Part shown: in pieces, positions 1 through 39,164 of the stretch
Layout: each line of letters starts with the position of its first letter
Numbering within the stretch: the stretch's first letter is position 1
NCBI GenBank assembly: GCA_903869185.1
Contig: CAIPYC010000038.1
Location: forward strand, 1 to 39,164
Length of the DNA stretch: 39,164 nt
Reading direction: 5' to 3'
From: an uncultured cyanobacterium
GTDB lineage: Bacteria; Cyanobacteriota; Cyanobacteriia; Cyanobacteriales; Microcystaceae
Made by a program: the position numbers and the translations under genes
Notes under the pieces: generated by a model
The model's input: the letters and a program-made list of their open reading frames with translations, nothing else
Told to the model about the DNA's origin: nothing
Databases searched by the model: none

Positions 1-153
1 CTCAAATAGAGCATTCTAGGCACCGCAGCCCTGTTAATTTCTGTGTAAATCTCATCTGTGGATTAATCGCCTACTGCCATCAGCCCAAAAAACCTTCTCT
101 TGACTTGTAACTGTACTGTCTTTTTTCTCCTTCTTATCCCGAATTGACGTTAT

Positions 154-795
154 TTACTTAGCTTTCTTCTTTTTAAGTCCTGTTGAGGTAGCTCCAAAGA
201 GCGCTAGTCCTGTTGTTGCTCCCAGGATGTTTAGAGGTTCTGGGACTGAAGATGTAATTACAGTTGAAGTACCTGTAAGATAAACGTCAAATGTTGTGTA
301 GGCAGTACTCATCCCTTGCATGACAAGCTGATTGGTTCCGTTATACACTGCAGTCTGACAAAGTACTGGACAACGAGCAGACTCACTAGCGGGGTTACCA
401 GATGCGTCAGCAGTATATAAATAGGCATCAAAAACCACTAAATCAGTACTCCAGCTGTATGTCAAATAATTAAACGAGATACTATCTAATAACTTTCCTG
501 TTACTGGGTCTAGCACATCTAAACCTCTATTGTTACCACCAAAGCTGGCGAAATCCCCACCAGCAAATATTAAACGAATTTCCCATTTATTAGGATCAAT
601 AGAAGTTACTGTAGAAGGACCCCCAAGAGCACTCGGGTTGTTCTCTCCAAAGAAAAAGGGATCAGCTGATGAAAGAGTGGGTTTACCATTAACTTGAGAA
701 GCATCAATTAACACGGCAGCGAAGCTAGTTCGGGGAATCATGATCCATAAACCCAATGTTAATCCTGACACTAACGCAATTTTGTTAAAGTTCAT
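154..795 (-). CDS. PEP-CTERM sorted exported protein of unknown function
   Basis: Exported protein of 213 residues. An N-terminal hydrophobic segment (about residues 7-20) ends in an SFAA-like cleavage site near residues 24-27. The C-terminus has the tripartite exosortase signal: VPEP at 184-187, a hydrophobic helix (about 188-206) and a basic tail KKKKAK. By family knowledge such proteins are cleaved and sorted to the cell surface or extracellular matrix by an exosortase, which is not encoded in this window. The middle (30-180) is rich in Gly, Ser, Thr and Asn and contains two Cys (142 and 146) in an RCPVLC context; no named domain is recognised. The gene stands alone behind a very AT-rich upstream region (796-960). 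Substrate and partner are unknown. Confidence 0.85.
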   Translation of the reverse strand: MNFNKIALVSGLTLGLWIMIPRTSFAAVLIDASQVNGKPTLSSADPFFFGENNPSALGGPSTVTSIDPNKWEIRLIFAGGDFASFGGNNRGLDVLDPVTGKLLDSISFNYLTYSWSTDLVVFDAYLYTADASGNPASESARCPVLCQTAVYNGTNQLVMQGMSTAYTTFDVYLTGTSTVITSSVPEPLNILGATTGLALFGATSTGLKKKKAK

Positions 796-984
796 AAAAA
801 TCTCACAAAGATAAATATTAAAAGAACATGTTAAAGTACAGCTTCTTTTCCTTTATCGTCATTTATCAAAATTTGAATTGATGTATAATTTATTTGAATT
901 GTATATTGTTATTACAAATATTTATAATCGAATTTACAGCATGTTGTGAAACCAAAAAACACAAAATTTCAAGAACCAATCAGA
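796..984. other. AT-rich upstream region of the PEP-CTERM gene
   Basis: This is non-coding sequence upstream of the minus-strand PEP-CTERM gene. It is strongly AT-rich and contains two copies of TTTGAATTG about 20 bases apart (around 871-900). No clear -35/-10 pair or known operator could be assigned. It ends at the decayed transposase fragment that begins at 985. Confidence 0.4.
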
Positions 985-1221
985 CTAGGACGTACAATAA
1001 CAACAATGAGCAAACCAGTTGCGGAAATGTAATAGATAGCTAATTAAGATTGCTAGATCAATCAGTTTATTAATTGTGTTTTGAGATTTGGGTGCAAAGC
1101 GCCGCAGAAAAGACTTTAGTTGGGACCAGAGATGTTCCGAGTGGTCATGCCACGAGAGGATTGTAAAATAAATTGTGTCAAGGGTCGAGAGAAGTTGTAA
1201 TTTACCTGTAGGGGTGACAAG
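985..1221 (-). pseudogene. Remnant of an IS630-type transposase (C-terminal part)
   Basis: On the minus strand an open stretch of 78 codons with no Met ends in TAG at 985-987. Its translation carries EHLWSQLKSFLRRF, an Ile/Leu-rich helix, and ends FRNWFAHCCYCTS. This matches the C-terminal layout of IS630-superfamily DDE transposases: the (N)PIEHLWSxLK catalytic-Glu region, then a WFxxCxYC tail. Codons upstream of EHLW (about 1132-1221) no longer resemble a transposase and a stop lies at 1222-1224, so the N-terminal two thirds is missing. No inverted repeats were recognised. The family call rests on motif recall, not alignment. Confidence 0.55.
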
Positions 1222-1263
1222 TTAGTTAGAAGCATTGTCTAGTAAAGATTATAATGGTTTGAT

Positions 1264-1315
1264 TAAAAAAAAGATAGCTTGCCAGCTAATACTGATGAGC
1301 TATCTAGTTCTTACG
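1264..1315 (-). terminator. Rho-independent terminator of the pheS-recN operon
   Basis: A perfect 8-bp inverted repeat (AGATAGCT at 1272-1279, AGCTATCT at 1308-1315) encloses an 18-base loop. Read on the minus strand, the hairpin is followed at once by a run of eight T (complement of the A run at 1265-1272). It lies about 70 bases after the recN stop, in the right orientation to end that transcript. Confidence 0.85.
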
Positions 1316-1385
1316 CACATTACCTGATTTTTTAGCTCTCTGCCAAAAACTTCCACTTTTTTTAAGCCTGAGTAGTTACTAAAAA

Positions 1386-3107
1386 CTAATTCTCCAGAGA
1401 GCGAAATTTGGCAGCTTTTTTCAAGAGAGATTGGGCGAAAGCTACCGCATCTTGAGCGCAATGTCCGCCGGCAAGTTGAGCGAGCTCCTGGGTTCTATGT
1501 TGATAGTTTATCAATTTATCTACCCTAACTACAGTTCGCTCTTGTTGATCTTCTTGAATAATGTTTTTGGAAACGCGAAAATGAACATCAGCTAAAGCCG
1601 CAATTATGGGTTGGTGAGTGACGCAGAGAACTTGATATTTTTGGGCAAGTTGGTGTAACTTGAGTGAAATCGCCTGGGACACATTACCTGAGACACCGGC
1701 ATCAATCTCATCAAAAATCAGAGTACAATATTGTTTTTGATATTGAGCAAAACAAGCCTTTAAAGCTAGCAGAAAACGACTCATTTCCCCACCAGAAGCT
1801 ATCAGGGATAATGGTTGAATCTTTTCTCCAGCATTGGGACTGAAATAAAATTCTATCTCCTCAGCTCCTAAAGCCCCTAGAGCGCATTGGGAAAACTGAC
1901 AGGCAAAGATCACTTTTTCCATAGCCAATGGTTTTAATTCCCTCATGAGATCACGTTCTAGTTTGCCGGCAGTGTCTTTTCTCAGTTTGGATAGCTTTTG
2001 ACATTGGTCTTGCAGAAAAATATAGGACTTTTTTTCGAGATCTTCTAGTTCAGACTGTGAGTGACCTTTGCCAGTTAAAGATTCTAACTCTTCTTGCAGG
2101 GATTGATATTTAGTAATCGTTTCAGCCAGGCTGGGGCCATATTTCCGGCATATACGCTTGAGTAACCTGATTCTCTCTTCAACTTCTTCGAGATGATTTG
2201 GATCTGCCTCCAGGCGATCGCCATAGGCATAAACCAGATTACTGACTTCTACTGTCAGATTTAAGGCAGAGGAGATCAATTCTGTTAAAGATTCGAGATC
2301 AGGATCATATTTGACCATTTCCTGCAGCAGAGAATTAGCTTGACCAAGTAAATCGGTGACAGCCTGTTGCCCTTGATCGTTTTGATAGAGGATTTGGTAA
2401 GCCTGATAGCTAAGCTGCTGGAGCTCTACTACATGGGATAGACGCTCACTGTCTTGTTCTAATAGTTCAAGTTCATCAGGTTGGGATAAATTAGCCAACT
2501 TGAGCTCTTCTGATTGAAATTTAACCAGATCCAGTCGCTGAAGTAGATCCTTTTGCGATTGTAGATGAAAATCCAGTTCATTTTTGGCCTTTTGGTATTG
2601 TTGATAGGCAGTAGTAACAGCCGCGCGAGCATCAGCAACCGGCGGACCTCCATAGAAATCGAGTAGATCTCTTTGCCGCTGATTGTTGGTCAATTGAATC
2701 GTTTGTCCCTGAGCGGTAATCTCAATCAGATGATCTCGAAGAATTTTTAGAGACTGCAGATTGACCAGGACTCCATTGATCCTAGAGCGTGACTTGAATG
2801 AGGTACCTGAAATATTGAACTCACGGGTGCAAATGAGATAACCTTCCTCTATTGGTTCAATCTTCTCGGCTAATAGATACTGCTCTACCACCGAAGAAAG
2901 CCTGAAAGTCGCCTCGATACAACCTTGACTGGTTCCCTGGCGGAGAAAGCGTGAGTTGATCTTACCGCCAAGAACTAGATCAATAGCATCTAGAATGATC
3001 GATTTACCAGCTCCTGTTTCTCCAGTCAAAACATTTAGACCAGCATTAAATTCTATTTCCAAGTCATCGACTAGAGCAAAATTTTTGATCTTCAGTAGAG
3101 CTAGCAT
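1386..3107 (-). CDS. recN: DNA repair protein RecN
   Basis: SMC-like ATPase of 573 residues that acts in recombinational repair of double-strand breaks in the cytoplasm. The N-terminal half-ATPase has Walker A GETGAGKS (29-36). Long coiled-coil arms rich in Gln, Glu and Leu fill about residues 150-385. The C-terminal half carries the ABC signature ASGGEMSRF and Walker B LIFDEIDAGVSG, followed by the CVTHQP switch region. Length fits the family (about 550-590). The start ATG lies 5 bases after the pheS stop, so the two genes are very probably co-transcribed, ending at the terminator at 1264-1315. The gene appears intact. Confidence 0.96.
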   Translation of the reverse strand: MLALLKIKNFALVDDLEIEFNAGLNVLTGETGAGKSIILDAIDLVLGGKINSRFLRQGTSQGCIEATFRLSSVVEQYLLAEKIEPIEEGYLICTREFNISGTSFKSRSRINGVLVNLQSLKILRDHLIEITAQGQTIQLTNNQRQRDLLDFYGGPPVADARAAVTTAYQQYQKAKNELDFHLQSQKDLLQRLDLVKFQSEELKLANLSQPDELELLEQDSERLSHVVELQQLSYQAYQILYQNDQGQQAVTDLLGQANSLLQEMVKYDPDLESLTELISSALNLTVEVSNLVYAYGDRLEADPNHLEEVEERIRLLKRICRKYGPSLAETITKYQSLQEELESLTGKGHSQSELEDLEKKSYIFLQDQCQKLSKLRKDTAGKLERDLMRELKPLAMEKVIFACQFSQCALGALGAEEIEFYFSPNAGEKIQPLSLIASGGEMSRFLLALKACFAQYQKQYCTLIFDEIDAGVSGNVSQAISLKLHQLAQKYQVLCVTHQPIIAALADVHFRVSKNIIQEDQQERTVVRVDKLINYQHRTQELAQLAGGHCAQDAVAFAQSLLKKAAKFRSLEN

Positions 3108-3112
3108 TGATC

Positions 3113-4117
3113 CTAAAACTGCCTCAGAAAACGCAGATCGCTATTGTAAAGACGACGGATATCATCAATCTGATGCAGGACCATCGCAAAACGTTCTACA
3201 CCAAAACCTGCAGCAAAGCCAGTATAGATCTCCGGATCATAGCCAACAGCTTCTAAAACGCTAGGATCAACCATACCACAGCCCAAGACCTCTAGCCATT
3301 CACCTTTCCACTCGATATCTACTTCAGCACTAGGCTCGGTAAACGGGAAATAACTGGCTCTAAAGCGCACTGGCAAATCAGATCCAAATATTTCCGACAG
3401 GAAGACCTTGATTGTTCCTCGCAAATCCGCAAAAGTCACCCCCTGATCTACCAGGAGAATCTCTACTTGATGAAAAACAGCAGAATGAGTAGCATCGACT
3501 GTATCACGACGATAGACTCTTCCAGGGGCAACAATCCTGATGGGGGGCTGGTGCTTTTCCATATAGCGAATCTGTACAGGAGAAGTATGTGTTCTCAAAA
3601 GACGCCCATCGCTAAAGAAAAAAGTATCCTGCATATCGCGAGCCGGATGATCCTCAGGGATATTGAGCGCTGCAAAATTGTAGTAATCTGTCTCCACCTG
3701 AGGGCCGGAGGCAACTGAATAACCCAAGCCAACGAAGATATCCAGGATTCTATCTATCATCTGGTTGAGGGGATGGATATGTCCAAGTGGACGAGATACC
3801 CCAGGCATAGTCACATCAAGGGTTTCTGCAAGAAGCTGGGACTCTATCTGTTGGCTTTGCAAATGCTCGAGGCGTTGATTTAAAAGGGACTCTAGGGTAT
3901 CCTTAACATCATTGGCTGTCTGTCCAATGTGTGGACGATCCTCATTGCTGATTTTTCCCATATTGCGCAGGATTTGGGAAAGCTGTCCCTTCTTACCAAG
4001 ATAAAATACACGCAACCTTTCTAGTTCATCTAGAGTTTTAGTTTGAGATACTATGGACTGGGCATCCCGACTTAAAGTAGTTAATTCTGCTTCAATTTGT
4101 TCAAAAGTGGTCGTCAT
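3113..4117 (-). CDS. pheS: Phenylalanyl-tRNA synthetase alpha subunit
   Basis: Catalytic subunit of the (alpha-beta)2 phenylalanine-tRNA ligase, which charges tRNA-Phe in the cytoplasm. At 334 residues it has the standard bacterial length: an N-terminal coiled-coil tRNA-binding arm (about 1-85), then the class II core. Visible core motifs are [10 protein letters not shown] (motif 1 region), [11 protein letters not shown] and [20 protein letters not shown] (motif 2), and [18 protein letters not shown] (motif 3, close to the C-terminus). The beta subunit pheT is not in the window, which is common in cyanobacteria. The gene is upstream of recN in one transcription unit and divergent from surE. 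Nothing odd was seen. Confidence 0.97.
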
Positions 4118-4204
4118 ATTAATTCTTAATATCGAATATCGGGTCTCTTAAGTCTGCTGAAATCTCCAGAAAACAACAGAAATTTTACTTTTTTGATGCC
4201 AGTT

Positions 4205-5017
4205 ATGTCTAACACACCATCTACTATCAATATTTTAATCAGTAATGATGACGGAATTTTCGCTCTAGGAGTAAGAACCCTGGCCAATACACTTGTTGAT
4301 GCTGGCTTTGAAGTGACTGTAGTCTGCCCAGATAGAGAGCGCTCGGCTGCTGGACATGGGCTGACTATCCACACTCCCATTAGGGCCCAAATGGTTTCTT
4401 CAATTTTTGATCCTAGGGTGCGAGCCTGGTCGTGCTCGGGTACTCCAGCTGACTGTGTTAAATTTGCCTTGAGCGCTGTCGTTTCCAGTCGGCCTGATTT
4501 TGTCTTAGCTGGTATCAACCACGGCGGCAACCTAGGAACTGATGTTCTATATTCGGGCACTGTCTCGGCTGCGATGGAGGGATTGATTGATGGAATTCCC
4601 AGTATTGCCTTAAGCTTGAATAGCTTTAATGCGCTCAATTTCCAGCCTGCAGCCGACTGCGCGGTTAAATTGATCGAATACCTGCTCCAGTATCCTCTGG
4701 GAAAAAGCACCCTATTAAACGTCAATATTCCGGTAGCTGAAGTACTCAAGGGTTTTAAAATCACTAGACAGGGACTGCGCCGTTACATAGAAAACTTCCA
4801 AGAGCGTAAAGACCCAAGAGGCAAAACCTACTATTGGCTAGCAGGAGAAGTGGTTGAAGAAATCACTCAAGATTTCGATGAACTATCAGGAATTGATCTT
4901 CCTACAGATGTTGAGGCCATTCGCGAAAACTATGTCACTATAACTCCTTTGCATTATAACCTCACAGATATCTCCATCACTAAAGAGTTGCAAGGAATCA
5001 ATTCAGCTAATTTCTAG
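4205..5017 (+). CDS. surE: 5'/3'-nucleotidase SurE
   Basis: Metal-dependent survival protein of about 270 residues that removes phosphate from nucleoside monophosphates. The N-terminal ILISNDDGI supplies the Asp-Asp metal ligands. [31 protein letters not shown] and AAMEG are the other conserved blocks. Three in-frame starts exist: TTG at 4193, ATG at 4196 and ATG at 4205. I prefer 4205 because it places the NDDG motif at the usual distance from the N-terminus; none has a clear Shine-Dalgarno sequence. The gene is divergent from pheS (about 80 bases) and upstream of the DUF3727 gene. The long open frame antisense to it is not a gene. Confidence 0.95.
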
Positions 5018-5079
5018 AGTTGTCATAAAACATGATATTCTATTCAAGCAACCGATAGGAAACAGCTTTGGTATGAACT

Positions 5080-5679
5080 ATGTCTCCTGAAAATTTTGAA
5101 AAAAACAATGATCCAAATAATTTAAAACGTATTGAGTTGATCGACGAGGAAGGAAGATCTCTCCCCTGTTACGTAGAAAAAGAGTTGGATGTCCATGATG
5201 ATCATTATCTATTGGTTAGTCCAGTAGATACTTCAATTCGGATTTTGGCCCTAGATGGCTCTGAAGAGGAAACTGATGATTCTGAATTAATACTCATCGA
5301 AGATCCCGAAGAAATTGATGATATTTTTGAAAACGCTAAAGCGGTTCTCAGTGAGTTGAATCTTCTACTTAAAAATACTGCCTACAGCTTAACAGTAGAA
5401 GGTGAAATCCCTCCTTTTGATGAGGATCAGGTAATCTCTCTGGAACTCGAAGAAGAAGATACCGAGGAAGAATCACTTGAACCAGAGGAGCTACAGTTTT
5501 TAACTAGCTTCTTTCATGGAAAGTACAAATACTCTATCTATACCCCCCTTGATCCTCTTCTTTACATCGTCAAGCAGAACCCAGCTGGTAAGATGCAGTT
5601 GATAGATCATGAAGATCCACAACTCAAGCCAATCATTGAGGCTTTTCTGTTTGCAGATCAAGATGAGGACGAAAACTAG
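5080..5679 (+). CDS. DUF3727 family acidic protein
   Basis: Protein of 199 residues typical of the DUF3727 family of cyanobacteria and plastids. It is very acidic, with runs such as EELEEEDTEEE in the middle. The N-terminal part (about 15-90) reads as a small beta domain (IELIDEEGRSLPCYVEKEL, then YLLVSPVDTSIRILAL). The C-terminal part (about 145-190) has the conserved FFHGKYKYSIYTPLDPLLY block. There is no signal peptide or membrane segment. Biochemical function is unknown. It lies 62 bases after surE on the same strand and may be co-transcribed with it, followed by a strong hairpin at 5688-5722. Confidence 0.85.
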   Translation: MSPENFEKNNDPNNLKRIELIDEEGRSLPCYVEKELDVHDDHYLLVSPVDTSIRILALDGSEEETDDSELILIEDPEEIDDIFENAKAVLSELNLLLKNTAYSLTVEGEIPPFDEDQVISLELEEEDTEEESLEPEELQFLTSFFHGKYKYSIYTPLDPLLYIVKQNPAGKMQLIDHEDPQLKPIIEAFLFADQDEDEN

Positions 5680-5687
5680 ACCAAACC

Positions 5688-5722
5688 AAGAAGGACTACC
5701 TTAGAAAAAGATAGTCCTTCTT
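5688..5722. terminator. Strong hairpin between the DUF3727 gene and tRNA-Leu
   Basis: A perfect 11-bp inverted repeat (AAGAAGGACTA at 5688-5698, TAGTCCTTCTT at 5712-5722) encloses a 13-base loop. It sits just after the DUF3727 stop and just beyond the 3' end of the minus-strand tRNA, so it could end transcripts from both sides. Neither side has a good T-run, so it may instead protect 3' ends or be a weak terminator. Confidence 0.6.
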
Positions 5723-5729
5723 GAGTTAA

Positions 5730-5810
5730 TGCGGATGGCGAGATTTGAACTCGCACAGCGTAAGCCACACGCACCTCAAGCGTGCGTGTCTACCATTCCA
5801 CCACATCCGC
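5730..5810 (-). tRNA. tRNA-Leu (anticodon GAG)
   Basis: Read on the minus strand, the acceptor stem GCGGATG pairs with CATCCGC and the discriminator is A. The D arm contains GGTAGAC. The anticodon stem CACGC/GCGTG closes the loop TTGAGGT, so the anticodon is GAG, which reads CUU and CUC. A long variable arm and the T arm (GTTCAAATC) confirm a type II leucine tRNA. CCA is not encoded. It lies about 53 bases downstream of the glutathione reductase gene on the same strand and may be processed from that transcript. Confidence 0.95.
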
Positions 5811-5862
5811 GCTTTTTTATTGAGGTTTCCCTACATTAGCATAGAGAATAAATCTTTGTCTA

Positions 5863-7206
5863 CTAGCGCATAGTGACAAATTCTTCTGCCGCACTAGGAT
5901 GTATTCCCACAGTCGCATCAAAATCAGCTTTAGTTGCTCCCATTTTGACAGCAATGGCAACCCCTTGAATGACCTCAGCTGCATGCTCACCAACCATATG
6001 AGCGCCCAAGACCCTGTCTGTACTAATCTGCACAACTAGCTTCATCATCGTTTTATCCTGCCCTCCACTAAGAGTATGGTAGAGTGGGCGAAATTTTACC
6101 CGATAGGTTTTAATATCTTCTTCGCCGTATTCTCGCTTAGCTTGTTCTTCACTGAGTCCCACTGTTGCCGCTTCTGGATGGGTAAAGATCGCAGAAGGGA
6201 CATTGGCATGACTCATCAAGCATGACTTGTTACCGTAAATCGTATCGGCCAGCGCGCGTCCCTCTCCAATAGCTACAGGAGTTAAATTGATACGATTTGT
6301 GCAATCGCCTACTGCGTAGATATTGGGTTGAGATGTCTGGCTTTCTGCATTGACAACTATTGAACCTTTATTGGTATCAATTCCCGCCACATCCAAGCCA
6401 AGATCGTCAATATTGGGAACCCTTCCAGTAGCAGCAAGCGCAATGGTATCTGTTAAAAACAATTCATCTGATTCAAGTATGATTTTTAATCCATTTTCAG
6501 TTTTTTCAATAGATTTAGGATGGCTGTTGGGGAGAATTTTTATGCCATGTTCGAGCATGCCTTCTTGTATTGCGCTGCGGAGATCTTCATCAAATCCAGC
6601 TAGGATTTTATCCTTACGGATAATCTGAACGACTTGGGTGCCTAGTCCATGGAAGATACAAGCAAACTCTGAACCTATATAACCACCACCAAGGATCACA
6701 ATGCTTTTGGGCTGTTCTGGCAGGGTAAAGAGATCATCGGAAACCAGGGCATATTCTATCCCGGGGATATTGGGCTTGATTGGACGACCACCTACTGCTA
6801 TCAAGATACGCTCTGCCGTAATTTTTTCGCCATCGACCTCAATGATGTGAGAATCCAAAAAGCGGGCTCTTGCGGGGAAAATGGTCACCTTGGAATTGTC
6901 GATCATTTTTCGATAAATACCATTGAGACGACTAACTTCCTGATTGACTGCATTTACCATGTGTTGCCAATTTAGGCTACTATAAACAGGGCTCCATCCG
7001 TAGCCTTGAGACTGTTTGAAGATCTCAGGAAAACTGGATCCATAGACCATCAGTTTTTTAGGAATACAACCACGATTGACACAGGTTCCCCCCAGTTTTC
7101 CCATTTCAGCCAAGGCCACTTTGGCCCCATATTCAGCGGCTCGTCTGGCCGTAGCTATGCCTCCTGAACCTCCTCCGATAACAAATAGATCAAAGTCACT
7201 ACTCAT
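5863..7206 (-). CDS. gor: Glutathione-disulfide reductase
   Basis: FAD-dependent class I pyridine nucleotide-disulfide oxidoreductase of 447 residues that reduces oxidised glutathione with NADPH. The FAD-binding GGGSGG motif lies near the N-terminus and the redox pair is CVNRGC (Cys42 and Cys47 counted from this start). The NADPH-binding Rossmann motif is GGGYIGSEFA, the second FAD contact is YAVGD, and the C-terminal active-site His is in GIHPSAAEEFVTMR. An in-frame ATG eight codons upstream (7230) is possible, but the chosen start puts the FAD motif at the normal distance. It is divergent from dacB (44 bases) and lies upstream of tRNA-Leu. Confidence 0.94.
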   Translation of the reverse strand: MSSDFDLFVIGGGSGGIATARRAAEYGAKVALAEMGKLGGTCVNRGCIPKKLMVYGSSFPEIFKQSQGYGWSPVYSSLNWQHMVNAVNQEVSRLNGIYRKMIDNSKVTIFPARARFLDSHIIEVDGEKITAERILIAVGGRPIKPNIPGIEYALVSDDLFTLPEQPKSIVILGGGYIGSEFACIFHGLGTQVVQIIRKDKILAGFDEDLRSAIQEGMLEHGIKILPNSHPKSIEKTENGLKIILESDELFLTDTIALAATGRVPNIDDLGLDVAGIDTNKGSIVVNAESQTSQPNIYAVGDCTNRINLTPVAIGEGRALADTIYGNKSCLMSHANVPSAIFTHPEAATVGLSEEQAKREYGEEDIKTYRVKFRPLYHTLSGGQDKTMMKLVVQISTDRVLGAHMVGEHAAEVIQGVAIAVKMGATKADFDATVGIHPSAAEEFVTMR

Positions 7207-7250
7207 AGCCCAAAAACCCCCAAATAACAAGTATAGTAATTTGTTTTTCC

Positions 7251-8639
7251 ATGCCTAAAACCATCTGGAAATCAAACAAAAAGGTAAATTTAATATTTTT
7301 GTCCCTTTCTTTGATCTATCTTACTACTCTAATTCTTCCTCAGTGGTCAAAAGCCTCTCTTCCTCTGTGTCGATTAGATCTATCCAAATCCTTGAATTCT
7401 ATTTTGAATAAAGAACCTCTCTCGCATGCTCATGTAGGAATTTCTCTGCAAACTTTAGCTTCAAAGGATTCTCTTTTTGAGCTAAATTCTGATAGCTATT
7501 TTACTCCGGCTTCTAATGCCAAGATTTTCACAACAGCAGCAGCGCTACGTTTTTTGGGCGAGAATTTTACCTTTTCTACTGATTTTTTCTTCGATGGTCG
7601 AAATTTGATAGTAGTTGGTGGAGGCGATCCGGGACTAAGTACAGCAAATCTGATGACTGCGGCCACAATGCTAAGACAAAGCGGGATCACAAAGATCAAT
7701 AAATTAATGATTTTACTTGAGGATAATCTCAGCCATTCTGCAAACACTTGGCAATGGGGAGACTTGGTTTTTGACTATGCCGCTTTGCCAGGAACAATCA
7801 ACTTCAATCAGAATGCTTTTGGCTTAACCCTCACCCCGACCAAGGTAGGACAACTTGTAGATTTGAGTTTTTCTGATCCCAGATTGGCCGCTTTTTTGCA
7901 AATCAACAATATGGTGCGCAGTGAACGAGATAATGGTTCGGTTGAAGTCATTGGCAATTTGAAAAGTAATAGTATCGAACTAAGAGGCAGTATTAATCAA
8001 CCCATCACCTTAGGGCTAACTATCCCATTGATTGAAGATTATTTTTTAGACTCATTTGCCCAAATCCTAAAAGAAACAGGGATCAGTGTTGCTAAAGTCT
8101 CTAAAACTGATACTATGCCTGTGGGATATCATAAAATCGCCCAATTTCACTCACCTCCTCTTTCGGAAATCATCAAAACCATCAACCAAGATAGTAATAA
8201 TTTCTACGCCGAGGCTCTGTTTAATTTACTCAAGAGCAAATCCGGCTCAATTAAAGAGAGCTTAAGGATCAAAGCAGATAGTTTTTTTCTAATTGATGGC
8301 TCTGGCCTTTCTCGTGAGGATCTAGCAAGTCCTAGATCTATTGTGGAGACTCTTAGGATGGTCGCAGAGAGCAAACAATCTGCAATCTATAAGAATTCTT
8401 TAGCTCTTGCCGGTCAAAGTGGAACTTTGCGTAATCGATTCAAAGGCACAGCGATTGAAGGAAAATTATGGGCAAAAAGCGGGACTCTCACAGGTGTATC
8501 GGCTTTATCTGGTTACCTGAATCCTCCTAATTATCAGCCTCTGGTCTTCAGTATTTTGGTCAATCAGAGTCCTTCCCCTAATTTACGTCAGACAATCGAT
8601 GAAATCATTCAATTGTTTAGCCAGCTTAGCCCATGTTAA
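7251..8639 (+). CDS. dacB: D-alanyl-D-alanine carboxypeptidase/endopeptidase (PBP4 type)
   Basis: Class C low-molecular-weight penicillin-binding protein of 462 residues that trims or cleaves peptide cross-links of peptidoglycan in the periplasm. A basic N-terminus and hydrophobic stretch (about 12-30) form a signal peptide or anchor. The serine active site shows SNAK (Ser88, Lys91), then QDSNNFYAE (SxN motif) and KSGTLTG (KTG motif). The 130-residue insertion between the first two motifs is typical of PBP4 enzymes. Its stop codon region overlaps the rsmB start by 7 bases, so translation of the two is probably coupled. Divergent from gor. Confidence 0.93.
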   Translation: MPKTIWKSNKKVNLIFLSLSLIYLTTLILPQWSKASLPLCRLDLSKSLNSILNKEPLSHAHVGISLQTLASKDSLFELNSDSYFTPASNAKIFTTAAALRFLGENFTFSTDFFFDGRNLIVVGGGDPGLSTANLMTAATMLRQSGITKINKLMILLEDNLSHSANTWQWGDLVFDYAALPGTINFNQNAFGLTLTPTKVGQLVDLSFSDPRLAAFLQINNMVRSERDNGSVEVIGNLKSNSIELRGSINQPITLGLTIPLIEDYFLDSFAQILKETGISVAKVSKTDTMPVGYHKIAQFHSPPLSEIIKTINQDSNNFYAEALFNLLKSKSGSIKESLRIKADSFFLIDGSGLSREDLASPRSIVETLRMVAESKQSAIYKNSLALAGQSGTLRNRFKGTAIEGKLWAKSGTLTGVSALSGYLNPPNYQPLVFSILVNQSPSPNLRQTIDEIIQLFSQLSPC

Positions 8640-9931
8640 ATGCTCGTGAAGTTGCTTTTTTTATACTCAAAGATGTCTCTTTTGGGCAAAGTTATGCCGA
8701 TATTGCTCTGTCTCGGGGAATAGACAAGTCCCAACTGAGTCAACAAGATCGCGCCTTGGCAACAGAATTGGTCTATGGAGTCTTGCGTAGACAGCGCACT
8801 TTAGATGCCCTGATTGATCAGTTTGCCAAAAAAAAGGCCCATCAACAGCCAAATGATATCCTATTGGCGCTACGCTTGGGTATCTATCAGCTTCGCTATA
8901 TGGATGCAATACCCAATTCAGCTGCTGTTAACACCAGTGTTGATCTAATGAAGAAATCCAAATACAGCAAGGAGCTCTCTGGGGTAGTCAATGCTATCTT
9001 GCGAAAAATCAGTATAAACCAAGATGAGGATCCTTTAAATCTTCCCAATGACAATGAAATGATAGCCAGATTGGGCATCTTCTATAGTTTTCCTGATTGG
9101 ATCATTGAATTTTTTTTGCAGCAGTTTGACTTGGATGAAACCCAACAGCTCTGTAGCTGGTTTAATCAAGTCCCCAGTTTAGATATTAGAATTAATCCTT
9201 TAAAAAACTCCAGAATCGAGGTGCAAAAACTTCTAGAACAAGAGGGGATTGGTTCAAAAATTCTCTCTAAAACTCAGCAGGGACTGCGATTGCAAGGTTC
9301 ACATGGCTCTATTGTCAAATTACCAGGCTATTGCCAGGGATTGTGGAGCGTCCAGGATGCCAGCGCCCAGCAGGTTGTTCATTTTCTCGATCCCCAACCT
9401 GGAGAGGTTATCATAGATGCCTGCGCAGCTCCAGGTGGCAAGAGTACTCATATTGCTGAGCTCATAAAAGATCAAGGAGAAGTATGGGCTATAGATCGCA
9501 TTGCTTCTAGATTGAAAAAGCTATCTGATAACGCTGAAAGATTAGGACTAGATAGGATCAAAATTGTTCAGGGAGATAACCGACAAATGTCGCATTTTGA
9601 GAATAGCTGCGATCGATTGTTGCTAGATGTACCCTGTTCCGGTTTGGGAACCTTGCATCGCAATCTAGATTTGCGTTGGAGATTAAATCAAGAAAGAATA
9701 GAGCAGTTGTTTATATTGCAACAGCAGATTCTTTCTGCTTGTCAAAAATGGGTTAAACCGCAAGGCATTCTGGTTTATTCAACCTGCACTCTAAATCCCA
9801 AGGAAAATGAGCATATGATCGAAAGCTTTCTTCAGGAAAATAGTGATTATTCACTTCTTGAATCCCTGAAATTATATCCCCAGCGAGATGATAGGGATGG
9901 TTTTTATATGGTCAAGTTACAGAAAAAATGA
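8633..9931 (+). CDS. rsmB: 16S rRNA (cytosine-5) methyltransferase RsmB
   Basis: SAM-dependent methyltransferase (Sun/Fmu) of 432 residues that makes m5C in 16S rRNA (C967 in E. coli). Residues 1-130 form the NusB-like RNA-binding domain (TELVYGVLRRQRTLD). The catalytic domain shows the SAM motif DACAAPGGKST (262-272), DVPCSGLGTLHRN with Cys335, and YSTCTLNPKENE with the nucleophile Cys385. The family length is normal. Start overlap with dacB argues for one operon. Downstream at 9940-9965 only a weak GCCC/GGGC hairpin was seen. Confidence 0.95.
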   Translation: MLNAREVAFFILKDVSFGQSYADIALSRGIDKSQLSQQDRALATELVYGVLRRQRTLDALIDQFAKKKAHQQPNDILLALRLGIYQLRYMDAIPNSAAVNTSVDLMKKSKYSKELSGVVNAILRKISINQDEDPLNLPNDNEMIARLGIFYSFPDWIIEFFLQQFDLDETQQLCSWFNQVPSLDIRINPLKNSRIEVQKLLEQEGIGSKILSKTQQGLRLQGSHGSIVKLPGYCQGLWSVQDASAQQVVHFLDPQPGEVIIDACAAPGGKSTHIAELIKDQGEVWAIDRIASRLKKLSDNAERLGLDRIKIVQGDNRQMSHFENSCDRLLLDVPCSGLGTLHRNLDLRWRLNQERIEQLFILQQQILSACQKWVKPQGILVYSTCTLNPKENEHMIESFLQENSDYSLLESLKLYPQRDDRDGFYMVKLQKK

Positions 9932-9967
9932 AGCTCTTTAAGTGTGCCCAATGTGTACGGGCTTTAA

Positions 9968-10189
9968 CTACCTTCTTCTTGTGCCCCCTGCTGAGCTAAT
10001 CGAGACATTTCTGTAAGCTCGCGCAGAAGGCGGTTTTGATTCAGCAAATGCATCTTGAGCTAGTGGACAAGTTGTCCAATGTCCCTGAACCATAACGTTG
10101 AGCAGTTCGCAATTGCCTCCCCTGTGTCCCTCGGGATCATAAAAACGACAGTACCTGCAAGATCTAGTTGAATGGTTTATTTTATTCAT
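9968..10189 (-). CDS. Small four-Cys protein, C-terminus probably frameshifted
   Basis: Small protein of 73 residues. Residues 9-50 (CRYCRFYDPEGHRGG, then GHWTTCPLAQ) resemble a conserved cyanobacterial family with four cysteines (C11, C14, C27, C41) that could bind a metal; function unknown. After about residue 51 this frame becomes basic and unnatural (AESKPPSARAYRN, ending GGTRRR). One base over, the same DNA encodes NRLLRELTEMSRLAQQ, a clean amphipathic helix ending in a TAA at 9964-9966. Removing one A from the AAAA run near 10038-10041 joins the two parts. The natural product is therefore probably about the same length but ends in the helix. Confidence 0.65.
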   Translation of the reverse strand: MNKINHSTRSCRYCRFYDPEGHRGGNCELLNVMVQGHWTTCPLAQDAFAESKPPSARAYRNVSISSAGGTRRR

Positions 10190-10502
10190 GGCATATTAAA
10201 AGCGATTTAAAAAACAAATGTTTTATTATTCTCATTCTCACTCATGCCAAAGGACAGTAAGAAGGTAACCTAGCATTTAAAAGTCTTACCATTCAAGAGG
10301 TTTGTCTAATTCGTGTTGCTTGAGAAGCTTTATTATTTTTTAACTTTTCCGTTATATTAGTAAATAAAAATAATATGTTTCATTCGGGTCTGAGATGGTT
10401 TACAGATGGGGATCAAGGTTTTAACCTCTACTAACTATCGAGATCATATAGCGAAAAAATAAAGTCAAATTCTTTAGATAGTAAAATATGCAAGGCTTTT
10501 TT
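10190..10502. other. Intergenic region, no gene recognised
   Basis: About 310 AT-rich bases lie between the divergently placed small Cys-rich gene and the end of the DciA-like gene. I saw no small open frame with a ribosome binding site, no tRNA and no convincing hairpin with a T-run. It presumably holds the promoter of the minus-strand Cys-rich gene. An uncharacterised small RNA cannot be excluded. Confidence 0.4.
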
Positions 10503-10943
10503 CTATTTTTTGGACCAGGTTTGGACAATACAACAGCTACAGACTCCCCATCTTTCCAGCTCAAAGGCATTGGCTGAGCTCTGGCATTGCGGACAGATTA
10601 GAATACTTTTGGATGTGGTGGAAATGGGTATCTTGGAATGGGCATTATTCCAATGAGCCGAGGAAAATCTTATATTTTCAAGGGGTTCATCTAGCAGAAG
10701 AGACAATTTCTTGATCAGTTGATATCTTTGCAAAGAAAGTGTGTGAGCCCAAGCGGAGCTGGCAGTTGCAACAGATAATACTCCCTTTTGCAGATGAAGT
10801 GGACGACTATGCTCGAATGTCTTGAGGGATACTGCCTGTTGCCAGCACTCTAGCAAATGAAGATGTCTTTGGAATCTATCCCAGAATGGAACTTGATCTT
10901 GTTCTAACTTTTTTAACAGTAGAGATAATGAATCAAAAGACAT
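10503..10943 (-). CDS. DUF721/DciA-like protein with zinc ribbon
   Basis: Protein of 146 residues. Residues 1-95 match the DUF721 fold: an amphipathic N-terminal helix, LHLLECWQQAV, then LQKGVLSVATASSAWAHTLSL. In other bacteria DUF721 proteins (DciA) help load the replicative helicase where DnaC is absent. The C-terminus adds a zinc-ribbon-like module with C117-x2-C120 and C135-x2-C138, seen in cyanobacterial members. It is divergent from the gene at 10990 (46 bases). Whether it acts on DnaB here is inference from the family. Confidence 0.75.
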   Translation of the reverse strand: MSFDSLSLLLKKLEQDQVPFWDRFQRHLHLLECWQQAVSLKTFEHSRPLHLQKGVLSVATASSAWAHTLSLQRYQLIKKLSLLLDEPLENIRFSSAHWNNAHSKIPISTTSKSILICPQCQSSANAFELERWGVCSCCIVQTWSKK

Positions 10944-10989
10944 TTAGAAACCAGATTATGTCAAAATACTTGAGAGAAGAACTACAACT

Positions 10990-11619
10990 ATGAGTTATTC
11001 ACAAGAGCCTGGAGACCAAGAGAAAGAGCCAACACAACTTCCCAATCCAGATATGCCAGAGAGTACCAGTATATTTTCAAGGCTTTTTACAGCTTGGAGC
11101 ATTGCGGGCTTGGCAACGATACTACTGGGCAATATTCTGCTTATCTATAGTCAACAGCAGAGCAGATTAACCCAAATAACAAAACAATCTACTCCAAAAG
11201 AGTTAAAAATAGGCATTTCTCCTAAAATCCAACTCCAATCTCTGAGTGTACTTAGAGTTCCTTCTAGAAAATTCAGTTATAAACATAGTATAACAAACGA
11301 TCATAAACCAGATTTGCTTGACAGTTTATTGTCAAAAAGGCTTGGCAAGAAAATAGGCATTATCAAGCTTCAGCCACAAAACAAACAACTCGGGCTCAAT
11401 TTGTTAGAAGAAAAAGAACTCCAGCAGGAATCACGATCAGAACAAAAGAACTCACAGAGTGATCTGGGTTTTAATTATCGAACCAGGGCTAAAATGCAAG
11501 CAATCATCAATCAGCAAGATTATGGTGAAATTATAAATAAGCTGGGTAAATTGCAACAAGAGAGAATACAGCAACAATCAGAAGAAAACAATAGTCTCTC
11601 TGTCACAAGAGTGAACTAA
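10990..11619 (+). CDS. Single-pass membrane protein of unknown function
   Basis: Protein of 209 residues with no recognised family. A cytoplasmic N-terminal stretch of about 35 residues rich in Pro and Glu precedes one hydrophobic helix (about 35-57, SIAGLATILLGNILLIYSQ). The rest is a polar, Gln/Lys/Ser-rich segment with low predicted order and a Gln-rich end. This layout suggests an anchored linker or adaptor, but no catalytic motif is visible. It is divergent from the DciA-like gene, with the start codons 46 bases apart, and is followed by the petE control region. Confidence 0.6.
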   Translation: MSYSQEPGDQEKEPTQLPNPDMPESTSIFSRLFTAWSIAGLATILLGNILLIYSQQQSRLTQITKQSTPKELKIGISPKIQLQSLSVLRVPSRKFSYKHSITNDHKPDLLDSLLSKRLGKKIGIIKLQPQNKQLGLNLLEEKELQQESRSEQKNSQSDLGFNYRTRAKMQAIINQQDYGEIINKLGKLQQERIQQQSEENNSLSVTRVN

Positions 11620-11698
11620 AGAGATCAGTATTTTTTTTATTGCGTTCTCCTAAAAATTTCAAGCGCAATCCTTATTCTCTCCAAAAAATAAAGGCAAT

Positions 11699-11792
11699 GT
11701 CAAACGACAGCTTGTCGTTTATTTGTGATAAAATTTACAAAAAGGGACAACTTTAGCAGAATTGCTACTGAATAGTCAAACGACAACTTGTC
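11699..11792 (+). promoter_or_regulatory. petE control region with duplicated 18-bp dyad
   Basis: GTCAAACGACAGCTTGTC at 11699-11716 recurs at 11775-11792 with one mismatch (17 of 18 identical), 76 bases apart. The first copy lies within a perfect dyad: AAACGACA (11702-11709), GCT, TGTCGTTT (11713-11720). A -10-like TAAAAT lies at 11729-11734 just after copy one, and copy two lies 36 bases before the petE ATG. ACA-N3-TGT half-sites resemble those of BlaI/CopY-type repressors. In Synechocystis a BlaI-type repressor (PetR) controls petE in response to copper, so these are candidate operators. The regulator assignment is inference. Confidence 0.6.
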
Positions 11793-11828
11793 AAACTTAA
11801 TTATTTTTTCTTAACGGAAATTCGAAAA

Positions 11829-12206
11829 ATGTCAAAAAAAATTTCATTAGCCATTTCTCTGATGCTTTCTTTAGTGGTCAGTTTCTTTCTAGTGGTATCC
11901 CCAGCATCTGCTGACACTTTCGAGGTCAAGATGGGAGCCGACAACGGAATGTTGAAATTTGAGCCCTCTGCTTTGACCGTTCACAAAGGAGATACTGTCA
12001 AATGGGTAAATAACAAGCTTTCTCCGCACAATGTTGTTTTTGATTCTACCAAAACCCCTGTAGATGCCGCGAGTATATCTCACAAGGCTTTGGTTTTTGC
12101 TCCTGGAGAATCTTTCTCAACTACTTTTGACCAAGCTGGTACTTACGCCTACTATTGCGAACCTCATCGCGGCGCCGGTATGGTTGCTACAATCACTGTA
12201 GAGTAA
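11829..12206 (+). CDS. petE: Plastocyanin
   Basis: Blue copper protein that carries electrons from cytochrome b6f to photosystem I in the thylakoid lumen. The 125-residue precursor has a signal peptide (1-28, ending SPASA) and a mature protein starting DTFEVKMG of about 97 residues. All four copper ligands are visible: His67 (SPHNVVF), Cys110 and His113 (YYCEPH), and Met118 (GAGM). The gene is monocistronic: a duplicated dyad upstream (11699-11792) and a hairpin downstream (12229-12259) bracket it. Confidence 0.98.
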
Positions 12207-12228
12207 AAATACTAATTTCGTTCTTGAG

Positions 12229-12259
12229 AATAACCTCTGATCTCGGATTAGGGGTTATT
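12229..12259. terminator. Terminator between convergent petE and crr6
   Basis: An inverted repeat, AATAACCTC (12229-12237) with GGGGTTATT (12251-12259; 9 pairs including one G-T), encloses a 13-base loop and is followed by TTTATA on the plus strand. It lies 23 bases after the petE stop and abuts the stop of the minus-strand crr6-like gene, so it probably serves both. Confidence 0.75.
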
Positions 12260-12730
12260 TTATACTATATCAAAAAAAGCATCTTCTATTTCATAGCCTA
12301 ATACCTGGGTCATTGATTTCAGGCGGCTCTTGGTAGGAATGTTTTTACGTTTCAGCCAGTCGTTCAAAATAAATATTTTCTGCATTACAAAAATTTCAAG
12401 AGACTCTGGATTATATTTAATTCCTTCAGTCTTGCTAAATTGATGGGGAATTAGCATGGCTGTATATCTGGCCAACTCTCCCTCTTGCCAGTTAAGAAAA
12501 AAGGGTAGCCAGGGGCAGACTGAATCTAGTCTAATGAACCAAAGTCTGATTTCAGGGATTTCCGATAGTTCTCTGGGATCATTTTCTTCTCTCGGAAAGT
12601 CTATATTAAAATTTAATTTCTGTTCGAATTCCAAAAAGTTGTCTTCTTTGTTGAGTTTCTCCAAAAAAACTCTAACTGGCGAAATATCTAGTTGCCTCAA
12701 GGAATCATGTGATAGGTCGATAGCCGTCAT
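12260..12730 (-). CDS. CRR6-like NDH-1 maturation protein
   Basis: Soluble protein of 156 residues of the CRR6 (DUF1817) family, which in plants and cyanobacteria is needed for maturation of the NdhI subunit of the photosynthetic NDH-1 complex. Conserved blocks are DPRELSEIPEIRLWFIRLD, CPWLPFFLNWQEGELARY, AMLIPHQFSKTEGIKYNPE and KSMTQVLGYEIEDAFFD. No signal peptide or membrane segment is present. It follows asnS after 29 bases on the same strand, so it is probably co-transcribed with it, and is convergent with petE. The family call is from recognition of these blocks. Confidence 0.85.
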   Translation of the reverse strand: MTAIDLSHDSLRQLDISPVRVFLEKLNKEDNFLEFEQKLNFNIDFPREENDPRELSEIPEIRLWFIRLDSVCPWLPFFLNWQEGELARYTAMLIPHQFSKTEGIKYNPESLEIFVMQKIFILNDWLKRKNIPTKSRLKSMTQVLGYEIEDAFFDIV

Positions 12731-12759
12731 AAATAATAAATAAATAGATAGAACAAAGC

Positions 12760-14133
12760 TTAGAATTCGGCATTGCCAGGAGTACGCGCAAAGGCGATCA
12801 CATCTCTGATATTGGACATTCCGGTCATTAATTGAACAAGACGTTCAAACCCCAACCCAAAACCAGCATGAGGCACAGTACCATAACGCCTTAGATCCAA
12901 ATACCACCACAATTGACTAGATGGAATATCACAAGAGAGCATTCTCTGCTCAAGAACATCCAATCGCTCTTCTCTCTGGGAACCACCAATAATTTCACCT
13001 ATTTTGGGAACCAGAATATCCATGGCAGCTACCGTTTGATCATCATCGTTGAGCCTCATATAAAAAGCTTTGATATTTTTGGGATAGTTGGTAACAATCA
13101 CTGGTCTTTTAAATAACTCCTCAGCAAGATAGCGTTCATGTTCAGACTGGAGATCTATGCCCCACTCAACAGAATATTCAAAAGTCTTGGGAGATTTAAG
13201 TAAAAGCTCAACTGCCTCTGTATAGGTAATTCTGGCAAATTCCTTATTGATAATATTATCTGCAGTAGATAGAACGCTTTGATCAATACGTTGATCGAAG
13301 AACTCCATGTCTTCTGGGCAGTTCTCTATTACTGATTTAAAGACTTCTTTTAAGAAAGATTCGGCTAGATCTTGATCTCCCTGGAGATCACAAAAAGCCA
13401 TCTCAGGTTCAACCATCCAAAATTCAGCTAAATGCCTAGAGGTATTTGAATTTTCTGCTCTAAAGGTTGGTCCGAATGTATAAACATTACTAAAAGCCAT
13501 TGCCATCACTTCGGCTTCTAACTGCCCACTTACTGTCAGATAGGCTTTTTGCCCAAAAAAATCTAGATCGTAGTCGACTTTGCCGCTCAATCTCTCCAAA
13601 TCTAGGCTTGTGACTTTAAACATTTCCCCAGCACCCTCGCAGTCACTTGCGGTGATTATGGGAGACTGTATCCAAAGAAAACCGCGCTCCTGGAAAAAAC
13701 GATGAATAGAATTAGCAGCAGCGTTCTTGACACGCATCACAGCTCCTATTGTGTTTGTGCGTGGTCTCAGATGAGCAATAGTTCTAAGAAACTCAAAGGA
13801 ATGACGTTTTTTCTGCAGCGGATAATCGAGAGGATCAGCATCACCGAAGACAGTGAGGCGATCTGCCCTCAACTCTATGTTCTGTCCTTTGCTGGGAGAT
13901 TCGCTCAAGATACCATTTACCTGAAGGGATGCACCGGTATTTAATCGTTTGAGCAATGTACCATATTCAGGCAAGGTCGGCTCCAAAATAACCTGAAGAT
14001 TGGATAGGCAGGAGCCGTCATTGACCTCCAAAAAACTAAAGTCTTTCAATTCTCTTTTAGTTCGAACCCAGCCAGCTACTGTTAGCTCATCTCCAGGTTT
14101 TCCTTGTTTTAGAATCTCTGCGATACGTATCAT
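12760..14133 (-). CDS. asnS: Asparaginyl-tRNA synthetase
   Basis: Class IIb synthetase of 457 residues that charges tRNA-Asn. The N-terminal OB-fold anticodon-binding domain (about 1-115) includes [20 protein letters not shown]. The catalytic domain has motif 2 [20 protein letters not shown] and motif 3 [15 protein letters not shown] near the C-terminus. The ending [17 protein letters not shown] is typical of AsnRS rather than AspRS. It leads a probable two-gene unit with the CRR6-like gene. Its presence suggests direct charging of asparagine, not only the transamidation route. Confidence 0.96.
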
Positions 14134-14276
14134 TCTATCAAGTGCTCATTTCTTTTTTGAGTTTAGCACGTTGGGCTAAAAAGAACCGTTTTGGTTCCCC
14201 GAAGAAGCTCTCTTGTCTATAGCATGTAGCCCTCGCTAAGCTAGGATAGAACTAGGATAGAAAAGGAGAAAATGCC

Positions 14277-14648
14277 TTGGATAGAATCTTCTCTAAGATA
14301 GTAAGCTTCAATCAGTCTGGACTCGGGGGATGTTTGATTAGGCTGATACTCTTTGGTATTTTCTTGGCTACAATCGGTCTGGGTTGGTTGTTACATGGAT
14401 TACTGGTAGTTCTGGCAGTAACTCTGACGTTGCTTGTGATCTCTTGGTTTGTGTTTAGCTGGTGGTTAAAACGCAAAATAGTGGAATCTGCCTGCCCGGC
14501 CTGTAATTATGAATTCATGGGTTTTACAGGCAAAAAATGTACTTGTCCTAACTGTAGAGAGTCGCTAGTGGTCGAAGGTGGAAAATTCAAACGACTCAGT
14601 TCGATTGGGGCAATTGATGTGCAAATAGTTGATGTAGCAGACAATTAA
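14277..14648 (+). CDS. Two-helix membrane protein with C-terminal zinc ribbon
   Basis: Protein of 123 residues. Hydrophobic residues 19-61 form two close transmembrane helices. A cytoplasmic zinc-ribbon-like module follows, with C73-x2-C76 and C90-x2-C93 (Cys88 is extra). I infer a TTG start at 14277: AAGGAG at 14263-14268 is spaced 8 bases from it, whereas the ATG at 14272 is only 3 bases away and opens a different frame that stops after nine codons. Function is unknown. The stop shares TTAA with the convergent Rrf2-type gene. A direct repeat CTAGGATAGAA lies just upstream. Confidence 0.75.
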   Translation: MDRIFSKIVSFNQSGLGGCLIRLILFGIFLATIGLGWLLHGLLVVLAVTLTLLVISWFVFSWWLKRKIVESACPACNYEFMGFTGKKCTCPNCRESLVVEGGKFKRLSSIGAIDVQIVDVADN

Positions 14649-15100
14649 ATATAGAACATCATACCTTGTTTCAATTGTATATCTCTTAGTCGACAAAGTT
14701 CCTCCAGGGAGTGGGTTTGCAAAATAGATTGGGAAGAAGAATCAACCTTTGCCCAGCTTTCCCTAATAACTTTCATCTCCAATGTCAGAGGTTCGTTCTC
14801 GTCAACAACTTTCTGTTCTCCTTCAATCAATTGCACTATTTCCAACAGAGAAATATTGCGCGGTTCTCGTGCTAGAGTATAGCCACCTTTTGCCCCTCTT
14901 ATACTTTTGAGCAAACCTCCCCTGCGCAAAACAGCTAATATCTGTTCCAGATAGCGCTCGGGTATGGGGTGCTTTGCTGTGATTTCTCCAGTTGCTACAG
15001 GTTTTTTTGTATTAGATTGACTAGCAATCTCTAAAAGGGCAACCAGAGCGTATTCAACTTTCGGTGGTAATTCCAGGAGCGTGTAATGATACTTGTCCAA
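14645..15100 (-). CDS. Rrf2 family transcriptional regulator
   Basis: Winged-helix protein of 151 residues of the Rrf2 family. The DNA-binding domain runs KVEYALVALLEIAS, IPERYLEQILAVLRRGGLL, SIRGAKGGYTLAREP. It lacks the three clustered Cys that hold the Fe-S cluster in IscR or NsrR; a single Cys occurs in LEELCRLRD, so any ligand or redox sensing differs. The only upstream start is TTG (15098-15100), preceded by ATT and a stop, with no clear ribosome site, so the N-terminus is uncertain. It lies 20 bases after the PEP synthase gene on the same strand. Target genes are unknown. Confidence 0.85.
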   Translation of the reverse strand: MDKYHYTLLELPPKVEYALVALLEIASQSNTKKPVATGEITAKHPIPERYLEQILAVLRRGGLLKSIRGAKGGYTLAREPRNISLLEIVQLIEGEQKVVDENEPLTLEMKVIRESWAKVDSSSQSILQTHSLEELCRLRDIQLKQGMMFYI

Positions 15101-15120
15101 AATTTAAGGGGGGATATGTC

Positions 15121-17637
15121 CTATGAATAATTTAACTTGTTTGTGACTCCTTTGGCTCTGACTATCTCCTCTTCTATATGACTAACTGTCAAGATAGTTT
15201 TAAGCAAAGAATCTGGATTTAGGCTGATTGAGTCTATTCCCTCAATGACTAGAAACTCTGCAAATTCTCGATAGTCACTAGGTGCCTGCCCACAAATCCC
15301 GACCTTTTTACCATTTTCATGAACAGTCTTGATGAATTGTTTAATCATGGTTTTTACAGCTTCATTGCGTTCATCAAACAGATGAGCTACTAGAGCTGAA
15401 TCACGATCAAGTCCCAAGACTAGTTGCGTTAGATCGTTTGAGCCAATCGAAAAACCATCAAAAATTTCACAAAATTCTCTTGCCAAGATAACATTGCTGG
15501 GAATTTCACACATCATATAGATTTGTAAGCCATTTTCTCTCTGTTTTAGTCCATAATGATCCATTTCCTGTAAAACCCTTTTGCCTTCTGCTGGAGTGCG
15601 ACAGAAGGGGATCATGGGAATAATATTGGTTAACCCCATAACTTCGTAAACTTTTTTGATAGCTTGACATTCTAGATTGAATGCTTTCTTATATTTTGGA
15701 TCATAATAACGCGAAGCCCCTCGCCAACCCAGCATTGGGTTTTCTTCATGAGGTTCAAAATCGCTACCTCCTAGCAAGCTGGCATATTCATTGCTTTTGA
15801 AATCAGACATTCTGACAATGACAGGACGAGGATAAAATGCAGCTGCAATCATCCCTATTCCACTAGAAAGACGTTCTATAAAAAAGTCAGAGGGAGTTGG
15901 ATAAAGCCCAGTAATTAAACTCTCAATTTTGGCTTTGACAATGGGGTTACTAATCTTCTCGCTTTCTAGCAAAGCTAAAGGATGTATCCCAATATGATTA
16001 TTGATGATAAATTCTAGGCGTGCTAGTCCCACCCCATCACAGGGAATCGCAGCAAGAGAAAAGATAACTTCTGGATTGCCTACGTTCATCAAAATCTTGG
16101 TTCTTGTCTGTGGCAAATCTTCTAGTTCTGTTTCCTGAAGCTGATAGCCAATGATGCCCTGATATACATTTCCCTTTTCCCCTTGCGCGCAAGAAACTGT
16201 GAGCTCTTGACCATTTTTGATGATTTCTGTTGCATTGCCGCAGCCTACTACAGCCGGAATCCCCAGTTCACGAGCAATGATTGCAGCATGACAGGTACGC
16301 CCTCCCTGGTCTGTGATAATAGCACTGGCTTTTTTCATAATTGGTTCCCAGTCAGGGTTAGTCTGTCTGGTTACAAGAATTTCTCCCTTTTCAAAAGTAG
16401 CCAATTTCTGGGTATCGAGAATTACCCTAGCTTTGCCATGGCCAATCATTTCTCCCACCGCCCGACCACTTACCACCAATTCCCCCTCACCTTCAAGTAG
16501 ATAAGTAGAGAGTACCTGTTGGCTCTTAAGCGATTGAACTGTTTCAGGTCGCGCCTGTACTATGAATAATTCACCGGTTAATCCATCTTTAGCCCATTCA
16601 ATATCCATAGGACAATCCTTGCCACTGATGCCGGAATAATGCTGTTCAACGATACAGGCCCAGCGTGCCAACGTCAGGATTTCTGAATCGTCTAAAGCGT
16701 ATCTCATCCTATCTTCACAAGATACTGGAATATTTTTGGTTTGCTTGCCGCTACCTTGTTCATAGATCATTTTGATCTCTTTGCTACCTAATCTCTTCTC
16801 CAAAATAGGCTCATAACCTTGCAAGAGAGTAGGCTTGAAAACCAGGTATTCATCAGGATTGACCGACCCTTGTACTATGTTTTCACCCAGTCCATAGGAA
16901 GCCGTAATGAGCACATTATTTTTGAAACCATTTTCAGTGTCAATAGAGAACATCACCCCAGAAGTGGCGAGATCGGATCGTATCATCTTTTGTATGCCTA
17001 CAGAGAGCCCAACCTCAAGGTGATCATAGCCTCTAGAAGCGCGGTAAGAAATAGCTCTATCAGTAAACAACGAAGCAAAACACTGATGTGTTGCAGTAAG
17101 AACTGACCAAACTCCATGCACATTAAGATAGGTCTCTTGTTGTCCGGCAAAACTAGCATCGGGCAAATCTTCAGCCGTAGCCGAAGAACGTACCGCTACA
17201 TCTACTTGGCTAACACATTCGAGATATTCCAACTGGCGAACAGGATCTATTTGCTGACAGAATTCTGATTCTTCGCTGTATTGAAGACATAGCTTGAGAT
17301 AGGCTTGTGTGATTGCTTCCACCAACTCATTTGGCAAGGGAGCGTTCAGAATTAAGGATCTAGCCTGCCTACCATGCTCTCTTAAGTTGTTGATATCAGA
17401 AATATCAAGAGTTGAAAAGAGCTGCGCCAATTTGCTTTCTAGATCTGAATTCTTCAGGAAGAGTCGATAGGCATAGGCAGTGGTTGCAAAACCATCAGGA
17501 ATCTTGATGCCCATTGAGGTCAAATTAATGATCATTTCGCCTAGGGATGCGTTTTTGCCGCCAACCCTGCTGACATCATTAATATCAGTTTCACTAAATT
17601 GGAGAATTAGTGCATCGTCTTTTTTGATCTCAATCAT
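15121..17637 (-). CDS. ppsA: Phosphoenolpyruvate synthase (pyruvate, water dikinase)
   Basis: Enzyme of 838 residues that makes phosphoenolpyruvate from pyruvate and ATP in gluconeogenesis. The N-terminal ATP-grasp domain includes VGGKNASLGEM and SSATAEDLPDASFAGQQET. The central swivel domain carries the phospho-His in GGRTCHAAIIAREL (His450). The C-terminal TIM-barrel has the catalytic Cys in GICGQAPSD and ends SISLNPDSLLK. It is longer than E. coli PpsA (792). A GTG two codons upstream (17643) is an alternative start. It is followed by the Rrf2 gene and is divergent from the COG0523 GTPase gene. Confidence 0.95.
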   Translation of the reverse strand: MIEIKKDDALILQFSETDINDVSRVGGKNASLGEMIINLTSMGIKIPDGFATTAYAYRLFLKNSDLESKLAQLFSTLDISDINNLREHGRQARSLILNAPLPNELVEAITQAYLKLCLQYSEESEFCQQIDPVRQLEYLECVSQVDVAVRSSATAEDLPDASFAGQQETYLNVHGVWSVLTATHQCFASLFTDRAISYRASRGYDHLEVGLSVGIQKMIRSDLATSGVMFSIDTENGFKNNVLITASYGLGENIVQGSVNPDEYLVFKPTLLQGYEPILEKRLGSKEIKMIYEQGSGKQTKNIPVSCEDRMRYALDDSEILTLARWACIVEQHYSGISGKDCPMDIEWAKDGLTGELFIVQARPETVQSLKSQQVLSTYLLEGEGELVVSGRAVGEMIGHGKARVILDTQKLATFEKGEILVTRQTNPDWEPIMKKASAIITDQGGRTCHAAIIARELGIPAVVGCGNATEIIKNGQELTVSCAQGEKGNVYQGIIGYQLQETELEDLPQTRTKILMNVGNPEVIFSLAAIPCDGVGLARLEFIINNHIGIHPLALLESEKISNPIVKAKIESLITGLYPTPSDFFIERLSSGIGMIAAAFYPRPVIVRMSDFKSNEYASLLGGSDFEPHEENPMLGWRGASRYYDPKYKKAFNLECQAIKKVYEVMGLTNIIPMIPFCRTPAEGKRVLQEMDHYGLKQRENGLQIYMMCEIPSNVILAREFCEIFDGFSIGSNDLTQLVLGLDRDSALVAHLFDERNEAVKTMIKQFIKTVHENGKKVGICGQAPSDYREFAEFLVIEGIDSISLNPDSLLKTILTVSHIEEEIVRAKGVTNKLNYS

Positions 17638-17778
17638 AATCACAAGTGTTTTATTGATTTCTTTTCATTCTGACACTTGGTCTTTCCTGCCCCGTTGAGT
17701 TGTTGCTACCTTGTAATGTGAATTGACGCCCAAAAATCGGGCATAATGAAACAATATAGATCTTGATTTTTTTCAACT

Positions 17779-18762
17779 ATGTCGATTGGGACCACTATGA
17801 ATGCGCCTAAAGAGGGACTGCCGGTTACTATCATTACCGGTTTTTTGGGCAGCGGCAAAACCACCCTACTGAATCATATTTTGACCAATCAACAGGGACT
17901 AAGAACAGCGGTACTTGTCAATGAATTCGGGGAGATAGGCATAGATAACGAGCTGATTGTTACTACCGACGACAATATGGTAGAGCTCAATAATGGCTGT
18001 ATCTGTTGCACAATCAATGACGATCTGGTAAATGCGGTATATAGGGTATTGGAGCGACCGGAAAAAGTGGATTATCTGGTGGTAGAAACTACGGGTTTGG
18101 CAGATCCGCTACCTGTTGCCCTAACCTTTCTAGGTACTGAACTGCGCGATATGACCCGTCTTGATTCAATTGTGACAGTTGTTGATTGTGCCAACTTCAG
18201 TCTTGATCTTTTTAATAGTCAAGCCGCCAATAGTCAAATTGCTTATGGTGATATCATCCTGCTTAACAAGACCGATCTGGTGGAGCCCAAAGTAGTAGAT
18301 GAAATAGAAGAAAGAATTGGCAAGAACAAGGATGCAGCAAGAATAATCAGAACCAAGGATTCGCAAGTGCCTTTACCACTTATTCTAAGTGTGGGCTTGT
18401 TTGAATCAGATCAGTATTTTGCAATTCGGGATCATCACGACCACGACCATGATGATCATCACCACTCCAACCACCTAGAAAATGACGGTTTTACTTCAGT
18501 TTCTTTTCAGAAAGACCGCCCTTTGTCAATTCGTAAATTTCAGTACTTTTTAGATAACTTAATGCCTTCTGATGTCTTCCGAGCTAAGGGAATCCTTTGG
18601 TTTGAAGGCAGTCCAAATCGCCATATTTTTCATGTCAGTGGCAAGCGCTATAGTATTACTGATAGTAATTGGAATGATCAGCCCAAAAATCAACTGGTTT
18701 TGATTGGGCAAAATTTGAACCATGCTATCTTGTTGGAGCAATTAGAAGAATGTCTAGTATAG
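17779..18762 (+). CDS. COG0523 (CobW/ZNG-type) metal-handling GTPase
   Basis: G3E-family P-loop GTPase of 327 residues. Walker A GFLGSGKT (21-28), the metal-binding CICC (74-77), the switch region VETTGLADP and the guanine motif LNKTD are all present. A His/Asp-rich stretch (DHHDHDHDDHHHSNH, about residues 217-231) separates the GTPase from the CobW C-terminal domain. Members deliver zinc, cobalt or other metals; the His-rich linker and absence of cobalamin genes nearby suggest zinc homeostasis, which is inference. No convincing Zur box was seen upstream. It is convergent with thiS, 10 bases apart. Confidence 0.88.
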   Translation: MSIGTTMNAPKEGLPVTIITGFLGSGKTTLLNHILTNQQGLRTAVLVNEFGEIGIDNELIVTTDDNMVELNNGCICCTINDDLVNAVYRVLERPEKVDYLVVETTGLADPLPVALTFLGTELRDMTRLDSIVTVVDCANFSLDLFNSQAANSQIAYGDIILLNKTDLVEPKVVDEIEERIGKNKDAARIIRTKDSQVPLPLILSVGLFESDQYFAIRDHHDHDHDDHHHSNHLENDGFTSVSFQKDRPLSIRKFQYFLDNLMPSDVFRAKGILWFEGSPNRHIFHVSGKRYSITDSNWNDQPKNQLVLIGQNLNHAILLEQLEECLV

Positions 18763-18772
18763 CCTTTTGGTC

Positions 18773-18979
18773 TTAGCCACCACCAACTATGGTCACAATT
18801 TCCAACACATCTCCATTTGCTAATTTTGTACTTTCCCAATATTGTCTAGGGAGAATTTCCTTATTATGTTCTACAACTACTAAATGAGGATTGAGTCCCA
18901 ACTGTTGGAGAAATTGGGGAAGTGATGTTTGATCGAGAGAGCTTGTCACTTCGCCGTTAACGGTGATATTTATTTGCAT
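18773..18979 (-). CDS. thiS: Sulfur carrier protein ThiS
   Basis: Ubiquitin-like sulfur carrier of 68 residues for thiamin thiazole synthesis. The beta-grasp fold is suggested by MQINITVNGE, LPQFLQQLGL and LANGDVLEIVTIVGGG. The C-terminal Gly-Gly, adenylated and thiocarboxylated in the pathway, is present as the last residues of GGG. Other thi genes are not in the window. It is convergent with the COG0523 gene and divergent from the DUF4346 gene (88 bases). Confidence 0.9.
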   Translation of the reverse strand: MQINITVNGEVTSSLDQTSLPQFLQQLGLNPHLVVVEHNKEILPRQYWESTKLANGDVLEIVTIVGGG

Positions 18980-19067
18980 TGATTAAGTTTTTCTTAAACT
19001 TTTAATTTAATCATACCTAGAAATAAAAGATTGTAATCCAGCAATTCTCAATGCGGAACACGATAGA

Positions 19068-19463
19068 ATGAACCTGACCAACTCAGAACTAAAAGAGCTA
19101 ATTCGTAAAGTGGATGATGAATTATCCAAACGTTTTATCGCCTTGGATGGGGGTGGATATTTCATTATTTATTTAGATAGGGATGCTAAATTAATCTGCG
19201 CCAAACATTACACCAATATCATTGACGAAAAGGGATTGGCGCTTGATCCCGAAACAGGCGAGATAATACCGGTTAAGGGCAAGGTAGAAAGAACCATCAA
19301 TGCTCTCTACAGCGCCAGAACCGCCAAGGAGCTCTGTATCAAGATATTTGAAGGGGCTGCATCGACTCCTGTGAGCGAACTGGTTCATGCTGCCTATTTG
19401 GGTAGAGAATTTGTCAGAGCAGAAATGGCACTCATTTCAGGGGAAGAATATATTCAGGATTAG
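19068..19463 (+). CDS. DUF4346 family protein
   Basis: Soluble protein of 131 residues matching the DUF4346 family, found mostly in cyanobacteria. Conserved blocks are LDGGGYFIIYLDRDAKLICAKHY (seen as two parts), LALDPETGEIIPVKGKV, SARTAKELCIKIFE and HAAYLGREFVRAEMAL. Function is unknown. It precedes the GH57 gene by 31 bases on the same strand, so the two are probably co-transcribed. A metabolic link to glucan turnover would be guesswork. Confidence 0.85.
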   Translation: MNLTNSELKELIRKVDDELSKRFIALDGGGYFIIYLDRDAKLICAKHYTNIIDEKGLALDPETGEIIPVKGKVERTINALYSARTAKELCIKIFEGAASTPVSELVHAAYLGREFVRAEMALISGEEYIQD

Positions 19464-19494
19464 TCTCCAATCATTAATGGATTAATTTAAAAAA

Positions 19495-21693
19495 ATGACT
19501 CACCCGCTCCATATTGCGTTTATCTGGCATCAACACCAGCCTATTTATAAATCTCAGCTGACCGGAGAGTACAGATTACCCTGGGTGAGGCTTCATGGAA
19601 CCAAGGATTATCTAGATCTGATTTTAAATCTAGAAAAGTTTCCTAAACTCCATCAAACGGTCAATCTAGTCCCTTCTTTAATTTTACAGCTTGAAGATTA
19701 TGCAGCCGGAACTGCTGTAGACCACTACCAAAAACTTGCACTTACTAGCGTTCAAAAACTAAATAGTAGAGAAAAAAAGGAAATCATTGATCATTTTTTT
19801 GATGCGAATTATCAGCACCTGATCTCTCCACATCCACGCTATAGAGAGTTATATCTACAAAAAAAAGAGAAGGGATTAATCTGGTGTCTAGAAAATTGGC
19901 AGTATAACGATTACAGCGATCTTCTCGCTTGGCACAATCTCTCTTGGATTGATCCTGTTTTTTGGGATGATCCCCAAATCGAACAATGGCTGGAAAAGGG
20001 GAAAGACTTCAGCTTGCAAGATCGCCAGGGAATTATCCTCAAGCAAAGGGAGATTATCGAGCGTATCCTTCCTCAGCATAAGCTGATGCAAGAAAGTGGA
20101 CAACTGGAAATTACAACTTCCCCCTATACTCATCCAATTCTGCCGCTCTTGGCAGATATTAGATCGGCTCGCCTGGCTGTACCAGAGCTACCTTTACCAG
20201 AGACTGCCTTTCAATGGACTCAAGATATTAAAGCTCACCTAGCCAAAGCCTCACAAATTTATAAAGATAGATTTAGTAGAGATCCCAGGGGTCTGTGGCC
20301 TTCTGAGCAATCTGTCAGCCCTGCGATTATACCTTTGATTGCTGATGAGGGCTTTAAATGGATATGTTCTGATGAAACAGTGCTCGGCTGGAGTCTCCAA
20401 CATTTTTTTCATCGCGATGAAACCGGCAATGTCCTTGATCCACATTTACTTTATCAACCTTATCGTCTAGAAACCCCAGCAGGGGATATCTCAATAGTTT
20501 TCCGGGATCATCGAATTTCTGATCTCATTGGGTTTACTTATTCCACTATGGGAGCGCAAGAAGCGGCCGCAGATCTAATAGGACATCTTGAGATCATCAA
20601 AGATTCCTTACAAGAGCATCAAGGGGGACCCTGGTTGGTAACAATTGCCCTCGATGGGGAAAACTGTTGGGAATTTTATGAACAAGATGGATTGCTTTTT
20701 CTCAATGAGCTCTACCGAAAATTCAGCGAGCATGAAGGTTTGAAATTAGTAACCGTATCTGAATTTTTAGAACAATTCCCTGTTCGCTCAAGCATACCTT
20801 TAGAAAATCTCCATAGTGGTTCTTGGATTGACGGCACATTTACTACCTGGATTGGTCAACCAGCTAAAAACAAAGCATGGCAGATGTTATCGCTAGCTAG
20901 AAAAACATTGGAAAAACATCCAGAAGCTACAGAGCAAAGCAATCCCCTGGCCTGGGAATCCCTTTATGCAGCGGAAGGTTCAGATTGGTTTTGGTGGTTA
21001 GGAACAGGACATTCCTCTCATGATGATGAGACATTTGATTTGCTATTTCGCGAAAACCTGATCACCCTCTACCAAGCATTGGGTGAAGTGGTTCCGGAAA
21101 ATCTTTATCTGCCAATTGAATTACATCTGGGCGCTAAAATACATCAACCTCTTGGCTTGATTAATCCCAACATAGATGGATTAGCTGATGAGCAAAGTTG
21201 GGAGATGGCCGGATGCATTGAAGTTGGAGGATCTAGAGGAACAATGCACCGCAATAGCTTGGTGCAAAGATTGTTCTATGGTTGTAATCATCTAAACTTT
21301 TTTCTCAGGTTTGATTTTCAAGTAGGTGTTTCCTTGCCAGAGGAATTACATCTTTTTTGGTACTATCGAGAGATATCCCAAGTAAATAGCTCCATATCTA
21401 TCAAAGGACTACCCGATCATCCTCCCCTCAATCATTATTACCACCATCACCTCAACATCAATCTTGAAAGCCAATCGATAGAAATGAAAAAAGCCCAGCA
21501 AGGATATACTTGGCATACCTGCCCAACCAATTCCAAAGCAGTGGTGGATAAATGCCTGGAGATTTCGGTACCTTGGCTGGATCTCCATATAAGTCCCGAT
21601 ACCGAACTTCACTTGCTGGCTATCTTGGCTGATGATAAGACTTTTAAGGCTCATCTGCCTGAATCAGGATTGCTGGTAATCAAGATGCCCTGA
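19495..21693 (+). CDS. Glycoside hydrolase family 57 protein
   Basis: Alpha-glucan-active enzyme of 732 residues of family GH57 (amylase, amylopullulanase or 4-alpha-glucanotransferase group). The N-terminal region has WHQHQP (11-16). The proposed catalytic nucleophile is Glu271 in [11 protein letters not shown] and the acid/base is Asp387 in ALDGEN, so both catalytic residues are retained. The C-terminal third (about 470-730) has the beta-rich shape of DUF3536/DUF1957-like tails. No signal peptide, so it probably acts on cytoplasmic glycogen; exact specificity cannot be told. Its 3' end overlaps trpD by 14 bases, convergently. Confidence 0.88.
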
Positions 21694-22708
21694 GAAATTG
21701 CACCAAACTCTCGAGTTTCAACCAGGCTTCTCCTGAACTTAAGATTTCCTTAGACAAGATGAATCCTTGCTCATGTGCCCTTAGTGGTATCATTCCTGCA
21801 ACCTGGAGTGCCAGCGAAGCATTGAGGGCAACTACATCGAGCTGAGCCTGCTTCGCATTACCCTGCAATACTGCTTTTAATATGGCAGCATTAGTTGGTA
21901 CGTCTCCGCCTTTTAACTCTTCTACACCCGCTTGAGTTGCTCCTACTGCCGCTGGATCAATTGTCTCACTCTTGACCTGACCATCTTCCAAGATAGCTAA
22001 ATCCGTAAAATCTCCCAAACTCACCTCATCGAGACCTTCTCGGGAATTTACAATGATCCCTCTGGCTATACCCAATTCCTGCAAAGCCTGGGCCATAGGT
22101 AGCAAAAAACGGTGATTGTAGACTCCAACGACTTGTCCAGTGGGATTGAGTGGATTGACCAGCGGACCCAGTAGGTTAAAAACAGTACGTATTTTGAGAG
22201 TTTGCCTCAGAGACGCAACTGCTTTAAGGGCAGGATGCCAGCCCGGGGCAAACAAAAAGGTAATTCCCACCTCATTCAAAGCGGCTTTGACTTGGGCAAA
22301 CGGAGCAGAAAGATCAATTCCTAAAAACTCGAGTACATCAGCTGATCCCACTCGGCTAGAGGCCGAACGGTTGCCATGCTTAGCTACCTTGACTCCCGCC
22401 GCCGCTGCTACAAAAGCTACGGCAGTAGAAATATTGAAAGTAGAAGCGCCATCTCCTCCAGTTCCACAGGTATCTATGATATTTTGAGCAGAGGTATATG
22501 ATTGTTTTGTCCTGAGAACCTTAGCCATCCCGGCAAGTTCTACTGCAGTGACCCCCTTGGACTCAATTGCTGCCAGCAGGGCTCCACCAAGTACAGGAGG
22601 AATAGCATCAGTCAACCAACCCTGCATCAATTCTGTAGATTGCTCCATTGAGAGAGAATGCCCTTCTATTATCTCTTGAAGCATATCGCTCCAGCTGTTG
22701 GGTTTCAT
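21680..22708 (-). CDS. trpD: Anthranilate phosphoribosyltransferase
   Basis: Enzyme of 342 residues that joins anthranilate and PRPP in tryptophan synthesis. The PRPP-binding [32 protein letters not shown] (substrate loop), and the metal-binding DEVS are all visible. Length is normal for the TrpD monodomain type, without a fused TrpG. Other trp genes are absent here, as is common in cyanobacteria. The last 14 bases overlap the convergent GH57 gene, leaving no room for a terminator. Confidence 0.96.
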
Positions 22709-22817
22709 AAAGAGATAGATTCCTTCATAGGTAATGTATTTCAGAATACAGCTTTTATTGTAGAAATCAGAATCAAATCGACTAGAATGATAGATGAGAT
22801 GACTAAAAACTAATATT

Positions 22818-23060
22818 ATGAAAATAGCTACTGCAGCATCAAGTTCTATTAAAGACTGTGATCTCTTGGCCGTTCGAGGTGAAGTTCAGCATTTGATAGA
22901 ACAGGGAAAAGTTAGTCGCCATCAGCCAATATACGTATTATGTCAATACGTGCCGGCGCGAGAATGGATTTTGTTTGAATCCGAATTGGAAAAAGCCGAT
23001 TTCTTGTTGAGAGATCCAATTGGGGATCTTCTATTCTCGGAAAAATGGGACGATGATTAA
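22818..23060 (+). CDS. DUF4327 family small protein
   Basis: Protein of 80 residues with the layout of cyanobacterial DUF4327 proteins: [23 protein letters not shown], then [18 protein letters not shown] and [11 protein letters not shown]. It has no membrane segment or catalytic motif. Function unknown. Monocistronic: trpD is divergent (about 110 bases) and psb28 convergent. Confidence 0.75.
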
Positions 23061-23113
23061 AGCTTGATCGCTTAACGGGTTTTGACGCTCTCTCTCCAGC
23101 TCTTTAGCATAGC

Positions 23114-23137
23114 GTCTTTCCAGTCCCCCGGAAAGAC
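23114..23137. terminator. Hairpin between convergent DUF4327 gene and psb28
   Basis: A perfect 8-bp inverted repeat, GTCTTTCC (23114-23121) with GGAAAGAC (23130-23137), has an 8-base loop. It lies 53 bases after the DUF4327 stop and 17 bases before the psb28 stop on the opposite strand. A pyrimidine-rich stretch follows on the plus strand, but there is no clean T-run. Confidence 0.5.
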
Positions 23138-23154
23138 TGTGTCTCTCCCTTATT

Positions 23155-23496
23155 TTATTGGCTACTGCGAAATTCTAGCTCGTTTTGTTTTCCATAGCGT
23201 TCCATGAAACGCATGAAGCGATCCCATTCTTCGGGTGAACGTAGATTTACGACTGCCTCTAGAGTTGAGATCTTTCCATTGACAAACTTTCCTTTAACTT
23301 CTCTGGTAATTATTTCTCCCTCTTCATCTATCAGATACATTCCGGTGATATCATCCTTGCGATCCTCAGTCAGGACTACATTGGCATCAAAGTAGAAATA
23401 AGCGCGGCCATTGCGTCCATCGGGAGAACGGGTCAACCTGATGTCGCTAGGTGGTGTCAGTTCAGGGATGCCTTTAAAAAATTCGATTTGAGCCAT
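23155..23496 (-). CDS. psb28: Photosystem II assembly factor Psb28
   Basis: Soluble, cytoplasmic-face protein of 113 residues that binds PSII assembly intermediates near CP47 and cytochrome b559. Family blocks: MAQIEFFKGIPEL, DIRLTRSPDGRNGRAYF, DDITGMYLIDEEGEIITREV and SPEEWDRFMRFMERYGKQN. Length is normal for Psb28-1. It lies 77 bases downstream of the DUF3531 gene on the same strand and may have its own promoter. No odd residue was seen. Confidence 0.95.
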   Translation of the reverse strand: MAQIEFFKGIPELTPPSDIRLTRSPDGRNGRAYFYFDANVVLTEDRKDDITGMYLIDEEGEIITREVKGKFVNGKISTLEAVVNLRSPEEWDRFMRFMERYGKQNELEFRSSQ

Positions 23497-23573
23497 TCTC
23501 TCTCTTTTGTGATTTGGATATTACAGATTGTTATATTTTAAGGCAAGAAGAGGTCGCAGAAAAATCAATCAGC

Positions 23574-24014
23574 TCATTCATAAGGAGACTCTTCCACTTG
23601 GTATATTGGCCAGTCAGGGTTTTCTCCACCAATAATGAGCTCTTTGATATCCACAATATTTTTATCGAGTTGATTTAAGGCATTGAGCAAGATATCCAGG
23701 GCAATCAAGTCACTTGTACCCAAGTCGAACCAACAGCGTGCCCAGTTTAGTTGATATTCAAAATCAGACATATTATGCATCACAGACATCATGGTATCTT
23801 GAGCTGATACGTTGTCATAAGGCATATAGCTGATGTTGACTCCGCTATCTTGAACCTGAAGACTCTCAGCATTAAAACCGCCTAATTTACCCAAATAAAA
23901 CCAGGAAACAAACAACTCTTCCACATACTGACGTTCCATTTGTGACGGGATTCCGGTAAACTCTAGCCAGATCCATAAATCAAAGGGGTTAAACTCTCTA
24001 AAGCTGATATTCAT
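23574..24014 (-). CDS. DUF3531 family protein
   Basis: Soluble protein of 146 residues of DUF3531, conserved in cyanobacteria and plastids. Recognised blocks: FREFNPFDLWIWLEF, QYVEELFVSWFYLGKLGGFN, HNMSDFEYQLNWARCWFDLG, and LIIGGENPDWPI near the C-terminus. Function unknown. Its ATG overlaps the CPBP stop by 4 bases (ATGA), so translation is coupled. Last gene of the minus-strand operon that begins at 26629. Confidence 0.85.
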   Translation of the reverse strand: MNISFREFNPFDLWIWLEFTGIPSQMERQYVEELFVSWFYLGKLGGFNAESLQVQDSGVNISYMPYDNVSAQDTMMSVMHNMSDFEYQLNWARCWFDLGTSDLIALDILLNALNQLDKNIVDIKELIIGGENPDWPIYQVEESPYE

Positions 24015-24580
24015 GTTGTTTTTGTCCTGTTGAATTTCCAGAAGATGCCGGAGAATAGATTGAGTAAAACATGGATCAATATGGGAACCAAAAGATTACC
24101 ACTTACAAGTAGCGTATAGCAAAGTACTATGCTGATTGATGTAGCCATGAGACAATAGGGCCAATATTGCAAACCTGGCAGATGCAAAATGCCAAAAATA
24201 AAACTAGACCATAACACTGCCACAAGATCAAACCCAAAAGCAGGCAGCATTACTCCCCTAAAAAGGAGTTCCTCACTCATTCCAGGCAGCAGACCCAACC
24301 AGATTAAATCCCACCAATCAAGGCTGTCCACAATCGGCTCCAAATAGGCGTCTACACTTTGATGATAGAGTGGCCAAAATCTGTAGAATAGATTACTCAC
24401 TCCGGCTAAAGCCAAGACAATCGAGACAGATAGAACTATATCTCCAGTTTTCCATTGTATTGGGGCAAGAGTAATATGAGCAAGCATTTGCCAGATTTTC
24501 GCCACAGCCATCAATAGTACTGAGCTAATGGCAACGATAATAAGAATTTTCGATCGATCCAGCTTTTCGGCTTTCTGCAT
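24011..24580 (-). CDS. CPBP family intramembrane protease
   Basis: Integral membrane protein of 189 residues with about five hydrophobic helices. The CPBP (Abi, Rce1-like) motifs are complete: EELLFR (Glu103, Glu104, Arg108), FGILH (His133) and HVLLN (His170, Asn174), which would hold the catalytic metal. Family members are glutamate-type prenyl-protein or signal-processing proteases; the substrate here is unknown. It follows DUF3326 after 4 bases and overlaps DUF3531 by 4 bases, so it belongs to a tightly coupled operon. Confidence 0.88.
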   Translation of the reverse strand: MQKAEKLDRSKILIIVAISSVLLMAVAKIWQMLAHITLAPIQWKTGDIVLSVSIVLALAGVSNLFYRFWPLYHQSVDAYLEPIVDSLDWWDLIWLGLLPGMSEELLFRGVMLPAFGFDLVAVLWSSFIFGILHLPGLQYWPYCLMATSISIVLCYTLLVSGNLLVPILIHVLLNLFSGIFWKFNRTKTT

Positions 24581-24584
24581 AAAT

Positions 24585-25637
24585 TTAATTCAGACTCTCC
24601 AATCGAGAGATTTTAGGGGAAAGCGCATCTAAAGAGATTCCAGCTCTTGCGGCTACAATGACTCCGACGGCTTCTAAATAGGATTTGACCCTGATTGCCT
24701 TGATTCCCAGAGATTCGGGAAATACATTCATTTGGGTACTATTTTCTTCTACGGCAATGATTGTTGTTTCCTTGGCTGCAAAACTCAGTAGAGCACTTCC
24801 ACCACAAGCTGAAGCCGGGGTAATAACATATCCAACATTTTTCGAAGATATAGTATTCAATTGGTAGCTGGTTAGATAACGAGGGGCTCTACTGAGTCCA
24901 ACTAGAACAGATGGCAAAAAAGTATACCCTATTTCCTCAGCAGCGGCTCGCGGCGAAATGTCTTTTGAAAGCGGCAAGGGATTGAGGGCAGGAGCATGAG
25001 CTACAGGAATACCAAAATTTTTAACAATCAAATGTGAGATAACCGCTTCGGCTCCTGAAAGTGGGTCCACACCGGAACCTTGACGATAGTTCTTAATTGG
25101 CATACTCTCTGGCGGCTCTTCAGGAAAACGGGTGACCACGGCTATTGCATCTGCTTTTGCCAGTTTTATCAATTTATGGGCCCCGCGCAGAAGACTAGCG
25201 GGATTGGTAATAGTACCCCAGCTTGCTCCTGAGAAGGAAGTCTGTAGATTAATATCTAGGGGCTCATCGGTGATCAGATAATCACTCAGCTCGAGACCAA
25301 GAGTGGCCCTGGTTGCTTCAGCTACTTGCAGGTGACGTAACAATAAATCTTCGCAAATCCCTTTATCCAATAGTAAACCTATCCGGTTTGAATTCACTGG
25401 CTGTAGATACAAATTTCCCTTGGCAAATTGATCCAGAGCATAACCTTCTACATAGAGAGTATTAGGCATAGACCAGTACAAATGAGCGCCATTCATTACA
25501 TTTGGATGGGTGATCAGAGTATCAACAACTTGGGAAATCAACCTGGCCACGGGCAGAGCGTCTCCGGCATAGCCTCCCATTGCGGCTCCAATCCCTGTTG
25601 GAACCAGCAAAAGTGCAGTACTATTTATTTCAGGCAA
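24585..25637 (-). CDS. DUF3326 family protein
   Basis: Protein of 350 residues of DUF3326, found in cyanobacteria and plants. It starts with a Gly-rich TGIGAAMGGYAGDALPVARL loop and has a conserved middle with TRFPEEPP, GSGVDPLSGAEA and HAPALNPLP. The C-terminal half includes TPASACGGSALLSFA and VIVAARAGISLD. No signal peptide. Substrate and reaction are unknown; the Gly-rich loops hint at a nucleotide- or sugar-binding fold, which is only inference. It lies 4 bases after a 59-residue gene and 4 bases before the CPBP gene. Confidence 0.85.
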   Translation of the reverse strand: MPEINSTALLLVPTGIGAAMGGYAGDALPVARLISQVVDTLITHPNVMNGAHLYWSMPNTLYVEGYALDQFAKGNLYLQPVNSNRIGLLLDKGICEDLLLRHLQVAEATRATLGLELSDYLITDEPLDINLQTSFSGASWGTITNPASLLRGAHKLIKLAKADAIAVVTRFPEEPPESMPIKNYRQGSGVDPLSGAEAVISHLIVKNFGIPVAHAPALNPLPLSKDISPRAAAEEIGYTFLPSVLVGLSRAPRYLTSYQLNTISSKNVGYVITPASACGGSALLSFAAKETTIIAVEENSTQMNVFPESLGIKAIRVKSYLEAVGVIVAARAGISLDALSPKISRLESLN

Positions 25638-25641
25638 TAGA

Positions 25642-25821
25642 CTAGACTTCCTCTTTGAGAACTATCGCTTCGACTTTGATTTTATTTGCCGGATTATTGA
25701 CATCAGTGATTGCCCAGCGCAAAACTTCGCCATGCTTAGCTAGTTCATTTTCGACAATTTCTCGTACTTTAAGCGGAGTTTCCTGTAGATCAATTTCCGC
25801 ATTGATAAAATGGGTTGTCAT
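25642..25821 (-). CDS. Conserved-looking small protein (59 residues)
   Basis: On the minus strand an ATG at 25819-25821 opens a 59-codon frame ending in TAG at 25642-25644. It begins MTTHFINAEIDLQETPLKVR, continues with GEVLRWAITDV, and ends KVEAIVLKEEV. GGAGA lies about 5 bases before the ATG. The position argues for a real gene: 16 bases after the TPR gene and 4 bases before DUF3326, filling the operon exactly. It reads as a small alpha/beta protein. I recall similar cyanobacterial small proteins but no named family. Function unknown. Confidence 0.8.
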   Translation of the reverse strand: MTTHFINAEIDLQETPLKVREIVENELAKHGEVLRWAITDVNNPANKIKVEAIVLKEEV

Positions 25822-25837
25822 ATTTTCTCCAATATCC

Positions 25838-26629
25838 TCACTGACCTATCTTAACATCTGAGGTGTTTTCCATATCCATGATGCTGGATTTGTATAGTTC
25901 AGGAGCTAGCTTGATTGATTGTTGAAATAGTTCTTTGGATTTTTTTTCCTCACCTTCGCCTTTTAACAGGATTGCCTTGGCTAAAACAGGACGAAAATCT
26001 TCTGGATTAGACTTCATTGCCTCTTCGTAGATTTTTAGAGCTTGTGTCTTTTGTTTTTGTTGAAGGTAGATTTCAGCCAACAACAATTGTACTGAAGTAA
26101 CGTTAATGTTTTGCCCACCGGGTAGACTAGCCATTTTCAATGTGTTTTGCACTAAATCAATAGATTCAGCCGAACTTCCCTTAAGTAGCAAAAGATCTGT
26201 AAGTCCTTTAAGAGCATTGATATTGCTGGGTTCTTTTGCCAAAATGTTACGGTAGATGGTAATTGCCCCGCCGGTATCTCCGATTTGTTGCTTGGTTTGA
26301 GCCAGTAATGTCGTATAAAGGGGGTTTAGCTGAGAGAGACGCTCTAGAGGAGGGATCACCCCAACCAAGTCACCCTGCTTAAATCTGATATCTAATAGAC
26401 CTTCCAATGCTGTCTGGTTATCAGGTTCACGCTGCAAAATCATCTCATAGCCAGAAGCCTGGGATTCTAAGAGTTCCTGATCTTGAGCAATTCCATTGTT
26501 AGAACTACTTTGTCCGGTTTGCCAAATAGTACTAAATAAAGGAAAAAGAGAAAACAACAACAACACGATCAGCAAAACAACGCTGTTGATGTACAACCAG
26601 TAGTTTTTTTTGGAAGCTTTCATAAACAT
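25838..26629 (-). CDS. Membrane-anchored TPR protein
   Basis: Protein of 263 residues. One N-terminal transmembrane helix (about 11-33) is followed by a Ser/Gln linker and about five tetratricopeptide-like repeats: YEMILQREPDNQTALEGL, AITIYRNILAKEPSNINAL, ALKIYEEAMKSNPEDFRPV, and ELFQQSIKLAPELYKS. It is likely a scaffold facing the periplasm, lumen or cytoplasm; topology is not resolvable. It leads the operon with the 59-residue gene, DUF3326, CPBP and DUF3531. A possible second start (Met3) would shorten it by two residues. Confidence 0.85.
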   Translation of the reverse strand: MFMKASKKNYWLYINSVVLLIVLLLFSLFPLFSTIWQTGQSSSNNGIAQDQELLESQASGYEMILQREPDNQTALEGLLDIRFKQGDLVGVIPPLERLSQLNPLYTTLLAQTKQQIGDTGGAITIYRNILAKEPSNINALKGLTDLLLLKGSSAESIDLVQNTLKMASLPGGQNINVTSVQLLLAEIYLQQKQKTQALKIYEEAMKSNPEDFRPVLAKAILLKGEGEEKKSKELFQQSIKLAPELYKSSIMDMENTSDVKIGQ

Positions 26630-26830
26630 TAATCAATTTTTTTTAAAATAAAGTCTTTAAAAATAAACAAATATTCTTTAACTATCACATACAATTTATT
26701 ACAATAGACAAACTATTTCTTTACCCTAGTATCATTCTGTCTCACATTTTGACTATTTTAGGTATTGTTTTAGTATTGTAACTTATCTTGTTTGCCAGTA
26801 ATTTTTTTTCGTTCTAGCCTAGGTAGCACT

Positions 26831-27610
26831 ATGAATCCTCCTCTCGAAAATACTCCTCCAAATAGCGTTTTTGCGACATCCGATGTCCAAGAAAAAGCAG
26901 AAATTCAACATTTACCAATTCCCTCTCCCAGTCATGCCAGGCAATATAGAGCTATAGGGTTGATTGAGGCCAGATATGAACGCTCGGAAGACTTTTTGAT
27001 CAAAGGAACCTTGATTACAGCCTCTCAAAACAAAATTGACTCAGTAGTACTAGGGCGTTTAATCAGCCTGCTTAAAAAGCATATAGAGATGGAAAAGCAG
27101 CATCTCTGGGTTGTTTATCCCAGAACCAAGCAAGAAAACGATGATCTACATGTACAAATAGTCGGTATTTGGGAGCCTGAGACTCTCAAAAAGGGCAATC
27201 ATAAGGCTATTGAAGGAGATGTTGAGGAAGATTCTGATTACCTCAGCCCTGGTTATTTTTCCATAAGGGGTGAGGTTGTTTTCTCCTGTCAGCAAACCGA
27301 GATGGTGATTGTAAAAATCAGACAGTCTGCCAAAAAAGAAGGAGAAAAGCCCAAGTTTTTTAAGATTAAGCTCAAAGGAAGGTTGCCTGATAAGCCGGTT
27401 AGTCACTTTTGGGATTTAAAGGTTCAGCTAGTCGATACCGTCTTGGTCTTGCGAGAGGCTACTGATCTCGGCGCAGTTCCCAAGACCAAAAGAACTCTCA
27501 ACCCTAACGAATTTGGTAATAAGAAATCAGAATATAAAAATATAACTCCTCATCCTTCCGATGGAATTGGTAAGCCCATTCTAAAACCCAAACCTCAACA
27601 ACCTATCTAG
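26831..27610 (+). CDS. Conserved cyanobacterial protein of unknown function
   Basis: Protein of 259 residues from the ATG at 26831; 13 further codons upstream are in frame but unlike the family. The core (about 35-200) is well ordered: RAIGLIEARYERSEDFLIKG, LIKKHIEMEKQHLWVVYPRT-like and LHVQIVGIWEPETL, then FSIRGEVVFSCQQTEMVIV and KFFKIKLKGRLP. The ends are Pro/Lys/Asn-rich and probably disordered. I recall this block order from cyanobacterial unnamed proteins but cannot give a function. The upstream 200 bases are very AT-rich. It is convergent with the AI-2E permease gene, 12 bases away. Confidence 0.75.
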   Translation: MNPPLENTPPNSVFATSDVQEKAEIQHLPIPSPSHARQYRAIGLIEARYERSEDFLIKGTLITASQNKIDSVVLGRLISLLKKHIEMEKQHLWVVYPRTKQENDDLHVQIVGIWEPETLKKGNHKAIEGDVEEDSDYLSPGYFSIRGEVVFSCQQTEMVIVKIRQSAKKEGEKPKFFKIKLKGRLPDKPVSHFWDLKVQLVDTVLVLREATDLGAVPKTKRTLNPNEFGNKKSEYKNITPHPSDGIGKPILKPKPQQPI

Positions 27611-27622
27611 ATCAATTGAGCC

Positions 27623-28732
27623 TTAGCCAACCAAGGTAAGATCTTCTTGGGCGATCGTCGCTTCTTCTCTATCTTTTAGGGATGAAGCCTCTCGCAGAGC
27701 TATTGCCGCACTTTTAATAAATCCAGCAGTCGGTACAGCTATCAATAGACCCAAAACCCCAGCAACCTGAGTACCAATTAAAAGCGCCAGAAGTATCCAA
27801 ATAGGATTTAAACCAGTAAAACCACCAATCAATCTCGGAGCAAGACCATTTTCTAGAATTTGATGGATTACCGTCGAGACTATTAGGACTTCAGTGCCTA
27901 GCCAAACACTCTTTAGTGCTGTTAGGGAACTGATCACAGCGATACTGATCGGCACCCCAAAGGGAAACAGTGCCATAAACCCAAGTCCTAAACCAAAAAG
28001 CAAGGCAAAAGGTATTTTTAAAATCAAGAAAGTGACAGTCATAACGGATCCCACTATTGAGGCCATCGAGGCCTGCCCTACGTAATAGTTATGGAAAGTC
28101 TTACGAATCAAAATTCGTAGGGTTGAACCGGTTGGTTTGGGCAGCCATTCGATGATTCCATCCCAAAGTTGTTCACCTTGTAAGAGAATATAGAAAGTAA
28201 GCACTAAAACCAATAGTATATTTATGACACTGTCGAGGGTGCCCAGAACCAGTCCAAGAGTTCTTCCAGCCAATAATTGCAACTGTTCAGATAAGTTTTG
28301 TGACAATTGACTAGCCAGAATACTGAAATTAAGTGGTATTTTTCTATCATCAGCCCAGATATCAAAAGCTTGAATCTGAGCTTTACCTGATTCGATCCAG
28401 CTCGGCAGTTTCTGTAAAAGATCGGTGAGCTGCCCTACCAAAGCAGGTGCGACAGTTAAACCCAACAGGAGAATCAATAAGACTGTCAGGATCAAAACCA
28501 GAAAAATCACCCGATTACGATTGAAACCATAACTAGTCAGAAACTCAACTGGATAGTTCAAAATAAAGGCTAGGAGATTTGCTGTAATGAAAACTGTGAT
28601 TAAGGATTGGAAGTAATGAAATATCACCAACAAAACCCAACCGTTGAGTACCAGCAAAGGAAGTGCCAATCCCCAAAAAGCCCAGCGAGGCAGTTGACTC
28701 ATAATCTTAATTGACTTATACATTGTTTCCAT
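27623..28732 (-). CDS. AI-2E family transporter (YhhQ/PerM type)
   Basis: Polytopic inner-membrane protein of 369 residues with about eight hydrophobic segments. It has the family layout: paired N-terminal helices, an amphipathic soluble part (about 95-160), then a C-terminal bundle with LLFGLGLGFMALFPFGVPIS and LNPIWILLALLIGTQVAGVLG. Members export AI-2 or other small molecules; the substrate here is unknown. Met4 (28723) and Met11 (28702) are alternative starts, and Met11 better fits homologue N-termini. The annotated start lies only 5 bases from the divergent NFACT start, so promoters must overlap coding sequence. Confidence 0.88.
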   Translation of the reverse strand: METMYKSIKIMSQLPRWAFWGLALPLLVLNGWVLLVIFHYFQSLITVFITANLLAFILNYPVEFLTSYGFNRNRVIFLVLILTVLLILLLGLTVAPALVGQLTDLLQKLPSWIESGKAQIQAFDIWADDRKIPLNFSILASQLSQNLSEQLQLLAGRTLGLVLGTLDSVINILLVLVLTFYILLQGEQLWDGIIEWLPKPTGSTLRILIRKTFHNYYVGQASMASIVGSVMTVTFLILKIPFALLFGLGLGFMALFPFGVPISIAVISSLTALKSVWLGTEVLIVSTVIHQILENGLAPRLIGGFTGLNPIWILLALLIGTQVAGVLGLLIAVPTAGFIKSAAIALREASSLKDREEATIAQEDLTLVG

Positions 28733-28737
28733 AACTT

Positions 28738-30453
28738 ATGCAATCGTTTGACTTTACTACCTTAATAGCTAGTTGTAATGAACTGTGCAACAAGTGGCTA
28801 CCTGCCCGCCTGGAGCAATTTTATCAAACAGATCGCTACACCATACTAGTTGCTTTACGGACTTGGCAAGAAAGGTCTTGGCTTACATTGTCTTGGCATC
28901 CCCAAGCGGCCAGAATATGTCTAGGCGATCCTCCGCCAAGAGAACCTGATACTTTCACTTTTAGTGAACAGCTCCGACACCAACTCAATGGTTATGCCCT
29001 CATTGATATAGTAACATTAGCTTCTTGGGAAAGGGTGTTAGACCTAAGATTTGCCAAAAGACCGGATGATCCCCCAGATTACCATCTCTACCTTGAGGTG
29101 ATCGGAAAACACAGCAACTTAATCCTAACCGATAACAATAAACAAGTTATCACAGTTGCCCATCAAGTTGGACGAACTCAGTCATCCGTTCGCACAGTAC
29201 AGACTGGACAGAATTACTCTCCGCCCCCTCCTGTTTTGAAAAAAGATCCTAAGCAAACATTTGATTTGTGGAAAGAAATTATAGAACTGATTCCAGGGAG
29301 TCTGAAGGTACAGATTTTAGCCAATTACCAGGGTCTCAGCCCAGTTGTAGCAAAAACCCTGATTGCCAAAGCACATCTAGAGAGCGACTCTTCAACTGAT
29401 ACTCTAACAGAAGTTGATTGGCATAATCTGTACAATTGTTGGCTAGATTGGCTAAACTCGATAGACAAAGGTGAATTTCAACCTGGTAGCACCGAAACAG
29501 GCTATACGGTCTTAGGTTGGCAAGTTAAGCAAAGCTATGCAAGTACCCAAGAGCTTCTCAATAGCTACTACTCCAATAGTCTCAAACAGGAGCAATTTGA
29601 TAAACTTCATCATCAACTAAAACAAAAAGTCAGTTATCTGCTCAACAAATTAACTATTAAGAAAGAGGGTTTTTGCAACAGATTAAAGCAATCGGAGTTA
29701 TCTCAGAGCTATCAGGAAAAGGCTAATTTACTAATGGCCAATCTTCACCAATGGAAACCAGGGCTAAATTCGATTATTCTAGCTGACTTTACTAGTGGTC
29801 AACCAGTTGAGATCTCTCTGCAGCCTGATAAAAACATGGTAGCCAATGCGCAGATTCTCTATAAACAACATCAAAAGCTAAAGAGGGTTAGTTCGTCTGT
29901 TGAGCCGCTGTTAGAAGCAACCCAATTGGAAATCCATTATCTTGCCAATGTTCTCTCGAGCTTAGAGCAATTGGAACAATATCAGGGAGTTGATGATTTT
30001 GAGATCCTTGAAGAAATTCAACAGGAATTAATTACCCAGAAATATTTGGAATTAACTAGACAAACGGCGCGCAAAGAGCAATCAAAGCCATATCGGATCC
30101 TTAGTCCATCAGGTTTTGAGTTGATTATTGGACGCAACAATCGCCAAAATGATCAAATCACTTTTACCACCTCCAGTAACTATGATCTCTGGTTTCATGC
30201 CCAGCAAATTCCTAGTGGTCATGTGCTGCTAAGAGTACCTCCCGGTTCTCAACCGGAACAATCCGACCTTCAATTTGCAGCGGACTGGACGGCTTACTAT
30301 AGCCAAGCAAGATCGAGTCAACTGGTTTCGGTAATATATACCCTTCCCAAGTATCTCTACAAGCCAAAAGGATCCAAGCCTGGTATGGTTATATACAAGA
30401 ACGAAACAGTGATTTGGGGATATCCCGATAGAGTCAGTCCTAAAAAAAACTAA
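28738..30453 (+). CDS. rqcH: NFACT family protein (RqcH/Rqc2-like)
   Basis: Protein of 571 residues. The layout is NFACT-N (1-200), HhH-like region (about 180-230), long coiled-coil (about 270-440), and C-terminal NFACT-R (about 450-565; PYRILSPSGFELIIGRNNRQN, then YDLWFHAQQIPSGHVLLR). In bacteria RqcH binds obstructed 50S subunits and adds Ala tails to stalled chains. The Asp-Arg pair needed for tailing in B. subtilis aligns with Glu98-Arg99 (ASWERVLDL) here. A role in ribosome quality control is inferred from the family, not shown. Confidence 0.85.
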   Translation: MQSFDFTTLIASCNELCNKWLPARLEQFYQTDRYTILVALRTWQERSWLTLSWHPQAARICLGDPPPREPDTFTFSEQLRHQLNGYALIDIVTLASWERVLDLRFAKRPDDPPDYHLYLEVIGKHSNLILTDNNKQVITVAHQVGRTQSSVRTVQTGQNYSPPPPVLKKDPKQTFDLWKEIIELIPGSLKVQILANYQGLSPVVAKTLIAKAHLESDSSTDTLTEVDWHNLYNCWLDWLNSIDKGEFQPGSTETGYTVLGWQVKQSYASTQELLNSYYSNSLKQEQFDKLHHQLKQKVSYLLNKLTIKKEGFCNRLKQSELSQSYQEKANLLMANLHQWKPGLNSIILADFTSGQPVEISLQPDKNMVANAQILYKQHQKLKRVSSSVEPLLEATQLEIHYLANVLSSLEQLEQYQGVDDFEILEEIQQELITQKYLELTRQTARKEQSKPYRILSPSGFELIIGRNNRQNDQITFTTSSNYDLWFHAQQIPSGHVLLRVPPGSQPEQSDLQFAADWTAYYSQARSSQLVSVIYTLPKYLYKPKGSKPGMVIYKNETVIWGYPDRVSPKKN

Positions 30454-30556
30454 TAAAAGTGGGGGTATAATCTGCTACTATTTATTTTATTAAGGAATTT
30501 TAAGGATTGCGACCAATACTTGGATTTCCTCAAAAAACAACAACACAACTAACAAT

Positions 30557-30600
30557 ACCAGTGGCTTCAGCTACTCTTCAAGCTAGTCTACTGGTTTTTT
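30557..30600 (+). terminator. Terminator-like hairpin in a 214-base gap
   Basis: ACCAGT (30557-30562) pairs with ACTGGT (30590-30595), with an inner AGCT/AGCT stem (30569-30572, 30581-30584) and a small loop. Six T follow directly (30595-30600). This looks like a Rho-independent terminator on the plus strand. It lies about 100 bases after the NFACT stop and 70 bases before the glycosyltransferase start, so it may end a long 3' leader or a separate small RNA in 30454-30600. Confidence 0.6.
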
Positions 30601-30667
30601 ATTGGTAGGATAAGAATCTAGATATGTTCTCTCACCAGAAAGAAATATAACTTTTTTGAGTTAACCT

Positions 30668-31606
30668 ATGTTTTTCAGTGTCGTTATTCCTACCTACAAC
30701 CGTCTGCCAATTCTCGAGAAATGCTTGAGAGCCTTGGAAAATCAGCAATTGGACCCACAATGGATTGATGGCTATGAGGTTATCGTAGTAGATGATGGCT
30801 CAACTGATAAAACAATTGAATTTCTAGAAAGAGAAAAAACGAGCTTTGCTCATTTAGTGCTTCTCCAGCATGATCATCGTGGACCTGCTTATGCTCGCAA
30901 TATTGGTGTATCCAATTCTCGGGGAGATCATATTATCTTTATTGACAGCGATCTGGTAGTTACTGAAAGTTTTCTTCTATCTCATGCTCAGGCGCTTGCC
31001 AAGGCACAAAGCAAATTGGGCAATGATTGTGTTTTTACCTACGGCGCTGTGATTAACACTTGTAATTTTACTGATCCTACTTCTGAAGCTTATAAAGTTA
31101 CTGATTTTTCCGCTGCCTACTTTGCTACTGGTAATGTAGCCATTGCCAAGAAGTGGCTAGAAGAAGCCGGACTATTCGATACTACATTTTCGCAATATGG
31201 TTGGGAAGATCTTGAGCTTGGAGTAAGACTCAAAAAACTGGGACTTAAGCTGATCAAATGTCCCAATGCAGTTGGCTATCATTGGCATCCACCCTTTAGT
31301 CTGGAGCAAATTCCCAGCCTGATTGATAAGGAAATCCAGCGCGGACGTATGGGGGTAATCTTTTATCAAAAACATCCCTCCTGGAACGTACGCTTGATGA
31401 TCCAGATGACCTGGCTACATAGATTACTCTGGGGAACACTGACTCTAGGAGGTAATTTGGATGAAAAGGCTTTTGCTCCCCTGCTGCAGTGGTTGATTGA
31501 TCAGGGAAAACCACAACTAGCTTTAGAAATTGCCAGAATATTTTTGAATTGGTATAACGTCCAAGGGGTTTATCAAGCCTACGCTGAAGCTGGAGGAAAG
31601 AGCTAA
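30668..31606 (+). CDS. Family 2 glycosyltransferase
   Basis: GT-A glycosyltransferase of 312 residues. The N-terminal Rossmann-like fold reads FFSVVIPTYNRLPILEKCL, VVDDGSTDKT (Asp42, Asp43), and the metal-binding FIDSD. A galactosyltransferase-C-like block, GWEDLELGVRLKKLG, supplies the catalytic acidic residues. No transmembrane helix, so it probably acts at the cytoplasmic membrane face on a lipid- or protein-linked acceptor. Acceptor and donor are unknown. It stands alone behind the gap 30454-30667. Confidence 0.88.
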   Translation: MFFSVVIPTYNRLPILEKCLRALENQQLDPQWIDGYEVIVVDDGSTDKTIEFLEREKTSFAHLVLLQHDHRGPAYARNIGVSNSRGDHIIFIDSDLVVTESFLLSHAQALAKAQSKLGNDCVFTYGAVINTCNFTDPTSEAYKVTDFSAAYFATGNVAIAKKWLEEAGLFDTTFSQYGWEDLELGVRLKKLGLKLIKCPNAVGYHWHPPFSLEQIPSLIDKEIQRGRMGVIFYQKHPSWNVRLMIQMTWLHRLLWGTLTLGGNLDEKAFAPLLQWLIDQGKPQLALEIARIFLNWYNVQGVYQAYAEAGGKS

Positions 31607-31656
31607 GTCAATTTGGTATTACTTATAATGATTGAATAATTGGATTATAAAAAAAT

Positions 31657-32172
31657 ATGGCTCTAGATTCTCTGGTTGCTTTACTTGGCGGTATTCTAGG
31701 CGGAGGAAGTACGGTCTGGTTATGGCAAACCAACAAACTTAATCAGATACAAGAGCGACTGGAGCAATCCAGACAGGCTCAGCGACAAGCTGAAAGCATT
31801 ACAGCTCAACATACAAAGGAATTGGCTGATCTCGAACGCACTCATCAGCAGCAGATCAGAGATTTAAAAAGTGAATATCAATTGGAGATTGCAAATTTGA
31901 CTCAAGCCATGAACTCCAAAGCACAGCCAACAGAAACAATCTCTAATGAGGATGCTCAATTGTTTCCTTTTGACGATTTATTGGGTGAGAAAGAAGATGA
32001 GCGCAGCGATAATTTCTCTCCGTTTACACCAATAAAATCTCTACAAAAATCTGATGATAGCGATCTAGACTATTTCGAGGATCTCTTCGCTGACAAAGAT
32101 GAACAAACTGATAATGATTTTGACTTTTCTAGCTTTTTTGACACAGAGAAAGATCCTCAAAGCAAAACTTAA
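31657..32172 (+). CDS. Membrane-anchored coiled-coil protein
   Basis: Protein of 171 residues without a named family. A short Gly-rich hydrophobic N-terminal helix (about 3-25, LVALLGGILGGGSTVWLW) leads into a Gln/Glu-rich coiled coil (about 28-90). The tail (95-171) is strongly acidic, rich in Asp, Glu, Phe and Ser (LDYFEDLFADKDEQ), and probably disordered. The stop shares TTAA (32169-32172) with the convergent CHAT-GUN4 gene. It may be a membrane-bound adaptor; this is inference. Confidence 0.6.
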   Translation: MALDSLVALLGGILGGGSTVWLWQTNKLNQIQERLEQSRQAQRQAESITAQHTKELADLERTHQQQIRDLKSEYQLEIANLTQAMNSKAQPTETISNEDAQLFPFDDLLGEKEDERSDNFSPFTPIKSLQKSDDSDLDYFEDLFADKDEQTDNDFDFSSFFDTEKDPQSKT

Positions 32173-34538
32173 GATTTGCACCTGGCCAATTTACCAAATA
32201 GTGACGAAAGTCGGCGCGCAAGCACCCAAGACTGATTCCAGCCCAAACCAGATCCTAAGGTACCCCAGCCCCCTGCATAGGCTCCTGTAGTATAGAGAGC
32301 TGGCAAATTGGCGGGTTTGGCTTCCAAATTGAAGGATAAAGAATCATAATCAAGCCATTGATCTCCTTGTTTCCAACCAATCTCTTGCCCAAAATGCTCC
32401 CAAACCTCATCTTTGCTATATTTTTCCAGATGGATAATTTGGTTAAATATCTCGTTCTGTTTGGAAAAACCAAAAATTCCGTTGCTATATTGAACCCATA
32501 GTTCATCTATTTGAAGCAATAGCCCACAAGGAATCTGCTCATGAAGCTCCTTAAATCCTCTAGATCTAGCAAGAATCATGATTTGATAGAAAATCCAAGC
32601 TGTTTCAATATCTGCTTGGCGATAATCACTTTGCTGCAAATAACCTTCAAGCTGAACCAATAAAGCCGATGGGGTGGATTGCTCACGCAACTGCCTTAGT
32701 TCTTGTTCAAAGGCTACATCCGCTTGAGCATTGTACTGCACAGACAGCATTGCCAGAAAAGTTTCTTTGAATCTGCCAGAATTACTTTTATCAGCCAGTG
32801 CCAATCTAAATAACTCATGCCACTTTTGCGTATCTTCATTTTCTCTGTTTAACCAGAGTTGGAATAATATTGTCGCAGCTTTTCGAGATAAATGATAGTA
32901 AAAATCGCTTTCTTTATTCAATTGTAAGCTTGGGACTAACTGAGGCAATACACTGGCTACGCTGTAGAGTTGCTCCGGGAAATCAACCAATTCCAGTAAT
33001 CCCTGGTCAATCGCCTTGAAAATGTTGTTTTGGTAATTGGATAAATCTTTACAAACACATTCGAGAGCAGATATTGGTACCGCCATTTCATAGACTGCGC
33101 AATGTCTGAGAATGTTATGGATTTCGGGATCGATTGTTGTTAGAGAGCTATCCAAAGAACTCTTGCCCAGGCTTGACAATAGATAAAAAGAGTGAGCTAA
33201 GTTAGTATTAAATTCATAGTGAGAAGCCAGAATAATACGATGGGCAAAACTTCCTTCTCTTATAGCCCAAAGCAGAGATTTTAATATTTCTTCAGTTTCT
33301 ATCTTAAGCGAATATTTATCATTTTTAAAATTGAGATTCCATTCAAATTCATAAAAAATAAATAAATAACAATTATTGATTGATTGCCTGAATATATCCC
33401 TCAATTGATATTTAAAATCAATAGATTTATCATACTCAACTTTTATGAATTTAGTTAGATTTTCAACTATATCAGAACTACTGAGACGTCGACTACAAAT
33501 GATCTGTTGATGATTGGGCAACAGCTTAGCTAGTCCAGAGGCGATCGACTGACTGTTAGGATCTCCAATCATGATACCGCGCTGGGCTTTTGAGGCTATA
33601 GTCAAAGCCTGCTGGGATTCAAGTAAGCTTTGGCGACTTAATGCATAAGCATCCGAAATCAATGTTCGATTTACTAAATAAATAGGTAAGTTGCCCATGA
33701 CATGCAGTCGAATCTCATGGGGGTTACCTTGTTGATGTGAAGCTACAAGACAATCAAGTAAACTATTTCCTTTGGCTAATTGCAGATAGAGAGTATTAAA
33801 GGTATCTTGATTTTCTTTGATCGTCAGAATAGCTTGAGCTCCGCACTTTAGCAATTCTTCTGCTAGAAAACTTGCCAAATCTGTATTTTCCCAGTTACCG
33901 GAAAGAAGTAACAGTTTGGGAAAACTATATTTTAGTTTTTCAGCAATCTGGGTTGGATTTAATGAATCTCCAAAGCAGATCTGTTCATTTTGCAAGGAAA
34001 CGTCTCCGCTTAGGTGAATCAGATCATAGTAGTTTTTTTCTCTTGTCTGGGGAGATTGCCATAACTGATCAATTAAATCACCCTTGGTAATCTCTAGCTT
34101 AGAATTTTCCAAAAGTGGCAACCATTGCCCACGTGAAAGCAAAAAAACATTCAATCTTCCCGCCGGAAGTAATGGCAATTCTTCTCTGGGACTACTGGTT
34201 TTGTAACAACGAACCGCAAGCAAGGCCGGCTTACGGTTAATTAAAAAATTATGTCCATCATGTAGCAATTCCCAAGGCAAGAGGGAGAATTCTCTGCCAC
34301 AATATATGGCAATCATGCAACTGTCTTCATGGAAAGCCTGGATCTCTCGATCTAAAATACAGTCAGATCCATTTAACCATTGATATAAAGATGCTCCCGA
34401 ATCCGCTGGATTAGCCAAGTCAATCTCTGGAGGCTGGTGTGATATTCGACAGGTTTTCAATTGCTCAGAACTATTCCAGAAGTAATGGTAATAAAGTAGA
34501 TCTCCTGTTCTTTCTAGATCTATATGAAGAATATTCAT
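32169..34538 (-). CDS. CHAT-like / NTPase-like / GUN4 fusion protein
   Basis: Protein of 789 residues. Residues 70-295 have the CHAT peptidase layout (LLPWELLHDG at 86-95), but the catalytic His site GHG reads SGDV (177-180) and the Cys site SAC reads LSGNW (212-216), so the protease looks dead. Residues 320-400 resemble a STAND-type NTPase whose P-loop (IGDPNSQS, 324-331) lacks GKT and whose Walker B reads FIFYEFEWNL. A helical region follows. Residues 625-786 match GUN4: IPCGLLLQIDELWVQYSNG, FGFS, IGWKQGDQWLDYDSLSFNL and LPALYTTG. GUN4 domains bind porphyrins and control Mg-chelatase. Last gene of the operon from 37658, 15 bases after the phosphatase gene. Confidence 0.85.
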   Translation of the reverse strand: MNILHIDLERTGDLLYYHYFWNSSEQLKTCRISHQPPEIDLANPADSGASLYQWLNGSDCILDREIQAFHEDSCMIAIYCGREFSLLPWELLHDGHNFLINRKPALLAVRCYKTSSPREELPLLPAGRLNVFLLSRGQWLPLLENSKLEITKGDLIDQLWQSPQTREKNYYDLIHLSGDVSLQNEQICFGDSLNPTQIAEKLKYSFPKLLLLSGNWENTDLASFLAEELLKCGAQAILTIKENQDTFNTLYLQLAKGNSLLDCLVASHQQGNPHEIRLHVMGNLPIYLVNRTLISDAYALSRQSLLESQQALTIASKAQRGIMIGDPNSQSIASGLAKLLPNHQQIICSRRLSSSDIVENLTKFIKVEYDKSIDFKYQLRDIFRQSINNCYLFIFYEFEWNLNFKNDKYSLKIETEEILKSLLWAIREGSFAHRIILASHYEFNTNLAHSFYLLSSLGKSSLDSSLTTIDPEIHNILRHCAVYEMAVPISALECVCKDLSNYQNNIFKAIDQGLLELVDFPEQLYSVASVLPQLVPSLQLNKESDFYYHLSRKAATILFQLWLNRENEDTQKWHELFRLALADKSNSGRFKETFLAMLSVQYNAQADVAFEQELRQLREQSTPSALLVQLEGYLQQSDYRQADIETAWIFYQIMILARSRGFKELHEQIPCGLLLQIDELWVQYSNGIFGFSKQNEIFNQIIHLEKYSKDEVWEHFGQEIGWKQGDQWLDYDSLSFNLEAKPANLPALYTTGAYAGGWGTLGSGLGWNQSWVLARRLSSLFGKLARCKS

Positions 34539-34553
34539 AAAATAAGTTGGAAT

Positions 34554-35882
34554 TTATAGTGCGCCCCTTGCAGTCTGATCAAGTATACCAGTCCCAAAGT
34601 GATTAGTAATGTTCAAAGCCTGCAGAATAGGTATGCCATGTTCACTCTGTTGATAATCAATTACAGTAACTGATCCATTACCTTGCTTGATTTGCCATAT
34701 ATTAGCTGGGCTAAGTCCCAAAATATGACATACTATCACCTTATTAATCGCATCATGGGCTACAACCAAGCCAGTTATTAAACGCTCAGAATCTATATAT
34801 TGGGCAACCAAATCTTCCCAACAGCTGATCGCTCTGTCCCACACATCAGAGAGATTCTCGCCTTCTGGCATCTGTGCTTTTTCTGGTGAGACTTTCCACT
34901 GTTGGAGCAACTCTGTCCATTCTTGTTCAATTTCTTTTTCGAGCTTTCCTTCCCAAAGTCCATGACAAATCTCTATGAGCTGATCACTTAATTCTAAATT
35001 TATGTGATTATGGTGCTTTAAAATGATCTCTGCTGTTTCTTTAGGCCGAGAAAGAGAACTACTGAGAGCAAAATCCAGCTTAATATGACTGAGAAATTCG
35101 GCCGCTTTTTCGGCCTGCATTCTACCTTTATCATTGAGTGGAACGTCTTTAATACCTTGAAATCTTGATTCCCTATTCCAATTAGTCTCACCATGTCTTA
35201 CCAAAAGCAATCTAAGTCCGCCTTTATTTGAGCGGGGTTTAGGCAGTGGCATATCTAGGTGTGCAGTCTGGTTGATTGATTCAATTTGAACGTTGTCGGC
35301 AGCATCAAAATTCAAAATATTAATACAACAATTAGACTGCTGAATACGATGATAATGAGATGAAGGTATATCTGAGGCAGTCATTATTAAACAGCGATTA
35401 ATACCATTGTGCCCAACTACTAGAATGGTTTGACCGCGGTGCTTTTGCAATATCTCAGACCAGAATTGTTGCCCCTGTTGATAAAGTTCAGCAATTGGAT
35501 AATAATCTTGTCCATTTACCGGCATTTTGAGTAAATGCGGCTCTTCTTTCCAGATCTTGTATTGAAGGGGAAATTCTCTCTGAACTTCCTCTTTGGCCAA
35601 GTTTTCCCAAATTGGCAAGTTAACTTCCAAAAGCAGATTGCTAATTTGTAGTTCGGGTGAGTTTCTAAGCTGCTTCTGAATTATTTCTGCAGTATCTCTA
35701 GCTCTTTGTAGTGGACTTGAATAGAAAGCATCTATTTTGAGATCGGACAGAGAGTTGCCAACACTGAGAGCATCCTGTCTTCCCTTTTCTGTCAGAACAG
35801 ATATATTCGAGCGGCCTTGTATTTTTTGTGCTGCATTTGAACTGCTTTGACCATGACGGACAATAATTACCTTGGTAGTCAA
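34554..35882 (-). CDS. Double histidine-phosphatase (phosphoglycerate mutase family)
   Basis: Protein of 442 residues made of two tandem histidine-phosphatase domains. The first has RHG at 9-11 and VVGHNG (His158). The second has RHG at 229-231 ([11 protein letters not shown]) and VVAHDA. In Synechocystis a related two-domain protein (Slr1124) has been reported as a phosphoserine phosphatase, so serine synthesis is a reasonable but unproven role. Start is TTG at 35880-35882: AGGAG lies 7 bases before it, and the TTG overlaps the panD TGA stop (TTGA). No ATG fits better. It precedes the CHAT-GUN4 gene. Confidence 0.88.
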
Positions 35883-36340
35883 CTTGTATCTCCTAAAATA
35901 TGTTGCTCAATCAAAGTAATTTTATCGGAATAACTCTGCAATTCTACTCCATTGCCTACAGGAATTAGATTTTGCACTATTAATTCCTGAAGATTGTTAT
36001 TTTCATCGGCTACGAAAACTTTAGCCGTATGTCCATTTCTGAGGACTTGTTCTCTTTGATGTTGTTCATAAGCATAGATAATCAAGATATCGCCCTTTTG
36101 ACAAAGCAACGCAGCTCCGCCATTGGGACAGATTTCTCTGCTTCCTCTGATTCCAGGTAAGGCATAAGTCGACCAGCGCATTCCATTATTAAGATTGACA
36201 ATATCCACCTCTTCCAAAGGAAGGATACCAACTTGAGAAAGTAAATCCTCGTCAATGGTAATGCTGCCAATATAGTCAAGATTAGCATCGGTTACCTTCA
36301 CTCGATGTAGTTTTGCATGCATTAAACGAATAGTCACCAT
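35879..36340 (-). CDS. panD: Aspartate 1-decarboxylase
   Basis: Pyruvoyl-dependent enzyme that makes beta-alanine for pantothenate and CoA. The precursor self-cleaves between Gly25 and Ser26 in YIGSITID; Ser26 becomes the pyruvoyl group. RWSTYALPG and [16 protein letters not shown] are conserved family blocks. About 153 residues from the ATG at 36340; a GTG six codons upstream (36358) is in frame, but its AGGA overlaps the start codon and homologues begin near [14 protein letters not shown]. The C-terminal about 30 residues extend past the usual 126-residue length. Overlaps the next gene by 4 bases and lies 20 bases after the S4 gene. Confidence 0.94.
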
Positions 36341-36360
36341 TGCTGATGTTTGGGTCACTC

Positions 36361-37146
36361 CTAAGTAAAGCGAGTCAATTGTACGCGATAGCGTTGTTTT
36401 TTGGTGATCTCAACAGTGCCAATTTCCAATCTTCCCTTTCCTCGCATGGATATGAGATCTCCTGTGACTATATTATGGCTAGGTTGAGTAATTTCTTTCC
36501 AATTAACTCTAACATCACCGGCTGTTATAGCATCTGACATTTTACTACGAGAGAGAGCAAAACCTGCCGAAGCTATAGCATCTAATCTCAAAGATGCTTC
36601 AACTGTATTAATTTCTTTGGTCTTTGGCGGTCTTATCTTCAAGTCGCTCAAGTCAATCAGCCTGGTTTTTACTGAAACTGTTCTGACCTGGTTCAGGCTC
36701 ATACACAAAAAATCAACAATCTCAGGAACCACAATCACTTGAGCTCCTCTTTCTCCTAAAACCGTTATATCTCCAACTTTATCTCTGACTATTCCAGTTG
36801 ACAAGATGGCACCTAAGAAGTCTCGGTGGGTAACTGGATCAAAGAGAAAATTACCGGCTATATCCAACAGGGAAAGGGAAACTTCTTGCTGCTCCAGGGG
36901 AAAGTCGGCTCGGGATATGGCTAAACGGCAGCGTTCTGCCTGAAGATAGCCGCCCCAACTGAGATAGTTGACTTCAGTGAGTTTATTGAGTACCGACTTG
37001 GCTTCTTGCAAAACCCTAGGCGAGAGAAAATCACTCAAACTTGTTTGCCAGTTTTTGATTGCCCCCTCAGAGAGGTCTAGAATGCGAGATATGGTCTCTC
37101 TTTCGCTAACCCCCTTAAGTAGTTCATCTCTGGGTAATATGCTCAT
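36361..37146 (-). CDS. Photosystem II S4 domain protein
   Basis: RNA-binding protein of 261 residues of the PSII S4 domain family, related to YlmH and found in cyanobacteria and plastids. The N-terminal part (1-170) has [18 protein letters not shown] and [18 protein letters not shown]. The S4 domain (about 185-255) reads [31 protein letters not shown], and [15 protein letters not shown]. The family is linked to PSII by name and co-occurrence; the RNA target is unknown. Its start overlaps the stop of the upstream gene (TAATG). Upstream of panD in the operon. Confidence 0.9.
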
Positions 37147-37658
37147 TATTGACCTAGGTTGTAGTTCTGAAGACTTTCGGGGTTGAAAGATTGCAGAATA
37201 TTGATGGCTTCGTCCTTGAATTGCCCCAGAGACTGTACTGCTACTAGGTATTTTCCAGAGCTCAGACGATTGCGATAGGGTAAGTCATCTCCACTGCCAA
37301 AAAGCAAACCTGAGCTTCCGCCTACAAAAAAGCTGCCCATAGCACCACCTAAACTTCCCAGTATGCCACCGACAATATGGTTACCCGGCTCGCCAGCCCA
37401 GGCAAATGTATTAAGTTGAGTGATTAAATCGAAGGTATAGCCAGCGAAGAATCCAAAAGGAATCAACCAGATAGCCATACGGAGAAATCCTTTTCTGGCC
37501 TGCTGGTCTGGATCAAGGAAACCAAACTCGTCAGCAGTCTTATAACCTCTTCCCAATATAGCTAAACGCTCTAACGGTATACCTGCTTTTTCCAGAGCGG
37601 TATAGGCTGCCTCTGCTTTAATGCGATCGGGTAGTATGGCTATGATATAACTATTCAT
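37146..37658 (-). CDS. Glycine-rich membrane protein (stress-protein-like N-terminus)
   Basis: Protein of 170 residues that leads the operon. The N-terminal segment (1-45) resembles general-stress-protein-17M-like domains: YIIAILPDRIKAEAAYTALE and RLAILGRGYKTADEFGF. Two hydrophobic regions follow (about 60-80 and 92-120; the second is very Gly-rich, IVGGILGSLGGAMGSFFVGG). The C-terminal LPYRNRLSSGKYLVAVQS block is conserved in cyanobacterial homologues as I recall them. Function unknown. Its TAA overlaps the S4 gene ATG. The promoter probably lies in 37659-37690. Confidence 0.8.
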   Translation of the reverse strand: MNSYIIAILPDRIKAEAAYTALEKAGIPLERLAILGRGYKTADEFGFLDPDQQARKGFLRMAIWLIPFGFFAGYTFDLITQLNTFAWAGEPGNHIVGGILGSLGGAMGSFFVGGSSGLLFGSGDDLPYRNRLSSGKYLVAVQSLGQFKDEAINILQSFNPESLQNYNLGQ

Positions 37659-37690
37659 TTTTAGATTATCTCTCGCTCATTCTACAATAG

Positions 37691-37846
37691 CAAATTCTAC
37701 TCTCAAAGTATAAGAACAAGGCACTCAGGGCGAAATCCGCACTTGTAAAACTAGGAGGTCTATCATCAGAACAAATAGCAATGGTACTTGAATTAGATCT
37801 AGAACTCATCAACCAAGAGATCTCTAAGTTATCAGACAATTATTGA
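37691..37846 (+). pseudogene. Remnant of a nuclease-like (Rpn/DUF4351-type) gene end
   Basis: An open stretch of 51 codons with no usable start follows a TAG at 37688-37690 and ends in TGA at 37844-37846. Its translation ends LVKLGGLSSEQIAMVLELDL and then ELINQEISKL, a helix-turn-helix-like end resembling the C-terminus of Rpn-family (PD-(D/E)XK) transposase/nuclease proteins common in cyanobacteria. No Met precedes the conserved part and the nuclease core is absent, so this is a broken gene end. The family call is tentative. Confidence 0.35.
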
Positions 37847-37899
37847 CAACCCTAAAAGCCCCTCACCCTTTGTGGGATCCGGGACTTAAAGTAAAGTGT

Positions 37900-38934
37900 T
37901 TAAGCTCTTTTTTTCTTGAGATATCTCAGTCCAATAAATAGTGGTATACCCAACATGAAGCCCTGTTCCGGGGAAAATTCAAAGGGGACATTGGTTGATG
38001 CTGATGGGGTGGCGATAAATCCATGGTCATGGCCGGTAGTGTCGGGATAATATCCCACAACAACTCCGTTATTGTTGATTCCCTCAGCATATGTACCATT
38101 TACGGCATTAGCATTAGGGTCGTTTAAATCGCTGAAGGTAGTGCCATTGTATATAAATCCATGGCTTGTGTAGTTAACGTCGTTATAATATCCAACAACA
38201 TCCCCGTTATTGTTGATACCATTGACAAACGTACCATTTACGCCATAAGGGTCATTTAAATCGGTGAATGTACCGCCGCTGTATATAAATCCATGGCTTG
38301 TGTAGTTAACGTCGTTATAATATCCCACAACAACTCCACTATTGTTGATACCAGAGGCATACGTACCATATACGGCATTAGGGTCGTTTAAATCGCTGAA
38401 GTTAGTTCCACTGTATATGAATCCAATCTGCTTGCCTGTACTGCTTTCATAACTTCCAACAACATCCCCGTTATCGTTAATACCACTGGGATATGTACCA
38501 CCTGCGCTATTAGGGTCGTTTAAATCGCTGAAGGTAGTGCCATTGTATATGAATCCATAGTTATAGGTGGCGGCATAATTTCCAACAACAACTCCGCTAT
38601 TGTTGATACCATGGGCATATGTATTACCTGAGGCATTAGGGTCATGAAAATCGCTGAAGGTAGAGGTAGTTCCATTGTATATAAAACTACTGGTATTGTT
38701 GGCATAATATCCAACAACATACCCGTTATCGTTAATACCAACGGGTACTGTACCATTTACGCCATTAGGGTCACCTAAAGCGGTGAAATTGTATGAGAGT
38801 GCATGAGCCGGGGCAGAAAGAGCAAGACTACCGAGTAGGATAGCAGCGATGGACAGTGTTTTTTGTTTACTTGTATCATAGTAAATATGTGTTAGTATTG
38901 TTGAGCTGACAAAGTTAAACAAATTGAGTCGCAA
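37900..38934 (-). CDS. HAF-repeat surface protein with PFEFSP sorting signal
   Basis: Secreted protein of 344 residues. A hydrophobic signal peptide (about 25-45, ending SAPAHA) precedes six repeats of about 44 residues (GFIYNGTTFSDLNDPN, then GINNNGVVVGYY) of the HAF type. The C-terminus is PFEFSPEQGF, a hydrophobic helix and LKKKRA: the cyanobacterial PEP-CTERM subclass. The only in-frame start is TTG at 38934, with no ribosome site. An ATG at 38877-38879 is one base out of frame; adding one A to the A6 run (38859-38864) would give MIQVNKKTLSIAA, a normal signal peptide. Function is surface or matrix display; partner unknown. Confidence 0.85.
   Translation of the reverse strand: MRLNLFNFVSSTILTHIYYDTSKQKTLSIAAILLGSLALSAPAHALSYNFTALGDPNGVNGTVPVGINDNGYVVGYYANNTSSFIYNGTTSTFSDFHDPNASGNTYAHGINNSGVVVGNYAATYNYGFIYNGTTFSDLNDPNSAGGTYPSGINDNGDVVGSYESSTGKQIGFIYSGTNFSDLNDPNAVYGTYASGINNSGVVVGYYNDVNYTSHGFIYSGGTFTDLNDPYGVNGTFVNGINNNGDVVGYYNDVNYTSHGFIYNGTTFSDLNDPNANAVNGTYAEGINNNGVVVGYYPDTTGHDHGFIATPSASTNVPFEFSPEQGFMLGIPLFIGLRYLKKKRA
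38149..38325. repeat. 45-bp identical repeats inside the HAF gene
   Basis: A 45-base segment is identical at 38149-38193 and 38281-38325, 132 bases (44 codons) apart, the length of one HAF unit. Other units are diverged, so this looks like a recent in-frame duplication or gene conversion within the array. Confidence 0.85.
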
Positions 38935-38944
38935 TGGAAATTTT

Positions 38945-39018
38945 CATGCTACAGCATGTTTATAGGTTTTCACAAGTCCCAGTTGGTCCTGATTTTTCCC
39001 AGGACTGGTCCTAGGACC
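38945..39018. repeat. Palindrome cluster upstream of the HAF gene
   Basis: Three symmetrical elements stand in 75 bases: CATGCT-AC-AGCATG (38945-38958); GTCCTG (38986-38991) with CAGGAC (39000-39005) around an 8-base loop; and the perfect palindrome GGTCCTAGGACC (39007-39018). The last two share the GGTCCT motif and could fold alternatively. They could be operators, or the hairpin end of an IS200-type element. Confidence 0.5.
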
Positions 39019-39058
39019 ATCTAAAAAGAGGGGACTACTTGGGGCTATTTTGTCTCTT

Positions 39059-39151
39059 TAACTGTGGTGAATTCACTATCCTACAAGGGGAATGGGACTT
39101 TGAATATTCATGTGGTGATGCCAAAGTATGCTAATATCAATGCCCTATAAT
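39059..39151 (+). pseudogene. Possible IS200-type transposase N-terminal remnant
   Basis: A short open stretch on the plus strand reads LSYKGNGTLNIHVVMPKYAN before a stop near 39150. It resembles the IS200/IS605 TnpA start, YKSNNN followed by a HVVWCPKYR-like motif, with one residue missing and no Met. Strong palindromes lie just upstream (38986-39018), as at IS200 ends. The match is short and based on recall. Confidence 0.3.
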
Positions 39152-39164
39152 TATCTAGATGAGA

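Follow-up and report, generated by a model that had tools for sequence, protein, structure and literature searches.

A GUN4 fusion protein kept under purifying selection in one cyanobacterial genus lacks the CHAT and STAND NTPase motifs of its intact orthologues

The window analyzed here, a 39,164-nucleotide contig of an uncultured member of the Microcystaceae, encodes a 789-residue protein (the window protein; 32169..34538, minus strand, ATG start at 34538) that very likely descends from CHAT-STAND-GUN4 proteins and has been maintained as a pseudo-enzyme. On balance, we read its gene as a remnant of a two-gene CHAT-STAND-GUN4 signaling system, catalytically dead yet kept by selection, whose product now serves as a binding or adaptor protein; that such a function is centered on the GUN4 domain is, in our estimate, about an even call. 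Because catalytic and known pigment-binding residues are lost while the parts that carried them are still preserved, the protein probably acts through partner binding rather than through catalysis or pigment sensing. An earlier sequence-only reading of this DNA had placed the gene correctly at 32169-34538 and omitted its strand, which is minus (34538 down to 32169), as it is for every part and residue of the gene given below. From N to C terminus, the protein consists of a CHAT-derived half (residues 1-290; 33669..34538), delimited by alignment to Pfam CHAT-positive members of its family; a STAND-NTPase-derived middle (residues 291-467; 33138..33668), delimited by alignment to AAA_16/NB-ARC/NACHT-positive members; a linker that has no Pfam match (residues 468-624; 32667..33137); and a GUN4 domain (residues 625-789; 32172..32666), in which PF05419 covers residues 629-748 and the tail was assigned by alignment.

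Relatives were sought in 386 genomes of the phylum, 39 relatives and GTDB contigs. The genus sample comprises three genomes, and the two congeners each supplied a full-length orthologue, L071 in G387 (67% identity) and L072 in G386 (41-42%); the remaining full-length relatives come from the same family or order. The N-terminal half and the linker/GUN4 half occur together at one locus in at least 10 of the 385 other genomes (in G103 as two frames). Our alignment of 14 proteins combines the three congeneric sequences with 11 catalytically intact orthologues; it omits L064 (late frame start), L065 (split over two frames), L073 (C-terminus of TPR type), the copy at a contig edge in L004, and L061, which is identical in sequence to L004. 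At E values up to 1, Pfam recognizes GUN4 in 14/14 aligned proteins, CHAT in 12/14 and AAA_16 and NB-ARC in 11/14, with NTPase scores that fall under the Pfam cut-offs in the two members shown. L072 matches CHAT (PF12770) at 57.1 bits; the window protein is among the members that fail the CHAT, AAA_16 and NB-ARC matches.

The full GUN4 domain named in the sequence-only reading is clear, as PF05419 scores 80.9 bits (cut-off 29.2) and is the sole Pfam domain found. Profile searches of the separate regions, which that reading had proposed, recovered GUN4 and returned neither CHAT (PF12770) nor an NTPase family at E up to 1, whether the protein was searched whole or cut. Because Pfam finds neither family in the window protein, its CHAT and NTPase assignments rest on its alignment to relatives. 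A search of NCBIfam gave one sub-threshold match and nothing more, and a structure predicted for the full protein from a four-row alignment (mean pLDDT 43.9, pTM 0.30) was too poor for a fold search. The full-length alignment and trees that include CHAT-positive members agree on descent from a CHAT protein. In both trees a single branch separates the three congeners from the other sequences (96/93 with CHAT plus NTPase, 100/100 with linker plus GUN4), and the branch leading to the window protein and L071 measures 1.49 and 0.58 changes per column, respectively; the first tree, from which the partial sequences L122, L124 and L125 were left out, flags unusual composition in the rows of the window protein and L071 together with a long L072 branch. 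The label "other C-terminus" on that first tree denotes a missing GUN4 match, L073 alone having been scanned with Pfam (TPR).

The CHAT-derived half keeps LLPWELLHDG (residues 86-95; 34254..34283), which the alignment identifies as a conserved stretch of the CHAT family, and the sequence-only reading was right to see a CHAT layout without its catalytic His and Cys. Asp179 (34002..34004) occupies the position that is His in all 11 intact orthologues, giving HLSGD against HL[TS]GH; L071 has Glu here and L072 Gln. At the catalytic Cys, likewise present in all 11, stands Asn215 (33894..33896), giving LSGN against SGC, with Thr in L071 and the Cys kept in L072. The middle region has lost all four STAND features compared (P-loop, Walker B, sensor-1 Arg and GxP motif). 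Two of these losses had been called from the letters, a P-loop position without GKT and a replaced Walker B Asp pair, and both hold against the relatives: residues 324-331 read IGDPNSQS (33546..33569) at the site of a GKS that is present in 11/11 intact orthologues and absent from L071 and L072 too, and FIFYEFEWNL (residues 393-402; 33333..33362) contains FYEFEWNL where the 11 intact orthologues have DDFEWNL, the Asp pair having become DE in L071 (FDEFEWNL) and DQ in L072 (LDQFEWNL). The other two had gone unnoticed. His440 (33219..33221) stands at the sensor-1 position, which is Arg in 11/11 intact orthologues, Asp in L071 and Ser in L072; and at residues 452-470 (33129..33185) the GNPRLLE region is gone, 19 residues spanning a segment of 88-95 in the intact proteins. 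The same segment measures 20 residues in L071 and 23 in L072, a deletion of about 70 residues common to all three congeners. No intact His/Cys or GKT turned up elsewhere in the window protein when it was aligned, and, judged by these motif losses, its CHAT and NTPase parts are predicted to be non-catalytic, as had been proposed.

Every one of the three species sampled from the genus is impaired, though to unequal degree; L072 retains the Cys. The junction between CHAT and NTPase parts, 42-46 residues long in intact orthologues, is reduced to 20 in the window protein, 20 in L071 and 26 in L072, and a third deletion, within CHAT (41-44 residues to 25 and 25), is confined to the window protein and L071, L072 having 39. 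This pattern of motifs and deletions across the three congeners indicates that the losses were stepwise, with the NTPase sites and the His going before the Cys. Beyond the alignment, a pattern scan of 11 more CHAT-STAND frames (L073 and L117-L126) found the His in 11/11, the Cys in 10/11 (missed in L120), and Walker A and Walker B in 10/11 each, the miss in both cases being L122, a short frame at a contig edge.

In 10 of the 16 loci that we fetched, an open reading frame of 105-134 codons lies flush with the 5' end of the CHAT gene or overlaps it. A profile of this partner gene matches 7 of 39 relatives and 27 of 386 phylum genomes, and coordinates place it immediately 5' of a CHAT match in at least 16 genomes; in the window's genus the profile search found it in 0 of 3 genomes. 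Pfam gives sub-cut-off matches only for the partner family, DUF6556 appearing in 8 of 10. The arrangement resembles the EACC1 two-gene systems of Kaur et al. (2020; System 4, PMC7159879), which, as presented there, pair a small 5' gene, hydrophobic and glycine-containing in its middle as in the intact relatives, with a 3' gene that, like theirs, joins an N-terminal caspase-superfamily domain to a changing C-terminus. Unlike those systems, which the portions of that source at hand describe mainly from actinobacteria and proteobacteria, the window's genus has no small upstream gene. Comparison of the partner gene with EACC1 by hhalign gave probabilities of 3.2% and 2.8% in two attempts with shallow profiles and did not demonstrate homology. 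Searches for EACC1 itself gave 4 positive genomes among 148 from the order and none among the 386 of the phylum sample; it had no match in the window's own genome, in a search whose positive controls also gave none. Three clear EACC1-type genes (in L114-L116) adjoin genes that resemble C14 caspases by eye.

Immediately upstream of the window gene lies a double histidine-phosphatase gene (34554..35882, minus strand), which ends 15 nt before the start codon. It precedes the gene in all three congeneric species, each of which has aspartate decarboxylase and S4-domain genes further upstream; the intervening gap is 15 nt for both the window gene and L071, and 53 nt for L072. The sole match of Rfam and tRNA scans was a tRNA-Leu at 5730-5810. 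A plasmid origin was considered; an intact orthologue has matches in 18 plasmid records, one of which covers over 80% of it, and in that record the match stops at residue 757 of 940.

Among known proteins, a close parallel is with the orthocaspases or metacaspases of cyanobacteria (Microcystis MaOC3 and MaOC5; MaOC2), which likewise include fusions of a caspase-superfamily half to GUN4 as well as inactive members (PMC5756287, PMC3501461). According to the portions of these sources available, they frequently lack the His-Cys dyad, and strains with one orthocaspase gene usually carry an inactive one. Orthocaspases belong to Peptidase C14 (p20), whereas the window protein is CHAT-derived, and those portions describe no STAND NTPase in orthocaspases; the window protein also differs in that protease and NTPase sites are both dead in one chain. 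The view that no characterized protein has its combination of domains needs qualifying: catalytically intact CHAT-STAND-GUN4 proteins are present in other cyanobacteria, and caspase-GUN4 fusions are published (PMC5756287, PMC3501461, PMC7159879), as are GUN4 fusions with kinases, caspases, trypsin and TIR and the idea that they act as sensors (PMC7159879, PMC2176072, PMC3501461, PMC5756287, as far as their available text goes). The literature we searched yielded no paper pairing GUN4 with a CHAT domain, a CHAT protease or CHAT plus STAND.

Because predicted conflict systems of cyanobacteria use the same domain types (PMC7159879, in the portions available), the window protein might be an immune receptor turned decoy or guard, whose GUN4-like tail recognizes an invader protein and signals to another effector. 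The GUN4 tail is indeed variable among most intact relatives, and the PADLOC model for PD-T4-6 (PDLC04062) matches the GUN4 part of the window protein at 1.1e-20. However, that match spans positions 302-448 of the 450-position model, its C-terminal part, and leaves positions 1-301 unmatched; because it is confined to the model's GUN4 part, we rejected assignment to PD-T4-6. The immediate neighbors with Pfam matches are housekeeping-type genes, and within the genus the tail is conserved rather than diversifying. On these points, a decoy or guard role is unlikely.

The distribution of identity along the chain favors our preferred reading. Between the window protein and L072, identity is 0.35 for CHAT, 0.35 for NTPase, 0.44 for the linker, 0.54 for the GUN4 core and 0.59 for the GUN4 tail; the means over the 55 pairs of the 11 intact orthologues are 0.63, 0.64, 0.56, 0.46 and 0.30, respectively, and pairwise alignments made without the multiple alignment give the same regional pattern. 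GUN4 is the best conserved part inside the genus, whereas of the 55 intact pairs, 51 have it as the less conserved part. The four exceptions pair L058 or L060 with L059 or L066, where GUN4 is 84-100% identical and the N-terminal halves 59-60%, a sequence pattern that points to modules swapped among congeneric genomes; recombination could similarly lift GUN4 identity within the window's genus.

We consider somewhat less likely than a decoy or guard role that the window protein is a tetrapyrrole sensor, in which GUN4 would bind a porphyrin and the dead half would relay its state to Mg-chelatase or a death pathway. The GUN4 profile match is clear, the core matches the sequences of canonical GUN4, the Mg-chelatase cofactor (PDB 1z3x, 1y6i), and Kaur et al. 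(2020) propose that tetrapyrrole binding by GUN4 fusions as a class reports photosynthetic status (PMC7159879, in the text available). Unlike canonical GUN4, however, the window protein has a large N-terminal part fused to it and has lost the ligand residues, a loss that the sequence-only reading, which proposed tetrapyrrole sensing, had missed. With Synechocystis GUN4 numbering transferred via 1y6i, the positions of Phe196, Asn211 and Arg214 hold Leu, Tyr and Gly: Leu734 (32337..32339) aligns with Phe196, and ALYTTG (residues 747-752; 32283..32300) with the canonical LxNxLR. As reported in the available portions of the sources, these residues matter for porphyrin binding (PMC8967248) or bilin binding (PMC10156173): mutants of Phe196 and Arg211 (191 and 211 in Arabidopsis numbering) lose affinity 2- to 12-fold (PMC8967248), and bilin binding by Chlamydomonas GUN4 requires Asn211, the bilin motif being missing from GUN4 paralogues (PMC10156173). 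The genome has two GUN4 matches, the window protein and a separately encoded canonical GUN4 that retains all three residues. Across 56 non-canonical GUN4 domains (14 of the window family and 42 from other proteins), Phe196 occurs in 0/56, Asn211 in 0/56 and an Arg at the column of 214 in 4/56, in a tail that aligns loosely. On this residue comparison, canonical porphyrin or bilin binding by the window protein is not expected; because the tail alignment is loose, it may bind ligands in other ways. For the control of chlorophyll synthesis or of light-driven cell death that had also been suggested, we found no evidence.

By analogy with inactive caspases in effector positions (PMC7159879, in the portions available), the window protein could exert a dominant-negative effect on active CHAT paralogues. 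Cyanobacteria commonly carry inactive domains of the caspase superfamily, the His-Cys dyad being kept in 63% of metacaspases (PMC3501461, in the text available). However, a search of the whole host genome (2.76 Mb in 205 contigs, 96.56% complete) returned 0 CHAT matches, against 3 in G387 and 7 in G386, so no detectable CHAT paralogue is there to be regulated, and we regard this role as improbable.

The window gene is under purifying selection and very probably not a decaying pseudogene. Because the window protein and L071 both lack the His, Cys and GKS, their divergence by parsimony postdates the loss, and between them dN is 0.215 and dS 1.14, for a dN/dS of 0.188 (bootstrap 0.146-0.236; 0.178 by YN00). 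By region, the ratio is 0.181 (0.103-0.271) for CHAT, 0.243 (0.148-0.359) for NTPase, 0.200 (0.096-0.327) for the linker and 0.134 (0.060-0.229) for GUN4, with all upper 95% bounds at or below 0.36. Since dS against L072 is saturated, the selection test depends on this one species pair. Neighboring genes have dN/dS of 0.06-0.08 (NG86), two to three times lower than the window gene, which indicates that its constraint is weaker than that of housekeeping genes. Across the three genomes the gene holds 0 stops, against a mean of 32 (minimum 19) in a simple, crude simulation of neutral change along one branch (200 runs). Progressive loss of motifs and a dN/dS above that of the neighbors would fit decay caught before the first stop codon, but the frame is open and gene order kept in three species whose proteins have diverged to 67% and 41-42% identity, at a dN/dS of 0.19, which makes decay the least probable account.

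We return to the remnant of a two-gene system as our preferred reading. The ancestral system would have paired a small partner protein with a CHAT-STAND-GUN4 protein that carried the His/Cys dyad, P-loop and Walker B. Three species of one genus lost the sites stepwise, together with the partner gene and about 70 NTPase residues, and kept the open reading frame under purifying selection. The present protein would have no catalytic role and would act by binding or as an adaptor, with the CHAT-NTPase half as a putative folded scaffold. The putative binding surface would be the C-terminal domain derived from GUN4, the tail of which varies among most intact relatives and is conserved in the genus. 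More tentatively, it is possible that GUN4-derived domains of cyanobacterial multidomain proteins are recognition scaffolds rather than pigment sensors, in which the LxNxLR segment and what follows has been replaced by a tail that in most cases differs from one protein to the next; one such recognizer may have been domesticated in the window's genus, its protease, NTPase and partner discarded and its tail fixed.

Cyanobacteria contain many fusions of GUN4 to kinases, caspases and NTPases, which are usually interpreted as pigment sensors, and our residue comparison speaks against that interpretation for the GUN4 domains aligned here. The genus offers a natural experiment in which the protease and NTPase machinery is gone and the protein kept, and in which one species, retaining the Cys, is intermediate.

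In the window, a 171-aa ORF with a coiled-coil-like stretch (31657-32172, plus strand) is convergent with the CHAT-derived/GUN4 gene, and its 3' end overlaps the end of that gene by 4 nt; a Pfam search with the ORF returned nothing above the cut-off. The repeat protein encoded at window positions 37900-38934 (minus strand), which matches DUF3466, is possibly surface-anchored. Its C-terminal end reads KKKRA.

Desmonostoc muscorum FACHB-395 (loci L004 and L061, a single sequence) carries two CHAT-STAND-GUN4 genes in tandem, at 61-2601, at the contig edge, and at 2701-5604. In genome G103 the copy (L065, 4747-7624) is broken into two overlapping frames, 536 aa and 427 aa long; a frameshift may have caused this, or the locus may exist as two genes. 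The genome carrying L072, a congeneric orthologue, yielded two GUN4 matches, both with paralogue-like scores (best 2.3e-39, in a 473-aa frame); canonical GUN4 was not found in this assembly, perhaps because it is about 90% complete. Non-canonical GUN4 domains (L016-L057, from other proteins) share a GHLP-type stretch followed by a variable tail, at the place that holds the ligand motif in canonical GUN4.

The start of intact CHAT-STAND genes, which retain active-site residues, is adjoined by a conserved gene of 105-134 aa, present in 27 of 386 genomes and matching no Pfam family above the cut-off. It lies at 4806-5126 in L058 and 8117-8437 in L059, and also occurs in L060, L062, L063, L064 and L067-L070. 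Among intact relatives, L058 and L060 are 84-100% identical to L059 and L066 in their GUN4 halves but only 59-60% identical in their CHAT-NTPase halves, apparently a case of module exchange.
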